Origin: Pseudomonas sp. S35
GTDB taxonomy: Bacteria; Pseudomonadota; Gammaproteobacteria; Pseudomonadales; Pseudomonadaceae
NCBI RefSeq assembly: GCF_009866765.1
Contig: NZ_CP019431.1
Coordinates: forward strand, 1,116,001-1,180,000
Reading direction: 5' to 3'
Length of the DNA stretch: 64,000 bases
The first letter of the stretch is position 1; every line of letters starts with the position of its first letter. Shown one piece after another: positions 1-64,000 of this stretch. Both the position numbers and the translations under genes were made by a program. The notes beneath the pieces are model-generated. The model made no database searches. It saw nothing but the letters and a program-made list of their open reading frames with translations, and had not been told where the DNA came from.

Positions 1-365
1 GCCGTCGCAAAACCGCAACCGCACGCGTTTTCCTGCGTCCGGGCACTGGTAACATCTCGATCAACAACCGCACTCTGGAAAACTTCTTCGGTCGCGAAAC
101 TGCCCGCATGGTAGTTCGTCAGCCGCTGGAACTGACCGAGACCGTTGAGAAGTTCGACATCTACGTCACCGTTATCGGTGGCGGTGTAAGTGGTCAAGCT
201 GGCGCAATCCGCCACGGTATCACTCGCGCTCTGATGCAGTACGACGAAACCCTGCGTGGCGCTCTGCGCAAAGCTGGCTTCGTAACTCGCGATGCCCGTG
301 AAGTTGAACGTAAGAAAGTCGGTCTGCGTAAAGCGCGTAAGCGTCCGCAGTACTCGAAGCGTTAA
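1..365 (+). CDS. rpsI: 30S ribosomal protein S9, 5' end cut by window
   Basis: The frame is open from the first base (codons from base 3) and reads [16 protein letters not shown] at the left edge, ending in KRPQYSKR. This is the universally conserved S9 protein of the small ribosomal subunit, whose basic C-terminal tail reaches towards the P-site tRNA. About ten N-terminal residues and the start codon lie outside the window. rpsI normally follows rplM in an operon. It is followed at once by a strong intrinsic terminator, so it is not co-transcribed with the bc1 genes. Confidence 0.97.
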
Positions 366-382
366 TTCGCTTTACGTTCCAC

Positions 383-420
383 AAAAACGCCCAGCCTCCT
401 CACGGAGCTGGGCGTTTTTT
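383..420 (+). terminator. Intrinsic terminator after rpsI
   Basis: A perfect 13-bp stem pairs aaaaacgcccagc (383-395) with gctgggcgttttt (407-419) across an 11-nt loop and ends in a run of six T. It lies 18 nt past the rpsI stop codon. Confidence 0.93.
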
Positions 421-458
421 ATTGCCTGCGATTTATCCACATTTTTTACCGTGACAAC

Positions 459-485
459 TTGCCACATCCGTAGACCCCCTATACT
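459..485 (+). promoter_or_regulatory. Candidate sigma-70 promoter of petABC
   Basis: TTGCCA (459-464) and TATACT (480-485) are separated by 15 bp, slightly short for a sigma-70 promoter. They lie about 145 nt before petA and after the rpsI terminator. This is the best match I see in the 210-bp gap; no operator is recognised. Confidence 0.4.
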
Positions 486-631
486 ACAAGGCCTGGAGGC
501 TAAGCCCTGGGCAATTCCCTTGTCATACGTGGGGCTTTTCATTACCATCCGACAAAATTTTTATAAGTAAAGATTCAACACTTAGTAGACGCCTGATTTA
601 ACAGGCCAAAAAGCTGATGGGAGAGGACTGA

Positions 632-1225
632 ATGAGCAATGACGGCGTGAATGCAGGCCGGCGTCGCTTCTTGGTAGCAGCCACATCCGTGGTGGGTGCT
701 GCAGGAGCGGTGGGGGCTGCGGTCCCGTTCGTGGGGTCATGGTTTCCCAGTGCCAAGGCGAAAGCCGCAGGTGCACCGGTGAAGGTGAATGTCAGCAAGA
801 TCGAGCCAGGCCAGCAGATGATTGCTGAATGGCGCGGCCAGCCAGTCTTCATCGTTCGTCGTACCGAGGAAATCCTGGGGAATCTGAAAAAGATCGAAGG
901 CCAGTTGTCTGACCCTCAATCCAAGAATTCCGACCAACCCGCCTACGCCCAAAACGAAGTGCGTTCCATCAAGCCAGAGATTCTGCTGCTGGTTGGCCTG
1001 TGTACCCACTTGGGTTGCTCGCCTACCTTCCGCCCGGAGGTCGCGCCCGTCGACTTGGGCAAGGACTGGGTCGGCGGCTACTTCTGCCCATGCCACGGCT
1101 CTCACTACGACCTTGCCGGCCGTGTCTACAAGTCCCAACCTGCTCCCCTGAACCTGCCCGTGCCTCCGCATACTTACGAAACTGACGACCTCATTGTCAT
1201 TGGCCTCGATAAGGAGAACGCGTGA
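632..1225 (+). CDS. petA: Ubiquinol-cytochrome c reductase, Rieske iron-sulfur subunit
   Basis: The 197-residue Rieske subunit of the cytochrome bc1 complex (complex III) carries electrons from ubiquinol to cytochrome c1 on the periplasmic side of the inner membrane. A twin-arginine motif RRRFL (residues 10-14) and one hydrophobic helix act as an uncleaved Tat signal-anchor. The cluster motifs are CTHLGC (124-129) and CPCHGSH (152-158): C124, H126, C152 and H155 bind the 2Fe-2S cluster and C129/C154 form the disulfide. A purine-rich ribosome site (gggagagg) lies just before ATG 632. It is the first gene of petABC and its stop overlaps the petB start. Confidence 0.97.
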   Translation: MSNDGVNAGRRRFLVAATSVVGAAGAVGAAVPFVGSWFPSAKAKAAGAPVKVNVSKIEPGQQMIAEWRGQPVFIVRRTEEILGNLKKIEGQLSDPQSKNSDQPAYAQNEVRSIKPEILLLVGLCTHLGCSPTFRPEVAPVDLGKDWVGGYFCPCHGSHYDLAGRVYKSQPAPLNLPVPPHTYETDDLIVIGLDKENA

Positions 1226-2436
1226 TGAGCAAGTTCATGGATTGGGTGGATGCGCGCTTCCCCGCCACTAAAATGTGGGAAGACCATCTCAGCAAGTATT
1301 ACGCGCCGAAAAACTTCAACTTCTTCTACTTCTTCGGCTCCCTGGCACTTCTGGTGCTGGTCAACCAGATCGTCACCGGCGTTTGGCTGACGATGAGCTA
1401 CACCCCTTCGGCCGAAGAGGCGTTCGCTTCCGTTGAAGGCATCATGCGTGACGTCAACCACGGTGCAATCCTTCGATTGCTGCATGCGGTGGGCGCCTCG
1501 ATGTTCTTCATCGTCGTCTATCTGCACATGTTCCGCGGCCTGCTCTACGGCTCGTATCAAAAGCCCCGCGAGCTGGTGTGGGTGTTTGGCATGCTGATCT
1601 ACCTGGCGTTGATGGCCGAGGCCTTCATGGGCTACCTGCTGCCGTGGGGCCAGATGTCGTACTGGGGCGCCCAGGTGATCATCTCGCTGTTCGGTGCTAT
1701 CCCGGTCATCGGCAACGACCTGACCCAGTGGATTCGCGGTGACTACCTGATCTCCGGCATCACCCTGAACCGCTTCTTTGCCTTGCACGTAGTGGCCTTG
1801 CCCATCGTGATCCTGGGCCTTGTGGTACTGCACATCCTGGCGCTGCACGAAGTGGGTTCCAACAACCCCGACGGTGTGGACATCAAGAAGCACAAGGACG
1901 AGAACGGCATCCCGCTGGATGGCATTCCGTTCCACCCTTACTACACCGTCAAGGACATCGTCGGCGTAGTCGTGTTCCTGTTCGTGTTCTGCTCGATCGT
2001 GTTCTTTTTCCCGGAGATGGGCGGTTATTTCCTGGAGAAGCCTAACTTCGAACAAGCCAACGCCTTCAAGACACCCGAGCACATTGCACCGGTCTGGTAC
2101 TTCACGCCGTTCTACGCAATCTTGCGGGCGATCCCCGACAAGCTCATGGGCGTGATTGCCATGGGCGCGGCCATCGCCGTGCTGTTCGTGCTGCCTTGGC
2201 TCGACCGAAGCCCGGTCAAATCCATGCGCTATAAAGGCTGGCTGAGCAAGATCTGGCTGTGGGTGTTCTGCATTTCGTTCGTGATCCTGGGTGTGTTGGG
2301 CGTACTGGCGCCAACTCCTGAGCGTACGCTGCTGTCGCAGGTCTGCACCTTCCTGTACTTCGCCTACTTCATTCTGATGCCGTTCTACACCCGGCTCGAG
2401 AAGACCAAACCGGTTCCGGAAAGGGTGACTGGCTGA
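1225..2436 (+). CDS. petB: Cytochrome b of the bc1 complex
   Basis: A 403-residue membrane protein with about eight hydrophobic helices, holding the two b-type hemes and the Qo and Qi quinone sites. Histidines for heme binding lie in the helices containing LRLLHAVGASMFF and YLHMF and in the later FFALHVVALP and VVLHILALH. The Qo-site motif normally written PEWY reads PVWY here (residues 289-292). ATG 1225 overlaps the petA stop by one base; a GTG at 1222 is a possible alternative. This is the two-gene cytochrome b plus c1 layout, not a fused protein. Confidence 0.97.
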   Translation: MSKFMDWVDARFPATKMWEDHLSKYYAPKNFNFFYFFGSLALLVLVNQIVTGVWLTMSYTPSAEEAFASVEGIMRDVNHGAILRLLHAVGASMFFIVVYLHMFRGLLYGSYQKPRELVWVFGMLIYLALMAEAFMGYLLPWGQMSYWGAQVIISLFGAIPVIGNDLTQWIRGDYLISGITLNRFFALHVVALPIVILGLVVLHILALHEVGSNNPDGVDIKKHKDENGIPLDGIPFHPYYTVKDIVGVVVFLFVFCSIVFFFPEMGGYFLEKPNFEQANAFKTPEHIAPVWYFTPFYAILRAIPDKLMGVIAMGAAIAVLFVLPWLDRSPVKSMRYKGWLSKIWLWVFCISFVILGVLGVLAPTPERTLLSQVCTFLYFAYFILMPFYTRLEKTKPVPERVTG

Positions 2437-3215
2437 TGAAAAAATTATTCGTTGCATTGATGCTTGCGGCCCTGCCGCTACTGTCCTTCGCTGCCGAGCA
2501 CGGTGGCCCGGAACTGGAAAAAGTCGATATCGACGTGTCGGACAAGGCCGCCATGCAAGACGGCGCGCGTACGTTCGCCAACTACTGCATGGGCTGCCAC
2601 AGCGCCAAGTTCCAGCGTTATGAGCGGGTTGCCGATGATCTGGGCATTCCCCATGAGCTGATGCTGGACAAGCTGGTGTTCACCGGTGCCAAGATTGGCG
2701 ACCACATGAACATCGGCATGCAGCCGGCGGACGCCAAGGCCTGGTTCGGCGCCGCGCCGCCCGACCTGACCCTGGTGGCGCGTGTTCGGGGTACCGATTG
2801 GTTGTATGGCTACCTGAAGTCTTTCTACGAAGACCCGGCGCGGCCTTACCGCGTGAACAACCGCGTGTTCCCGAACGTCGGTATGCCTAACGTTCTGGTC
2901 GGCCTGCAAGGCAAGCAAGTGGTAGGATGCAAGCAGGTTCAGGTCGTTGAAAACGGCAAGAAGCAATACGATCCGTTGACCGGTACGCCGCTTACCCATG
3001 AGGCGTGCGATCAACTGAAGATAGAAACTCCCGGTTCGTTGACTGACGAGCAGTTCGACGAGAAGGTCAAGAACCTCGTGACCTTCCTGGCCTACTCGGC
3101 CAACCCGGTTAAACTGCAGCACCAGCGCATCGGTACGTACGTGCTGTTGTACCTGGCCTTCTTCTTCGTATTCGCCTATCTGCTCAAACGCGAATACTGG
3201 AAGGATGTGCATTGA
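2436..3215 (+). CDS. petC: Cytochrome c1 of the bc1 complex
   Basis: A 259-residue c-type cytochrome subunit. It has a cleavable Sec signal (MKKLFVALMLAALPLLSFAA), one heme-attachment site CMGCH (residues 51-55), and a C-terminal membrane anchor (GTYVLLYLAFFFVFAYLL) followed by a basic tail. A methionine for the sixth heme ligand is expected in the NVGMPNVL region. It takes electrons from the Rieske protein and passes them to soluble cytochrome c. Its ATG overlaps the petB TGA, indicating translational coupling. It is the last gene of the operon. Confidence 0.96.
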   Translation: MKKLFVALMLAALPLLSFAAEHGGPELEKVDIDVSDKAAMQDGARTFANYCMGCHSAKFQRYERVADDLGIPHELMLDKLVFTGAKIGDHMNIGMQPADAKAWFGAAPPDLTLVARVRGTDWLYGYLKSFYEDPARPYRVNNRVFPNVGMPNVLVGLQGKQVVGCKQVQVVENGKKQYDPLTGTPLTHEACDQLKIETPGSLTDEQFDEKVKNLVTFLAYSANPVKLQHQRIGTYVLLYLAFFFVFAYLLKREYWKDVH

Positions 3216-3244
3216 TCCAACCGTAGGCAATTGCTGTTAATCTT

Positions 3245-3327
3245 GCGCGCCCAGCGATATCTCTGAACACGTAGCGGTCGGGTAATACTCGCCGCTACAG
3301 AGATGCTCGCTGGGCGCGCTCGTTTTT
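3245..3327 (+). terminator. Long hairpin between petABC and sspA, probable terminator
   Basis: The outer arms gcgcgcccagcga (3245-3257) and tcgctgggcgcgc (3307-3319) pair perfectly over 13 bp. An interrupted stem continues with tctctg/cagaga and gtagcgg/ccgctac inside. The hairpin is followed by tcgttttt. The 75-nt structure fills nearly the whole gap after petC, so it probably ends petABC transcription. The inner stems are longer than a simple terminator needs. Confidence 0.75.
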
Positions 3328-3364
3328 GAGCTTTCGATAATTTCAACAAGCGAGGAGGACCGCC

Positions 3365-3982
3365 ATGGGCGTGACCAATCGGTTGGCCTGTTACTCCGAC
3401 CCCGCCGACCACTATTCCCACCGAGTACGTATCGTGCTCGCAGAGAAGGGTGTCAGCGCCGAGATCATCAGTGTGGAGGCGGGCCGTCAGCCGCCAAAAC
3501 TGATCGAAGTGAACCCTTACGGCAGCTTGCCCACCCTGGTCGATCGTGACCTGGCGTTGTGGGAGTCGACCGTGGTGATGGAATACCTGGATGAGCGTTA
3601 CCCTCATCCGCCTTTGCTGCCGGTTTATCCGGTGGCGCGTGCCAACAGTCGCCTGCTGATCCATCGGATCCAGCGCGACTGGTGTGGCCTGGTGGATGTA
3701 ATTCTGGACTCGCGTAGCAAAGAGGCGGCCCGTGTCGTGGCGCGCAAGGAGCTTCGCGAAAGCCTGACAGGTGTTTCGCCGTTATTTGCAGACAAACCTT
3801 TTTTCCTCAGTGAGGAACAAAGTCTGGTGGATTGCTGCCTATTACCCATACTCTGGCGCTTGCCGATTATGGGCATTGAACTGCCGCGGCCTGCCAAGCC
3901 GCTGCTTGATTACATGGAGCGCCAGTTTGCGCGTGAGGCTTTCCAGGCGAGTCTGTCTGGTGCCGAACGCGATATGCGCTAA
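3365..3982 (+). CDS. sspA: Stringent starvation protein A (GST-fold, RNA polymerase-associated)
   Basis: A 205-residue protein with an N-terminal thioredoxin-like domain (about 8-85; [36 protein letters not shown]) and an alpha-helical C-terminal GST domain. SspA proteins bind RNA polymerase and influence transcription in stationary phase and virulence; they lack glutathione-transferase chemistry. An AGGAGG ribosome site (3353-3358) lies 6 nt before ATG 3365. The gene is followed 17 nt later by sspB, the usual pair, next to petABC as in other pseudomonads. Confidence 0.95.
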
Positions 3983-3999
3983 GGCTTAAGGAGCCGTTG

Positions 4000-4419
4000 A
4001 TGAACTCCAGTCGACCTTACCTGGTCCGCGCGCTGTATGAGTGGATTGTGGATAACGATTGCACCCCGCACATGCTGGTCAATTCCGAGTTTCCTGCGGT
4101 TCAGATACCGCAGGGGTTTGCCCGTGACGGACAGATTGTGCTGAATGTATCGCCAAGTGCAGTGCTTCACTTGCACATGGACAATGAGGCGGTCAGTTTC
4201 GAAGCGCGTTTTGGCGGTGTACCGCACACGCTCTACGTGCCAATTGGCGCCATGCTTGGGATTTATGCCCAGGAAAATGGCCAAGGCATGGTGTTTGATC
4301 TGGAGTCGCCTTTCGAGGAAGACGAATCGATCGAAAGCGAAGACGGTGATGATCTGCCACCACCGGATGCCGAGCCACCGCGCCCAAGCGGCCGGCCTAG
4401 CCTGAAAGTGGTGAAATAA
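4000..4419 (+). CDS. sspB: ClpXP protease specificity-enhancing factor SspB
   Basis: A 139-residue adaptor that binds the ssrA tag and delivers tagged proteins to ClpXP. The N-terminal substrate-binding domain (about 1-105; NSSRPYLVRALYEWIVDND, then the FEARFGGVPHTLYVP region) is followed by an acidic, disordered linker (EEDESIESEDGDD) and a short basic-hydrophobic tail (RPSLKVVK). The tail is the XB motif that docks on ClpX. ATG 4000 has TAAGGAG upstream at the right distance, so it is preferred to the in-frame TTG at 3997. It is co-transcribed with sspA. Confidence 0.95.
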   Translation: MNSSRPYLVRALYEWIVDNDCTPHMLVNSEFPAVQIPQGFARDGQIVLNVSPSAVLHLHMDNEAVSFEARFGGVPHTLYVPIGAMLGIYAQENGQGMVFDLESPFEEDESIESEDGDDLPPPDAEPPRPSGRPSLKVVK

Positions 4420-4445
4420 GCGGCGTTCGCCTTCGGGTGTGCTGC

Positions 4446-4479
4446 AAAAATGCCTCGATCTGTATCGAGGCATTTTTTT
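4446..4479 (+). terminator. Intrinsic terminator after sspB
   Basis: aaaaatgcctcgat (4446-4459) pairs with atcgaggcattttt (4464-4477) across a 4-nt loop, and the T run continues to 4479. It ends the sspAB unit. Confidence 0.93.
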
Positions 4480-4517
4480 GCGCGCAGGATATAAGTGAAA
4501 GTCGCGACTGAACAGTG

Positions 4518-4526
4518 ATCGTACAA
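4518..4526. promoter_or_regulatory. Possible GntR-type operator half-site before the regulator gene
   Basis: ATCGTACAA is the exact reverse complement of TTGTACGAT at 7090-7098 in the kdgD promoter. It lies 51 nt before the regulator ATG and just upstream of a TATGAT (4538-4543) that could serve as a -10 element. That suggests the regulator controls itself and the operon through a shared site. The match is short and no binding data exist. Confidence 0.4.
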
Positions 4527-4576
4527 CCACCATGGGCTATGATGCCTCTTTACCCAACCGAGATAGATGACTCCAC

Positions 4577-5323
4577 ATGGAAAACGCCAGCACCGCCCCT
4601 CGTCTTCCCCGCAAGCGCCGCAGCCTTGCCCAGGAATTGGTCACGGTGCTGTCCGAGCAGATCCGTGACGGCGAACTCAAACGGGGCGATAAACTGCCCA
4701 CCGAGTCCGCAATCATGGAAGCCCACGGCGTCAGCCGCACCGTAGTGCGCGAAGCCATCTCGCGTTTGCAGGCGGCGGGGCAGGTGGAAACGCGTCACGG
4801 CATCGGCACCTTTGTGCTGGATACGCCGAGCCCGAGCGGCTTTCGTATCGACCCGGCGACCGTGGTCACGTTGCGTGACGTGCTGGCGATCCTGGAGTTG
4901 CGTATCAGCCTGGAAGTGGAATCCGCCGGCCTGGCCGCGCTGCGCCGCAGCGATGAACAACTGGCGGCCATGCGTGCGGCACTCGATGCCCTGAATGAAA
5001 GCGCGGCGCACGCCGGCGATGCGGTCGCATCCGACTTCGCGTTCCACCTGGAAATCGCCCTGTCCACAGGCAACCGTTACTTCACCGATATCATGACCCA
5101 CCTGGGCACCAGCATCATTCCGCGTACGCGCCTGAATTCTGCGCGCCTGGCACATGATGACCAGCAGCACTACATGGGACGCCTGAGTCGCGAGCACGAA
5201 GAGATTTACGAGGCGATTGCCCGCCAGGATTCGGACGCAGCGCGGGCGGCGATGCGTTTGCATTTGACCAACAGTCGCGAGCGGCTGCGCCATGCTCATG
5301 AAGAGGCTGAAAAGGCAGGCTGA
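4577..5323 (+). CDS. GntR/FadR-subfamily transcriptional regulator of sugar-acid catabolism
   Basis: A 248-residue regulator. The N-terminal winged helix-turn-helix (about 15-80) contains LAQELVTVLSEQIRDGELKRGDKLPTE-type sequence and the recognition helix region VSRTVVREAISRLQAAGQVETRHGIGTF. The C-terminal all-alpha FCD ligand-binding domain (about 95-235) has the conserved D and H residues (DFAFHLEIA and the MTHLG and SREHEEIYEAI segments). FCD regulators usually repress sugar-acid genes and release DNA on binding the sugar acid or an intermediate. The kdgD-gudP-garD operon starts 1.8 kb downstream, so it is the likely target; the phospholipase module has come between them. Specific ligand unknown. 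Confidence 0.9.
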   Translation: MENASTAPRLPRKRRSLAQELVTVLSEQIRDGELKRGDKLPTESAIMEAHGVSRTVVREAISRLQAAGQVETRHGIGTFVLDTPSPSGFRIDPATVVTLRDVLAILELRISLEVESAGLAALRRSDEQLAAMRAALDALNESAAHAGDAVASDFAFHLEIALSTGNRYFTDIMTHLGTSIIPRTRLNSARLAHDDQQHYMGRLSREHEEIYEAIARQDSDAARAAMRLHLTNSRERLRHAHEEAEKAG

Positions 5324-5388
5324 TGAATGTCAGCAGGTGACTCGGTGATCACGGTGTTTAGCGTCACAGTCTGCCGTTGAGCGTTTTT

Positions 5389-5631
5389 CTATGACTGTTG
5401 TTTTGATTGGATATAGGTAGCTAGCGAGTCTAGTGTTGTTTCCTCCGCCACTTTGTCAGGAAGTGTTAACTGAAGCTCCTTCACTGACGTTTCAATCACG
5501 CGAAGCCTTTCGTTCTTGTCAGCAATCAGCTCAGCCAAAGGCATATAGGGATCAAAGTCTTGATCTTTTTTATCCCGATTGGCTTCGAAACTTGAGGCCA
5601 GTAGGCCGAAAATTTCATCAGTGGTTTTCAT
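5389..5631 (-). CDS. Small protein of unknown function, partner of the phospholipase-like gene
   Basis: An 80-residue, mostly helical, acidic and lysine-rich soluble protein with no signal peptide or membrane segment (MKTTDEIFGLLASSF at the start, TYIQSKQQS at the end). I do not recognise its family. An AAGGTG ribosome site lies 4 nt before the ATG on the minus strand. It is the downstream partner of the phospholipase-C-like gene, separated from it by 146 bp holding a 13-bp hairpin. Its base composition is visibly more AT-rich than the flanking metabolic genes, as expected of a recent arrival. It could be an immunity or accessory protein; that is inference from position and size only. Confidence 0.75.
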   Translation of the reverse strand: MKTTDEIFGLLASSFEANRDKKDQDFDPYMPLAELIADKNERLRVIETSVKELQLTLPDKVAEETTLDSLATYIQSKQQS

Positions 5632-5680
5632 GATGCACCTTTCTCATCAGCGTGAGTAAAAGAAGCAAAAATCAGCTCCG

Positions 5681-5710
5681 CCTCAGGAGCTAAGGCATTA
5701 GCTCCTGAGG
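5681..5710 (-). terminator. Hairpin between the phospholipase-like gene and the 80-aa gene
   Basis: A perfect 13-bp stem, cctcaggagctaa (5681-5693) with ttagctcctgagg (5698-5710), has a 4-nt loop. Read on the minus strand it lies downstream of the phospholipase-like gene and is followed, after about ten bases, by a run of five T. It may be a partial terminator that lowers expression of the 80-residue gene relative to the upstream one. Confidence 0.6.
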
Positions 5711-5777
5711 TGTGTTATCCGCCCTTGGTTAACGGTGCATAACTGTCAGAAATCACAGTACCGACAAGCGGTACCGC

Positions 5778-6932
5778 TTAAGCCGGGGTATTCGGCTTGT
5801 AGTCCTTGAGCAACAAATACGTACTCCAACCCCACCAATCATCCGTCCAGTGCTTGTCGTTCAGGTCATTCACATCCTTGCGGCGCAGCACCTTGCCATC
5901 CTCCATCTTGAACAGTGGCGAAAAGTTATTCGCCGGATTTTGCGTCGCCTTCAGGTCCGGCACAGACAGTGGCGCCTTGAAGTTGGCCGGTGAGGGCGCA
6001 ACGCCACTGATGAAGGTCTCGAAGACCTCATCGGCGGATGCCTGAACGGCGCGTTTGACCTGTACCCGATTGGCAGCGTCGATGCTGTCGAAATAGCGTT
6101 TGTCGCCATAGGCATGCCACTCGTCGCCCATTGCATTACGCACCTTGAGCCCGAATTTACTGTCCTCATCGTGCATGAAACGGCTGATCAGCGAGCCCAA
6201 CTCGCCCGGTGTGACCACTGCCGCCAGTTGCTTGCGCGGCACCCGCAAGTGGCCGGCAGAAAACAGATCGGTCAAAAAGTGATCAGCAAAGCTGTTCATG
6301 GCATACGCCAGTTCGAGCGCCTGGTCGGTGCCGGTTTGATGGGCGACCACGGCCTGTTGCAACGCTGCCGTATGCCCCGCCAGGTAGGCCAACAGTGCCC
6401 ATTCGCCGAAGTGGTCGGCGTTGTCTGCCGCCAGCTTCAGGTAACGGCCCAGCGGAATCAGTGCCGACACCGCGCTGCCACCTCCGGTGATGCGGTTCCA
6501 TTCCTCGGACAACGTATCACCCAGCGCGTCATAGGCTTCATGGGGTTGTTTACCGTCTTTTATCGCCTGGTTGACCGCGTCGATCTCCTTTTGCATCACC
6601 GCAAGGATCTTGCCGGCTTCGTCCCGTGACGCTGGCAGTACCGCCAGTGAGTTGAAGGCCGCAGTGAAGCGTTGCACACGCTCGGCAGGGGAGGCGCCAT
6701 CGCTGATGGGCTGACCCGCAATGCCATAGAAGTCACCGCCCAGGGCGATCACTTGGCCATAGGTCAGTGCCAGCCCGTTAGGCAGGTGCAGCTCAACTTG
6801 CCGTGCGGGAATTGCCGGGGCGTCCTTGGCGAAGCGCAACAAGGTGTCGTCACCGATAGCCGTGTGTTCGCCGCCTTCGAAGCGCAGGGTTGGTGGGTTT
6901 TTTTGGGGTGCTGCGAGTTCAAGACCTGACAT
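5778..6932 (-). CDS. Zinc-dependent phospholipase C / P1-nuclease-like protein, SOS-box controlled
   Basis: A 384-residue protein without signal peptide. The histidine/aspartate pattern fits the helical zinc fold of phospholipase C and S1/P1 nuclease: H23, D67 in GGDFYG, H174, H187, then SFADHFLTDLFSAGHLR with D217, H218, D222 and H228, and MHDED (H254). The spacing HFxxDxxxxGH resembles the zinc-PLC signature HYxxDxxxPxH. It probably hydrolyses phosphatidylcholine or a related phosphodiester, and resembles the signal-less phosphatidylcholine phospholipase C I recall from P. fluorescens. An AAGGAG site precedes the ATG by 5 nt. Its promoter carries a LexA box. With no signal peptide it acts inside the cell, is injected, or is freed by lysis. 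Confidence 0.7.
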   Translation of the reverse strand: MSGLELAAPQKNPPTLRFEGGEHTAIGDDTLLRFAKDAPAIPARQVELHLPNGLALTYGQVIALGGDFYGIAGQPISDGASPAERVQRFTAAFNSLAVLPASRDEAGKILAVMQKEIDAVNQAIKDGKQPHEAYDALGDTLSEEWNRITGGGSAVSALIPLGRYLKLAADNADHFGEWALLAYLAGHTAALQQAVVAHQTGTDQALELAYAMNSFADHFLTDLFSAGHLRVPRKQLAAVVTPGELGSLISRFMHDEDSKFGLKVRNAMGDEWHAYGDKRYFDSIDAANRVQVKRAVQASADEVFETFISGVAPSPANFKAPLSVPDLKATQNPANNFSPLFKMEDGKVLRRKDVNDLNDKHWTDDWWGWSTYLLLKDYKPNTPA

Positions 6933-6969
6933 GTTAGCTCCTTGCTATGTCGTAGGAATCTTCCTTGTT

Positions 6970-6989
6970 AACTGTATGTATATACAGTT
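6970..6989 (-). promoter_or_regulatory. LexA (SOS) box upstream of the phospholipase-like gene
   Basis: CTGTATGTATATACAG (6972-6987) has the exact CTG-N10-CAG layout of gamma-proteobacterial LexA sites, with an AT-alternating core and flanks extending the palindrome to AACTGTAT...ATACAGTT (6970-6989). It lies 38-57 nt before the minus-strand start codon, over the expected transcription start. LexA bound here would block the gene until DNA damage. The divergent kdgD promoter is about 85 nt away. Confidence 0.85.
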
Positions 6990-6995
6990 ATGACG

Positions 6996-7023
6996 AGCAT
7001 AGAGGATAAATTTCCTACGTCAA
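6996..7023 (-). promoter_or_regulatory. Candidate promoter of the phospholipase-like gene
   Basis: On the minus strand TTGACG (7018-7023) is followed after 16 bp by TATGCT (6996-7001). Transcription would begin around 6988, inside the LexA box, which fits repression by LexA. Confidence 0.55.
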
Positions 7024-7070
7024 GAGCCCTCGCCTCATGACCGTTTAAGACGGCAGTCGATGAATTGCAG

Positions 7071-7098
7071 TTGACGAATCTTTTTATAGTTGTACGAT
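7071..7098 (+). promoter_or_regulatory. Candidate promoter of the kdgD operon
   Basis: TTGACG (7071-7076) and TACGAT (7093-7098) are 16 bp apart, about 70 nt before the kdgD start. The -10 element overlaps the palindromic operator described next. Confidence 0.5.
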
Positions 7099-7110
7099 GA
7101 CGTACGACAT
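7090..7110. promoter_or_regulatory. Candidate GntR/FadR-family operator at the kdgD promoter
   Basis: Overlapping palindromes are centred here: GTACG-N4-CGTAC (7092-7105) and ATGACGTACGACAT (7097-7110, one mismatched pair). A short GTAC-centred palindrome is typical for FCD-type GntR repressors, and TTGTACGAT recurs inverted in front of the regulator gene. Binding here would cover the -10 element. Confidence 0.5.
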
Positions 7111-7166
7111 CACCAAAACCAACAACAATCTTTCGACAGAAAGTCTTTACCCAGGGTGTTCGAATA

Positions 7167-8078
7167 ATGAATCCACAAGAGCTGAAGTCCATCCTCTCCC
7201 ACGGTCTGCTGTCTTTCCCGGTGACCGATTTCAACGCCCAGGGTGACTTCCACCAAGCGGGCTATATCAAGCGCCTTGAATGGCTGGCTCCTTACGGCGC
7301 CACCGCGTTGTTCGCCGCAGGCGGCACCGGTGAGTTTTTCTCCCTGGCGGCCAGCGAATATTCCCAAGTGGTAAAGACCGCTGTTGATACTTGCGCCACC
7401 AGCGTGCCGATCCTCGCCGGTGTTGGCGGTTCGACGCGCCAAGCCATCGAATACGCCCAAGAGGCCGAACGCCTGGGCGCCAAAGGCCTGCTGCTGCTGC
7501 CGCACTACCTCACCGAAGCCAGCCAGGACGGCGTTGCCGCCCACGTTGAAGCCGTGTGCAAATCGGTAAAAATCGGTGTGGTGGTCTACAACCGTAATGT
7601 GTGCCGCCTGACCGCACCGCTGTTGGAACGGCTGGCCGAGCGCTGCCCGAACCTGATCGGCTACAAGGACGGCCTGGGTGACATCGAATTGATGGTGTCG
7701 ATCCGCCGCCGTCTGGGCGACCGTTTCAGCTACCTCGGCGGCCTGCCGACTGCAGAGGTTTACGCCGCTGCCTACAAGGCCCTGGGCGTGCCGGTGTACT
7801 CCTCGGCGGTGTTCAACTTCATCCCGAAAACCGCGATGGACTTCTACCACGCCATTGCCAAGGATGATCACGCCACCGTCGCCAAGATCATCGACAACTT
7901 CTTCCTGCCTTACCTGGATATCCGTAACCGCAAGGCCGGGTATGCCGTGAGCATCGTCAAGGCCGGTGCAAAAATCGCCGGCTATGACGCAGGCCCTGTG
8001 CGCACGCCGCTGACCGATCTGCTGCCGGAAGAATACGAAGCCCTGGCCGCGCTGATCGACAAGCAAGGCCCGCAATAA
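7167..8078 (+). CDS. kdgD: 5-dehydro-4-deoxyglucarate dehydratase
   Basis: A 303-residue enzyme of the dihydrodipicolinate-synthase/aldolase superfamily (TIM barrel). It converts 5-keto-4-deoxy-D-glucarate to 2-oxoglutarate semialdehyde, CO2 and water (EC 4.2.1.41). The family motif [11 protein letters not shown] lies near residues 50-60, and the Schiff-base lysine is K167 in IGYKDGLGD. The next gene, a semialdehyde dehydrogenase, uses its product, which separates it from a true DapA. It is the first gene of the operon; the start codon ATG 7167 follows the promoter and operator above. Confidence 0.93.
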
Positions 8079-8087
8079 CCCATTAAC

Positions 8088-8115
8088 AAGGCCGCTGAGC
8101 AATCAGCGGCCTTTT
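8088..8115 (+). terminator. Intergenic hairpin with T run inside the kdgD operon
   Basis: aaggccgctga (8088-8098) pairs with tcagcggcctt (8103-8113), followed by TTTT-type sequence. It lies between kdgD and the dehydrogenase gene, so it may reduce but not stop read-through, giving more KdgD than downstream proteins. Confidence 0.7.
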
Positions 8116-8132
8116 GCGTCAGGAGAAGATTC

Positions 8133-9578
8133 GTGTCCCAAGCAAAGCGTTTTGAAAACTACATCAATGGCGAGTGGGTAACCGGCGCCGACTACTGCAC
8201 CAACCTCAATCCTTCGGAGTTGTCTGACGTCATTGGTGAATATGCCAAGGCCGACGTCACCCAAGTCAACGCCGCCATCGACGCTGCCCGCGCCGCATTC
8301 CCGGCCTGGTCGACGTCCGGTATCCAGGCGCGTCACGACGCATTGGATAAAGTCGGCAGTGAAATCCTCGCACGCCGCGAAGAACTCGGCACCCTGCTGG
8401 CTCGGGAAGAGGGCAAGACCCTGCCGGAAGCCATCGGTGAAGTGACCCGCGCCGGTAACATCTTCAAGTTCTTCGCCGGCGAATGCCTGCGCTTGTCCGG
8501 CGACTACGTGCCGTCGGTGCGTCCAGGCGTCAACGTGGAAGTCACCCGCGAAGCGCTCGGTGTGGTCGGCCTGATCACCCCGTGGAACTTCCCGATCGCC
8601 ATTCCTGCGTGGAAAATCGCCCCGGCCCTGGCCTACGGCAACTGCGTAGTGATCAAGCCGGCGGAACTGGTGCCGGGCTGTGCCTGGGCGCTGGCAGAAA
8701 TCATCTCCCGCGCCGGCTTCCCTGCCGGTGTGTTCAACCTGGTGATGGGCAGCGGTCGTGTGGTCGGCGATGTGTTGGTCAACAGCCCGAAAGTCGACGG
8801 CATCAGCTTCACCGGTTCCGTAGGCGTGGGCCGTCAGATCGCGGTCAGCTGCGTGTCGCGCCAGGCCAAAGTGCAGTTGGAGATGGGCGGCAAGAACCCG
8901 CAGATCATCCTTGATGACGCCGACCTCAAGCAGGCCGTCGAACTGTCGGTACAGAGCGCGTTCTACTCCACCGGCCAGCGTTGCACGGCCTCCAGCCGCT
9001 TGATCGTTACTGCCGGGATTCACGACCAGTTCGTCGCGGCGATGGCCGAGCGTATGAAGTCGATCAAAGTCGGCCACGCTCTGAAAAGCGGCACCGACAT
9101 CGGCCCGGTGGTCTCCCAGGCGCAGTTGGACCAGGACCTGAAATACATCGACATCGGCCAGAGCGAAGGTGCGCGGCTGGTCAGCGGTGGCGGTCTGGTG
9201 ACCTGTGACACCGAAGGCTACTACCTGGCGCCGACGCTGTTTGCCGACAGCGAAGCCGCCATGCGTATCAGCCGCGAGGAGATCTTCGGCCCAGTGGCCA
9301 ACGTGGTTCGCGTGGCGGACTACGAGGCGGCGCTGGCGATGGCCAACGACACCGAGTTCGGTCTGTCGGCGGGCATTGCCACCACGTCGTTGAAATACGC
9401 CAACCACTTCAAACGCCATTCCCAGGCTGGGATGGTGATGGTCAACCTGCCGACGGCAGGTGTGGATTACCACGTTCCATTCGGTGGCCGTAAAGGCTCA
9501 TCCTATGGCTCGCGGGAGCAAGGTCGCTATGCACAAGAGTTCTACACCGTGGTGAAAACCAGCTACATCGGTTCGTAA
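8133..9578 (+). CDS. 2-oxoglutarate semialdehyde (2,5-dioxopentanoate) dehydrogenase
   Basis: A 481-residue NAD(P)-dependent aldehyde dehydrogenase. The catalytic apparatus is intact: N152 in TPWNFPIAIP, E250 in LEMGGKNP and nucleophile C284 in GQRCTASSRL. Oxidising 2-oxoglutarate semialdehyde to 2-oxoglutarate (EC 1.2.1.26) completes the glucarate/galactarate route and feeds the TCA cycle. The start is GTG 8133, with AGGAGA at 8121-8126. The specific substrate is inferred from its place directly after kdgD; by sequence alone a succinate-semialdehyde-type enzyme is also possible. Confidence 0.92.
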   Translation: MSQAKRFENYINGEWVTGADYCTNLNPSELSDVIGEYAKADVTQVNAAIDAARAAFPAWSTSGIQARHDALDKVGSEILARREELGTLLAREEGKTLPEAIGEVTRAGNIFKFFAGECLRLSGDYVPSVRPGVNVEVTREALGVVGLITPWNFPIAIPAWKIAPALAYGNCVVIKPAELVPGCAWALAEIISRAGFPAGVFNLVMGSGRVVGDVLVNSPKVDGISFTGSVGVGRQIAVSCVSRQAKVQLEMGGKNPQIILDDADLKQAVELSVQSAFYSTGQRCTASSRLIVTAGIHDQFVAAMAERMKSIKVGHALKSGTDIGPVVSQAQLDQDLKYIDIGQSEGARLVSGGGLVTCDTEGYYLAPTLFADSEAAMRISREEIFGPVANVVRVADYEAALAMANDTEFGLSAGIATTSLKYANHFKRHSQAGMVMVNLPTAGVDYHVPFGGRKGSSYGSREQGRYAQEFYTVVKTSYIGS

Positions 9579-9676
9579 TACGCATCACCCAGTGGGGGCC
9601 GGATGCCTGCCGGTTCCCACAACAAAAACAGAAAACCATTACCCGCAAAAAAAATAATTAGTGGGAGTACATCTAC

Positions 9677-11041
9677 ATGCAAGCGACCAAGCCGACCCAC
9701 GTCCGCTATTTGATCCTGCTCATGCTGTTCCTGGTGACCACGATCAACTACGCCGACCGGGCCACCATCGCCATCGCAGGCTCCAGCCTGCAAAAAGACC
9801 TCGGCATCGACGCGGTCACCCTCGGTTACATCTTCTCTGCATTCGGTTGGGCCTACGTGGCCGGGCAAATCCCCGGCGGCTGGCTGCTGGACCGTTTCGG
9901 CTCGAAAAAAGTCTATGCCTTGAGCATCTTCACCTGGTCACTGTTCACCGTGCTGCAAGGCTATGTCGGTGAGTTCGGTGTCTCCACTGCCGTGGTTGCG
10001 CTGTTTATGCTGCGCTTCATGGTGGGCCTGGCCGAAGCACCATCCTTCCCTGGTAACGCACGGATTGTGGCAGCGTGGTTCCCCACGGCTGAACGCGGTA
10101 CGGCCTCGGCGATCTTCAACTCGGCGCAATACTTCGCCACGGTGCTGTTCGCACCGCTGATGGGCTGGATCGTCTACCGCTTCGGCTGGCAGCACGTGTT
10201 CATCGTGATGGGCGTGATCGGCATCGTGTTCTCGCTGATCTGGCTGAAAGTTATCCACAGCCCGCGCCAGCATCCGATGATCAACGAAGCCGAGTTCAAT
10301 CACATCGCCGCCAATGGCGCGATGGTCGATATGGACCAGGACAAAGGCAAAGGTAAAAAAACTGACGGGCCGAAGTGGGATTACATCCGTCAACTGCTGA
10401 CCAACCGCATGATGCTCGGCGTGTACCTGGGCCAGTACTGCATCAACGGCATCACTTACTTCTTCCTGACCTGGTTCCCGGTGTACCTGGTGCAGGACCG
10501 CGGCATGACCATCCTCAAGGCCGGTTTCATTGCCTCGTTGCCGGCGATCTGCGGGTTTATCGGCGGTGTGCTCGGCGGCGTGATCTCCGACTACCTGCTG
10601 CGCAAGGGCCATTCCCTGACCTTCGCCCGCAAGGCGCCGATCATCGCGGGTCTGTTGGTGTCCAGCAGCATTATTGCGTGCAACTACGTCGATGTTGAAT
10701 GGATGGTGGTGGGCTTCATGGCTTTGGCCTTCTTCGGCAAAGGCGTTGGCGCACTGGGTTGGGCGGTGGTGTCCGACACCTCGCCGAAACAAATCGCCGG
10801 CCTCAGTGGCGGCTTGTTCAACACCTTCGGTAACCTGGCTTCAATCACCACGCCTATCGTGATCGGCTACATCATCAGCACCACCGGCTCGTTCAAATGG
10901 GCCCTGGTGTTCGTCGGCGCGAATGCGCTGGTAGCGGTGTTCAGCTACCTGGTCATCGTCGGCCCGATCAAGCGTGTCGTACTCAAAGAGCCGCCAACCC
11001 AAGGGCCAGCATTGAGCAACCTAACCGAAGCGCATTCCTGA
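9677..11041 (+). CDS. gudP: MFS transporter, D-glucarate/D-galactarate permease type
   Basis: A 454-residue, 12-helix major facilitator of the anion:cation symporter group, with the N-terminal signature [20 protein letters not shown] and the loop motif [14 protein letters not shown] hydrophilic central loop (around residues 190-235; [13 protein letters not shown]) separates the halves. It should import galactarate and/or glucarate by proton symport. It lies between the dehydrogenase and garD in one operon; the 98-bp gap before it holds a small hairpin (about 9593-9620). Confidence 0.9.
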
Positions 11042-11052
11042 GAGGCCCCGTG

Positions 11053-12606
11053 ATGCAGTTGATTGAACATGCCGACTCGCCGCGCTCCATTCGTTTGCAC
11101 GAGCGCGACAACGTAGTGATCGTGGTCAATGACCAGGGCGTACCGGCCGGGACCGAGTTCCCGGACGGCCTGGTGACCGTGGATTTCATCCCCCAGAGCC
11201 ACAAAGTGACCCTGGAAGATATCCCCGAAGGCGGTCAGATTATTCGCTACGGCCAGACCATTGGGTATGCCTTGGCGCCGATTCCGCGCGGCAGTTGGGT
11301 CCAGGAAGATCAACTGCGCATGCCTACCGCGCCGCCGCTGGACAGCTTGCCGCTGTCCACCGACGTGCCGCAAACCCAGGCGCCGCTGGAGGGGTTTACG
11401 TTCGAGGGTTATCGCAACGCTGACGGTACTGTCGGCACGCGCAACATCCTTGGCATCACCACCACGGTGCAGTGCGTGACCGGGGTGCTGGACCATGCGG
11501 TCAAGCGCATCAAGGACGAATTGCTGCCCAAGTACCCCCACGTCGATGACGTGGTGGCACTGACCCACAGCTACGGCTGTGGGGTGGCGATCACCGCGAC
11601 GGATGCCTACATCCCGATCCGCACCGTGCGCAACCTGGCGCGCAACCCAAACCTGGGGGGCGAAGCCTTGGTGATCAGCCTGGGCTGCGAGAAGTTGCAG
11701 GCCGGGCAGGTGATGCACGACAACGACAGCTCCGTCGACCTGAGCGAGCCGTGGTTGTACCGGTTGCAGGATTCCAGCCACGGCTTTACCGAGATGATCG
11801 AGCAGATCATGGAACTGGCCGAAACCCGCTTGAAGAAACTCGACCAGCGCCGCCGTGAAACCGTGCCGGCGTCCGAGTTGATCCTGGGCATGCAGTGCGG
11901 CGGCAGTGATGCGTTTTCCGGCATCACCGCCAACCCCGCGCTGGGCTACGCCTCGGACTTGTTGCTACGGGCCGGGGCGACGGTGATGTTTTCCGAAGTC
12001 ACGGAAGTACGCGATGCCATTTACTTGCTGACATCTCGGGCAGAGACGAAGGAAGTGGCCGAGGAGTTGGTCAGGGAAATGGACTGGTACGACCGTTACC
12101 TGGCCAAGGGCGAAGCGGACCGCAGCGCCAATACCACGCCGGGCAACAAGAAGGGCGGGTTGTCGAATATCGTCGAGAAGTCCTTGGGCTCGATCGTCAA
12201 GTCCGGCAGCAGCGCGATCAACGGCGTGCTGGGCCCGGGCGAGCGCTTCAAGAGCAAGGGCCTGATCTTCTGCGCGACACCGGCCAGTGACTTTGTCTGC
12301 GGCACGCTGCAATTGGCGGCGGGGATGAACCTGCATGTGTTCACCACCGGGCGTGGCACGCCTTACGGGCTGGCGATGGCGCCGGTGGTGAAGGTCTCGA
12401 CCCGTACGGAACTGGCGCAGCGCTGGCCGGACCTCATCGATATCGACGCCGGGCGCATTGCCACCGGGCGCGCGAGCATCGAGGAGTTGGGCTGGGAGTT
12501 GTTCCACTTCTACCTGGACGTGGCCAGCGGCAAGAAGCAGACGTGGGCGGAGCATCACAAGTTGCATAACGACATCACGTTGTTCAACCCAGCGCCGATT
12601 ACCTGA
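11053..12606 (+). CDS. garD: Galactarate dehydratase
   Basis: A 517-residue iron-dependent dehydratase of the UxaA/GarD family. It has a small N-terminal SAF-like domain (about 15-95) and a large C-terminal catalytic domain with conserved segments [37 protein letters not shown] and [19 protein letters not shown]. It removes water from D-galactarate to give 5-keto-4-deoxyglucarate, the KdgD substrate (EC 4.2.1.42). The start is ATG 11053, 11 nt after gudP; a much longer open frame upstream overlaps gudP and is not used. No glucarate dehydratase gene is in this window. Confidence 0.93.
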
Positions 12607-12607
12607 T

Positions 12608-12742
12608 TGTGGTGAGCGGGCTTGCCCCGCGCTGGGTGGCGAAGCCGCCCTAAACTCAGGACTTTCAACTCTAACTGAGGGAACTCAGTGCCTGAGATGG
12701 GGCGGCTTCGCCACCCAGCGCGGGGCAAGCCCGCTCACTACA
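12608..12742. repeat. REPIN-like long inverted repeat (gtgagcgggcttgccccgcg type)
   Basis: The left arm (12608-12650) and right arm (12700-12742) are nearly perfect inverted copies over about 43 bp, around a 49-bp spacer that contains a second weak palindrome. Each arm holds the palindromic core gcgggcttgccccgc. The copy at 48377-48472 is of the same family. It starts 2 nt after the garD stop codon. Confidence 0.9.
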
Positions 12743-12819
12743 GGGATCTGGACCAGACTAACTGGGTTGTAGTGGCTTATCATTAGCCACCTAACGACGC
12801 TCACCAAGGTTCTCCCGGC

Positions 12820-13761
12820 ATGCTGGCTATTTTCCTCACCACCCTCACCATCACCGCGCCGGTATTCGCCATGCTGTTCCTAGGTGTGCTGCTCAAGCGC
12901 ATCAACTGGATCAACGACAACTTTATCCACACGGCTTCGTCCCTGGTGTTCAACGTCACCATGCCGGCGCTGCTGTTTCTGGGCATCCTGCATGCCGACT
13001 TGCACTCGGCGCTCAAGCCGGGTTTGCTGATCTATTTTGCCGTCGCCACGCTGGCAAGCTTTGCCCTGGCCTGGGGCTGGGCGATTTTTCGCTGCAAGCG
13101 TGAAGACCGGGGCATCTACACCCAAGGCGCGTTTCGCGGCAATAACGGAGTGATCGGCCTGGCGCTGGCCGCCAGCATGTACGGCGACTACGGTATCTCC
13201 CTCGGCGCGATCCTCGCAGCGCTGGTGATCCTGTTCTACAACACGCTGTCGACCATTGTGCTGGCGATGTACAGCCCGGTGATCAAGTCGGACCCGTGGA
13301 GTGTCTTCAAAAGTGTGGTGGCCAACCCGCTGATCATCAGCGTGATCGTGGCGGCGCCGTTCGCCTACTTTCAGATCGGCCTGCCCGGCTGGTTGGAAAA
13401 GTCCATGCAGTACCTGGCGGACACCACCTTACCGCTGGCGTTGATCTGCATTGGCGGCACGTTGTCCCTGGCGGCGTTGCGCAAGAGCGGCAATATGGCG
13501 CTGAGCGCGAGCTTGATGAAGATGGTCTGGTTACCGGTCGTCGCCACGCTGGGCGCCTGGCTGCTGGGCTTTCGCGGGCCCGAGTTGGGGATTCTGTTCC
13601 TGTACTTCGGCGCACCGACCGCCGCTGCAAGTTTTGTGATGGCCAGGGCGGCCGAGGGCAATCATGAGCTGGCGGCGGCGATTATCGTGATCACCACCTT
13701 GATGGCGGCGGTGACCACGAACATCGGTATTTTCGTGTTGCAGGCGGGCGGCTGGATCTAG
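12820..13761 (+). CDS. AEC-family (auxin efflux carrier) transporter
   Basis: A 313-residue integral membrane protein with about ten hydrophobic helices in two five-helix halves, fitting the AEC/bile-acid-sodium-symporter fold (MLAIFLTTLTITAPVFAMLFLGVLLKR at the start, FRGNNGVIGLALA mid-protein). Bacterial AEC members move small organic anions such as malate or malonate; the substrate here is unknown. A small hairpin (12772-12790) precedes it. It converges with the minus-strand CMD gene, overlapping by 4 bp at the 3' ends. The REPIN separates it from garD, so it is probably not part of that operon. Confidence 0.88.
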   Translation: MLAIFLTTLTITAPVFAMLFLGVLLKRINWINDNFIHTASSLVFNVTMPALLFLGILHADLHSALKPGLLIYFAVATLASFALAWGWAIFRCKREDRGIYTQGAFRGNNGVIGLALAASMYGDYGISLGAILAALVILFYNTLSTIVLAMYSPVIKSDPWSVFKSVVANPLIISVIVAAPFAYFQIGLPGWLEKSMQYLADTTLPLALICIGGTLSLAALRKSGNMALSASLMKMVWLPVVATLGAWLLGFRGPELGILFLYFGAPTAAASFVMARAAEGNHELAAAIIVITTLMAAVTTNIGIFVLQAGGWI

Positions 13762-14138
13762 CCTTCTTTCTGGTAGCTGTCGATCACTTCCTGCGCCGCA
13801 CGAAACGCATCAATCGCCGCCGGCACCCCGGCGTACACCGCGCAATGCAGCAGTGCCTCGCGGATCTCTTCCACGGTGCAGCCATTGTTCAGCGCGCCGC
13901 GCACGTGGCCCTTGAGTTCTTGCGGGCATTTGAGCGCAGTCAGGGCCGCCAGGGTGATCAGGCTGCGCGTCTTCAGCGGCAAACCTTCGCGGTTCCATAC
14001 GCTGCCCCACGCATGTTCGTTAACGAAATCCTGCAGCGGCTGGCTGAAGTCGGTGGCATTGCCCAGTGCGCGGTCGACGAACACATCGCCCATCACCTGG
14101 CGACGCATCTCAACCCCGGGCTTTTTCTGATCGGTCAT
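13758..14138 (-). CDS. Carboxymuconolactone decarboxylase-family protein
   Basis: A 126-residue all-helical protein of the CMD/AhpD-like family. The core reads TRSLITLAALTALKCPQELKGHVRGALNNGCTVEEIREALLHCAVYAGVPAAIDAF in overlapping segments, with a conserved cysteine-histidine (HC, residues about 98-99). It resembles PcaC (4-carboxymuconolactone decarboxylase) in size and in the HCAVYAGVPA motif, but no other protocatechuate genes are nearby, so the substrate is open. The start overlaps the exchanger stop as ATGA, so the two are translationally coupled. Confidence 0.85.
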   Translation of the reverse strand: MTDQKKPGVEMRRQVMGDVFVDRALGNATDFSQPLQDFVNEHAWGSVWNREGLPLKTRSLITLAALTALKCPQELKGHVRGALNNGCTVEEIREALLHCAVYAGVPAAIDAFRAAQEVIDSYQKEG

Positions 14139-15229
14139 TGCGATTCCCTCTTGTGTTGGCGGCGCCAGGCGCGCAGGGAGGTGAACACCAGGAACACCAC
14201 CAGCGCTGGCAGGACGTAATGCAGCATCAATTGTTCAAGCTTGGCGGCCAGGGGCATGCCGGTAGTGAACGACATCACATGCAGCCCGTACGCCAGGTAC
14301 AGCCCCAAGAAGACCAGACCCTCGGCGCGTGTCACGCGGTAACCGGTATAGAACACCGGCAGGCACAACACCACCACGCCGAGCATTACCGGCAGGTCGA
14401 AATCCAGGGCGTTGGGCGACACCGACAAGGGCGATGGCGCCAACAGTGCCGTGAGCCCCAATACGCCCAACAGGTTGAACAGGTTGCTGCCGATCACGTT
14501 GCCCACGGCAATTTCCCGCTCGCCGCGCAGGGCGGCAATCAGCGAGGTGGCCAGGCACGGCAGCGAGGTGCCGACACCGATCAGCGTCAGGCCGATGATG
14601 CGTTCCGACAGGCCCAGGTCGCTGGCCACGTCCACGGCCGCGCCGAGCAACAGGTGGCCGGCCAGCACCAGGATCAGAAAGCCGCCGAGCATCAGCAACA
14701 CGCTGCTCAGCCAGGGCGCCTGGGCCACGGTGTCCAGCGTACGTGGGCGGCGCGAATGGCGGGTCTGGTAGTGCAGCACGCCAAGATAGGCTATCAGTGC
14801 AATCAGCAGCAGCAGGCCATCGACCGGCGTCAGTTCTTCATTGGCCGCCAGGGTAAACACCAACAGGCCGGCGAGAATCATCACCGGGATATCCAGGCGC
14901 ACCAACTGGCGCGAGACCCGCAGGGGAATGATCAACGCGGACAGGCCGAGGGTCACCAGGATGTTGAAGATGCTGCTGCCGATCACGCTGCCCACGGCGA
15001 TATCGGTATTGCCGGCCAGGGTCGCCTGCAGGCTGACGGTCATCTGTGGCGCGCTGCTGCCGAAGGCCACGATGGTCAGGCCGATGATCAATGGCCGTAC
15101 CTTGAGACTGGCCGCGAGGCGCACCGCCGCGCGCACCAAAATTTCGGCGCCGACGATCAGCAGCACAAGGCCGCTGACCAGTTCGAGCAGGCTCCAGGGC
15201 GACAGGGCGGATAATCCAAAAATGGTCAG
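14135..15229 (-). CDS. CaCA-family calcium/sodium antiporter, YrbG-like, with unusual start codon
   Basis: A membrane exchanger of the Ca2+:cation antiporter family, with two inverted repeats carrying GLTIVAFGSSAPQ (first) and GLTLIGVGTSLPCLATS (second), the alpha-repeat ion-binding segments. The first in-frame ATG/GTG/TTG (GTG 15166) would cut into the first helix. The open frame continues upstream to an AGGAGG site, giving TIFGLSALSPWSLLELVSG before it, so the likely start is CTG 15229 (364 residues) or ATT 15223 (362 residues). It is coupled to the CMD gene downstream and lies 11 nt after the RlpA-like gene. Confidence 0.85.
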   Translation of the reverse strand: MTIFGLSALSPWSLLELVSGLVLLIVGAEILVRAAVRLAASLKVRPLIIGLTIVAFGSSAPQMTVSLQATLAGNTDIAVGSVIGSSIFNILVTLGLSALIIPLRVSRQLVRLDIPVMILAGLLVFTLAANEELTPVDGLLLLIALIAYLGVLHYQTRHSRRPRTLDTVAQAPWLSSVLLMLGGFLILVLAGHLLLGAAVDVASDLGLSERIIGLTLIGVGTSLPCLATSLIAALRGEREIAVGNVIGSNLFNLLGVLGLTALLAPSPLSVSPNALDFDLPVMLGVVVLCLPVFYTGYRVTRAEGLVFLGLYLAYGLHVMSFTTGMPLAAKLEQLMLHYVLPALVVFLVFTSLRAWRRQHKRESQ

Positions 15230-15240
15230 AGCCCTCCTGG

Positions 15241-15612
15241 TTAGTTGCTCATGGCCTGCACGCGAACCCGCGCAGTACCGCTGCGCAGCATGCCGAGTTG
15301 CTCGGCGGCTTCGCGGGAAAGATCGATCAGGCGCCCACTGGTATGCGGGCCGCGATCATTGATGCGGACCACGACCCAGTTGTCGTTGTCGAGATTGGTG
15401 ACCTTGACCCGGGTGCCGAACGGCAGTTGCCGGTGGGCGGCGGTCAGGGCGTGCTGGTTGAAGGGTTCACCGCTGGCGGTTTTTTTGCCGTGGTGTCGGG
15501 AGCCGTAATAGGAGGCGGTGCCGGTTTCGTCGTAGCCGTTGGGATTGATGAGGCCGCTGGCGCAGCCGGTCAACAGGGAGAACAGGGCTAAAAGGCCAAG
15601 TAAACGGGTCAT
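15241..15612 (-). CDS. RlpA-like double-psi beta-barrel lipoprotein
   Basis: A 123-residue lipoprotein: short signal peptide and lipobox LLTGC (C17), then a single RlpA-type double-psi beta-barrel ([22 protein letters not shown], then [19 protein letters not shown]). RlpA proteins are outer-membrane lipoproteins; in Pseudomonas the full-length RlpA cleaves naked glycan strands at the septum. This short version lacks the SPOR domain of full RlpA, so it is a paralogue. The catalytic-type aspartate in INDRGP is present. It is first in a minus-strand run with the exchanger and CMD genes. Confidence 0.88.
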
Positions 15613-15634
15613 TCAAGGTATCCCCATTATCAAA

Positions 15635-15723
15635 TGTGGGAGGGGGCTTGCCCCCGATAGCGGTGATTCAGTCAAAACATGAGTGACTGACACTGCGCTA
15701 TCGGGGGCAAGCCCCCTCCCACA
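15635..15723. repeat. REPIN-like inverted repeat (tgtgggagggggcttgcccc type)
   Basis: Inverted arms tgtgggagggggcttgcccc...cgatagcg and the complementary cgctatcggggg...caagccccctcccaca flank a spacer with gtgattcagtcaaaac. It lies in the gap between the RlpA-like gene and gatB. Related copies are at 51747, 55059 and 63047. Confidence 0.92.
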
Positions 15724-15770
15724 GGAGGTCCGAGCCGAGCATGAAATCTGGCTTGGACCCTTCACCGCTG

Positions 15771-17216
15771 TCAGCCTTCGAGCTTGCTTTTGAGCAATTC
15801 GTTCACCTGTTGCGGGTTGGCCTTGCCTTTGGAGGCTTTCATGGCCTGGCCGACAAAGAAGCCGAACATCTTGCCGCGCTTGGCTTCGTCTGCCGCACGG
15901 TACTGCTCGACCTGCTCGGCGTTGGCCGCCAGCATTTCATCGAGTACGGCCGAAATCGCGCCGCTGTCGGTGACTTGCTTGAGACCACGTTTCTCGATGA
16001 TCTCGTCAGCACCGCCTTCGCCTGCAGCCATCGCTTCAAACACGGTCTTGGCGATTTTGCCGGAGATGGTGTTGTCCTTGATGCGCAGCAGCATGCCGCC
16101 CAGTTGCTCGGCGGTGACCGGTGCCTCGTCGATTTCCAGGCCCTGCTTGTTCAGCAGGCTGCCCAGCTCAACCATCACCCAGTTGGCCGCCAGCTTGGCG
16201 TCGCCGGCAATGCTCACGACTTTTTCGAAGTAGTCGGCTTGCTCGCGGCTGGAGGCCAATACGCTGGCATCGTAGACCGACAGGCCGAACTGCTCCTGGA
16301 AACGCTCGCGTTTTTGCGGCGGCAATTCCGGCAGGGTGGCGCGGATGTCATCCAGGAACGAGTCTTCGATGACCACCGGCAGCAGGTCTGGATCAGGGAA
16401 GTAACGGTAGTCGTTGGCTTCCTCTTTGCTGCGCATGGCGCGGGTTTCGTCTTTGTTCGGGTCGTACAGGCGGGTTTGCTGGATAACCTTGCCGCCGTCT
16501 TCGATCAGTTCGATCTGGCGACGCACTTCGGTGTTGATCGCCTTCTCGATGAAGCGGAACGAGTTGACGTTCTTGATCTCGCAGCGGGTGCCGTATTCGG
16601 TCTGGCCTTTTGGCCGCACGGATACGTTGCAGTCGCAACGCAGCGAGCCTTCGGCCATGTTGCCGTCGCAGATGCCCAGGTAGCGCACCAGCGCGTGGAT
16701 GGTCTTGACGTAGGCCACGGCTTCCTTGGCGCTGCGCATGTCCGGCTCGGACACGATCTCCAGCAGCGGCGTGCCGGCGCGGTTCAGGTCGATACCGGTG
16801 GCGCCGTTGAACTCTTCATGCAGGCTCTTGCCTGCGTCTTCTTCCAGGTGGGCGCGGGTCACGCCGACACGTTTGATGGTGCCGTCTTCCAGCGGGATGT
16901 CCAGGTAGCCCTTGCCGACGATCGGCAATTCCATCTGGCTGATCTGGTAGCCCTTGGGCAGGTCCGGGTAGAAGTAGTTCTTGCGCGCGAACACGTTGTG
17001 CTGGCCGATCTCGGCGTCAATCGCCAGGCCGAACATCACCGCCATGCGCACCGCTTCCTGGTTCAGCACCGGCAATACGCCGGGCATGCCCAGGTCGACC
17101 AGGCTGGCCTGGGTGTTGGGCTCGGAGCCAAACGTGGTGGCGCTACCGGAGAAAATCTTCGATTGGGTGGCGAGCTGGGTATGAATCTCCAGCCCGATCA
17201 CAACTTCCCATTGCAT
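15771..17216 (-). CDS. gatB: Aspartyl/glutamyl-tRNA amidotransferase subunit B
   Basis: A 481-residue kinase-like subunit of GatCAB. It binds the misacylated tRNA, phosphorylates the acyl group and uses ammonia channelled from GatA to make Asn-tRNA(Asn) or Gln-tRNA(Gln). It starts [15 protein letters not shown] (family signature GLEIH), and carries LPKGYQISQ and [11 protein letters not shown]; the C-terminal YqeY-like tail reads [13 protein letters not shown]. Pseudomonads lacking asparaginyl-tRNA synthetase use this route for Asn-tRNA. It lies 10 nt after gatA. Confidence 0.97.
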
Positions 17217-17226
17217 AGTGTTCTCC

Positions 17227-18678
17227 TCAGAAGCCGGTAGGGGTGCGAGTGTGCCAGTCGGTGTTCAACTGGTACTGGTGCGCCACATTGAGCAGGCGGC
17301 CTTCCTGGAAATACGGCGCGAGCAGTTGCACGCCCACCGGCAGGCCATCGACGAAACCGGCAGGCATGGACAAGCCTGGCAAGCCCGCGAGGTTGGCGGT
17401 GATGGTGTAGAAGTCTTCCAGGTACTCGGCGATCGGGTCGCCGGTCTTGGCGCCGATCTTCCAGGCCGGGTTCGGCGTGGTTGGGCCGAGGATCACATCG
17501 ACTTCTTCAAAGGCAGCCATGAAGTCGTTCTTGATCAGGCGACGGATTTTCTGCGCCTTGAGGTAGTAAGCATCGTAGTAACCGGCCGACAGGGCGTAGG
17601 CGCCGACCATGATCCGGCGTTGTACTTCGGCACCGAAGCCTTCGCCACGGGAGCGTTTGTACAGGTCGGTGAGGTCTTTCGGGTTTTCGCAGCGATAGCC
17701 GAAACGCACGCCGTCGAAACGCGACAGGTTGGAGGAGGCTTCTGCTGGCGCGATCACGTAGTACGCAGGAATCGCGTGCTGGTTGTTCGGCAGGCTGACT
17801 TCCTTGATCACGGCGCCCAGGCTTTCCAGCGTCTTGACGCTGTTGTGCACCAATTCGGCGATGCGCGGGTCGAGGCCGGTGCTGAAGTATTCCTTCGGCA
17901 CGCCGATGCGCAGGCCTTTGAGCGAGGTGTTCAGGCTGGCGCTGTAGTCTGGCACGGGCTCGTCGATGCTGGTGGAGTCCTGCGGATCGAATCCTGCCAT
18001 GCCTTGTAACAAAATCGCGCAGTCCTCAGCGGTGCGGGCCAAGGGGCCGCCCTGATCGAGGCTGGACGCGTAGGCGATCATGCCCCAGCGGGAAACGCGA
18101 CCGTAAGTCGGCTTCAAACCGGTGAGGTTGGTGAACGCAGCAGGCTGGCGGATGGAACCACCGGTGTCGGTGGCCGTGGCGGCTGGCAGGAAGCGCGCGG
18201 CAACCGCGGCAGCCGAACCACCGGACGAACCGCCCGGCACGTGTTCGAGGTTCCACGGGTTTTTCACTGCGCCGTAGTAGCTCGACTCGTTGGCCGAGCC
18301 CATGGCGAATTCGTCCATGTTGGTCTTGCCCAGGGTCACGGCCCCGGCGGCAGCCAGCTTGGACACTACGGTCGCGTCGTAGGGCGCTTTAAAGTTGTCG
18401 AGCATCTTCGAGCCGCAGCTGGTGCGTACGCCCTGGGTGCAGAACAGGTCTTTGTGGGCGATTGGCGCGCCCAGCAGTGCGCCGTTTTCACCGTTGGCGC
18501 GACGTGCGTCGGCGGCCTTGGCCTGGCTCAGGGCCAGCTCTTCGGTGAGGCTGATGAAGCTGTTGACCTTGGGATCCAGCTCGGCGATACGCGCCAGCAG
18601 GGTCTTGGTCAGCTCTTCGGACGAAAACTTTTTGTCGGCGAGACCGCGGGCGATCTCGGCCAGAGTCATGTGATGCAT
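17227..18678 (-). CDS. gatA: Aspartyl/glutamyl-tRNA amidotransferase subunit A
   Basis: A 483-residue amidase-signature hydrolase that frees ammonia from glutamine for GatB. The signature reads [16 protein letters not shown] with the Ser-cis-Ser-Lys triad (K in IAHKDLFC, serines in GGSSGGSAA and in [10 protein letters not shown]). Either ATG 18678 or the in-frame ATG 18669 may start it. It sits between gatC (16 nt upstream) and gatB. Confidence 0.97.
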
Positions 18679-18694
18679 GAAAGGCTCTTTCCCT

Positions 18695-18982
18695 TTAGTC
18701 GATGACTTTCGGAACCAGGTACAGGCCGTTTTCGACCGCTGGTGCGATGGACTGGTAGGCCTCGCGATTATTGCGCTCGGTCACGACGTCTGCACGCAGG
18801 CGCTGGCTGGCTTCCAGCGGGTGCGCCAGAGGCTCGATGCCGTCGGTATTCACGGCCTGCATTTGGTCAACCAGCCCGAGAATGCTGTTCAGGGCTGCGG
18901 TGGTCTGTGGAAGATCGGCGTCATTGAGGCCAAGCGAGGCCAGATGCGCGATTTTTTCCACGTCGGAGCGTTCAAGCGCCAT
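18695..18982 (-). CDS. gatC: Aspartyl/glutamyl-tRNA amidotransferase subunit C
   Basis: A 95-residue small subunit that wraps round the GatA-GatB interface and stabilises the complex ([19 protein letters not shown] at the start, [20 protein letters not shown] near the end). It is first in the gatCAB operon. The 210-bp gap to the divergent mreB must hold both promoters; I see no clear elements. Confidence 0.95.
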
Positions 18983-19180
18983 GGGAATCTCCAGTGGAAA
19001 ACAGAACGGAGGCTGTCCGTGTGTTAGATTGTCGGAACACTACCGCATTTCTACGGTCATATGGCCGCGATTGTGGGGGTTGGTGCACAGAAAGTCGGCC
19101 AATTTAGCACATTGGCGCCTTGCCCAAAATCCCTGTCGTTGTTAGAGTTTGCCGCACTTTTTTACCCACGCGTTGCCTAG

Positions 19181-20230
<1,050 letters not shown>

Positions 20231-20258
20231 GATCGTTGGTTGCGCCATGTTTTGCCCG

Positions 20259-20284
20259 CAGGCAGCACTTTGCAGTGCTGCCTG
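20259..20284 (+). terminator. Hairpin between mreB and mreC, possible attenuator
   Basis: An 11-bp perfect stem, caggcagcact (20259-20269) with agtgctgcctg (20274-20284), has a 4-nt loop and is followed by a weak T-rich stretch. It could lower mreCD transcription relative to mreB, the ratio expected for the filament protein and its membrane partners, or protect the mreB mRNA end. Confidence 0.5.
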
Positions 20285-20368
20285 TTGGCGTTTATCCTCT
20301 TCGATCTGCATCCAGGCCGGTTAGATGCCGTATGAATAAAGAGAACATTTGCCTGGGAGGAGCGGCTT

Positions 20369-21478
20369 ATTAAACCGCTTTTCGCCAAAGGCCCCTCACT
20401 GGGCGTGCGCTTATTGGTGCTGGTCGTGCTTTCGGTCGCGCTGATGGTGGTCGATGCCCGCTTCTCACTGCTCAAGCCAGTGCGTAGCCAGATGTCGCTG
20501 GTGCTGATGCAGACTTACTGGATCACAGACCTGCCGCAACGTCTCTACCAAGGCGTGGCCAGCCAATTCGGCAGCCGCACCGAGCTCGTCGCCGAAAACG
20601 AAAAACTCAAGACCGAAAACCTGCTGCTGCAGGGGCGCATGCAAAAGCTTGCGGCCCTCACTGAGCAGAACGTTCGGCTGCGCGAGTTGCTCAATTCTTC
20701 GGCACTGGTCAACGAAAAGGTCGAAGTGGCCGAGTTGATCGGCATGGATCCGAACCCCTTCACCCATCGCATCATCATCAACAAGGGTGAGCGCGACGGT
20801 GTGGTTCTCGGTCAGCCCGTGCTGGATGCCCGTGGCCTGATGGGCCAGGTCGTAGAGCTGATGCCCTACACCTCGCGTGTACTGTTGCTGACGGACACGA
20901 CCCACAGCATTCCAGTGCAGGTGAATCGTAACGGCTTGCGCGCGATTGCCAGCGGCACCGGCAACCCAGAGCGCCTGGAATTGCGTCACGTCGCCGACAC
21001 CGCTGACATCAAGGAAGGCGACCTGCTGGTCAGCTCCGGCCTCGGTCAGCGGTTCCCGGCGGGTTACCCGGTGGCGACGGTCAAGGAGGTGATCCACGAT
21101 TCCGGCCAGCCCTTCGCTATTGTGCGCGCCGTGCCCACTGCCGCCTTGAACCGCAGCCGCTACCTGCTGCTGGTGTTCAGCGACAACCGCACCCCCGAAG
21201 AGCGCGCCAACGACGCCGCCCAGGCCCAGGAAGCGGAAGACCAGAAGAACGGCACGGCACCGATGATTCCTGCGACGGTGCCCAAGCCTGCACCGGCGAC
21301 GCCCGTTGTTCCGGCGGCAACGCCAGCCGTGGCAGCGCCGGTGGCCACGCCGGCCAAGCCTGCGGTCCATAGTGCGACTGCGGTGAAACCGACAGCGGCG
21401 AAACCACCCGCCACCACGACGCCCGCTGCCAAGCCACCAGCCGCAGCGCCAGCCACCACGCGGCAGAGGGAGGAATAA
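20369..21478 (+). CDS. mreC: Rod shape-determining protein MreC, apparent ATT start
   Basis: A bitopic inner-membrane protein of the elongasome: one N-terminal transmembrane helix, a coiled coil (about 75-115; ENEKLKTENLLLQGRMQKL), and a periplasmic beta-domain that activates PBP2. An unusual Ala/Pro/Thr/Lys-rich C-terminal tail follows (from about residue 300). No ATG, GTG or TTG is in frame before GTG 20405, but the frame reads ATT-AAA-CCG after GGGAGGAG (20355-20362, spacing 6). The resulting (M)KPLFAKGPSLGVRL matches the E. coli MreC start MKPIFSRGPSL, so ATT 20369 is chosen (369 residues). Confidence 0.92.
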   Translation: MKPLFAKGPSLGVRLLVLVVLSVALMVVDARFSLLKPVRSQMSLVLMQTYWITDLPQRLYQGVASQFGSRTELVAENEKLKTENLLLQGRMQKLAALTEQNVRLRELLNSSALVNEKVEVAELIGMDPNPFTHRIIINKGERDGVVLGQPVLDARGLMGQVVELMPYTSRVLLLTDTTHSIPVQVNRNGLRAIASGTGNPERLELRHVADTADIKEGDLLVSSGLGQRFPAGYPVATVKEVIHDSGQPFAIVRAVPTAALNRSRYLLLVFSDNRTPEERANDAAQAQEAEDQKNGTAPMIPATVPKPAPATPVVPAATPAVAAPVATPAKPAVHSATAVKPTAAKPPATTTPAAKPPAAAPATTRQREE

Positions 21479-21966
21479 TGGCCGGTACTCATTCGCGCAA
21501 TGGCTGGATTGTCTGGTTGACGTTTGCCATCGGCTTGCTGCTCAGCGTTTCGCCGTTGCCGCAATTCATGGAAATCCTGCGCCCGCTCTGGCTGGCATTG
21601 TTGCTGGCCTTCTGGTCACTGAACCTGCCGCATAAAGTGGGCATGGTCACGGCCATGTTCCTGGGGTTGGCGGAAGATGTGCTGTATGGCACCTTGCTGG
21701 GCCAGAACGCGTTGATCCTGACACTGATCACCTTCCTGGTGCTGTCGCTGCAGCAGCGTCTGCGCATGTTCCCGATGTGGCAGCAGTGCCTGGTGATCCT
21801 GGTGATCTTCGGCCTGGCGCAGTTGGTGCAACTGTGGCTCAGCGCCCTGACCGGCAACCGCCAGCCTACCCTGGCGCTGGTGTTGCCGGCCTTGGTCAGT
21901 GCGCTGCTGTGGCCTTGGATCAGTTTTGGCCTGCGTGGGTTACGTCGTCGCTATAAGATCAATTGA
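21478..21966 (+). CDS. mreD: Rod shape-determining protein MreD
   Basis: A 162-residue inner-membrane protein with about five hydrophobic helices that bridges MreC and the elongation machinery (MFLGLAEDVLYGTLLGQNAL is the conserved stretch). Its ATG overlaps the mreC TAA by one base, so the two are translationally coupled. Confidence 0.95.
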   Translation: MAGTHSRNGWIVWLTFAIGLLLSVSPLPQFMEILRPLWLALLLAFWSLNLPHKVGMVTAMFLGLAEDVLYGTLLGQNALILTLITFLVLSLQQRLRMFPMWQQCLVILVIFGLAQLVQLWLSALTGNRQPTLALVLPALVSALLWPWISFGLRGLRRRYKIN

Positions 21967-22017
21967 ATGGATTGCGAGGCTCTGCCTGGTTATCGAACCC
22001 CACAGGGAGAGTCTGCA

Positions 22018-22614
22018 ATGAATTCGCTTTATCTGGCCTCGGGCTCCCCAAGACGACGTGAACTGCTGACCCAGATCGGTGTGCCTTTCACCGTGGTCAG
22101 CGCTGCTATCGATGAAACTCCTCTTACCAACGAACCGGCTGTTGCCTACGTCGAGCGCCTTGCGCGCGGCAAGGCGGCGGCGGGATTTGCCGCGCTTGAA
22201 CATGCATCGGGCGCCTGTGTGTTGGGTGCCGATACGGCGGTGATCGTGGACGGCCAGATCCTTGGCAAACCGGTAGACCAAGCTGATGCCCTGGCGATGT
22301 TGATGGCCTTGGCGGGACGCGAGCACGAAGTGCTCACCGCCATCGCGCTCACCGATGGCTTGCGCTGTGAAACCCAATGTGTAAGCAGTCGTGTACGGTT
22401 TTGCGGGATTACTGTCGAACAAGCGACAGCCTACTGGCACAGTGGCGAACCCCAGGACAAGGCGGGCGGCTATGCTATTCAAGGGCTTGGCTCGGTGTTT
22501 GTGGCCGGGCTCAACGGCAGCTATTCCGCGGTTGTAGGCCTGCCAGTGTGCGAAACCGCGCAACTGCTTGCTCAATTCGGCATACCCTGTTGGCAAAACC
22601 TTACCGCGCGCTGA
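22018..22614 (+). CDS. maf: Maf-family nucleoside triphosphate pyrophosphatase (YhdE type)
   Basis: A 198-residue house-cleaning pyrophosphatase, expected to hydrolyse dTTP/UTP and modified pyrimidine nucleotides. Family motifs are [12 protein letters not shown] at the N-terminus, then [18 protein letters not shown] and [19 protein letters not shown] 22018 aligns with the family start; a longer open frame reaches to 21967. The order mreBCD-maf-rng is the same as in E. coli. Confidence 0.95.
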
Positions 22615-22684
22615 ACTTACTACCCCAGCGCCCAGCCTTAAGCGACCGGTCACTATTGTGAAAACGCCTGAACGAGACCCAGCC

Positions 22685-24142
22685 ATGAGTGAAGAGATTC
22701 TGATCAATATCACGCCGATGGAATCGCGCGTGGCGGTGGTAGAGAACGGTGTTCTGCAAGAAGTGCACGTCGAGCGCACCCAAAAGCGCGGGATCGTCGG
22801 CAATATCTATAAAGGCAAGGTCGTGCGGGTGTTGCCGGGCATGCAGGCGGCATTCGTCGATATCGGCCTGGACCGTGCCGCGTTCATTCATGCCTCGGAA
22901 ATTTCCCTGCGTGAAGGCCCAGCGGTAGAAAGCATCAGCGCCCTGGTGCATGAAGGACAGAGCCTGGTGGTGCAAGTCACCAAGGACCCCATCGGCTCCA
23001 AGGGCGCACGCCTGACCACCCAGCTGTCGATTCCGTCGCGCTACCTGGTGTATATGCCGCGCACCGCCCACGTTGGCATTTCCCTGAAAATCGAAGATGA
23101 AGGTGAGCGTGAGCGCCTGAAAAAGGTGGTCAGCGACTGCGTGGCGGCCGAAGGCATCAAAGAGGCTGGTGGTTTTATCCTGCGTACTGCCGCTGAAGGC
23201 GCGGGCGCGGACGAGATCCTGATGGACATCCGCTACCTGCGGCGCCTGTGGGACCAGATCGGCGCACAGATCAAGACCATCGGCGCGCCAAGTGTCATCT
23301 ATGAAGACCTGGGCCTGGCACTGCGCACGCTGCGCGACCTGGTCAGCCCCAAGATCGAGAAAATTCGCATCGATTCGCGGGAAACCTTCCAGCGCACCAC
23401 GCAATTTGTTGCCGAACTGATGCCGGAAATTGCCGACCGCCTGGAGCACTACCCTGGCGAGCGGCCGATCTTCGACCTGTACGGCGTCGAAGACGAAATC
23501 CAGAAAGCCCTGGAGCGCAAGGTGCCACTCAAGTCCGGCGGCTACCTGGTGGTGGACCCGGCGGAAGCCATGACCACCATCGACGTCAACACGGGCGCTT
23601 TCGTGGGTCATCGCAACCTCGAAGAGACCATCTTCAAGACCAACCTCGAAGCGGCGACCGCGATCGCGCGCCAACTGCGCCTGCGCAACCTGGGCGGCAT
23701 CATCATCATCGACTTCATCGACATGGAAGACCAAGAGCACCAGCGCCAAGTGCTGCGTACCCTGGAGAAACAGCTGGAGCGCGATCACGCCAAGACCAAC
23801 ATCATCGGCATTACCGAGCTGGGCCTTGTGCAGATGACCCGCAAGCGCACCCGCGAAAGCCTGGAACAGGTGCTGTGCGAACCGTGCAGCAGTTGCCAGG
23901 GCCGCGGTAAGTTGAAGACCCCGGAAACGGTTTGCTACGAGATTTTCCGGGAAATCCTGCGAGAGGCACGAGCCTATCAGGCCGAAGGTTATAGAGTGCT
24001 GGCCAACCAGAAAGTGGTCGACCGCCTGCTGGACGAAGAGTCCGGTAACGTTGCCGAGCTGGAGGGTTTTATCGGACGCACAATCCGTTTCCAGGTTGAA
24101 ACCATGTATTCCCAGGAACAATACGACGTGGTGCTGCTCTGA
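22685..24142 (+). CDS. rng: Ribonuclease G
   Basis: A 485-residue endoribonuclease of the RNase E/G family that matures the 5' end of 16S rRNA and cleaves AU-rich single-stranded RNA. An S1 domain (about 38-120) precedes the catalytic core with TIDVNTGAFVG and IIIIDFIDMED, which supply the metal-binding aspartates. CEPCSSCQGRG is the zinc-link cysteine pair. ATG 22685 begins the canonical MSEEILINITPMESRVA; the frame is open further upstream into maf. Confidence 0.96.
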   Translation: MSEEILINITPMESRVAVVENGVLQEVHVERTQKRGIVGNIYKGKVVRVLPGMQAAFVDIGLDRAAFIHASEISLREGPAVESISALVHEGQSLVVQVTKDPIGSKGARLTTQLSIPSRYLVYMPRTAHVGISLKIEDEGERERLKKVVSDCVAAEGIKEAGGFILRTAAEGAGADEILMDIRYLRRLWDQIGAQIKTIGAPSVIYEDLGLALRTLRDLVSPKIEKIRIDSRETFQRTTQFVAELMPEIADRLEHYPGERPIFDLYGVEDEIQKALERKVPLKSGGYLVVDPAEAMTTIDVNTGAFVGHRNLEETIFKTNLEAATAIARQLRLRNLGGIIIIDFIDMEDQEHQRQVLRTLEKQLERDHAKTNIIGITELGLVQMTRKRTRESLEQVLCEPCSSCQGRGKLKTPETVCYEIFREILREARAYQAEGYRVLANQKVVDRLLDEESGNVAELEGFIGRTIRFQVETMYSQEQYDVVLL

Positions 24143-24218
24143 TCCCCATTCGCTTTCTTTCTTCGAGCGCGGCAGGCCTTGATCTGCCGTCCGCCTACTG
24201 CCTTGAGGGTCGCCTGAC

Positions 24219-27200
24219 ATGGAGCGTCTGATACGCTTTTTTGCCGCCTTGACCCGTTGGGGCCTGGGCCTTTGCGCGTTGCTGCTGGTGTTGGCGGCGG
24301 TGTATGTGAGCCTGGGTCGCGAGTTGACACCGCTGGTTGCCGAATACCGCGCCGAAGTCGAAGCCAAGGCCCAGGCAGCGGTGGGCATGCCGCTGCACAT
24401 CGGTAGTCTCGAAGGGCGTTGGAGCGGTTTCGCTCCGGTGTTGCTGGCTCATGACGTAATGGTTGGCGAGGGCAGCAGTGCCTTGCGCCTGGATCAGGTC
24501 GAAGTGGTTCCGGCCATCTGGGACAGCCTGGTGGCGCGTGAAGTGCGCCTGGCGCACCTGCAGGTCAGTGGCCTGCAACTGAGTGCCAAGGAAGACAAGG
24601 ACGGCCATTGGGCGCTTCAGGGCCTGCCGGTGCAGGACGATCAGCCGCTGGACCCTGAGCAGTTGCTCAAGCGCATGCAGATGGTCAAGCGCGTGTCCTT
24701 GCTCGACAGCCAGGTCACCTTGCAACCGTTCGACCAGGCACCGGTCACCCTGACCTACGTGGGCCTGAGCCTGCACACTGGCATCACCCGGCAACGGCTG
24801 GACGCACGCCTGACCCTGCCGGATGGCCAGCCTCTGGCGCTGAGCCTGCGCAGTCGCATTCGCGCCAGCCAATGGAAGGACGCCGAGGTCCAGGCTTATC
24901 TCAGCCTGCCGCAAAGCGACTGGGCCAAGTGGATTCCGGCCAGGCTGACCCAGCAGTGGACACTCACGCAGTTCAAGGCCGGCGGTGAATTCTGGCTGAG
25001 CTGGGGCAAAGGCACTGTGCAAAGCGCGGTAGTGCGCCTCAACTCGCCACAGGTGAAGGGCCGCTACGCCGAGCGCAAGCCGGTGCATATCGAAAACCTA
25101 GCCCTCACGGCTTACCTGCAACGCAGTGATACCGGCCTGAAGGTACTGTTTGATTCGCTGGCGATGAACTTGGGCGAGACCCGCTGGGAGTCGCGCCTGC
25201 AAGTGCAGCAGACCCTGGCGACCGACAAGGATCAGGAAGTCTGGAAGCTGCAGGCAGACCGCCTCGACCTGACCCCTATCACGCCGTTGCTCAATGCCCT
25301 GGCGCCCTTGCCGGAAGGTTTCGCCAAGACTGTCGAGCATCTGAAGGCCACCGGCCTGCTGCGCAATGTGCTGGTGGCTTTGCGTCCTCAGGACACGACC
25401 GATCAAAAAGTCAGTTTTGCCGCCAACCTGGAGCGGGTCGGGTTTGACGCCTACTTCGGCGCACCGGCCGCGCGAAACGTGTCCGGCAGTATCAGCGGCG
25501 ACCTGGGCGGTGGCGAGTTGCGCATGGACAGCAAGGATTTTTCCCTGCACCTCGATCCAATCTTCGCCAAGCCCTGGCAATACCTTCAGGCCAATGCGCG
25601 CCTGACCTGGAAGCTGGATAAACAAGGCTTCACCCTGATCGCCCCGTATATCAAAGTGCTGGGGGAAGAGGGCAAGATCGCTGCTGACTTCCTGATTCGC
25701 CTGCATTTCGACCACAGCCAGGAAGACTATATGGACCTGCGGGTCGGGATGGTCGACGGCGATGGGCGTTTCACGTCCAAGTACCTGCCTGCCGTGCTGA
25801 GCCCAGCGTTGGATGAATGGCTGCGCACGGCGATTCTCAAGGGCGCGGTGGATCAAGGCTTCTTCCAGTACCAAGGCTCGCTGAACCACGATGCACTGCC
25901 GGCTGCGCGCAATATCAGCCTGTTCTTCAAGGTGCATGACGCCGAGTTGGCGTTCCAGCCGGGTTGGCCTCATGTGAGCAAGGTCAAGGGTGAGGTGTTT
26001 GTCGAAGAGACCGGCGTGCGCATCCTGGCCAGCAAGGGCCAGTTGCTGGATACCAAGGTCAACGATGTCTACGTCAATATTCCCCACGCACCGTCCGGCA
26101 AGGAAAGTCATCTGCTGCTTACCGGTGGTTTTGCCGGTGGCCTGGGTGACGGCCTGAAGATCCTTCAGGAAGCGCCGATTGGCACTGCTTCTACCTTTGC
26201 CGGCTGGAAAGGCGAAGGCGACCTGCAAGGCAAGCTGGACCTGGACGTTCCGCTGGTCAAAGGCATCGAGCCCAAGATCGTGGTGGATTTCCAAACCGAC
26301 AAGGCGCGTCTGCAATTGGCGGAGCCGCCTCTGGACCTGACCCAGCTCAAGGGCAGTTTCCGCTTCGACAGCGCCAAGGGCCTGAGTGGCGAGAAAATCA
26401 CGGCCCAGGCGTTTGACCGGCCGATCACCGCGCAAATCTTTGCCGATGGCAAACCGGGCAATATCAGCACCCGTGTCGCGGCGAGGGGGCAGGTGACGGT
26501 CAAGCGGCTGACGGATTGGCTGAAAATCAGCCAGCCGTTGCCAGTGTCCGGCGATATTCCGTATCAGTTGCAACTGAACCTGGATGGCGCCGACAGCCAA
26601 CTGATGGTCAGTTCCAACCTCAAGGGCGTTGCGGTGGACTTGCCGGCGCCGTTCGGCATGCCGGCCAGCCAGGGGCGTGACAGCGTATTTCGCATGACCT
26701 TGCAGGGCGCCGAGCGTCGCTACTGGTTTGACTACGGCGAGCTGGCCAACTTCACCTTCGCTGCGCCGCCGGACAAATTCAATGACGGCCGTGGCGAGTT
26801 GTTCCTCGGCGATGGCGATGCCGTGCTGCCCGCTGCCAAGGGCCTGCGCATTCGTGGTGTGCTCTCGGAGTTGGATATCGATCCGTGGAGGAAGCTGGTC
26901 AACCAGTATGCCGGCAACGACCCGGGCGGCAGTGCCAAGCAACTGTTGAGCGGCGCGGACTTCAAGATCGGCAAGCTCACCGGGTTGGGCACCCAGTTCG
27001 ATCAAGTCAATCTGCAGTTGGACCGAAAGCCCGCTGCCTGGGGCCTGCAGTTCGACAGCCAGCAGGCCAAGGGCAGCGTGAACTTGCCGGACAGCAAGGC
27101 CGCGCCGATAGGGGTCAACCTGCAATACGTAAAATTGCCGGCGGTGGACCCGACGGTGCAGGCTGATGAAAACGCACCGGACCCGTTGGCCAGTATCGAT

Positions 27201-28034
27201 CCCAAGGACATCCCTGCGCTGGATATCGCCATTGCGCAGTTATTCCAGGGCCCGGACCTGGTGGGCGCCTGGTCGCTGAAAATCCGCCCAACCACAAAAG
27301 GCCTGGCCTTCAGCGACCTGGACTTGGGCCTGAAGGGCATGCAGCTCAAGGGCGCCGGTGGATGGGAAGGTGCCCCGGGGAGCAGCAGCAGCTGGTACAA
27401 AGGCCGCCTGGACGGCAAGAACATCGCCGATGTGCTCAAGGGGTGGGGGTACGCGCCCACGGTCACCAGCGAGGATTTCCATCTGGATGTGGACGGCCGT
27501 TGGCCGGGTTCACCGGCCTGGGTCGGGCCAAAGCGCTTCTCCGGCAGCCTGGATGCAGCCTTCCGTAAAGGCCAGTTTGTTGAAGTGGAAGGTGGCGCCC
27601 AGGCGTTGCGGGTGTTCGGCCTGCTCAACTTCAACTCCATCGGGCGCCGCCTGCGGCTGGATTTCTCCGACCTGCTCGGCAAGGGCTTGAGCTACGACCG
27701 GGTCAAAGGCCTGCTGGCGGCAAGCGATGGTGTGTTTGTCACCCGCGAGCCGATCACGCTGACCGGGCCTTCGAGCAACCTGGAGTTGAACGGTACGTTG
27801 GACCTGGTGGCCGACCGTGTGAATGCCAAATTGTTGGTGACATTGCCTGTGACCAACAACTTGCCGATCGCTGCGCTGATCGTCGGCGCACCGGCCATTG
27901 GCGGCGCGTTGTTCCTGATCGACAAGTTGATCGGCGACCGTGTTTCGCGCTTTGCCAGCGTGCAATACAAGGTGGAAGGGCCTTGGAAGGATCCGAAAAT
28001 CACGTTCGACAAGCCATTTGAAAAACCAAACTGA
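24219..28034 (+). CDS. yhdP: AsmA-like protein YhdP, inter-membrane phospholipid transport
   Basis: A 1271-residue giant protein close to the length of E. coli YhdP. One N-terminal transmembrane helix (about 8-30) anchors it in the inner membrane. The rest is a repeating beta-groove (chorein-like) rod spanning the periplasm, ending in the conserved AsmA C-terminal region (GPSSNLELNGTLDLVADRVN and PAIGGALFLIDKLIGD). The family moves phospholipids to the outer membrane together with TamB and YdbH. It follows rng and precedes the nitrilase, the same neighbourhood as in other gamma-proteobacteria. Confidence 0.94.
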   Translation: MERLIRFFAALTRWGLGLCALLLVLAAVYVSLGRELTPLVAEYRAEVEAKAQAAVGMPLHIGSLEGRWSGFAPVLLAHDVMVGEGSSALRLDQVEVVPAIWDSLVAREVRLAHLQVSGLQLSAKEDKDGHWALQGLPVQDDQPLDPEQLLKRMQMVKRVSLLDSQVTLQPFDQAPVTLTYVGLSLHTGITRQRLDARLTLPDGQPLALSLRSRIRASQWKDAEVQAYLSLPQSDWAKWIPARLTQQWTLTQFKAGGEFWLSWGKGTVQSAVVRLNSPQVKGRYAERKPVHIENLALTAYLQRSDTGLKVLFDSLAMNLGETRWESRLQVQQTLATDKDQEVWKLQADRLDLTPITPLLNALAPLPEGFAKTVEHLKATGLLRNVLVALRPQDTTDQKVSFAANLERVGFDAYFGAPAARNVSGSISGDLGGGELRMDSKDFSLHLDPIFAKPWQYLQANARLTWKLDKQGFTLIAPYIKVLGEEGKIAADFLIRLHFDHSQEDYMDLRVGMVDGDGRFTSKYLPAVLSPALDEWLRTAILKGAVDQGFFQYQGSLNHDALPAARNISLFFKVHDAELAFQPGWPHVSKVKGEVFVEETGVRILASKGQLLDTKVNDVYVNIPHAPSGKESHLLLTGGFAGGLGDGLKILQEAPIGTASTFAGWKGEGDLQGKLDLDVPLVKGIEPKIVVDFQTDKARLQLAEPPLDLTQLKGSFRFDSAKGLSGEKITAQAFDRPITAQIFADGKPGNISTRVAARGQVTVKRLTDWLKISQPLPVSGDIPYQLQLNLDGADSQLMVSSNLKGVAVDLPAPFGMPASQGRDSVFRMTLQGAERRYWFDYGELANFTFAAPPDKFNDGRGELFLGDGDAVLPAAKGLRIRGVLSELDIDPWRKLVNQYAGNDPGGSAKQLLSGADFKIGKLTGLGTQFDQVNLQLDRKPAAWGLQFDSQQAKGSVNLPDSKAAPIGVNLQYVKLPAVDPTVQADENAPDPLASIDPKDIPALDIAIAQLFQGPDLVGAWSLKIRPTTKGLAFSDLDLGLKGMQLKGAGGWEGAPGSSSSWYKGRLDGKNIADVLKGWGYAPTVTSEDFHLDVDGRWPGSPAWVGPKRFSGSLDAAFRKGQFVEVEGGAQALRVFGLLNFNSIGRRLRLDFSDLLGKGLSYDRVKGLLAASDGVFVTREPITLTGPSSNLELNGTLDLVADRVNAKLLVTLPVTNNLPIAALIVGAPAIGGALFLIDKLIGDRVSRFASVQYKVEGPWKDPKITFDKPFEKPN

Positions 28035-28082
28035 GGGCCTGTGGAGTAGCATGGCCACAAGCCTATTACGGAGTGTCGGCCC

Positions 28083-28931
28083 ATGTCCTTTGCGGTAATT
28101 CAAATGGTCAGCCACAGCGATGTGCTGGCCAACCTGGCCCAGGCTCGGCGTTTGCTGGAGCAAGCGGCGGCGGGCGGTGCGAGGCTTGCGGTGTTGCCGG
28201 AAAACTTCGCCGCTATGGGGCGGCGCGACGTGGCGGACATCGGCCGTGCCGAGGCGCTGGGCGAAGGCCCGATTCTCCCGTGGTTGAAACAGGCTGCCCG
28301 CGACCTCACGTTATGGATCGTGGCCGGCACATTGCCGTTGCCCCCCAAGGATCATCCAAACGGCAAGTCCAATGCCTGCTCGTTGCTGATCGATGATCGC
28401 GGCGAAATCGTCGCCCGCTATGACAAACTGCATTTGTTTGATGTCGATGTGGCGGACGCGCGAGGTCGCTATCGTGAGTCCGATGACTATGCTTTTGGAA
28501 GCAATGTGGTGGTAGCGGATACGCCGGTCGGCCGCCTGGGCTTGACGGTGTGCTACGACCTGCGCTTCCCGGAGTTGTACAGTGAGTTGCGTGCGGCGGG
28601 GGCTGAATTGATTACCGCGCCCTCGGCCTTTACCGCAGTGACCGGTGCCGCGCACTGGGAGGTGCTGGTACGTGCACGCGCCATCGAGACGCAGTGCTAT
28701 GTGCTGGCAGCCGCCCAAGGCGGTGTACATCCGGGGCCGCGCGAAACCTACGGACATGCGGCGATTGTCGACCCCTGGGGGCGGGTGCTGGCACAACAGG
28801 ATCAAGGCGAAGCGGTGTTACTGGCCGAGCGCGATAGCAGTGAACAGGCGTCGATACGGGCGCGCATGCCGGTGGTCAACCATCGGCGCTTTTTCTCGCA
28901 GGGCGCACAGCGACCTGCTTCGGAACGATGA
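28083..28931 (+). CDS. Carbon-nitrogen hydrolase (nitrilase superfamily, Nit-type amidase)
   Basis: A 282-residue member of the nitrilase superfamily with the Glu-Lys-Cys triad in place: E40 (VLPENFA), K115 ([10 protein letters not shown]) and C157 ([11 protein letters not shown]). It is most like the Nit1/deaminated-glutathione amidase branch that repairs a transaminase side-product of glutathione; the substrate is inferred from family resemblance. It lies between yhdP (48 nt) and tldD (16 nt), probably one transcript. Confidence 0.9.
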
Positions 28932-28947
28932 ATTTAAGGCCAAACCT

Positions 28948-30390
28948 ATGAGCGAGTTGTTGTCCTCAGTCAGTGAACACCTCCTGGCACCCGGTGGCGT
29001 GACCATCGAAAGCTTGCAAACCGTGCTGGGCGATCTCGCCGGGCCAGGCATCGATGCCGCCGACCTGTATTTCCAGGGGCAGATTTCCGAGTCCTGGGCG
29101 CTGGAAGATGGCATCGTCAAGGAAGGCAGCTTCAATCTCGATCAGGGCGTCGGCGTGCGTGCGCAATCCGGCGAAAAAACCGGGTTTGCCTACAGCAACG
29201 CAATCACTCTGGAAGCCTTGGGCCTCGCCGCTCGCGCGGCACGCTCGATTTCCCGTGCCGGCCAGAACGGCACGGTACAAGCGTTCAGCACCCAGGATGT
29301 GGCCCAGTTGTACGCGCCGGACAACCCCCTGGAAGTGATCAGCCGTGCGGAAAAAGTTGAGCTGCTCAAGCGTATCGACGCGGCCACCCGTGCACTGGAC
29401 CCGCGCATCCAGCAGGTCACCGTGAGCATGGCCGGTGTCTGGGAGCGAATCCTCGTGGCATCTACCGACGGTGGCCTGGCGGCGGATGTGCGGCCGTTGG
29501 TGCGGTTCAATGTCAGCGTGATCGTCGAGCAAAACGGCCGCCGCGAGCGCGGGGGCCACGGCGGCGGCGGGCGTACGGACTACCGTTACTTCCTCGCTGA
29601 CGACCGTGCCATGGGCTATGCCCGTGAAGCCCTGCGCCAAGCGCTGGTGAACCTGGAAGCCATTCCCGCGCCGGCCGGTACCTTGCCGGTGGTGCTGGGG
29701 TCGGGTTGGTCCGGCGTTCTGCTTCATGAAGCCGTGGGCCATGGCCTGGAAGGCGACTTCAACCGCAAGGGCAGCTCTGCCTACAGCGGGCGCATGGGCG
29801 AAATGGTTGCATCCAAGCTGTGCACCATCGTCGATGACGGCACCCTGGCCGGTCGCCGGGGTTCGCTGAGCGTCGATGACGAAGGCACCCCCACCGAATG
29901 CACCACCCTGATTGAAAACGGTGTGCTCAAGGGCTACATGCAAGACAAGCTCAATGCCCGCCTGATGGGCGTGGCGCGTACCGGTAACGGCCGTCGCGAG
30001 TCCTATGCGCACCTGCCGATGCCGCGCATGACGAATACCTACATGCTCGGTGGCGAAAGCGACCCGGCGGAGATCATTGCCTCGGTAAAGCGCGGGATCT
30101 ACTGCGCCAACCTCGGCGGCGGCCAGGTGGATATCACCAGTGGCAAGTTCGTGTTCTCCACCAGCGAGGCCTACTTGATCGAAGACGGCAAGATTACCGC
30201 GCCGGTCAAAGGCGCGACGTTGATCGGTAACGGACCGGAAGCCATGAGCAAGGTGTCGATGGTCGGTAACGACCTGTCGCTGGACAGCGGCGTGGGCACA
30301 TGTGGGAAAGATGGACAGTCGGTGCCGGTGGGTGTCGGCCAGCCAACGCTGAAAATCGATGCGATCACCGTGGGTGGCACGGGGTCGTAA
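28948..30390 (+). CDS. tldD: Metalloprotease TldD
   Basis: A 480-residue zinc protease subunit that works with PmbA (TldE) to degrade unfolded peptides and to trim microcin and CcdA-type substrates. The metal motif HEAVGH lies at residues 260-265 ([18 protein letters not shown]), with the third ligand expected in the C-terminal cysteine/glycine-rich part ([21 protein letters not shown]). ATG 28948 gives the canonical [13 protein letters not shown]; the frame is open back into the nitrilase gene. Its partner pmbA follows after the divergent darP. Confidence 0.96.
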
Positions 30391-30435
30391 GGGGTGGAGC
30401 TTCGGGTGGCGAAGACCGCCACCCGGGGAAGGGCA

Positions 30436-30957
30436 TCAACGCAGGCCGCGTTGAGTCTCGTCCAGCTCACGGATGTACTTGAAGATTTTACGGCTGGTGG
30501 CGGGCGCCTTGTTATGCGCCTGCTCGTGCTGGGCCTGACGGATCAGGGAGCGCAGTTGTTGGCGGTCCGCGTTCGGGTAGTCCAGTACGAATTTCTCCAG
30601 CACCGCGTCATCGCCCGAAATCAGGCGGTCACGCCAACGTTCCAGGTTGTGGAAGCGTTCGTTGTACTGGCGAGTGGAGGCATCGGTTTGATCGAGCAAG
30701 GCCAGAATGGCGTCAGTGTCCTGATCGCGCATCAACTTGCCGATAAACATGATGTGCCGTTTGCGCGCGATATTCGCGGTGTGTTTGGGTGCGTCCGCCA
30801 GCGCCCGGCGCATTTCGTCGGTCAGTGGCAGTTTTGCAATCAAATCTTTCTTGAGCGTTGTAAGGCGCTCGCCAAGATCAACCAGAGCATGCAGCTCGCG
30901 TTTGACTTGGGTTTTGCTTTTCTCCCCATCGAGGGAGTCGTCGTAAGAATCAACCAT
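30436..30957 (-). CDS. yjgA: Ribosome biogenesis factor DarP (YjgA)
   Basis: A 173-residue, highly charged helical protein ([22 protein letters not shown] at the start, an ARKRH-type basic patch in the middle). It binds the immature 50S subunit and speeds late assembly in E. coli. ATG 30957 is preferred to the TTG at 30972. It sits on the minus strand between the two protease partner genes tldD and pmbA, a conserved placement. Confidence 0.93.
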
Positions 30958-31065
30958 GGTGGCAGTCCGCAAAGAAACGCCGCCATGATAACCAGTCGGG
31001 GGCCGCTTGTCCGGCCCGGTCGCTCGATGGCCTTAACCGAAAGCAGAATTTGAGTGGAGAAAACC

Positions 31066-32412
31066 ATGAGTGCAGCCCAAAGCGTCGGTCCACAAGCGTT
31101 ACCGGCACTTCAGGAACAAGTCGAGCAGATTCTTGCCGAAGCCAAGCGCCAGGGGGCCAGCGCCTGTGAGGTGGCGGTTTCGTTGGAACAGGGGCTGTCG
31201 ACGTCGGTGCGTCAGCGGGAAGTGGAAACCGTCGAATTCAACCGCGACCAGGGATTTGGCATCACCTTGTACTCGGGGCAGCGCAAAGGCTCGGCCAGTA
31301 CCTCCGCCAGTGGGCCGGACGCGATCCGCGAGACGGTTGCCGCTGCGTTGGCGATTGCCAAGCACACCTCCGAAGATGAAAGTTCGGGCCTAGCCGACAA
31401 GGCGCTGATGGCCAAGGACTTGAAGGATTTCGATCTGTTCCATGCCTGGGACATCACACCTGAGCGGGCCATTGAACTGGCGCTGACTTGCGAGGCGGCG
31501 GCATTCGACGCTGATGCCCGCATAAAGAACGCCGATGGCACCACGTTGAGCACTCACCAGGGTTGCCGTGTATACGGTAACAGCCATGGATTCATCGGCG
31601 GTTATGCGTCCACTCGCCATAGCCTGAGCTGCGTGATGATCGCCGAGGCCAATGGCCAGATGCAGCGCGATTACTGGTACGACGTGAGCCGCCAAGGTGA
31701 ATTGCTGGCCGACCCCGTCAGTATTGGCCAACGTGCGGCAGAGCGTGCCGCGAGCCGCTTGGGCGCGCGCCCCGTGCCGACCTGTGAAGTGCCTGTGCTG
31801 TTTTCGGCGGAGCTGGCCGGTGGCCTGTTCGGCAGTTTCTTGGGGGCGATTTCCGGTGGCAACCTGTATCGCAAATCTTCGTTCCTCGAAGGCGCTATCG
31901 GCCAGCAGCTATTTCCCGAGTGGCTGACCATCGATGAGCGCCCGCACTTGATGCGCGCCATGGGCAGCTCGGCATTCGACGGTGATGGCCTCGCCACCTA
32001 TGCCAAGCCTTTCGTCGAGAAAGGTGAGTTGGTGTCCTACGTACTGGGCACTTACTCCGGCCGTAAACTCGGCCTGCCAAGCACCGCCAACTCCGGTGGT
32101 GTGCATAACCTGTTCGTGACCCATGGCGATGAAGACCAGGCAGCGCTGCTGCGGCGTATGGGGCGTGGCCTGTTGGTGACCGAGTTGATGGGGCATGGCC
32201 TCAACATGGTCACTGGGGATTACTCCCGTGGCGCAGCGGGTTTCTGGGTGGAAAACGGCGAGATTCAATTCGCGGTCCAGGAAGTGACCATCGCCGGCAA
32301 TATGCGCGATATGTTCAAGCAGATCATTGCGGTGGGTAACGATCTGGAGCTGCGCAGCAACATTCGCACGGGCTCGGTATTGATCGAGCGGATGACCGTC
32401 GCGGGCAGCTAA
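31066..32412 (+). CDS. pmbA: Metalloprotease subunit PmbA (TldE)
   Basis: A 448-residue partner of TldD with the same fold but without the HExxxH metal site, so TldD supplies the catalysis. Conserved segments include EFNRDQGFGITLYSG, GGNLYRKSSFLEGAIGQ and SGGVHNLFV. ATG 31066 (MSAAQSVG) is preferred to the GTG four codons earlier. A strong terminator follows. Confidence 0.95.
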   Translation: MSAAQSVGPQALPALQEQVEQILAEAKRQGASACEVAVSLEQGLSTSVRQREVETVEFNRDQGFGITLYSGQRKGSASTSASGPDAIRETVAAALAIAKHTSEDESSGLADKALMAKDLKDFDLFHAWDITPERAIELALTCEAAAFDADARIKNADGTTLSTHQGCRVYGNSHGFIGGYASTRHSLSCVMIAEANGQMQRDYWYDVSRQGELLADPVSIGQRAAERAASRLGARPVPTCEVPVLFSAELAGGLFGSFLGAISGGNLYRKSSFLEGAIGQQLFPEWLTIDERPHLMRAMGSSAFDGDGLATYAKPFVEKGELVSYVLGTYSGRKLGLPSTANSGGVHNLFVTHGDEDQAALLRRMGRGLLVTELMGHGLNMVTGDYSRGAAGFWVENGEIQFAVQEVTIAGNMRDMFKQIIAVGNDLELRSNIRTGSVLIERMTVAGS

Positions 32413-32433
32413 CGCGGCAACCGTTGTCCGAAA

Positions 32434-32468
32434 AGGCGCGCCATCCTACAGATGGCGCGTCTTTTTTT
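32434..32468 (+). terminator. Intrinsic terminator after pmbA
   Basis: A stem of gcgcgccatc (32436-32445) with gatggcgcgt (32451-32460) is followed by a run of seven T (32462-32468). It separates pmbA from the iron-regulated operon. Confidence 0.93.
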
Positions 32469-32526
32469 ATGCGCGGTGCGTAGGGCTATTAACCGGCCAC
32501 TCTTGTTTTGATTCTCAATATCATTT

Positions 32527-32545
32527 AATAATAAATATCATTATC
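32527..32545. promoter_or_regulatory. Fur box of the fagA-fumC-sodA operon
   Basis: AATAATAAATATCATTATC matches the 19-bp Fur consensus GATAATGATAATCATTATC at 15 of 19 positions. The sequence just before it (32508-32526) is also AT-rich and has a TTGATT that could be the -35 element. It lies 15 nt before the fagA start. In P. aeruginosa the same operon is repressed by Fur-Fe2+. Confidence 0.88.
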
Positions 32546-32560
32546 GAGTGAGTGTGGATC

Positions 32561-32956
32561 ATGAGTTCTGTCCTGCATGAGGATCCGTACCTGGAAAGCT
32601 GGCGCTGGATGAGTCGTCAGATTCGCTGCGGCCTTGATCCCAATGAACCTCGCCTGATCGAACATTACCTCAATGAGGGTCGATACCTGGCGTGCTGCAC
32701 TGCGACCCATCCGTGGACGATCGCTGAAACGTCATTTCGCCTGTTGATCGACACCGCCAGTGATATCGCGCTGCCCTGGCATTGGCGTTCCACCTGCCTG
32801 GATCAGGCTTGGCGCCCGCTGCGCGACCTGGAAAAACTGTCCCACTGCGCCTGCCGCCTCAAGCGCTGGCAGACCTTTGCCTGGCAATTGGCAACGTGCG
32901 AATTGCTGCCTTCCCTTTCTGTTTCTGACCTGGTGCAAGGATCCTCCGATGAGTAA
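32561..32956 (+). CDS. fagA: FagA, Fur-associated small protein
   Basis: A 131-residue protein matching in position and size the first gene of the Fur-regulated fagA-fumC-orfX-sodA operon of P. aeruginosa. It is tryptophan- and cysteine-rich (CC near residue 45-46, HCACRLKRWQ later) with no signal peptide; the biochemical role is unknown. ATG 32561 is chosen over a GTG three codons earlier. Its stop overlaps fumC by 8 nt, so the pair is translationally coupled. Confidence 0.85.
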   Translation: MSSVLHEDPYLESWRWMSRQIRCGLDPNEPRLIEHYLNEGRYLACCTATHPWTIAETSFRLLIDTASDIALPWHWRSTCLDQAWRPLRDLEKLSHCACRLKRWQTFAWQLATCELLPSLSVSDLVQGSSDE

Positions 32957-34325
32957 CACCCGTATCGAACGCGACAGCATGGGCGAACTGCAAGTGCCTG
33001 CCGAGGCCTTGTATGGCGCTCAAACCCAGCGCGCGGTGAACAATTTTCCGATCAGCCATCAACGCATGCCGGCGCAATTCATTCGCGCGCTGATCCTCGC
33101 CAAGGCCGCAGCTGCCAAGGTCAACGTCGACCTCAAGCAGGTCAGTGAAGCGCAGGGCAAAGCCATCGTCGACGCCGCCCAGGGTTTGCTGCAAGGCGAT
33201 TTCATGCAGCACTTTCCGGTGGATATCTTCCAGACCGGCTCCGGCACCAGCTCCAACATGAACGCCAACGAAGTGATTGCAACCCTGGCCAGCCGTTTGC
33301 TCGGCGAGGCGGTCAACCCGAACGACCATGTCAACTGTGGCCAAAGCAGCAACGACATCATTCCGACCACTATCCACGTCAGCGCCGCGCTGGTATTGCA
33401 CGAGCAAACGCTGCCGGCGCTGCTGCACCTGGTGCAGGTGATTGAGCAGAAAGCTGAAGAAGTCCACCCTTTCATCAAGACCGGCCGCACCCACCTGATG
33501 GACGCTATGCCGGTACGCATGAGCCAGGTACTCAACGGCTGGGCGCAGCAACTCAAAGCCAATATCGGTCATCTGCAAGACTTGCTGCCGAGCCTGCAGG
33601 CGCTGGCCCAGGGCGGTACGGCGGTGGGCACGGGGATCAATGCGCATCCGGAATTCGCGGCGCGTTTCAGTCAGCAACTCAGCAGCCTGACCGGCGTGAA
33701 ATTCACACCGGGCAAAAACCTGTTTGCGCTGATTGGCTCCCAGGACACCGCCGTCGCCGTCTCCGGCCAACTGAAAGCCACCGCCGTGTCGCTGATGAAA
33801 ATCGCCAACGACCTGCGCTGGATGAACTCCGGCCCGCTGGCCGGCCTGGGTGAGATCGAGCTCGAAGGCTTGCAGCCCGGCTCCTCGATCATGCCGGGCA
33901 AGGTCAACCCGGTTATCCCCGAGGCAACCGCGATGGTCGCCGCTCAAGTCATCGGTAATGACACGGTGATCACCGTTGCGGGCCAATCCGGCAACTTCGA
34001 GCTGAACGTGATGCTGCCGATCATCGCGCAGAACTTGCTCAGCAGTCTTGAACTGCTGGCCAACTCGAGCCGGCTGCTGGCAGACAAAGCTATCGCCAGC
34101 TTCAAGGTCAACGAAGCCAAGCTCAAGGAAGCGCTGTCGCGTAACCCGATCCTGGTCACGGCACTCAACCCGATCATTGGTTACCAAAAGGCGGCCGAAA
34201 TCGCCAAGAAGGCCTATCAGCAAGGTCGTCCAGTGATTGATGTCGCTCTTGAGCACACTGACCTGCCCCGCAGCCAACTGGAAATCCTGCTGGATCCGGA
34301 AAAGCTCACGGCTGGCGGCGTGTAA
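32949..34325 (+). CDS. fumC: Class II (iron-independent) fumarate hydratase
   Basis: A 458-residue oxygen-stable fumarase that needs no iron-sulfur cluster. Motifs are GSGTSSNMNANEV, KTGRTHLMDAMPV and the superfamily signature GSSIMPGKVNP. It interconverts fumarate and malate in the TCA cycle. Placement behind a Fur box makes sense as a replacement for iron-containing fumarases under iron shortage. ATG 32949 begins MSNTRIERDSMGE and overlaps fagA. Confidence 0.97.
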   Translation: MSNTRIERDSMGELQVPAEALYGAQTQRAVNNFPISHQRMPAQFIRALILAKAAAAKVNVDLKQVSEAQGKAIVDAAQGLLQGDFMQHFPVDIFQTGSGTSSNMNANEVIATLASRLLGEAVNPNDHVNCGQSSNDIIPTTIHVSAALVLHEQTLPALLHLVQVIEQKAEEVHPFIKTGRTHLMDAMPVRMSQVLNGWAQQLKANIGHLQDLLPSLQALAQGGTAVGTGINAHPEFAARFSQQLSSLTGVKFTPGKNLFALIGSQDTAVAVSGQLKATAVSLMKIANDLRWMNSGPLAGLGEIELEGLQPGSSIMPGKVNPVIPEATAMVAAQVIGNDTVITVAGQSGNFELNVMLPIIAQNLLSSLELLANSSRLLADKAIASFKVNEAKLKEALSRNPILVTALNPIIGYQKAAEIAKKAYQQGRPVIDVALEHTDLPRSQLEILLDPEKLTAGGV

Positions 34326-34352
34326 TCACCGACCCTGCTTTGGAGGCTCACC

Positions 34353-34781
34353 ATGGAGCACTGGAAACGCACGATCGAACGGGCCAATCGCTGCTTTATG
34401 CAGGGCGAGTTGGTTGACGCTCGCGAGGCCTATTTGCAAGCCCTGGCGTTGGCCCAAGTGTTGTTCGAACGCTGGGCGGATGCCGACGAAGCAGTGGCGG
34501 CTTGCGTCATCTCCCATCACAACCTGGCGGATCTGCACTTGCGCTTGAATCAGCCTGAGGAAAGCGCCGAATACCTCTGCGCCATTCATCAGCGCTTGCT
34601 GCAGACCATGCAGGATGAGCGCCTGAGCCCGCAACTGCGGGAGGCGGCACTGCGCCAGAGCAGCAAGACCTACGTCGAACTGTTGAATTTTATCAGCGAT
34701 CACGGCGAGTACCCGCGCACCCATCGCCTGCTCAGTGGTACTGCGGCGCACCCGACCACTCCTCAATACGGAGCACATTGA
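34353..34781 (+). CDS. OrfX-type conserved protein between fumC and sodA
   Basis: A 142-residue helical protein ([24 protein letters not shown] at the start), with TPR-like features: [19 protein letters not shown] and [21 protein letters not shown] read as helix-turn-helix repeats. It corresponds by place and length to orfX of the P. aeruginosa fagA-fumC-orfX-sodA operon, whose role is unknown. It ends 1 nt before sodA. A protein-protein adaptor is plausible, but that is inference. Confidence 0.88.
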
Positions 34782-34782
34782 T

Positions 34783-35394
34783 ATGACTTACACCTTGCCT
34801 GCCCTGCCTTACGCCTACGATGCCCTGGAGCCGCATATCGATGCGCAGACCATGGAGATTCACTACACCAAGCATCACCAGACCTACATCAATAACCTCA
34901 ATGCCGCAGTCGAGGGCACCGAGTTCGCCGGCTGGCCGGTAGAGAAACTGGTCTCCAGCGTGCAGCAACTGCCGGAAAAGCTACGCGCTGCGGTGATCAA
35001 CCAAGGTGGTGGCCACGCTAACCACTCGCTGTTTTGGGCGGTCATGTCACCTCAGGGTGGCGGTAAGCCCGATGGCGCGTTGGGTAAGGCAATTGATGAG
35101 CAGGTAGGCGGCTTTGATAGCTTCAAGGAAGCCTTCACCAAAGCTGCGTTGACCCGCTTCGGTAGTGGCTGGGCCTGGCTGAGCGTGACTGCGCAAAAGA
35201 CTCTGGTCGTAGAAAGCAGTGGCAACCAAGACAGCCCGCTGATGAACGGCAATACGCCGATCCTCGGCCTGGACGTCTGGGAGCACGCTTACTATCTGCG
35301 CTATCAGAACCGCCGCCCGGAATACATCAATGCCTTCTACAGTGTTATCAACTGGCCAGAAGTTGCCGCACGCTATCAGGCTGCTTTGGCCTGA
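34783..35394 (+). CDS. sodA: Manganese superoxide dismutase
   Basis: A 203-residue Fe/Mn-type superoxide dismutase, assigned manganese from the sequence and the Fur-controlled setting. Metal ligands lie in EIHYTKHH (H27), [10 protein letters not shown] and DVWEHAYYL. It removes superoxide when iron is scarce and FeSOD cannot be made. The start ATG 34783 directly follows orfX. Confidence 0.96.
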
Positions 35395-35427
35395 CAATTA
35401 CCTTCATAACAAGATCTAAGGCCGACT

Positions 35428-36321
35428 ATGGGCACTGAAACACTGGCGATCGGCAGTGTGCGAATGTTTCGTTATGCACTTGGCTCGCTGCTGCTGCTGG
35501 CAGGTACTGCATTGCTGGTGGCCCACGGGCTGGCCTGGCTGGACCTGGAACCGCGTATCTTGCGCGCATTGCAGGGCGGGGCGATCTGCGCGCTCGGCAC
35601 GGCGCTGGGCGCGGTTCCTGTATTGGTGATTCGGCGGATGCCGGTGGCCGTGAGCGATACCCTGCTGGGCTTTGGGGCTGGCGTAATGCTTGCGGCCACC
35701 GCTTTTTCGCTGGTGGTGCCGGGTATCGCCGCTGCTGAAAGCCTCGGGCTTACGCCCTGGGGAGCGAGCGGGTTGATCAGCTTTGGAATCATGTTGGGAG
35801 CGTTCGGGCTGTATCTGGTTGACCGCAAGGTCTCCGGTACCAGTCCGGAAATGCTGGTGGGCACGCCGGAAAAACCGGTGATTGCGCCGCGCATCTGGTT
35901 GTTTGTGTTCGCCATCATTGCCCACAACATCCCGGAAGGCATGGCGGTTGGCGTCTCGGCCGGCGGCGGCATGCCGGACGCCGATAGCCTGGCTATGGGC
36001 ATTGCCTTGCAGGACGTGCCCGAGGGGCTTGTGATTGCGTTGGTGTTGGCTGGGGCAGGGATGTCGCGGGCCAAGGCATTCCTGATTGGCGCTGCGTCAG
36101 GCTTGGTGGAGCCGGTGTTTGCCGTGCTCTGCGCTTGGCTGGTGAGCCTGGCCGAGGTGTTGTTGCCTTTGGGCCTGGCGCTGGCCGCCGGTGCAATGCT
36201 GTTGGTGGTGACGCATGAGGTGATCCCGGAATCACGCCGCAATGGCCACGAAAAGCTCGCCAGCCTGGGGTTGTGCGTTGGGTTTTGCTTGATGATGGCG
36301 ATGGATACTGCATTGGGCTGA
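35428..36321 (+). CDS. ZIP-family divalent metal transporter
   Basis: A 297-residue membrane protein with about eight helices of the ZIP family. The metal-binding signature in helix IV reads IIAHNIPEGMAVGVSAGG and in helix V ALQDVPEGLVIAL. Downstream of sodA in an iron-starvation operon, it may bring in manganese (or zinc) for the dismutase; substrate is inferred. The 33-bp gap to sodA shows no terminator. Confidence 0.9.
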   Translation: MGTETLAIGSVRMFRYALGSLLLLAGTALLVAHGLAWLDLEPRILRALQGGAICALGTALGAVPVLVIRRMPVAVSDTLLGFGAGVMLAATAFSLVVPGIAAAESLGLTPWGASGLISFGIMLGAFGLYLVDRKVSGTSPEMLVGTPEKPVIAPRIWLFVFAIIAHNIPEGMAVGVSAGGGMPDADSLAMGIALQDVPEGLVIALVLAGAGMSRAKAFLIGAASGLVEPVFAVLCAWLVSLAEVLLPLGLALAAGAMLLVVTHEVIPESRRNGHEKLASLGLCVGFCLMMAMDTALG

Positions 36322-36358
36322 AGCCGTTACCGCTTCACGCCTGTCTCAAAGGGTGAGC

Positions 36359-36631
36359 TTACTCACCCTCATCAAAGAAGTTGTTGATCAGCGCCACCAG
36401 TGCGTCCATCGCTTCCTGTTCTTGCTCGCCTTCGGTCTTCAAATGAATCTTGGTGCCCTTGCCGGCCGCCAGCATCATCATCGCCATTATGCTTTTGCCG
36501 TCGACCATGCTCTGCGGTGTGCGCCCGGCCCTGATCTGGCAAGGGAACTGCCCGGCGACGCCGACAAACTTGGCCGAGGCGCGGGCATGCAGGCCCAATT
36601 TGTTGATGATTTCAATTTCCAGAGCGGGCAT
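36359..36631 (-). CDS. ptsO: Nitrogen-PTS phosphocarrier protein NPr
   Basis: A 90-residue HPr-fold protein with phospho-acceptor H15 (KLGLHARA) and the conserved KSIMAMMMLAAGKGT segment. It carries phosphate from PtsP (EI-Ntr) to PtsN (EIIA-Ntr). It is the last gene of the rpoN-hpf-ptsN-rapZ-ptsO cluster and is separated by 16 nt from rapZ. Confidence 0.95.
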   Translation of the reverse strand: MPALEIEIINKLGLHARASAKFVGVAGQFPCQIRAGRTPQSMVDGKSIMAMMMLAAGKGTKIHLKTEGEQEQEAMDALVALINNFFDEGE

Positions 36632-36647
36632 CGCGCAGGTGTTCCTT

Positions 36648-37505
36648 TCAGCTAAGGTCGCGGTGGCGAACCTGGACGTTCTTGAGGGTTTGTTGCAGCA
36701 CTTGGCCCAGGCGCTCGGTCAGGTACACCGAGCGGTGATGGCCGCCAGTGCAGCCAATGGCAATGGTGACATAGGCCCGATTGCTCGCGGCAAAGCGTGG
36801 TAGCCATTTAAGCAGGTAGCTGGAAATGTCCTGGAACATCTCCTCCACATCCGGCTGCGCGGCCAGGTACTCCGCCACAGGTTGGTCCAGCCCGGACTGG
36901 TCGCGTAATTCGGGTTTCCAGTAGGGGTTGGGCAAGCAGCGCACGTCGAACACCAGGTCCGCATCCACTGGCATGCCACGCTTGAAGCCGAACGACTCGA
37001 CGAGAAATGCCGTGCCAGGCTCTGGCTGGTTCAGCAGGCGCAACTTGATGGCATCGCGCAACTGGTACAGGTTGAGGCTGGTGGTGTTGATCTTGAGGTC
37101 GGCGAGGTCAATTATCGGACCCAGCAACTTGGTTTCGTCCTCGATGGCTTCGGCCAGAGAACGGTGAGGGCTGCTGAGTGGATGGCGGCGACGGGTTTCA
37201 GAGAAGCGTTTGAGCAGCGTCTCTTCGTCGGCATCCAGGTACAGCACATCACAATGAATGTGCTTGGCGCGTACCTCTTCAAGCAATTGTGGGAATCGCT
37301 CAAGGTGGCTAGGCAGGTTGCGGGCGTCAATCGAGACGGCGACCAGGGGTTGCGCCAGTTCGGTATGGATCAGCGCGCGTTCCGCCAGTTCCGGCAGCAG
37401 GCCAGCTGGAAGGTTGTCTATGCAATAGAAACCGTTGTCCTCAAGAACGTTGAGGGCGGTACTTTTACCCGAGCCAGAGCGGCCGCTGACGATGATCAAA
37501 CGCAT
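36648..37505 (-). CDS. rapZ: RNase adapter protein RapZ
   Basis: A 285-residue P-loop protein (GRSGSGKST, residues 8-16) with a Walker-B-like region and an RNA-binding C-terminal part ([16 protein letters not shown]). In enterobacteria RapZ guides the GlmZ sRNA to RNase E and so senses glucosamine-6-phosphate; in Pseudomonas the target RNA differs or is unknown. It lies between ptsN (2 nt) and ptsO in the rpoN cluster. Confidence 0.95.
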
Positions 37506-37507
37506 GA

Positions 37508-37972
37508 TTACTGCCCGTTCTGTTCATCCAGGACAACTTGATACAGCGCCTCGTTGCTGCTGGCGCTGCGCAGTTTGTCGCGCACTTCCTTGCGGTCGAG
37601 CATGCTGGCGATCTGCCGGAGCAGTTCCAGGTGCGCATCGGTGGCTGCTTCCGGAACCAGCAGAACGAACAGCAGGTCAACCGGGGCGCCGTCGATGGCA
37701 TCGAAGTCAATGGGGGCTTCAAGGTGCAGCAGGGCGCTGACGGGCGTTTCGCAGCCCTTGAGGCGGCAGTGAGGAATGGCGATGCCGTTGCCAAAACCCG
37801 TGGAGCCGAGTTTTTCACGGGCGATCAGCGCATCGAAGACGTCTTGCATCTCCAGGCTCGGCACTTCACGTGCGATCAGGTTGGCAATTTGTTCGAGTGC
37901 TTTCTTTTTACTGCCGCCCGGCACGTTCACGAGGGAACGGCCGGGGGTCAGGATGGTTTCAAGTCGGATCAT
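37508..37972 (-). CDS. ptsN: Nitrogen-regulatory EIIA protein (EIIA-Ntr)
   Basis: A 154-residue EIIA domain of the nitrogen PTS; phospho-acceptor H68 lies in [11 protein letters not shown]. It receives phosphate from NPr and regulates K+ transport, polyhydroxyalkanoate formation and sigma-54 output rather than carrying sugar. It is co-transcribed with hpf and rapZ. Confidence 0.95.
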
Positions 37973-37981
37973 TGGGGGGAG

Positions 37982-38287
37982 TTAACGACCTGTACCTTGC
38001 ATCAGGTGCAGATTCTTTTCCTTATGCTTTATGAGTTGGCGGTCCAGCTTGTCGTAGAGCGAGTCAATCGCCGCGTACATGTCTTCATGTTCCGCATTGG
38101 CGACGAGCTTGGCATTCGGTACGTGCAGGGTGGCCTCGATTTTCTGCTTCAGCTTATCGACCTCCATGATGACCTGCACGTTGGTGATCTTGTCAAAATG
38201 CCCCGCCAGCTTGTTCAGCTTGCTCTCGGTGTATTCACGCAGGGGTTTGGTGACTTCCAGCTGGTGTCCACTGATGTTGACTTGCAT
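37982..38287 (-). CDS. hpf: Ribosome hibernation promoting factor, short form
   Basis: A 101-residue HPF/YfiA protein (MQVNISGHQLEVTKPLREYTESK at the start, basic HKEKNLHLMQGTGR end). It binds the 30S decoding centre and stabilises dimerised or dormant ribosomes in stationary phase. ATG 38287 is the family start; the frame extends further upstream. The 75-bp gap to rpoN contains a small hairpin (caggca/tgcctg, about 38321-38336). Confidence 0.95.
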   Translation of the reverse strand: MQVNISGHQLEVTKPLREYTESKLNKLAGHFDKITNVQVIMEVDKLKQKIEATLHVPNAKLVANAEHEDMYAAIDSLYDKLDRQLIKHKEKNLHLMQGTGR

Positions 38288-38362
38288 ACAGCTTCTCCTT
38301 CGTTGCCAGTGCATAAAGCGACAGGCAAAAGTGCCTGCCACTGGAACGCTGTGGCCCGCCCG

Positions 38363-39856
38363 TCACATCAAACGCTTACGCTCGCTGGAAGGCGCGATCC
38401 CAAGGGATTCGCGGTACTTGGCGACGGTTCGACGGGCGACCTGAATGCCTTGTGCTTCCAGTAAACCAGCGATCTTGCTGTCACTCAACGGCTTTTTCTG
38501 ATTTTCCGCAGCAACCAGTTTTTTGATGATCGCGCGGATTGCCGTGGACGAGCATTCACCGCCCTCGGAGGTGCTTACATGGCTGGAGAAAAAGTATTTC
38601 AGCTCATATATGCCACGTGGGGTATGCATGAATTTTTGCGTGGTCACTCGGGAAATCGTTGATTCGTGCATGCCTACCGCTTCGGCGATGTCATGCAGAA
38701 CCAGCGGCTTCATTGCTTCGTCACCGTACTCCAGAAAGCCGCGCTGATGCTCGACGATCTGGGTAGCAACTTTCATCAAGGTTTCGTTGCGGCTTTGCAG
38801 GCTCTTGATGAACCAGCGCGCTTCCTGCAACTGGTTGCGCATGAAGGTATTGTCGGCGCTGGTGTCGGCCCGGCGAACAAAACCTGCATATTGCGGGTTG
38901 ACCCGCAGGCGTGGCACCGACTCTTGGTTCAGCTCCACCAGCCACCGCTCGTTATCCTTGCGCACGATCACGTCAGGGACTACGTATTCGGCTTCGCTGG
39001 ACTCGATCTGTGAGCCAGGGCGCGGGTTGAGGCTCTGCACCAGTTCGATCACTTGGCGCAGGTCGTCTTCCTTGAGCTTCATGCGGCGCATCAACTGGCT
39101 GTAGTCGCGGCTGCCCAGCAGGTCGATATAGTCGGTGACCAGGCGCTGTGCTTCAGTGAGCCATTGGGTTTTAGCGGGCAGCTGTCGCAGTTGCAGCAGC
39201 AGGCATTCGCCAAGGGTGCGGGCGCCGATGCCGGCAGGCTCGAATTGTTGGATGCGGTGAAGGACGGCTTCGATTTCGTCCAGCTCGATGTCGAGTTCCG
39301 GGTCAAACGCCTCAAGAATTTCTTCGAGTGTCTCGTCCAGATAACCCTGGTTATTGATGCAATCGATCAGGGTCACGGCGATCAGGCGGTCGGTATCCGA
39401 CATCGGTGCAAGGTTCAGTTGCCACAACAGATGGCTCTGCAGGCTTTCGCCGGCGGAGGTGCGGGTGGTGAAGTCCCACTCGTCGTCGTCGTTGCTGGGC
39501 AGGCTGCTGGCGCTGGTCTGATAGACGTCCTCCCAGGCGGTGTCTACCGGGAGCTCGTTGGGAATGCGTTCGTTCCAGTCACCTTCCTCAAGGTTGTCCA
39601 CCGTAGGGGCGGTTTCCTGATAGGACGGTTCCTGCACGTCGGCATTGGGTTTTTGCTCGATGTTGTCAGCCAATGGGTCTGCATTGTCGAAGTCGTCGCC
39701 TTCTTCCTGGCGTTCGAGCATCGGATTGGACTCCAGGGCCTCCTGGATTTCCTGTTGCAGGTCCAGGGTCGACAATTGGAGCAGGCGGATGGCCTGTTGC
39801 AGCTGCGGTGTCATCGTCAGCTGCTGGCCCATTCTCAGGACTAGCGATGGTTTCAT
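38363..39856 (-). CDS. rpoN: RNA polymerase sigma-54 factor
   Basis: A 497-residue sigma factor. The glutamine/leucine-rich N-terminal activator-binding region reads [28 protein letters not shown]; an acidic region II follows, then the core-binding domain. The C-terminal RpoN box [10 protein letters not shown] (474-483) recognises the -24 element. It directs nitrogen, flagellar, pilus and other genes. A TATAAT -10 element lies at 39933-39938 on the minus strand, about 75 nt before the start. Confidence 0.97.
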
Positions 39857-39932
39857 GGCAGGGGCTTAACACCTTATTCGCCGGCGCAATGCGCCATCCA
39901 CGACAGGGCGCGTGAGCGCCAAACATAAGCAA

Positions 39933-39938
39933 ATTATA
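39933..39938 (-). promoter_or_regulatory. -10 element of rpoN
   Basis: A perfect TATAAT on the minus strand, about 77-82 nt before the rpoN ATG, with no good -35 hexamer. The 197-bp gap between lptB and rpoN also shows gcgc-rich palindromes in the expected leader (39880-39920), with no clear terminator after lptB. Confidence 0.5.
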
Positions 39939-40053
39939 TGCCTGATATCGAGGGCTTTGCCTAGAGCGCGGTAACAATAAAAATCCGGAGGTCTTCATTG
40001 GTTCCCGCGCAGTGGGCAAACGACCTGCCGCCGCCGTGTTCTTGCGCGTGGCT

Positions 40054-40778
<725 letters not shown>

Positions 40779-40779
<1 letters not shown>

Positions 40780-41312
40780 TACTCGGCCTTCTTCTTCGGC
40801 TGGATAACCATGTCGATGCGTGGGCGTGGCGCAGTTACCTTGGTGCCATTGGCGCGGCCGGCGTTGGCAACCTGCTTCACGGTGTCATAAGTGATTTTTT
40901 CACCTTCCGTGGAGTTGCCATCTGGACTGAGCACCTTGGCCTGGTCGATCAGCACGATACGATTCTGCTGGGCATGATACTGGATGGTCTTGCCGTAGCC
41001 CTTCATCGGGCCGGTGTCGGTGGCGGACTGCTTCTGTTCGAAGTAAGCCAGGTTGCCCACCGAGGTCACGACGTCGATGTCACCGGCTTGGGTGCGCGTC
41101 AGTGTCACGGTATTACCGGTGATCTTCATCGACCCTTGGGTGATGATGACGCCGCCGGTATAGGTGGCAACACCTTGCTTGTCATCCAACTGCGCATCAT
41201 CAGCAGAAATGTGGATCGGCTGCTGGCTATCGTTCGGCAGAGCCCAGGCGCTCACGCTTCCCAGTGCTGCGCCCAAGCCGAGCAAAATAGGGAGAGTTTT
41301 AACGAGCCTCAT
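40779..41312 (-). CDS. lptA: LPS transport periplasmic protein LptA
   Basis: A 177-residue beta-jellyroll protein that forms the periplasmic bridge for LPS. A cleavable signal peptide ([24 protein letters not shown]) precedes an OstA-type repeat ([21 protein letters not shown]). The basic C-terminal end reads PKKKAE. It overlaps lptC by 14 nt and lptB by 1 nt. Confidence 0.95.
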
Positions 41313-41871
41313 ACTGTCCTCTTACGTTCGATAGCAGGTGTATCCTGCTTTCTTTCAAATACGCTTTCATTCCCTTGCCAGTCGATACACCGCCAGCGCC
41401 GTCGATTCTAACGTCTTGCTCGGTCTGCGCATATTGCTTCTGCGGGAATACGGTCATGCGACTGGTAGTAATCACCGTGTCACGGTTCTTTGCGTCGGTG
41501 CGCGCAACGCGCACCGAGTCGATCAGTTCCACCTCGGTACCGTCCGGGTTGACCTCGCCACGCTTGCTGGTGACGTGCCACGGAAATTCGGTGCCGCGGT
41601 ACAGGTTAAGGTCCGGGTTGGTCAGCAAGGTGATTTCGGAGGCCTTCACATGCTCGACCTTGTCCGACGTCATTTCGTACTGCACCTTGCCGTCGGGCAG
41701 GAACTGCACGCTGTAGGCGTTGGTGGCGTAATAGTCGATAGCGCCTTCATCTACCTGCGCAGCAGGCTGGTCGAGGAAGCGCTCCGGGCTGATATTCCAG
41801 TAGCCCACCGCCAGGAACAGCGCGGCGATGACCCCGAATAGCAGGAAGTTGCGAATCTTTTTGCTCAGCAT
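41299..41871 (-). CDS. lptC: LPS export protein LptC
   Basis: A 190-residue inner-membrane protein with one N-terminal helix (FLLFGVIAALFLAVGYW) and a periplasmic LptA-like jellyroll that takes LPS from LptB2FG. It lies 8 nt after kdsC and overlaps lptA. Confidence 0.93.
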   Translation of the reverse strand: MLSKKIRNFLLFGVIAALFLAVGYWNISPERFLDQPAAQVDEGAIDYYATNAYSVQFLPDGKVQYEMTSDKVEHVKASEITLLTNPDLNLYRGTEFPWHVTSKRGEVNPDGTEVELIDSVRVARTDAKNRDTVITTSRMTVFPQKQYAQTEQDVRIDGAGGVSTGKGMKAYLKESRIHLLSNVRGQYEAR

Positions 41872-41879
41872 AAAACGCT

Positions 41880-42404
41880 CTATAAGTAGGCGGCGTGGGC
41901 CGCTTCAAGGCGGCCCTGGGCGCGCAGGATCAGCTCGCAGAACTCACGGGCAGCACCTTCGCCGCCACGGGCAGTGGTGATGCCATGGGCGTGTTCGCGG
42001 ACAAACGCGGCTGCATTGGCAACGGCCATGCCCAGGCCCACTCGGCGAATGACCGGCAAGTCTGGCAGGTCATCGCCCAAGTAGGCGACCTGCTCATAGC
42101 TTAGGTTGAGTTGGCCAAGAAGCTCGTCCAAGACCACCAGTTTATCCTCGCGGCCTTGATACAGGTGAGGAATCCCCAGGTTTTGTGCGCGGCGTTCCAC
42201 AACCGGGGTTTTTCGACCGCTAATAATGGCGGTTTGTACGCCCGCGGCCATCAGCATCTTGATGCCCTGGCCGTCGAGGGTGTTGAATGTCTTGAATTCG
42301 CTGCCATCTTCGAGGAAGTACAGGCGGCCATCGGTCAGCACGCCGTCGACGTCGAAAATCGCCAGCTTGATGTGTTTGCCGCGTTGCAGCAGGTCGCTGG
42401 TCAT
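41880..42404 (-). CDS. kdsC: 3-deoxy-D-manno-octulosonate 8-phosphate phosphatase
   Basis: A 174-residue HAD-family phosphatase that removes phosphate from KDO-8-P to give KDO for LPS inner core. The nucleophile is D18 in IFDVDGVLTDG; the later motifs ISGRKT and YLGDDLPDLP follow. It is adjacent to kdsD, its stop and start separated by no spacer. Confidence 0.96.
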   Translation of the reverse strand: MTSDLLQRGKHIKLAIFDVDGVLTDGRLYFLEDGSEFKTFNTLDGQGIKMLMAAGVQTAIISGRKTPVVERRAQNLGIPHLYQGREDKLVVLDELLGQLNLSYEQVAYLGDDLPDLPVIRRVGLGMAVANAAAFVREHAHGITTARGGEGAAREFCELILRAQGRLEAAHAAYL

Positions 42405-43379
42405 TTACATCACTCCCGCACGCAGCAAGTCGTGCATGTTCAGGGCGCCAACCGGGTGGTCGTCGCTATCGACCACCACCAGCGCGCCGATCTTGTGGTC
42501 TTCCATGATCTTCAATGCTTCGGCTGCGAGCATTTCAGGGCGTGCGGTCTTGCCGTGAGGGGTCATTACCGCGTCAATGGTGGCCGTGTGGATATCGATG
42601 GTGCGGTCCAGTGTGCGACGCAGATCACCGTCGGTAAACACGCCGGCCAGGCGGCCATCGGTCTCCAGGATCACGGTCATGCCCAGGCCCTTGCGTGTCA
42701 TTTCCATCAGCGCGTCCTTCAGCAACGTACCGCGCTGCACGTGAGGCAGTTCATCGCCCGAGTGCATGACATTTTCCACTTTCAGCAGCAGGCGGCGGCC
42801 CAAGGCGCCGCCGGGGTGGGAAAACGCGAAGTCTTCAGCGGTAAACCCACGGGCTTCGAGCAATGCCACGGCCAATGCGTCGCCCATGACCAGGGCTGCA
42901 GTGGTGGAGGAGGTCGGCGCCAGGTTCAGTGGGCAGGCCTCGTGGGCCACGTGAACGTTCAGGTTCACTTCGGCGGCCTTGGCCAGCGTCGATTCCGGGT
43001 TGCCGGTGATGCTGATCATCTTGATCCCCAGGCGCTTGATCAGCGGCAGCAGGGTCACGATTTCGTTGGTGGTGCCAGAGTTGGACAGCGCCAGGATGAT
43101 GTCATCCTTGGTGATCATGCCCATGTCGCCGTGGCTGGCTTCGGCTGGATGCACGAAAAACGCCGTGGTCCCAGTGCTCGCCAGTGTGGCGGCGATCTTG
43201 TTGCCGACGTGGCCCGATTTGCCCATGCCGACCACGACAACGCGGCCCTTGCTGGCCAGAATCATCTCGCAGGCGCGTACGAAATCCGCGTCGATATGGG
43301 CCAGCAAGCCCTCTACGGCTTCAAGCTCGAGGCGGATAGTGCGTTGTGCGGATTGAATAAGGTCGCTGGATTGGCTCAT
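42405..43379 (-). CDS. kdsD: Arabinose-5-phosphate isomerase
   Basis: A 324-residue isomerase converting ribulose-5-phosphate to arabinose-5-phosphate, the first step to KDO. An N-terminal SIS domain (GMGKSGHVGNKIAATLASTGTTAFFVHPAEASHGD) precedes two CBS domains. ATG 43379 (MSQSSDLIQSAQ) is preferred to the longer frame that starts at 43442. It is first gene of the long kdsD-to-ptsO run. Confidence 0.96.
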   Translation of the reverse strand: MSQSSDLIQSAQRTIRLELEAVEGLLAHIDADFVRACEMILASKGRVVVVGMGKSGHVGNKIAATLASTGTTAFFVHPAEASHGDMGMITKDDIILALSNSGTTNEIVTLLPLIKRLGIKMISITGNPESTLAKAAEVNLNVHVAHEACPLNLAPTSSTTAALVMGDALAVALLEARGFTAEDFAFSHPGGALGRRLLLKVENVMHSGDELPHVQRGTLLKDALMEMTRKGLGMTVILETDGRLAGVFTDGDLRRTLDRTIDIHTATIDAVMTPHGKTARPEMLAAEALKIMEDHKIGALVVVDSDDHPVGALNMHDLLRAGVM

Positions 43380-43689
43380 GTCTGAAATCGTATAGCCTGA
43401 CGAAAAGTCGGCGATTATAGCGGTAATGATCAATTCCCTCACGCAAGTTCGTCAGGCTTTATTCCGCAGTTGCTTAAGATTCATGATCAGTAACATAGCC
43501 GGCAACGTTTTTTACCTGTCCTGAATCTGAACTAGCACTGTTCCGGCCTTGGGCGCCCTGTGTCAGCAGTGATATAGTTCGCCGCCAGTTCGGTCCGCCC
43601 AGCCCATGTGGCTATCTATTGCGTAACCGTTGCAAACGTTTGTCGCATGCGTGGTGTCTGAGTGAGAGGCTGCATCCCAAGGAGTTTAG
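43380..43689. other. 310-bp divergent intergenic region, kdsD/mlaF
   Basis: No gene is seen. A sigma-70-like pair, TTGGGC (43549-43554) and TATAGT (43573-43578) with an 18-bp spacer, could drive mlaF. Nothing equally clear is seen for kdsD, and no operator or terminator is recognised. Confidence 0.7.
43549..43578 (+). promoter_or_regulatory. Candidate mlaFEDCB promoter
   Basis: TTGGGC and TATAGT with an 18-bp spacer, about 112 nt before the mlaF start. Confidence 0.5.
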
Positions 43690-44499
43690 ATGAGTGCCGA
43701 TAACGCCTACGCGGTCGAGCTGAAGGGACTGACCTTCAAGCGCGGGACGCGCAGCATCTTCAATAACGTCGATATTCGCATTCCCCGCGGCAAGGTCACG
43801 GGCATCATGGGGCCGTCCGGTTGCGGTAAAACCACCCTGTTGCGCCTGATGGGCATGCAATTGCGCCCCAGCGCAGGCGAGGTGTGGGTCAACGGCCAGA
43901 ACCTGCCGACGCTGTCGCGCAGCGATCTGTTCGATGCGCGCAAGCACATGGGCGTGCTGTTCCAGAGCGGAGCGCTGTTCACTGACCTTGATGTGTTCGA
44001 GAACGTGGCGTTCCCGCTGCGGGTGCACACCCAGCTGTCCGATGAAATGATTCGTGACATTGTGTTGCTGAAATTGCAGGCCGTAGGCCTGCGTGGTGCG
44101 ATCGACCTCATGCCCGATGAGCTGTCCGGCGGCATGAAGCGCCGCGTGGCCCTGGCGCGCGCCATTGCCCTCGACCCGCAGATTCTCATGTACGACGAGC
44201 CGTTCGTCGGTCAGGATCCAATCGCCATGGGCGTTCTGGTGCGCCTGATCCGCCTGCTCAACGATGCATTGGGCATCACCAGCATCGTGGTCTCCCACGA
44301 CCTTGCAGAAACCGCGAGCATTGCCGACTACCTCTATGTAGTGGGCGATGGCCAGGTGCTGGGGCAGGGCACGCCTGAAGAACTGATGAACGCCGATAAC
44401 CCGCGTATTCGCCAATTCATGACTGGCGACCCCGATGGCCCTGTGCCTTTTCACTTTCCGGCAGCGGATTACCGCTCAGATCTTCTGGGGAAGCGCTGA
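43690..44499 (+). CDS. mlaF: Phospholipid transport ATP-binding protein MlaF
   Basis: A 269-residue ATPase of the Mla ABC system, which moves misplaced outer-membrane phospholipid and maintains outer-membrane asymmetry. Walker [10 protein letters not shown], signature [14 protein letters not shown], Walker [14 protein letters not shown]. The start follows AAGGAG. It overlaps mlaE by one base. Confidence 0.96.
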
Positions 44500-45296
44500 T
44501 GCGCAAGACATCTCTTATCGAGAAGGTTCGCCTTTTCGGTCGCTCCGGCATCGACATCGTCGAAGTGCTGGGTCGTTCGACCATTTTTCTGTTCCATGCC
44601 CTGCTCGGCCGCGGTGGTATTGGTGGTGGCTTCGGCCTGCTGCTCAAGCAACTGCATTCGGTGGGCGTGATGTCCCTGGTGATCATTGTGGTCTCCGGGG
44701 TGTTCATCGGCATGGTGCTGGCGTTGCAAGGTTTCAATATCTTGTCCAGCTACGGTTCGGAGCAGGCGGTGGGGCAGATGGTCGCGCTGACGCTGTTGCG
44801 GGAACTGGGGCCGGTGGTGACTGCGCTGTTGTTCGCCGGGCGCGCGGGTTCCGCGCTGACTGCCGAAATCGGCAACATGAAGTCCACCGAACAGCTGTCT
44901 AGCCTGGAAATGATCGGCGTGGACCCGCTCAAATACATTGTTGCCCCGCGCCTGTGGGCCGGCTTCATCTCTCTTCCACTGCTGGCGATGATCTTCAGCG
45001 TGGTCGGTATCTGGGGTGGTTCGTGGGTAGCGGTTGACTGGCTGGGTGTCTACGACGGCTCCTACTGGGCCAACATGCAAAACAGCGTGACTTTCAGCGG
45101 TGACGTACTCAACGGCATCATAAAAAGCATCGTTTTCGCTTTTGTAGTGACTTGGATCGCCGTATTCCAAGGCTACGACTGTGAGCCCACTTCAGAAGGG
45201 ATCAGTCGTGCCACCACCAAGACCGTTGTGTACGCCTCGTTGGCGGTACTGGGCCTTGACTTCATTTTGACCGCCTTGATGTTTGGAGATTTCTGA
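44499..45296 (+). CDS. mlaE: Phospholipid transport permease MlaE
   Basis: A 265-residue inner-membrane permease with about five or six helices; the conserved cytoplasmic loop [31 protein letters not shown] is the coupling region. It pairs with MlaF and MlaB and carries MlaD hexamers. It overlaps mlaF and mlaD by one base each. Confidence 0.95.
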
Positions 45297-45763
45297 TGCA
45301 AAACCGCACTGTGGAAATCGGTGTCGGCCTTTTCTTGCTGGCTGGCATCCTGGCTTTACTGTTGCTGGCCCTGCGAGTCAGCGGCCTTTCGGCCAGCCCT
45401 ACCGCCGATACCTATAAACTTTACGCGTACTTCGACAATATCGCCGGTTTGACTGTCAGAGCTAAAGTGACCATGGCCGGTGTAACCATCGGCAAGGTCA
45501 CGGCAATCGATCTGGATCGCGACAGTTTCACCGGGCGAGTGACGATGCAATTGGACAAGAAGGTCGATAATCTGCCGACTGACTCCACTGCATCTATCCT
45601 CACTGCGGGGCTGCTGGGCGAGAAGTACATCGGTGTCAGCGTGGGCGGTGAAACAGCACTGCTCAAGGATGGTTCGACCATCCACGACACGCAGTCGTCG
45701 CTGGTGCTCGAAGACCTGATCGGAAAATTTTTGCTCAATACGGTCAATAAAGACGCCAAATGA
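45296..45763 (+). CDS. mlaD: Phospholipid-binding MCE protein MlaD
   Basis: A 155-residue single-MCE-domain protein: N-terminal membrane anchor (GVGLFLLAGILALLLLALRV), then the MCE beta-barrel (TYKLYAYFDNIAGLTVRAKVTMAGV). It forms a hexameric ring on the periplasmic side of MlaE and exchanges lipid with MlaC. Its ATG overlaps the mlaE stop. Confidence 0.95.
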   Translation: MQNRTVEIGVGLFLLAGILALLLLALRVSGLSASPTADTYKLYAYFDNIAGLTVRAKVTMAGVTIGKVTAIDLDRDSFTGRVTMQLDKKVDNLPTDSTASILTAGLLGEKYIGVSVGGETALLKDGSTIHDTQSSLVLEDLIGKFLLNTVNKDAK

Positions 45764-45774
45764 GGAATCTGTTC

Positions 45775-46422
45775 ATGATCTCTACCTTGCGACGTGGCCT
45801 GCTGGTACTGCTTGCAGCACTGCCATTGATGGCCAACGCGGCAGGTTCTGCACACGAACTGGTGCAGGACACGACCAGCAAGATGTTGGCTGACCTGACG
45901 GCCAACAAAGAACAGTACAAGCAAGACCCGACCAAGTTCTACGAAGCGCTGAACACCATCGTCGGCCCGGTCGTCGACGCTGAGGGCATTTCGCGCAGCA
46001 TCATGACGGTCAAATATTCGCGCAAGGCCACGCCAGCGCAAATGCAAACGTTCCAGGAAAACTTCAAGCGCGGCCTGTTCCAGTTCTATGGCAATGCGTT
46101 GCTTGAGTACAACAACCAAGGCATTACCGTCGCCCCAGCCGGTGATGAATCCGGCGATCGCACCAGCGTCAACATGAGCGTCAAGGGCAACAATGGCGCC
46201 GTGTACCCGGTGCAATACACCCTGGAGAAGATCAGCGGCGAGTGGAAACTGCGCAACGTGATCATCAACGGCATCAACATCGGCAAGCTGTTCCGTGACC
46301 AGTTCGCCGACGCGATGCAGCGCAATGGCAACGACCTGGACAAAACCATCAATGGTTGGGCCGGTGAAGTCGCCAAGGCCAAGGAAGAAACCGATAAGGC
46401 TGCCGGGAAGCCTGCGCAATGA
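45775..46422 (+). CDS. mlaC: Periplasmic phospholipid-binding protein MlaC
   Basis: A soluble periplasmic carrier that shuttles phospholipid between MlaD and the outer-membrane MlaA. The signal peptide is MISTLRRGLLVLLAALPLMANAA; the mature Tol_Tol_Ttg2 fold includes the conserved DAEGISRSIMTVKYS stretch. ATG 45775 (215 residues) is chosen because GAGG lies 9 nt upstream; an ATG at 45760 would overlap mlaD and add MRNLF. Confidence 0.92.
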   Translation: MISTLRRGLLVLLAALPLMANAAGSAHELVQDTTSKMLADLTANKEQYKQDPTKFYEALNTIVGPVVDAEGISRSIMTVKYSRKATPAQMQTFQENFKRGLFQFYGNALLEYNNQGITVAPAGDESGDRTSVNMSVKGNNGAVYPVQYTLEKISGEWKLRNVIINGINIGKLFRDQFADAMQRNGNDLDKTINGWAGEVAKAKEETDKAAGKPAQ

Positions 46423-46724
46423 CCGAGTCGGCCGTTCGTCTCGGCGACGCTGGCGAGTTGTTCCTCAGCGGCGTGCTGGATTACCGCACCGGCCCCGACC
46501 TGCGCAAGCAAGGCCAGGCATTGATCAAGACCAGCAGTGCTCCTGCGCTGGTGCTTGATTGCTCGGCGGTAACCAAGTCCAGCAGCGTCGGTTTGTCGTT
46601 GCTGCTGTGCTTCATGCGCGATGCCGCAGCGGCCAAAAAGCCGGTCAGCATCCGGGCTTTGCCCGAGGACATGCGCGAAATCGCCGAGGTTTCCGGTTTG
46701 ACCGAGCTGTTGGCGCATCCTTAA
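46419..46724 (+). CDS. mlaB: STAS-domain protein MlaB
   Basis: A 101-residue STAS domain protein that binds MlaF and stabilises the ATPase dimer. The conserved VLDCSAVTKSSSVGLSLLL region includes the threonine expected to contact MlaF. The start overlaps mlaC by 4 nt. It ends the mla operon or reads through into ibaG. Confidence 0.93.
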   Translation: MTESAVRLGDAGELFLSGVLDYRTGPDLRKQGQALIKTSSAPALVLDCSAVTKSSSVGLSLLLCFMRDAAAAKKPVSIRALPEDMREIAEVSGLTELLAHP

Positions 46725-46740
46725 TACACATTATTAGAGA

Positions 46741-46792
46741 GGCCCCCCGTCAGAGTCCTGCTATGCGGGGTTCGCAGGCGCGGGGCTTTTTT
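46741..46792 (+). terminator. Probable terminator between mlaB and ibaG
   Basis: GCCCC near 46742 pairs with GGGGC (46782-46786) followed by six T; the inner loop has further GC pairs. Weaker than the other terminators here, so partial read-through to ibaG is likely. Confidence 0.55.
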
Positions 46793-46838
46793 GTATGATG
46801 TGCGACCCGTGCGCACTGGGCGCCGATAGAGGTTGAGC

Positions 46839-48367
<1,529 letters not shown>

Positions 48368-48376
48368 TCCCCGTTT

Positions 48377-48472
48377 TGTAGTGAGCGGGCTTGCCCCGCG
48401 CTGGGCTGCGAAGCGGCCCTGAAAATCTTGGGAGCGCTTCGCACTCCAGCGCGGGCAAGCCCGCTCACTACA
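48377..48472. repeat. REPIN-like inverted repeat (gtgagcgggcttgccccgcg type)
   Basis: Left arm tgtagtgagcgggcttgccccgcg, right arm cgcgggcaagcccgctcactaca, with imperfect inner palindromes around aagcgctcc-like sequence. It is the second copy of the family seen at 12608-12742, here between murA and hisG. A small atcgaggc/gcctcgat hairpin (48497-48519) follows. Confidence 0.9.
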
Positions 48473-48579
48473 AAGCTTGCTGTGAATTCGTTTCAAATCG
48501 AGGCTGTCATGGCCTCGATCTGCGTCTGGCGCCGTTTGCGACCGGACAGCAATAGCCTGATGAAGGACTGACGTTTCCC

Positions 48580-49215
48580 ATGTTGACCATCGCACTGTCC
48601 AAGGGCCGCATCCTTGACGACACTTTGCCGCTTCTGGCTGAAGCGGGCATCGTGCCGACCGAGAATCCGGACAAGAGCCGCAAGCTGATCATCCCCACGA
48701 CCCAGGACGACGTTCGCCTGCTGATCGTGCGGGCTACTGACGTGCCGACCTACGTTGAGCATGGCGCGGCCGACCTGGGCGTCGCCGGTAAAGACGTGCT
48801 GATGGAATACGGTGGCCAGGGCCTGTACGAGCCGTTGGACCTGCGTATTGCCTTGTGCAAGCTGATGACCGCCGGCCGTGTCGGTGATGTCGAGCCCAAG
48901 GGGCGCCTGCGGGTGGCCACCAAGTTCGTCAACGTCGCCAAGCGCTACTATGCCGAGCAAGGTCGTCAGGTCGACATCATCAAGCTCTACGGCTCGATGG
49001 AGCTGGCGCCCCTGATCGGCCTGGCCGACAAGATCATCGACGTGGTCGACACCGGCAACACCCTGCGTGCCAACGGTCTCGAACCCCAGGACTTTATCGC
49101 CGACATCAGCTCCCGCCTGATCGTCAACAAGGCATCGATGAAGATGCAGCACGCCCGTATCCAGGCGTTGATCGATACCCTGCGCACCGCAGTGGAGTCT
49201 CGACACCGCGGTTGA
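48580..49215 (+). CDS. hisG: ATP phosphoribosyltransferase, short form
   Basis: A 211-residue catalytic subunit for the first step of histidine synthesis. The short form lacks the C-terminal regulatory domain and needs HisZ, which is not in this window. PRPP-binding region [16 protein letters not shown]. First of hisG-hisD-hisC; ATG 48580. Confidence 0.96.
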
Positions 49216-49269
49216 CCTACCCGCGTAGCCCAAAGGCTGCGCCCGTCTATCCGCCTCATAGCCAGAATT

Positions 49270-49319
49270 CTCAGGTGCCCAAGCGGAAACGACTGCTAGT
49301 TTAGGGCGCCTGAGTTTTT
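49270..49319 (+). terminator. Hairpin with T run between hisG and hisD
   Basis: ctcaggtgccc (49270-49280) pairs with gggcgcctgag (49304-49314) over 11 bp with one G-T pair, followed by five T. It is either an internal terminator lowering hisD-hisC or the end of a separate hisG transcript. Confidence 0.7.
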
Positions 49320-49343
49320 GCCATTTCTATTGAGGCCCTCGCT

Positions 49344-50669
49344 ATGACCACGTCCACTGCAATTGCCCGACTCAACGCTGCCGACCCGGATTTCGCCCAT
49401 CATCTGGATCATCTGCTGAGCTGGGAAAGCGTGTCCGACGACTCGGTCAACCAGCGAGTGCTCGACATCATCAAGGCCGTGCGCGAGCGCGGCGACGCGG
49501 CGTTGGTGGATTTCACCCGTCAGTTTGATGGCTTGGATGTCGCGTCGATGGCCGACCTGATCCTGCCCCGCGAACGCCTGGAACTGGCACTGACGCGCAT
49601 CACCGCGCCTCAGCGCGAAGCGCTGGAAGTGGCGGCGGCGCGGGTGCGCAGTTACCACGAGAAGCAGAAGCAGGATTCCTGGAGCTACACCGAAGCCGAC
49701 GGCACGGTGCTGGGCCAAAAGGTCACGCCGCTGGACCGCGCCGGCCTGTACGTGCCGGGCGGCAAGGCGTCATATCCGTCTTCCGTATTGATGAACGCCA
49801 TTCCCGCCAAAGTGGCCGGCGTGACCGAAGTGGTCATGGTGGTGCCGACGCCTCGTGGCGAAATCAACGAGCTGGTACTGGCAGCGGCCTGCATCGCCGG
49901 CGTCGACCGCGTGTTCACCATCGGCGGCGCTCAAGCCGTCGCCGCCCTGGCCTATGGCACCGAAAGCGTGCCGAAGGTGGACAAAGTGGTCGGCCCCGGC
50001 AACATCTACGTCGCCACTGCCAAGCGTCACGTGTTTGGCCAGGTGGGCATCGACATGATCGCCGGGCCTTCGGAAATCCTCGTGGTCTGCGACGGCCAGA
50101 CCGACCCGGACTGGATTGCTATGGACCTGTTCTCCCAGGCCGAGCACGACGAAGACGCCCAGGCGATTCTGGTTAGCCCGGACGCCGAGTTTCTCGACAA
50201 GGTCGCCGCCAGCGTCGATAAGCTGCTGCCGACCATGGAGCGCGCTGAGATCATCGAGAAGTCGATCAATGGCCGTGGTGCGTTGATTCTGGTGCGCGAC
50301 ATGGAACAGGCCATCGAAGTGGCCAACCGCATCGCCCCGGAGCACCTGGAGTTGTCGGTGGCCGATCCACAGGCCTGGCTGCCGTCGATTCGCCACGCCG
50401 GTGCGATCTTCATGGGCCGCCACACCAGCGAAGCCCTGGGTGACTACTGCGCGGGCCCGAACCACGTGTTGCCGACTTCCGGCACTGCGCGTTTCTCGTC
50501 GCCGCTGGGGGTGTATGACTTCCAGAAGCGTTCGTCGATCATCTTCTGCTCGCCACAAGGCGCTTCCGAGCTGGGCAAGACGGCTTCGGTGCTGGCCCGT
50601 GGCGAATCCCTGAGCGCCCACGCCCGCAGCGCGGAATACCGCATCCTTGACGACAAGAAAGGTAACTGA
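49344..50669 (+). CDS. hisD: Histidinol dehydrogenase
   Basis: A 441-residue zinc enzyme that makes histidine from histidinol in two NAD-linked steps. Conserved regions include [22 protein letters not shown], the zinc-ligand region [16 protein letters not shown] and the catalytic histidine region [13 protein letters not shown]. It is followed 3 nt later by hisC. Confidence 0.97.
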
Positions 50670-50672
50670 GAC

Positions 50673-51725
50673 ATGAGCAAGTTCTGGAGCCCCTTCGTCA
50701 AGGACCTCGTGCCTTACGTGCCCGGCGAGCAGCCGAAGCTGACCAAGCTGGTCAAGCTCAACACCAATGAAAACCCCTACGGCCCGTCGCCCAAGGCGCT
50801 GGCCGCGATGCAGGCGGAGTTGAACGACAACTTGCGCCTGTATCCGGACCCCAACAGCGACCTGCTCAAGCAGGCCGTGGCCAAGTATTACGGGATCGAT
50901 GCCGGCAAGGTCTTCCTCGGCAATGGTTCCGATGAAGTGCTGGCCCACATCTTCCACGGCCTGTTCCAGCACGACCTGCCACTGCTGTTCCCGGACATCA
51001 GCTACAGCTTCTACCCGGTTTACTGCGGCCTCTATGGCATCCAGTCCGACCCGGTGGCGTTGGACGAGCAGTTCCAGATCCGTGTGGCCGACTACGCCAG
51101 GCCCAACGGCGGGATCATCTTCCCTAACCCGAACGCGCCGACCGGCTGCGTGTTGGCGTTGGACGCGGTGGAGCAGATCCTCAAGGCCAGCCCGGATTCG
51201 GTGGTGGTGGTTGATGAAGCCTATATCGACTTTGGCGGCGAAACCGCCATCAGTCTGGTGGACCGTTACCCGAATCTGCTGGTGACCCAGACCCTGTCCA
51301 AATCGCGCTCACTGGCCGGTTTGCGTGTGGGCCTGGCGGTGGGCCATCCGGACTTGATCGAAGCGCTGGAGCGCGTCAAGAACAGCTTCAACTCCTACCC
51401 GCTGGATCGCCTGGCGATTGTCGGCGCGGCGGCCGCGTTTGAGGACCGTGAGTACTTCGAGAAGACCTGCCAGTTAGTCATCGACAGCCGCAACAAGGTG
51501 GTCGCGCAGTTGGAGGGGAAGGGCTTTGAAGTGTTGCCTTCCGCGGCCAACTTCATCTTTGCCCGGCACCCACGGCACGACGCGGCCGGCCTGGCAGCCA
51601 AGTTGCGTGAGCAAGGGGTAATCGTGCGGCACTTCAAGCAGGAGCGGATTGCCCAGTTCCTGCGGATCAGCATTGGTACGCCGGAGCAGAACCAGGCGTT
51701 GATCGACGGTTTGGGTGAGCTCTAA
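50673..51725 (+). CDS. hisC: Histidinol-phosphate aminotransferase
   Basis: A 350-residue PLP enzyme of the aminotransferase class I/II fold. The PLP lysine lies in [25 protein letters not shown] is the N-terminal substrate segment. It transaminates imidazole-acetol phosphate to histidinol phosphate. Last gene of this his cluster. Confidence 0.96.
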
Positions 51726-51746
51726 GCCACACTGAAGATGTAAAAA

Positions 51747-51835
51747 TGTGGGAGGGGGCTTGCCCCCGATAGCGGAGTTTCAGTCAATTCATGTCTGACT
51801 GATATATCGCCATCGGGGGCAAGCCCCCTCCCACA
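51747..51835. repeat. REPIN-like inverted repeat (tgtgggagggggcttgcccc type)
   Basis: Inverted arms tgtgggagggggcttgcccc and ggggcaagccccctcccaca, with catcggggg inside, between hisC and the convergent uraA. It probably also ends transcription from one or both sides. Confidence 0.92.
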
Positions 51836-51854
51836 TTGGGTTTTGCGTTGGCAG

Positions 51855-53129
51855 TTAAAGCAGTGGCTCGTCAGGCTTCTTGTTCTTCCAGCCATCATTG
51901 CCCGGTAGCAGCAGGTTCAAGCCAATCGCTACGACCGCACACAGGGCGATGCCCTTGAGGCCGAAGTCATCCGGGCCGGTGCCAGTACCCACCAGCACAC
52001 CGCCAATTCCAAACACCAAGGTCACCGACACAATCACCAGGTTGCGCGCCTCGCCCAGGTCGATCTTGTGGCGGATCAGCGTGTTCATCCCCACCGCAGC
52101 AATCGAGCCAAACAACAGGCACAGAATCCCGCCCATCACCGGCACTGGAATGCTCTGCAGCAATGCACCGAACTTACCGATAAACGCCAGGCTGATGGCA
52201 AATACCGCCGCCCAGGTCATGATTTTCGGGTTGTAGTTCTTGGTCAGCATCACGGCGCCGGTCACTTCGGCGTAGGTGGTGTTCGGTGGGCCGCCGAACA
52301 TACCGGCGGCCGTGGTGGCAATACCATCACCCAGCAGGGTGCGGTGCAAACCCGGTTTTTTCAGGTAGTCGCGACCCGTCACGCTGCCCACCGCAATCAC
52401 ACCACCGATATGTTCGATCGCTGGGGCCAGGGCCACCGGGACGATAAACAGGATCGCCTGCCAGTTGAATTCCGGCGCGGTGAAGTGGGGGAGGGCGAAC
52501 CAAGGCGCGGCGGCGATCTTGGCCGTGTCGACCACGCCAAAGTAGAACGCCATCGCAAAGCCCACCAATACGCCGGAGATGATCGGCACCAGGCGGAAGA
52601 TGCCTTTGCCGAACACTGCCACGATCAGCGTGGTGAGCAGCGCGGGCATAGAGATCATCATCGCGGTCTGGTAATGAATCAGCTCGGCGCCATCGCCGGA
52701 CTTGCCCATCGCCATATTGGCGGCAATGGGCGCCATGGCCAGGCCGATGGAGATGATCACCGGCCCGATGACGACAGGTGGCAGCAGCCGGTCGATAAAA
52801 CCGGTGCCCTTGATCTTCACGGCCAGGCCCAGGAACGTATAAACGAAACCGGCCGCCATCACCCCGCCCATGGTCGCCGCGAGGCCGAACTGGCCCTTGG
52901 CGAGAATGATCGGTGTGATAAACGCAAAGCTCGACGCCAGGAACACTGGCACCTGCCGCCCTGTCACCACCTGGAACAGCAATGTGCCCAGGCCGGCGGT
53001 GAACAGCGCGACGTTTGGATCAAGACCTGTGATCAGCGGCATCAACACCAGCGCGCCAAATGCTACGAAGAGCATTTGTGCGCCAGACAGGATCTGGCGC
53101 CAAAGCGGGTCGTTGAATTCATCCTGCAT
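51855..53129 (-). CDS. uraA: Uracil permease (NCS2/NAT family)
   Basis: A 424-residue nucleobase:cation symporter with about 14 hydrophobic helices. The family segment reads NTTYAEVTGAVMLTKNYNPK and the N-terminal QMLFVAFGALVLMPLITGLDP. It imports uracil, which Upp traps as UMP. ATG 53129 is chosen over a GTG two codons upstream that overlaps the upp stop. Confidence 0.95.
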   Translation of the reverse strand: MQDEFNDPLWRQILSGAQMLFVAFGALVLMPLITGLDPNVALFTAGLGTLLFQVVTGRQVPVFLASSFAFITPIILAKGQFGLAATMGGVMAAGFVYTFLGLAVKIKGTGFIDRLLPPVVIGPVIISIGLAMAPIAANMAMGKSGDGAELIHYQTAMMISMPALLTTLIVAVFGKGIFRLVPIISGVLVGFAMAFYFGVVDTAKIAAAPWFALPHFTAPEFNWQAILFIVPVALAPAIEHIGGVIAVGSVTGRDYLKKPGLHRTLLGDGIATTAAGMFGGPPNTTYAEVTGAVMLTKNYNPKIMTWAAVFAISLAFIGKFGALLQSIPVPVMGGILCLLFGSIAAVGMNTLIRHKIDLGEARNLVIVSVTLVFGIGGVLVGTGTGPDDFGLKGIALCAVVAIGLNLLLPGNDGWKNKKPDEPLL

Positions 53130-53131
53130 GT

Positions 53132-53770
53132 TCACGCGTCCTTCTGCTTGGTGCCGAAGATCTTGTCACCGGCATCGCCAAGGCCCGGGATGATGTAGCC
53201 GTGTTCATTCAGGCGCTCGTCGATGGAGGCGGTGTAGATCTGCACGTCCGGGTGCGCTTTCTCGACGGCGGCGATGCCTTCGGGAGCGGCTACCAGCACC
53301 ATTGCGCGGATGTCCCGGCAACCGGCTTTTTTCAGCAGGTCGATGGTGGCAACCATTGAACTGCCGGTGGCGAGCATCGGGTCGATGATCATGGCCAGGC
53401 GCTCGTTGATTTCCGGGACGAGTTTTTCCAGGTAGGTGTGGGCCTGCAAGGTTTCTTCGTTGCGGGCCACGCCTACGGCGCTGACCTTGGCGCCGGGGAT
53501 CAGGCTGAGGACGCCCTCGAGCATGCCGATACCGGCGCGCAGGATCGGCACGACCGTGATTTTCTTACCGGCGATTTTTTCCACCTGGACGGGACCGGCC
53601 CAGCCGGGGATCTCGTAGGTTTCCAGGGGCAAATCCTTGGTGGCTTCGTAAGTGAGCAACGCTCCGACTTCCTGAGCAAGCTCACGGAAGTTCTTCGTGC
53701 TAATGTCGGCGCGGCGCATAAGGCCGAGCTTGTGCTGGATCAGCGGGTGGCGGATCTCGCGAGTGGGCAT
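53132..53770 (-). CDS. upp: Uracil phosphoribosyltransferase
   Basis: A 212-residue enzyme of pyrimidine salvage: uracil + PRPP to UMP. The PRPP-binding motif is [18 protein letters not shown] and the uracil site lies in [20 protein letters not shown] 53770 gives the family start [14 protein letters not shown]. It lies directly ahead of uraA in one operon. Confidence 0.96.
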
Positions 53771-53933
53771 GGGAAAGGCTCCGGCGGCGGGCAAAAAAAC
53801 CGGCCTAGATTAATCTATCCGAGGGTGTTGTCCTATAGACATCTAGTACGTTAGTCCATTAAGGCTTGCCCGGAGCGCACGAGCAGCGTACCTTCGCCCG
53901 CTTTTCTTGCCACAGCACCCCTTGGAGAGCGCC

Positions 53934-54491
53934 ATGTCCGCTGATCTTGAGCATATCCGTCAAATCATGCGTGAGGCTGATTGCCTGTACACCGAAGCGC
54001 AAGTCGAAGAGGCAATCGCCAAGGTCGGCGCCCACATCACCCGCGAAATGGCCGACACCAACCCGGTGGTCTTCTGCGTGATGAACGGCGGCCTGATCTT
54101 CGCCGGCAAATTGCTCACCCATCTGCAATTCCCGCTGGAAGCGTCTTACCTGCACGCCACCCGCTATCGCAACGAAACCACTGGCGGCGACCTGTTCTGG
54201 AAAGCCAAGCCGGAAGTTTCGTTCATTGACCGCGACGTGCTGATCATCGACGACATTCTCGATGAAGGTCACACCCTGGGCGCGATCATCGACTTCTGCA
54301 AACACGCCGGCGCACGCAAGGTGCACACCGCCGTGCTGATCGACAAAGACCACGACCGCAAGGCGCGGCCGGACCTGAAGGCCGATTACGTCGGCCTGCC
54401 ATGCATCGACCGCTACATCTTCGGTTATGGCATGGACTACAAAGGCTACTGGCGCAACGCCAATGGGATCTACGCCGTCAAAGGCATGTGA
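53934..54491 (+). CDS. hpt: Hypoxanthine-guanine phosphoribosyltransferase
   Basis: A 185-residue purine salvage enzyme. The PRPP loop reads VLIIDDILDEGHTLG; the residue choice suggests hypoxanthine/guanine specificity as in related pseudomonads. ATG 53934 has GGAGAG upstream. Divergent from upp across a 163-bp gap with no clear promoter identified. Confidence 0.94.
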   Translation: MSADLEHIRQIMREADCLYTEAQVEEAIAKVGAHITREMADTNPVVFCVMNGGLIFAGKLLTHLQFPLEASYLHATRYRNETTGGDLFWKAKPEVSFIDRDVLIIDDILDEGHTLGAIIDFCKHAGARKVHTAVLIDKDHDRKARPDLKADYVGLPCIDRYIFGYGMDYKGYWRNANGIYAVKGM

Positions 54492-54551
54492 TCCAGGCCT
54501 GGCGCAGGGTTGTCATGCTATCGTGCTTGGCCCCTGCGTCTGGAGCTGTTC

Positions 54552-55037
54552 ATGAGCCTGTTGATTCGCACTTGCGCCGCCCTGGCGCTGACCCTGAGTT
54601 TGCCACTGGCCGCCGCTCCGGCGCCGATGCATGGTCAATTCCTGCCGCCGGATGACCTCACGCTGCGCACTGAAACCCCTGAGCAGCAGCAACTGCTGCA
54701 AGTCACCGAGTACGCGGTGGTGGTGGGTAATCAACGCCAGTCCAACCAGCAACCGATCCCGGTGACTTCGCCGCTGATGATCCGTCTCAAGGGCAAGTCC
54801 CTGAACAAAGGCGCAACGATCAGCCAGGTGGTGCTCAACTTCGATGCCGAAAGTAAAAGCCTGAAGAAGCCGGTGTTTGACGACAAGACCAAGACCTTGA
54901 CGCTTTCTTATCCGGTGGCCCAATACCGGGTGATTGTCGACTTGCTGCGCAATGACACCCTCTATGTGCAATTTCTCAGCTATGCCAACGGCCATATCTG
55001 GGCGGATGTGCACACCGGTGCAGTCCGTATCAAGTAG
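54552..55037 (+). CDS. Exported protein of unknown function
   Basis: A 161-residue protein with a Sec signal peptide (MSLLIRTCAALALTLSLPLAAAPA), so it is periplasmic. The mature part is beta-rich and unknown to me; FDAESKSLKKPVFDDKTKTLTLSYPV has a beta-hairpin look. It lies 60 nt after hpt, and I take ATG 54552 because it begins the signal sequence. No motif suggests a function. Confidence 0.85.
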   Translation: MSLLIRTCAALALTLSLPLAAAPAPMHGQFLPPDDLTLRTETPEQQQLLQVTEYAVVVGNQRQSNQQPIPVTSPLMIRLKGKSLNKGATISQVVLNFDAESKSLKKPVFDDKTKTLTLSYPVAQYRVIVDLLRNDTLYVQFLSYANGHIWADVHTGAVRIK

Positions 55038-55058
55038 CCAGAGCGATGAAGATCAAAA

Positions 55059-55145
55059 TGTGGGAGGGGGCTTGCCCCCGATAGCGGTGTGAAGTTAAAG
55101 ATAGTGAGCCAGACACACTGCAATCGGGAGCAAGCCCCCTCCCAC
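55059..55145. repeat. REPIN-like inverted repeat (tgtgggagggggcttgcccc type)
   Basis: Left arm tgtgggagggggcttgccccc (diverging as cgatagcggtgtg), right arm gggagcaagccccctcccaca. Between the exported protein and the PA4642-like gene. Confidence 0.92.
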
Positions 55146-55228
55146 ATTGGGTCTCCACTGCTTTCGGAGCTTGCGTCGCACAGGTAGACTTCAAACCCCG
55201 TGTAAATGTCTGCAGGCTGGAGTCGGTA

Positions 55229-55516
55229 ATGCGTAAAGATAAGAAACAGGTGATTGGTGACGAGATTGGCGACGATCAAATCAAGTTGTTCCTGGACTTC
55301 GAGCCGGTCGACGCAACCTCACCGTCCCTGCACAAACTGATCAAGGCTTACCGTGGCCTGCGTATCGACGACTTCGAGCGCTTCCTGGGCTTTTTCAAGG
55401 AAGCTGGCCTGGATCTGGATGGCAAGGACGAGCATGGCCAGACGTTCGTCGAGTTGATCAAGGATCAGCGCAACGCGCCTGAGTACATCGAACTGATCGA
55501 AAACGCCCGCGGCTGA
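55229..55516 (+). CDS. PA4642-type conserved small protein
   Basis: A 95-residue acidic protein (MRKDKKQVIGDEIGDDQIKLFL start) of a family conserved in pseudomonads beside mqo. The sequence reads as helices around a central LIKAYRGLRIDDFERFLGFF. No catalytic motif is visible; role unknown. A strong terminator follows at once, shared with convergent mqo. Confidence 0.85.
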   Translation: MRKDKKQVIGDEIGDDQIKLFLDFEPVDATSPSLHKLIKAYRGLRIDDFERFLGFFKEAGLDLDGKDEHGQTFVELIKDQRNAPEYIELIENARG

Positions 55517-55532
55517 TTTTCCAGAGCCAAAA

Positions 55533-55568
55533 AAAACGCCCCGATCTCATGCCGAGAGCGGGGCGTTT
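55533..55568 (+). terminator. Bidirectional terminator between the small protein gene and mqo
   Basis: aacgccccg (about 55535-55543) pairs with cggggcgtt (55559-55567), with an inner tctc/gaga stem, and T- or A-rich flanks on both sides. It can end transcription from either convergent gene. Confidence 0.85.
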
Positions 55569-55577
55569 GTGTTTTCA

Positions 55578-55679
55578 CTGTAGGAGCGAGCTTGCTCGCT
55601 AACAGCCTGAGAGCGCCGCGTTATTCCATATGCGCTGCGTTATCGTTGACGTTTTTCGCGATCGAGCTCGCTTCTACAG
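55578..55679. repeat. REPIN-like inverted repeat (tgtaggagcgagcttgctcg type) overlapping mqo 3' end
   Basis: The left arm ctgtaggagcgagcttgctcgc (55578-55599) is an imperfect inverted copy of cgatcgagctcgcttctacag (about 55659-55679); the inner gcgttatcgttgacgtttttcgcg also belongs to the right arm. The right arm (about 55637-55679) lies within the last codons of mqo, so the repeat spans the mqo stop codon. A different family from the others here. Confidence 0.85.
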
Positions 55680-57159
55680 GTTCAACCAGTTCAAGGCTGA
55701 TGTTGTTCTGCGCATTGATCTTGCGATACAGCTCGGCGTCCGTCTCCAGGACCTTTTCCCGGGCTGGGAAGATTTCCTGCAGCTTGGCCGCCCATTCACC
55801 GGCAGTCTTGGCCGGGAAGCAGCGTTCGATCAGTTCCAGCATGATCGACACCGTCACCGAGGCGCCCGGAGATGCGCCCAGCAGCGCCGCCAGGGAGCCG
55901 TCTTTGGCCGCGACCAGTTCTGTGCCGAATTGCAGCACGCCGCCTTTCTTCGGGTCTTTCTTGATGATCTGAACCCGCTGGCCGGCCACTTCCAGGCGCC
56001 AGTCTTCGGCTTTCGCCTCAGGGTAGAAGCGACGCAGGGATTCCAGGCGCTGCTCCATGGATTGGCGCACTTCGCTGACCAGGTACTTGGTCAGGTCCAT
56101 GTTGTCGCGAGCCACGGCCAGCATCGGGCCGATGTTGCCGGCACGGATCGACATCGGCAGGTCAAGGAACGAGCCGTGCTTGAGGAACTTGGTGGTGAAA
56201 CCGGCGTATGGCCCGAACAGCAGGGATTTCTTGCCATCCACCACGCGGGTGTCCAGGTGCGGCACCGACATCGGTGGCGAACCCACTGCGGCCTGGCTGT
56301 AGACCTTGGCCTGGTGGTGCTTGACCACTTCGGGGTTGTCGCAACGCAGCCACTGGCCACTGACCGGGAAGCCGCCGAAGCCTTTGCTTTCTTCGATGCC
56401 CGAGGCTTGCAGCAGCGGCAGTGCCGCGCCACCAGCGCCGAGGAAGACGAACTTGGCGTCCACTTCACGGCTGGTGCCGCTGTTGACGTCTTTGATGCTC
56501 ACGGTCCAGCCGGCGCCGTTGCGCTTGAGGCCGGTGACGCGCTTGCTGTACTTGACCTGGGCATCCGGGGAGCTGGTCAGGTGGCCGAGCAGTTGATTGG
56601 TCAGGGCGCCGAAGTTGACGTCGGTGCCATTCATCACGCGGGTGGCAGCGATTTTTTCGTCGAGCGGGCGGCCCGGCATCATCAGTGGCATCCACTCGGC
56701 CATCTCGTTGCGGTCTTCGGTGTAGTGCATGTCCGAGAACGCATGGTGCTGGCTGAGGGACTCAAAGCGCTTCTTGAGGAAAGCCACGCCGTTTTCACCC
56801 TGCACGAAGCTCAGGTGCGGCACCGGGCTGATAAAGGACTTGGACGAGCCAAAGGTGCCCTTTTGGGTCAGGTACGCCCAGAACTGCTTGGACACCTCGA
56901 ACTGGGTGTTGATGTGCACGGCTTTCTTGATGTCGATGGAACCATCGGCGGCCTGCGGCGTGTAGTTCAGCTCGCACAGCCCGGCGTGACCGGTACCGGC
57001 GTTGTTCCACGGGTTGGAACTCTCCGCTGCACCCGAATCCATCAGCTCAACGACTTCCAGCGTGAGGCCGGGGTCGAGCTCTTTGAGCAGTACGGCCAGG
57101 GTGGCACTCATGATGCCGGCCCCTACCAGTACTACGTCGACTGCTTCGTTATGCGCCAT
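55621..57159 (-). CDS. mqo: Malate:quinone oxidoreductase
   Basis: A 512-residue FAD-dependent membrane-associated enzyme that oxidises malate to oxaloacetate and passes electrons to quinone, replacing or backing up malate dehydrogenase. The FAD-binding motif [16 protein letters not shown] (11-26) is at the N-terminus. GGA GACG is the ribosome site. The last 20 residues ([20 protein letters not shown]) are encoded largely by a REPIN arm, so the C-terminal tail is probably a late addition. Confidence 0.95.
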
Positions 57160-57886
57160 TTAACGCGTCTCCAAAATCTGCAGCACCAAATTGACGGCAT
57201 GGCTGCCAGGAGTGACGGGGCGGTTCACGTGTTGCCCCAGGTTACCCATGGCCAGGATCGCCATGTCCGTTTCGCAATTCTTTGCAACTTCAGCACACGC
57301 TTCCTGCCAGCCTCATCTGCCTATGAACGCATTCATGGGCGCCTGTGGCAATTCGACTTATGGTCAAAGCGTGCGATTCGTGCAATCAATCCGTAGCGGA
57401 CAGGCTCAAGCTCCGGTTGTCGAGGAGCACTCGGTCCTGTGTGGTTGGGCTGTTCCAGACGCTGATGGTGCTTGTACAAACGCCAAACTATTCATTTGCT
57501 CGCCACACTCTTGTGAAGTTGTGAAAACCCGTTTTTTCACGCTCTTTTGAAGACGTGAACCTCAAAAAAGGGCTGCCCCGACCTGGCACCTGGCCCGCAG
57601 TATCTTTGCCGACAGGCGGCAAAACGGGCAAACAACTCAAGTGGCCGAGCGCAATGGCAGCTCTGGCAGATTCGGTAAAGGCGGGTGGTTTGCAAAGGAA
57701 ACAGCAAGCGCGCCAGCTTCACTCGATCTGTGTGGGCGGCTCTCTGTGGGCGATTCTTGGGGTTAATACCGAGGCATTAACGATGCTGCGAGGCCCGATC
57801 AGGAGACGTCCTTATAATCGGGGGGAGATTGTAGCGAAGAACGTCAGGGAAATGGGCGTGTTTTATGACTTTTATTAGGTCTTCGG
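57160..57886. other. 727-bp region without a convincing gene
   Basis: This region lies between mqo (divergent) and the small minus-strand gene. Two plus-strand open frames (119 and 107 codons) and some minus-strand ones exist, but lack a good ribosome site or family resemblance. It holds hairpins at about 57521-57540 (gtgaaaa/ttttcac) and 57536-57560, and a TATAAT at 57812-57817 on the plus strand. It must hold the mqo promoter; an unrecognised small RNA is possible. Confidence 0.6.
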
Positions 57887-58120
57887 TCAGGCGGCCAACG
57901 GCTGATGACGCGGCGACCGCACTGGGCGTGGGCTGACACGGGCGCGGGTGGGCAGCGGGTGGTGCATCCAGCTCAGGCGGATTTCTGCGATTTCCACCCA
58001 ACCATCACCCACCGGCGGCTGGCTGCATTCCTTGAAGGCTTGGCAGCGGCCTTGCGCATCAAGCCGGGCGAACTGGCGAAGGGCGGGCTTGCGGATAAAC
58101 AGTGACCAGAGAAATTGCAT
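57887..58120 (-). CDS. Small basic conserved-looking protein of unknown function
   Basis: A 77-residue protein (MQFLWSLFIRKPALRQFARLDAQGRCQAFKECSQ in part) with a basic, proline/arginine-rich C-terminal tail (PTRARVSPRPVRSP). A strong AGGAGG lies 9 nt before ATG 58120, which is why I keep it; a longer frame starts at 58231. No domain is recognised. It may be membrane-peripheral given the hydrophobic N-terminus; unsure. Confidence 0.7.
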   Translation of the reverse strand: MQFLWSLFIRKPALRQFARLDAQGRCQAFKECSQPPVGDGWVEIAEIRLSWMHHPLPTRARVSPRPVRSPRHQPLAA

Positions 58121-58314
58121 GGCGACAGACCTCCTGAAGTTAGGGTCAAGCATGCCTGGCGAGGATGACGAGCCGATGTAACCGCTATTACATATCGGTG
58201 ACAGCGAACCGCTGCCGAGGCGATGAGTCATAGGTTGTAACTGATGCTAGTTCCCCGCGGGGGCGCCCCGTTATACTGCCGGCCTGTCGGTACCTGATTT
58301 CTGGAGAGAAGCAC

Positions 58315-58902
58315 ATGTTGCAACGCCTGTTGTTCGGTTTGATCACTGTGACCAGTTTGGCCCTGGCTGGCTGCGCCAACAGCCCGCAACAACTGAGCCC
58401 GCAACCCAAGCTCACCACGCAGCTGGCGCCGGTGGGGCACGGCCAGCCGGTGTCGGTACGTGTGGTGGATGGTCGTGCGTCGCCTACATTGGGCTCTCGC
58501 GGTGGCCTGTACCCGGAGACCGCGCTTATCTCGGTGACCGGTCAGGACGTGCTGCCCAAGCTGCAAGCCCAGGCCGAAGCGGCCGTGCGCCTGCTGGGCT
58601 TCACCCCGAGCGCCAACGCGCCGGGCGCTCCTCAGTTGACCATCACCTTGGCAGAGCTGAAGTACCAGTCGCCCAAGGAAGGCCTGTACGTGACTGAAGC
58701 CGCCATCGGCGCAACGTTCAAGTCCGACGTCACTGCGGGTACCCGTCGCTACAGCGGCCGCTACGGCGCATCGCTGAACCAGCGTTTCGGTATGTCGCCG
58801 AACCAGGAAACCAACACCAAGCTGGTCAGCGACGTTCTGAGTGACGCCTTGACCCGCCTGTTCAAGGATCCAAGCATCGGTTCATTGCTCAGCGCGCAGT
58901 AA
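58315..58902 (+). CDS. YajG-family lipoprotein
   Basis: A 195-residue lipoprotein: signal peptide with lipobox LALAGC (C20), then a YajG-type domain (RVVDGRASPTLGSRGGLY near residue 50, repeated strand-turn patterns after). Expected at the outer membrane or periplasmic face; function unknown. A terminator follows directly. Confidence 0.88.
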   Translation: MLQRLLFGLITVTSLALAGCANSPQQLSPQPKLTTQLAPVGHGQPVSVRVVDGRASPTLGSRGGLYPETALISVTGQDVLPKLQAQAEAAVRLLGFTPSANAPGAPQLTITLAELKYQSPKEGLYVTEAAIGATFKSDVTAGTRRYSGRYGASLNQRFGMSPNQETNTKLVSDVLSDALTRLFKDPSIGSLLSAQ

Positions 58903-58916
58903 CTGTCCAGATAAAG

Positions 58917-58948
58917 ACCGGGCTCATTGTTGAGCCCGGTTTTTTTTC
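58917..58948 (+). terminator. Intrinsic terminator after the YajG-like gene
   Basis: accgggctca (58917-58926) pairs perfectly with tgagcccggt (58931-58940) across a 4-nt loop, followed by T8. Confidence 0.95.
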
Positions 58949-58958
58949 GCCTTCAGTT

Positions 58959-59168
58959 TCACGCGGCAATGTCGATACAGAAGTCCAGCATGCTCACACC
59001 GGTCAACAGATCGGCCTCCGGCGAGTCCGCATGCTGGTGCCCGCCAAGGGCGCAATACACCAGCCAATGGCGGTCCTGCACGTTGAACGCCAGGCCGCCG
59101 ACCAGCGCCTCCTGCTCATCGCTCTGGGCCATCAGATACAGCCGATCCTGGTTGTGCGCGTGCAACAT
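58959..59168 (-). CDS. Small protein of unknown function
   Basis: A 69-residue soluble protein (MLHAHNQDRLYLMAQSDEQEALVGG start, a HQHADSPEAD patch). GGGAGC lies 5 nt before the ATG on the minus strand. I do not recognise a family; no signal peptide or membrane segment. It converges with the YajG-like gene across the terminator. Confidence 0.7.
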   Translation of the reverse strand: MLHAHNQDRLYLMAQSDEQEALVGGLAFNVQDRHWLVYCALGGHQHADSPEADLLTGVSMLDFCIDIAA

Positions 59169-59352
59169 GACAAGCTCCCGAATGTTCGAAGGGCAACAGA
59201 GTGGCTTGTTAAGGTGACGTTCAGGTGACGCTGTAAATTACTGGATACATTGACCGTCCATGGGGGATGGAGCGTTTTAGGCGCTGCAGGCCACTGTCCG
59301 TTCAGGTGTGTATCTGAACCGATACCCAGACACTGTTTTCCTGAGGTTTGCG

Positions 59353-59610
59353 ATGGCGCTGCCCGCACTATTGATCAATGCTGTGGCTTTATTGGTGGCC
59401 TGCCCCGGTGCGGCGCTGCTGTTTGTTACCCGCTTGTGCGAGCAGCGCGCCATGGCCGAGTTGACTGCACAAAGCGAAGACCGGGCCATCGATCAGCCCA
59501 TGTTGTTCCTGGATGTGCGCACCGAACGGGCGCATCGCATGGCTTACCGAATCGGCTTCGCCTGCCTGGGGTTGGGGCTGGCGATTTCCTGGTTCAGCAC
59601 CCACTTCTAA
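59353..59610 (+). CDS. Small two-helix membrane protein of unknown function
   Basis: An 85-residue protein with two hydrophobic segments: about 3-25 (LPALLINAVALLVACPGAALLFV) and about 68-82 (IGFACLGLGLAIS). Charged residues lie between, giving an N-in/C-in or reverse hairpin. ATG 59353 is chosen because it begins the first helix. Function unknown. Confidence 0.72.
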   Translation: MALPALLINAVALLVACPGAALLFVTRLCEQRAMAELTAQSEDRAIDQPMLFLDVRTERAHRMAYRIGFACLGLGLAISWFSTHF

Positions 59611-59624
59611 AAACACCGCAAAAC

Positions 59625-59662
59625 AAATGTGGGAGTGGGCAAGCGCCCTCCCACATTTTTTT
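59625..59662. repeat. Single REP-like hairpin between convergent genes
   Basis: aaatgtgggagtgggc (59625-59640) pairs with gcgccctcccacattt (59643-59658) and is followed by T-rich sequence on both strands. It looks like a decayed single arm of the tgtgggagggggcttgcccc family and probably serves as a bidirectional terminator between the small membrane protein and the acyltransferase. Confidence 0.8.
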
Positions 59663-59671
59663 GATCGGTGG

Positions 59672-60835
59672 TTACAGCGCGATTCCGGCCTTGACCCGAT
59701 ACTGATTACGCACCGGCGTTGCATATTGCACCACCAGAAACGGTCGGTGCTCCGCCGGGCATTCGTTCAAGCGCCGTTCCCACTCCGCCTTCGCCCTGGC
59801 CAGCTCATCCGCCGGGAACACCTCGGCCGCCTTTGGCACCTGCAATTGCGGGTCGGCGTCGCTCCATTGGGCGTACGCCAGGTAGTGCACCGGAAACAGT
59901 CGATAACCGCCGAGAATCTGCCGGTCCATTTCCACGGCCAGCACCTTGGTGTCTTCGAACCGCTCGGTAATAGGCGGCGCGAAGTTGATGTGCACGCGGC
60001 CTTTATAGCCGGTGATGCCCAACGCGATGCTCACGTCATCTTCACCCTGCGCTTTGACGTAGGTGCCGGTGGTGGCGCGGATATACAGCTCGCGGGCCTT
60101 GGCGGTATCGCACGGGTCGTACTCGTAGCTGATGGACACCGGCGTCAGGTTCAGCGACTGGATGACCTCGGCAAACGGCTCGTCCTTGCGGCTGACGTGG
60201 AACATCTTGAGGATCGCCGACTCGGTGCGGTCATCCCCATCCTTGGCGCGGCCTTCGGCCTGGGCGATCCAGATCGACTGGCAGTCGTTGCGGATCGAAT
60301 GGTTGATGTAGGCCGACAGCAGGTTGAACGCTGCCATCTTTTCCTTTCGCCCGGTGATCGAGCGGTGCACGATGAAGCTCTTGTTCAGGCGCATCAGGTC
60401 GCTGACAAACGGCTTTTGCAGCAGGTTGTCGCCAATGGCGATGCGCGGCGTCGGCAGGCCGGCGTGGTAAACGGCGTAGTTGACGAAGGCCGGGTCCATC
60501 ACGATGTCGCGATGGTTGGCCAAAAACAGGTAGGCGCTGCCGGACTTGAGCTGCTCGACGCCGGTGTAGGTCACGCCGTCGGTCGCCCGGTCGATGGTGT
60601 GGTCGACGTAATACTCGACTTTGTCCTGCAGCGTGGCCACGGTGGTGACACCGGCGAATTCACGGCGCAGCTTGCGGGCAATCATCGGCTTGAGCAGCCA
60701 GCCCAGGGCGCCGGCAAAGCGCGGGAAGCGGAAGTGGGTCAGGATGTCCAGAAAGGCCTTGTCACTGAACAGCCTGTCCAGCACTGCCGGGACTTCGCTG
60801 TCGTTGTAAGGTCGGATGGTATCGAATTCGCCCAT
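59672..60835 (-). CDS. Glycerolipid acyltransferase-family protein
   Basis: A 387-residue PlsC/PlsB-type acyltransferase. The catalytic segment reads LANHRDIVMDPAFVNYAVY, followed by IAIGDNLLQKPFVSDLMRLNKSFIVHRS and the WIAQAEGRAKDG glycerolipid-site region. No signal or clear transmembrane helix; probably peripheral at the inner membrane. Substrate may be 1-acyl-glycerol-3-phosphate or another glycerolipid; not certain. ATG 60835 is preferred to the ATG just before it. Confidence 0.85.
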   Translation of the reverse strand: MGEFDTIRPYNDSEVPAVLDRLFSDKAFLDILTHFRFPRFAGALGWLLKPMIARKLRREFAGVTTVATLQDKVEYYVDHTIDRATDGVTYTGVEQLKSGSAYLFLANHRDIVMDPAFVNYAVYHAGLPTPRIAIGDNLLQKPFVSDLMRLNKSFIVHRSITGRKEKMAAFNLLSAYINHSIRNDCQSIWIAQAEGRAKDGDDRTESAILKMFHVSRKDEPFAEVIQSLNLTPVSISYEYDPCDTAKARELYIRATTGTYVKAQGEDDVSIALGITGYKGRVHINFAPPITERFEDTKVLAVEMDRQILGGYRLFPVHYLAYAQWSDADPQLQVPKAAEVFPADELARAKAEWERRLNECPAEHRPFLVVQYATPVRNQYRVKAGIAL

Positions 60836-60968
60836 CATGCTCTCTTGTTAGAAACGGCTAGGGTAAGTAGAGGAAATACCAGGGTGCGGTCTGAGTAATG
60901 GGCTCAGCCGATCTATAACCCTGTAAATAGACCGGCGATTATACGCACAAGTCACTTGGGAGACTGCG

Positions 60969-61151
60969 ATGCTGGAAACTGCGACCTACGATTGTCCTTA
61001 TTGTGGTGAAGAGGTCGAGACAACGGTGGACTTGTCCGGCGGTGATCAGGTTTACATAGAAGACTGTCAGGTGTGTTGCAGGCCGATTACTTTTGATCTG
61101 CAGGTGCATGGTGACGAATGGATGCTTGAGACTCGCAGCGAAAACGAATAA
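60969..61151 (+). CDS. CPXCG-motif small cysteine-rich zinc protein
   Basis: A 60-residue protein with a rubredoxin-like zinc ribbon: CPYC (9-12) and CQVC (33-36). The sequence is otherwise acidic. Function unknown; such proteins may bind RNA or partner proteins. Followed 11 nt later by a DUF2007-type gene, likely one transcript. Confidence 0.85.
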
Positions 61152-61162
61152 CGGGTACAGCC

Positions 61163-61423
61163 ATGCAGCGAATCTATGAACCGGAAAACCTGATGGAGGG
61201 CGAGCTGCTGCAACAGATGCTCGCCAGCGAAGGCATCGAGGCGCACCTGGTGGGGCGCCATTTGCTCGGCGGCACCGGTGAATTGCCGATCTTTGGCCTG
61301 CTGGGCCTGGAAGTGGACAACGACCGGGCCGCTGACGCCCGCGAACTGATTACCGCGTATATCGGCGCGCAGCCCCTGCCCGGCGATGAGCCCGACAGCT
61401 TCCCCGACGTGCTGGTCTGTTAG
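61163..61423 (+). CDS. DUF2007-family putative signal-transducing protein
   Basis: An 86-residue protein with the DUF2007 start MQRIYEPENLMEGELLQQMLASEGIEAHLVG, the typical MxxVYxxxxxxEAxLLxxxLxxxGI pattern, and LPIFGLLGLEVDNDRAADARELI. Small, soluble, no known biochemical activity. It is part of a three-gene run CPXCG-DUF2007-SRAP. Confidence 0.85.
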   Translation: MQRIYEPENLMEGELLQQMLASEGIEAHLVGRHLLGGTGELPIFGLLGLEVDNDRAADARELITAYIGAQPLPGDEPDSFPDVLVC

Positions 61424-61459
61424 GCTGTAGGCTGGTTTACCCAAGAGTCGTGTTGCCCC

Positions 61460-62080
61460 ATGTGTGGACGTTATGCCCTGTTTCGCTGGAACCCTTCCTT
61501 TGCTGCCTTGCCGGGCTTTCCGGCTGACCAGCAGGCCCAGTGGAACATCTCCCCGAATGATTCGGTGCTGATCCAGCGCCTGAACGAAGGACAGCACACC
61601 TTGGCCCGCGCCCGTTGGGGCCTGACCCCGCCGTGGCTCACCGATCTGTCCCGCACCCCCGCCCATGCCCGCGCCGAAACCCTGGCCGAGCAACCGATGT
61701 TCCGCGAACCCTTTCGCCAGCGTCGCTGCCTGCTGCCGGCCAACGGTTTCTACGAGTGGCGCGGCACCCAGCGCAAACGCCCGTACTGGTTGACGCCGGG
61801 GGAGGGGTCTACGTTGTTTTTTGCGGCGATCTGGGAAGCCTACCCGGTGCAGGAGCAGGTGTGGCTGAGCACGGCGGTCGTCACCCAGGCTGCGCAGAGT
61901 CAGCGCCGGCCGTTGATTCTGGACGCGGCGGGGCAGGCCGCCTGGCTCGATCCCGAAACGCCATTGCATGTGTTGCAAGGCCTGTTGGCCAGTGAACCCA
62001 TCGCCTTGCGCGAGCGGGTCCTGGCCAACATGGTCAACGACCCCAAGCTCAACGGGCCAGAGTGCCTGACCCCGGCTTGA
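61460..62080 (+). CDS. SRAP-family (SOS response-associated peptidase) protein, divergent active site
   Basis: A 206-residue SRAP/YedK-HMCES-like protein. The essential Cys2 (MCGRYALF) and the glutamate E99 (FYEWR) are in place. Compared with E. coli YedK, the Asn of the NARxET motif is His (H69 in AHARAET), and the position of the catalytic His before RRPL is Ser (S147 in QSQRRPLIL). The family binds abasic sites in single-stranded DNA through Cys2; a missing His should impair release of the crosslink. It may still form DNA-protein crosslinks. Last in the run with CPXCG and DUF2007 genes. Confidence 0.88.
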   Translation: MCGRYALFRWNPSFAALPGFPADQQAQWNISPNDSVLIQRLNEGQHTLARARWGLTPPWLTDLSRTPAHARAETLAEQPMFREPFRQRRCLLPANGFYEWRGTQRKRPYWLTPGEGSTLFFAAIWEAYPVQEQVWLSTAVVTQAAQSQRRPLILDAAGQAAWLDPETPLHVLQGLLASEPIALRERVLANMVNDPKLNGPECLTPA

Positions 62081-62208
62081 GCCTCAATATCGCTGTGGGA
62101 TGTATCCGAAAATCAGCGGTTACACGTCTGGTGTATCTGGCGCCGATACAAATGAGCGCCTACGATACGCGCGATGTTTTATGGGCGTTTTTCAGGGAGA
62201 GAGTGTTG

Positions 62209-63027
62209 ATGAAGAGAACATTGGCGGTAAGTGTGTTGGCTGCGGCGATGTTGCTGGCGGGTTGTCAGTCGGTCAACACCACCAGCGGCGGTGCCGTTGG
62301 GGTTGAGCGCAAGCAATACATGTTCAGCATGCTGTCGAGTCAGGAAGTCGACCAGATGTATGCCCAGTCCTACCAGCAGACGTTGGGTGAAGCCAGTACC
62401 AAAGGCCAGTTGGACAAGACCAGCGCCAACGCCAAGCGTGTGCAGGCCATCGCCAAGCGCTTGATCGCCCAGGCGCCCACCTTCCGCCCGGATGCGGCGC
62501 AGTGGAAGTGGGAAGTGAATTTGATCAAAAGCGATGAGATGAACGCCAACTGCGGGCCTGGCGGCAAGATCTTCGTGTACAGCGCGTTGATCGACAATCT
62601 CAAGCTGACCGATGACGAACTGGCTGCCGTGATGGGCCATGAAATCGCCCATGCCTTGCGTGAGCACGGCCGTGAGGCGATGTCCAAGGCGTACGGTATC
62701 GAGATCGCCAAGCAGGGCGCCGGTGCGTTGTTCGGCTTGGGCCAGGACAGCCTGGCACTGGCCGATACGGTGGCCAACTACGGCATGACCTTGCCTAACA
62801 GCCGCAGCAATGAAAACGAAGCGGACCTGATCGGCCTGGAGCTGTCTGCCCGCGCCGGCTACAACCCGAACGCAGCCATCACGCTGTGGAACAAGATGGC
62901 CAAGGCATCGGAAGGTTCGCCGCCGGAATTCATGAGCACTCACCCCGCGTCCGACAGCCGGATCGCTTCGTTGCAGGCGGCGATTCCGAAGGTCATGCCG
63001 CTTTACCAGCAGGCCAAGAAGTCCTAA
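62209..63027 (+). CDS. M48-family lipoprotein metalloprotease
   Basis: A 272-residue outer-membrane lipoprotein protease: signal with lipobox LLAGC (C18), zinc motif HEIAH (144-148) and third ligand in NENEADLIGLELSARAGYNP. It resembles LoiP/YggG or BepA-type quality-control proteases but lacks the TPR region of BepA. ATG 62209 is chosen over the upstream open frame. Confidence 0.92.
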   Translation: MKRTLAVSVLAAAMLLAGCQSVNTTSGGAVGVERKQYMFSMLSSQEVDQMYAQSYQQTLGEASTKGQLDKTSANAKRVQAIAKRLIAQAPTFRPDAAQWKWEVNLIKSDEMNANCGPGGKIFVYSALIDNLKLTDDELAAVMGHEIAHALREHGREAMSKAYGIEIAKQGAGALFGLGQDSLALADTVANYGMTLPNSRSNENEADLIGLELSARAGYNPNAAITLWNKMAKASEGSPPEFMSTHPASDSRIASLQAAIPKVMPLYQQAKKS

Positions 63028-63046
63028 GGCCTGATTAAGATCCAAA

Positions 63047-63136
63047 TGTAGGAGGGGGCTTGCTCCCGATAGCAGCGTTCCAGTCAATACATCAGTTGAC
63101 TGGCCCACCGCCATCGGGAGCAAACCCCCTCCCACC
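63047..63136. repeat. REPIN-like inverted repeat (tgtaggagggggcttgctcc variant)
   Basis: A diverged member of the tgtgggagggggcttgcccc family: left arm tgtaggagggggcttgctcc, right arm ggagcaaaccccctcccacc. It lies between the M48 protease and the convergent manganese-exporter gene, 3 nt from the latter's stop codon. Confidence 0.88.
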
Positions 63137-63138
63137 TT

Positions 63139-63723
63139 TCAGATCCAGCCGCTGCTTTGCATGGCCTTGTACACCGCGACAACCGCCAGCACAAAGAACG
63201 CCGTAGCCGCCAGTCGACGAATCATGGTCAACGGCAGTTTCTCCGCCGCAAAATTCCCCGCCAGAACCACCGGTACGTTGGCAATCAACATGCCCAGGGT
63301 GGTGCCGATAATCACCAGCCACAACTCCGGATATTGCGCCGCCAGCATCACCGTGGCGATCTGGGTTTTGTCACCGATTTCCGCCAGGAAGAAGGCAATC
63401 AACGTCGTCAGGAATGGCCCGAACTTGCGGGTGGTGCTGGCTTCGTCGTCATCGAGCTTGTCCGGCACCAGGGTCCACAGTGCCGTGGCGCAGAAGCTTG
63501 CCGCGAGGATCCAATGCAACACCGCATCCGAGAAGAAGCTGCCAAACCAGGCGCCCACGGCACCAGCGGCCGCATGGTTGGCCAGGGTCGCGGCGACGAT
63601 GCCGGCGATGATGGGCCAGGGCTTGCGAAAGCGAGCAGCGAGAATGAGCGCGAGCAGTTGCGTCTTGTCGCCGATTTCGGCCAAGGCAACGATTGCGGTA
63701 GGAACGAGTAGTGAATCCAGCAT
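63139..63723 (-). CDS. TMEM165/GDT1-family manganese exporter
   Basis: A 194-residue membrane protein with about six helices in two inverted halves, each carrying the signature EIGDKTQ (AEIGDKTQLLAL and AEIGDKTQIATV). GDT1/UPF0016 proteins export Mn2+ (or exchange it for H+/Ca2+). ATG 63723 is chosen over a longer frame from 63948, which runs through the leader. Preceded by a manganese riboswitch, which supports the substrate. Confidence 0.93.
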   Translation of the reverse strand: MLDSLLVPTAIVALAEIGDKTQLLALILAARFRKPWPIIAGIVAATLANHAAAGAVGAWFGSFFSDAVLHWILAASFCATALWTLVPDKLDDDEASTTRKFGPFLTTLIAFFLAEIGDKTQIATVMLAAQYPELWLVIIGTTLGMLIANVPVVLAGNFAAEKLPLTMIRRLAATAFFVLAVVAVYKAMQSSGWI

Positions 63724-63749
63724 CAGGTAAGTTTCCAAGGGCGGGTCGA

Positions 63750-63925
63750 CACGGCTATGACACGTACAGCCTTCCCGCCCCGGGTAAGGTGTTCGTGTCA
63801 TAGGTCTTGTCAAACCCCGGTCCGTCTGTGCGGACTCCTGGGTCGCATACGCCATGGTCTGTTGACCAAGTATGTTGACGTATGCCGGACGAGCATGGCG
63901 CTCGTGGGAGACTACTCCCCTAGGA
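63750..63925 (-). promoter_or_regulatory. yybP-ykoY manganese riboswitch with expression platform
   Basis: On the minus strand the leader opens with GGGGAGTAGTCTCCCACGAG (63901-63920, the conserved 5' core) and continues with GTCAACATACTTGG-type sequence and paired arms typical of this class. A perfect 10-bp stem CTATGACACG/CGTGTCATAG (63794-63803 with 63755-63764) forms the expression platform about 30 nt before the start codon. Mn2+ binding should turn on the exporter gene. No Rfam scan was done. Confidence 0.85.
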
Positions 63926-63933
63926 CGGAGCGG

Positions 63934-63962
63934 ATTCTGCCTAGGCAAAACCCATTCGGCAA
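63934..63962 (-). promoter_or_regulatory. Candidate promoter of the riboswitch-exporter transcript
   Basis: On the minus strand TTGCCG (63957-63962) is followed after 17 bp by CAGAAT (63934-63939), just upstream of the conserved GGGGAGTAG core of the riboswitch. Confidence 0.55.
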
Positions 63963-64000
63963 GCCTTCTTTTTCAAACGCTCGTCAGCCGCGCTTGGCAC

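Follow-up and report, generated by a model that had tools for sequence, protein, structure and literature searches.

The locus analysed here is predicted to encode a phospholipase C of a known type, PlcC, behind a genus-wide DNA-damage (LexA) box that is apparently unrecorded; the small gene downstream had been mistaken for its partner, and a real partner family accompanies the enzyme in relatives. We consider it rather probable that this leaderless enzyme is repressed by LexA, made in DNA-damaged cells, freed at lysis and directed against the phospholipids of other cells. The features of the locus are given below by their positions in the window, i.e., the whole stretch of 64,000 nucleotides that was analysed.

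4577..5323, plus strand: GntR/FCD-family regulator, convergent with plcC (Pfam GntR and FCD)
5389..5631, minus strand: ORF of 80 aa, likely a rare passenger gene (2/298 genomes; 6 database relatives)
5681..5710, minus strand: perfect 13-bp hairpin with a 4-nt loop, terminator-like (fold and hairpin scan)
5778..6932, minus strand: plcC, predicted leaderless phospholipase C of 384 aa (ORF, similarity, invariant set of putative metal ligands, fold of a relative)
6938..6943, minus strand: ribosome-binding-site-like AAGGAG of plcC (sequence; also in most of the listed copies)
6972..6987, no strand assigned: LexA box CTGTATGTATATACAG (CTGTATATACATACAG along the plcC strand), perfect arms, beginning 55 nt before the plcC ATG
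6996..7001, minus strand: -10-like hexamer TATGCT, 16-nt spacer (promoter scan, conservation)
7018..7023, minus strand: -35-like hexamer TTGACG of plcC (promoter scan, conservation)
7167..8078, plus strand: kdgD (5-dehydro-4-deoxyglucarate dehydratase), divergent from plcC (NCBIfam TIGR03249, above cut-off)

Both ORFs of the initial annotation, 5778-6932 (384 aa) and 5389-5631 (80 aa), were recovered on the minus strand as described there. In database searches, at least 502 relatives of the window PlcC were found at E <= 0.001 (best 7,997 candidates scored), many of them named phospholipase; among the matches listed, proteins of that name were 70-93% identical, including a 385-aa protein at 93%. 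The eight residues that had been singled out (H23, D67, H174, H187, H218, D222, H228, H254) are all present at these positions and, together with E256, invariant in 98/98 near-full-length copies of the genus; the eight are also kept in a Rhizobium relative. We take this His/Asp pattern to represent metal ligands of the zinc-PLC/P1-nuclease type, with putative zinc binding. The structure model of a 77%-identical relative has a predicted zinc-PLC-like, all-helical fold of the PLC/P1 type, and the assignment to the PLC/P1 nucleases was thus borne out by residue invariance and modelled fold. The N-terminus carries no leader as judged by eye, which agrees with the absence of a signal peptide noted before. 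The protein of the window is a short form, i.e., without a segment of about 58 residues at the N-terminus and without a C-terminal domain present in longer forms. No family was assigned to it by Pfam or NCBIfam at E-values up to 1, a sequence search against solved structures returned no match, and PADLOC had no match at the locus, so that a reading as a defence system was dropped. Phage or plasmid cargo was likewise rejected (the 50,697 phage records searched gave no match, and the 72,556 plasmid records gave 2 distant ones). The plcC product is an already described enzyme type, not a new one.

Within the genus of the window, the enzyme was detected in 99 of 298 genomes. Outside it, occurrence was sparse: a class-wide scan (369 genomes) added three genomes, and in a phylum-wide scan (398 genomes) a single one from outside the genus had the enzyme. 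By eye, the N-terminus of one relative from the class-wide scan (L122) resembles a leader. All matched places in the 99 genomes gave 101 loci (L001-L101), and copies with a match of at least 900 nt (n = 98) were considered near-full-length. These 98 include one copy cut by a contig end (L022) and one for whose match no in-frame start codon was found (L029).

The claim of a LexA box upstream of plcC was substantiated: the box has perfect arms, lies next to a sigma-70-like promoter and is conserved genus-wide. On the scale of the 64 kb by itself, the evidence from the box is weak, since the window contains one site within 2 mismatches of CTGTATN4ATACAG and at least one such site occurred in 49/100 shuffles. 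In the 6.6-Mb genome, three perfect CTGTATN4ATACAG sites were found versus 0 for a reversed control pattern, and CTGT-N8-ACAG boxes are present at recA and lexA. The other two perfect sites (L103 at 1288339 and L104 at 6091104) are located about 200-300 nt before ORFs of 162 aa and of more than 400 aa, respectively. Across the 298 genomes of the genus, CTGT-N8-ACAG occurs upstream of plcC in 97 of the 98 near-full-length copies, as compared to 110 of 20,200 sequences obtained by Markov resampling of the regions upstream of the 101 loci; the box is therefore more than a chance occurrence, the copies being relatives and hence not independent in this comparison. The start (ATG-TC) lies 52-57 nt past the first base of the box in 97/97 boxed copies, after reassignment of starts for L028, L065, L073, L088, L092, L083, and L085. 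The exception, L098, is a second, divergent plcC copy of genome G096, whose other copy has the box. In a partly overlapping set of named loci (80 kept of 168 relatives; 79 Pseudomonas, one Pantoea), the box was present at 80/80. More distantly, the class-scan relatives L122, L123, and L124 have no perfect LexA box nearby, and the Rhizobium copy has no GTTC-N7-GTTC box, the alphaproteobacterial form of the LexA box, in 9,086 bases.

The scan of the plcC upstream region returned two promoter-like sites versus 1.1 expected. The TTGAC positions of the -35-like hexamer are conserved at 0.89-0.99 across 97 box-anchored upstream regions. As the sigma-70-like TTGACG/TATGCT pair directly precedes the box, transcription of plcC would be expected to start at the box edge, a position suited to repression. 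LexA control of plcC is apparently unreported in the literature searched, and it may already be in print in a 2007 study of SOS transcripts in P. fluorescens DC206; the literature search, conducted partly on titles and beginnings of abstracts, gave no publication that connects LexA with the enzyme, which is weak evidence.

In the available text of PMC2613904 (2008), control of plcC in strain MFN1032 is credited to a GntR-type site, and LexA is not mentioned there. Regulation by the adjacent GntR-family protein, with the LexA-like palindrome being incidental, would agree with that proposal, with the gntR gene adjoining plcC and with a GntR-like consensus (T.GT-N0-3-AC.A) found in 78/97 copies between -150 and +60 nt around the box start. 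This consensus is, however, loose, and its sole match between plcC and kdgD in the window is found towards kdgD, at a distance of 165 nt upstream from plcC; kdgD is presumably a natural target of such a regulator. Moreover, 21 of the 101 loci had no gntR match in the stretch examined (among them the contig-end copy L022), and all of these except L098 (20 of 21) still have the LexA box. We therefore regard GntR control with an incidental palindrome as improbable. For the same strain, the accessible part of PMC3269426 reports that overexpression of GntR did not impair lipopeptide production, a finding that does not bear on plcC itself.

The 80-aa ORF begins 146 nt behind plcC on the same strand and is AT-rich as had been noted (43.6% GC; plcC, 59.3%; window, 59.9%). 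The further claim that the box controls both genes was not confirmed, because the 13-bp hairpin separates them. Over 71 nt, the hairpin region folds at -29.6 kcal/mol (z -4.4). Because its T run starts about 10 nt after the stem, the hairpin resembles a terminator but is not one of the textbook kind. A comparable hairpin was found in just 5/99 gaps (first 500 nt scanned) and is therefore not a family feature. The gap between plcC and gntR (positions 5324-5777 in the window) is hypervariable among L001-L101, measuring between 18 and 1,995 nt at the loci with a gntR match, and these gaps hold many differing small ORFs, several of which are alike by eye.

The 80-aa protein had been proposed as an immunity-like partner, i.e., one that neutralises the enzyme in the producer. 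It is encoded by the next downstream ORF on the strand of plcC, and the gene is probably real because its aligned relatives are 71-84% identical. Against such a toxin-immunity pair stand its occurrence in only 2/298 genomes as opposed to 99/298 for the enzyme, the split of the ORF over two frames in the second of these genomes (G101), its absence from 39/41 short plcC copies, the small number of database relatives (six besides itself, one a 48-aa fragment), and its location behind the hairpin. The small protein thus does not track the enzyme, and we consider an immunity function very improbable. The sole trace in the family search was a weak PHROG match (phrog_33016, E 0.0071). The ORF is likely an unrelated insertion, i.e., a passenger in the hypervariable gap.

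The idea of a two-gene module holds for the family, with a different second gene, and does not hold for the 80-aa ORF of the window. A 63-aa transthyretin-like protein starts 2-15 nt after plcC in 57/57 longer copies; it was found in 0/242 genomes without a longer copy and behind 0/41 short copies, the type of the window. The partners in L054, L200, and L223 were missed by the motif filters and recognised by reading, whereas for L219 the 400 nt inspected showed no partner. At L098, the partner gene is present though the box is absent. The lineage of the window has neither the partner nor the 58-residue N-terminal segment. Since the Rhizobium relative has both extensions as well as the partner, the direction of change is taken to be from long to mid to short forms: the original module likely included a transthyretin-like helper of 63 aa that acts together with the enzyme's N-terminal segment, and the lineage of the window likely lost both while retaining the LexA switch. 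A quick plcC tree was calculated, from which six copies were left out by a motif filter (L018, L021, L058, L077, L097, and L098); its root was not used because a very long branch leads to the outgroup, L122.

The C-terminal domain of long PlcC (P0021, residues 449-545), which is absent from the window protein, matches the region of the spider latrotoxin plug domain by sequence profile and fold. On plasmid p3 of Rhizobium leguminosarum (L162:3797-7021), a long PlcC, a 65-aa relative of the partner, and a vWA-domain protein are encoded in a row. In another genome of the same phylum (L168:985-3186, minus strand), a long PlcC relative is accompanied by a 71-aa ORF 279 nt downstream that is partner-like by eye.

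In the mechanism that we favour, LexA would repress plcC at the box beside the promoter, DNA damage would remove LexA so that the enzyme is made, the leaderless enzyme would be set free as damaged cells lyse, and the released PlcC would then cut the phospholipids of other cells. The immediate neighbours of plcC in the window are kdgD and gntR, neither of them a secretion gene, nor the vgrG or Tli immunity gene with which type VI lipase effectors (Tle) are encoded. Release by lysis is suggested by the lack of an evident leader, the lack of adjacent secretion genes, and the finding of related PlcC in culture supernatants, for which the available description leaves the export route open (PMC2613904). 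PlcC of MFN1032 is said to be absent in the early growth phase (PMC3269426, in the part accessible), which fits late release and not LexA in particular. PlcC activity in cultures with no reported damage speaks against the lysis/LexA mechanism. An alternative is active secretion from living cells by an unrecognised route, in which the 63-aa protein would be a loading adaptor of the longer forms and LexA would add timing only; we hold this to be unlikely, less so than GntR control.

As to lysis functions elsewhere in the genome, an S24 repressor and a holin (Phage_holin_3_5; Pfam) are encoded upstream of recA (L170:14763-16406), flanked by ORFs that by eye look like mutS and cinA. According to the accessible text of PMC2647930, the mutS-cinA site hosts SOS-linked pyocin elements in related strains. 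No tailocin cluster was found in the L170 stretch upstream of recA, and an R-type tailocin as the route of release was rejected, as the genome gave no match to a contractile sheath.

More tentatively, favoured mechanism and family comparison may be combined into one module of fluorescent pseudomonads, in which LexA restrains a zinc phospholipase C whose full form comprises an N-terminal segment served by the dedicated 63-aa helper and a latrotoxin-plug-like C-terminal domain. Dying cells would thereby arm their surroundings against phosphatidylcholine-rich membranes, such as those of eukaryotic grazers or hosts, i.e., by a colicin logic aimed outside bacteria, and the window would hold a stripped-down descendant that retained the switch. 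This wider reading is possible and clearly less likely than LexA-controlled release as such. Outside support for the grazer part is weak, since the survey in PMC7769776, as far as its text was available, reports that protist growth tended to be lower with phospholipase-producing soil pseudomonads, a trend of no more than marginal significance.

The box was kept while domains and partner were lost, which suggests that DNA-damage timing is a core feature of PlcC function. If this is true, a membrane-attacking enzyme would join the LexA regulon, which is known mainly for repair and bacteriocins. The published assignment of plcC to GntR regulation would then be questioned, and the 63-aa partner family would gain an entry point for study.

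Among known systems, the closest comparison is PlcC of P. fluorescens MFN1032, along with the PC-PLC described by Preuss et al.; the available text of PMC2613904 gives a 42-kDa protein of 385 aa with no signal peptide, its gene lying between one for a DHDPS-like protein and one for a GntR regulator. The window likewise has a 384-aa protein with no evident leader by eye, flanked by kdgD and gntR; size, leaderless start and neighbours match, and it is very probably an orthologue. Further genes in the plc operon, two in Pf0-1 and one in Pf-5, are listed as unknown in the same text, and the 63-aa family is not identified therein. Legionella PlcA is 43% identical to PlcC (PMC2613904, Table 3) and, together with Legionella PlcB and PlcC, belongs to a zinc metallophospholipase C family of bacteria and fungi (via PMC6617341); in the portion of PMC6617341 consulted, PlcA has a Tat leader and is secreted by type II secretion, whereas a leader is not evident in the Pseudomonas forms, which have a LexA box. 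The clostridial/Bacillus zinc PLC (alpha-toxin, PC-PLC) and P1 nucleases share the modelled fold of the PlcC relative and the His/Asp pattern, and PlcC gave no sequence match to them. These enzymes are secreted through leaders. Colicins, which are LexA-controlled bacteriocins, combine a LexA box at the promoter with a leaderless protein. Unlike colicins, plcC has no recognised immunity or lysis gene beside it, encodes a predicted phospholipid-cutting enzyme, and is chromosomal, located between metabolic genes; as in colicins, a LexA box lies at its promoter and its protein is leaderless.
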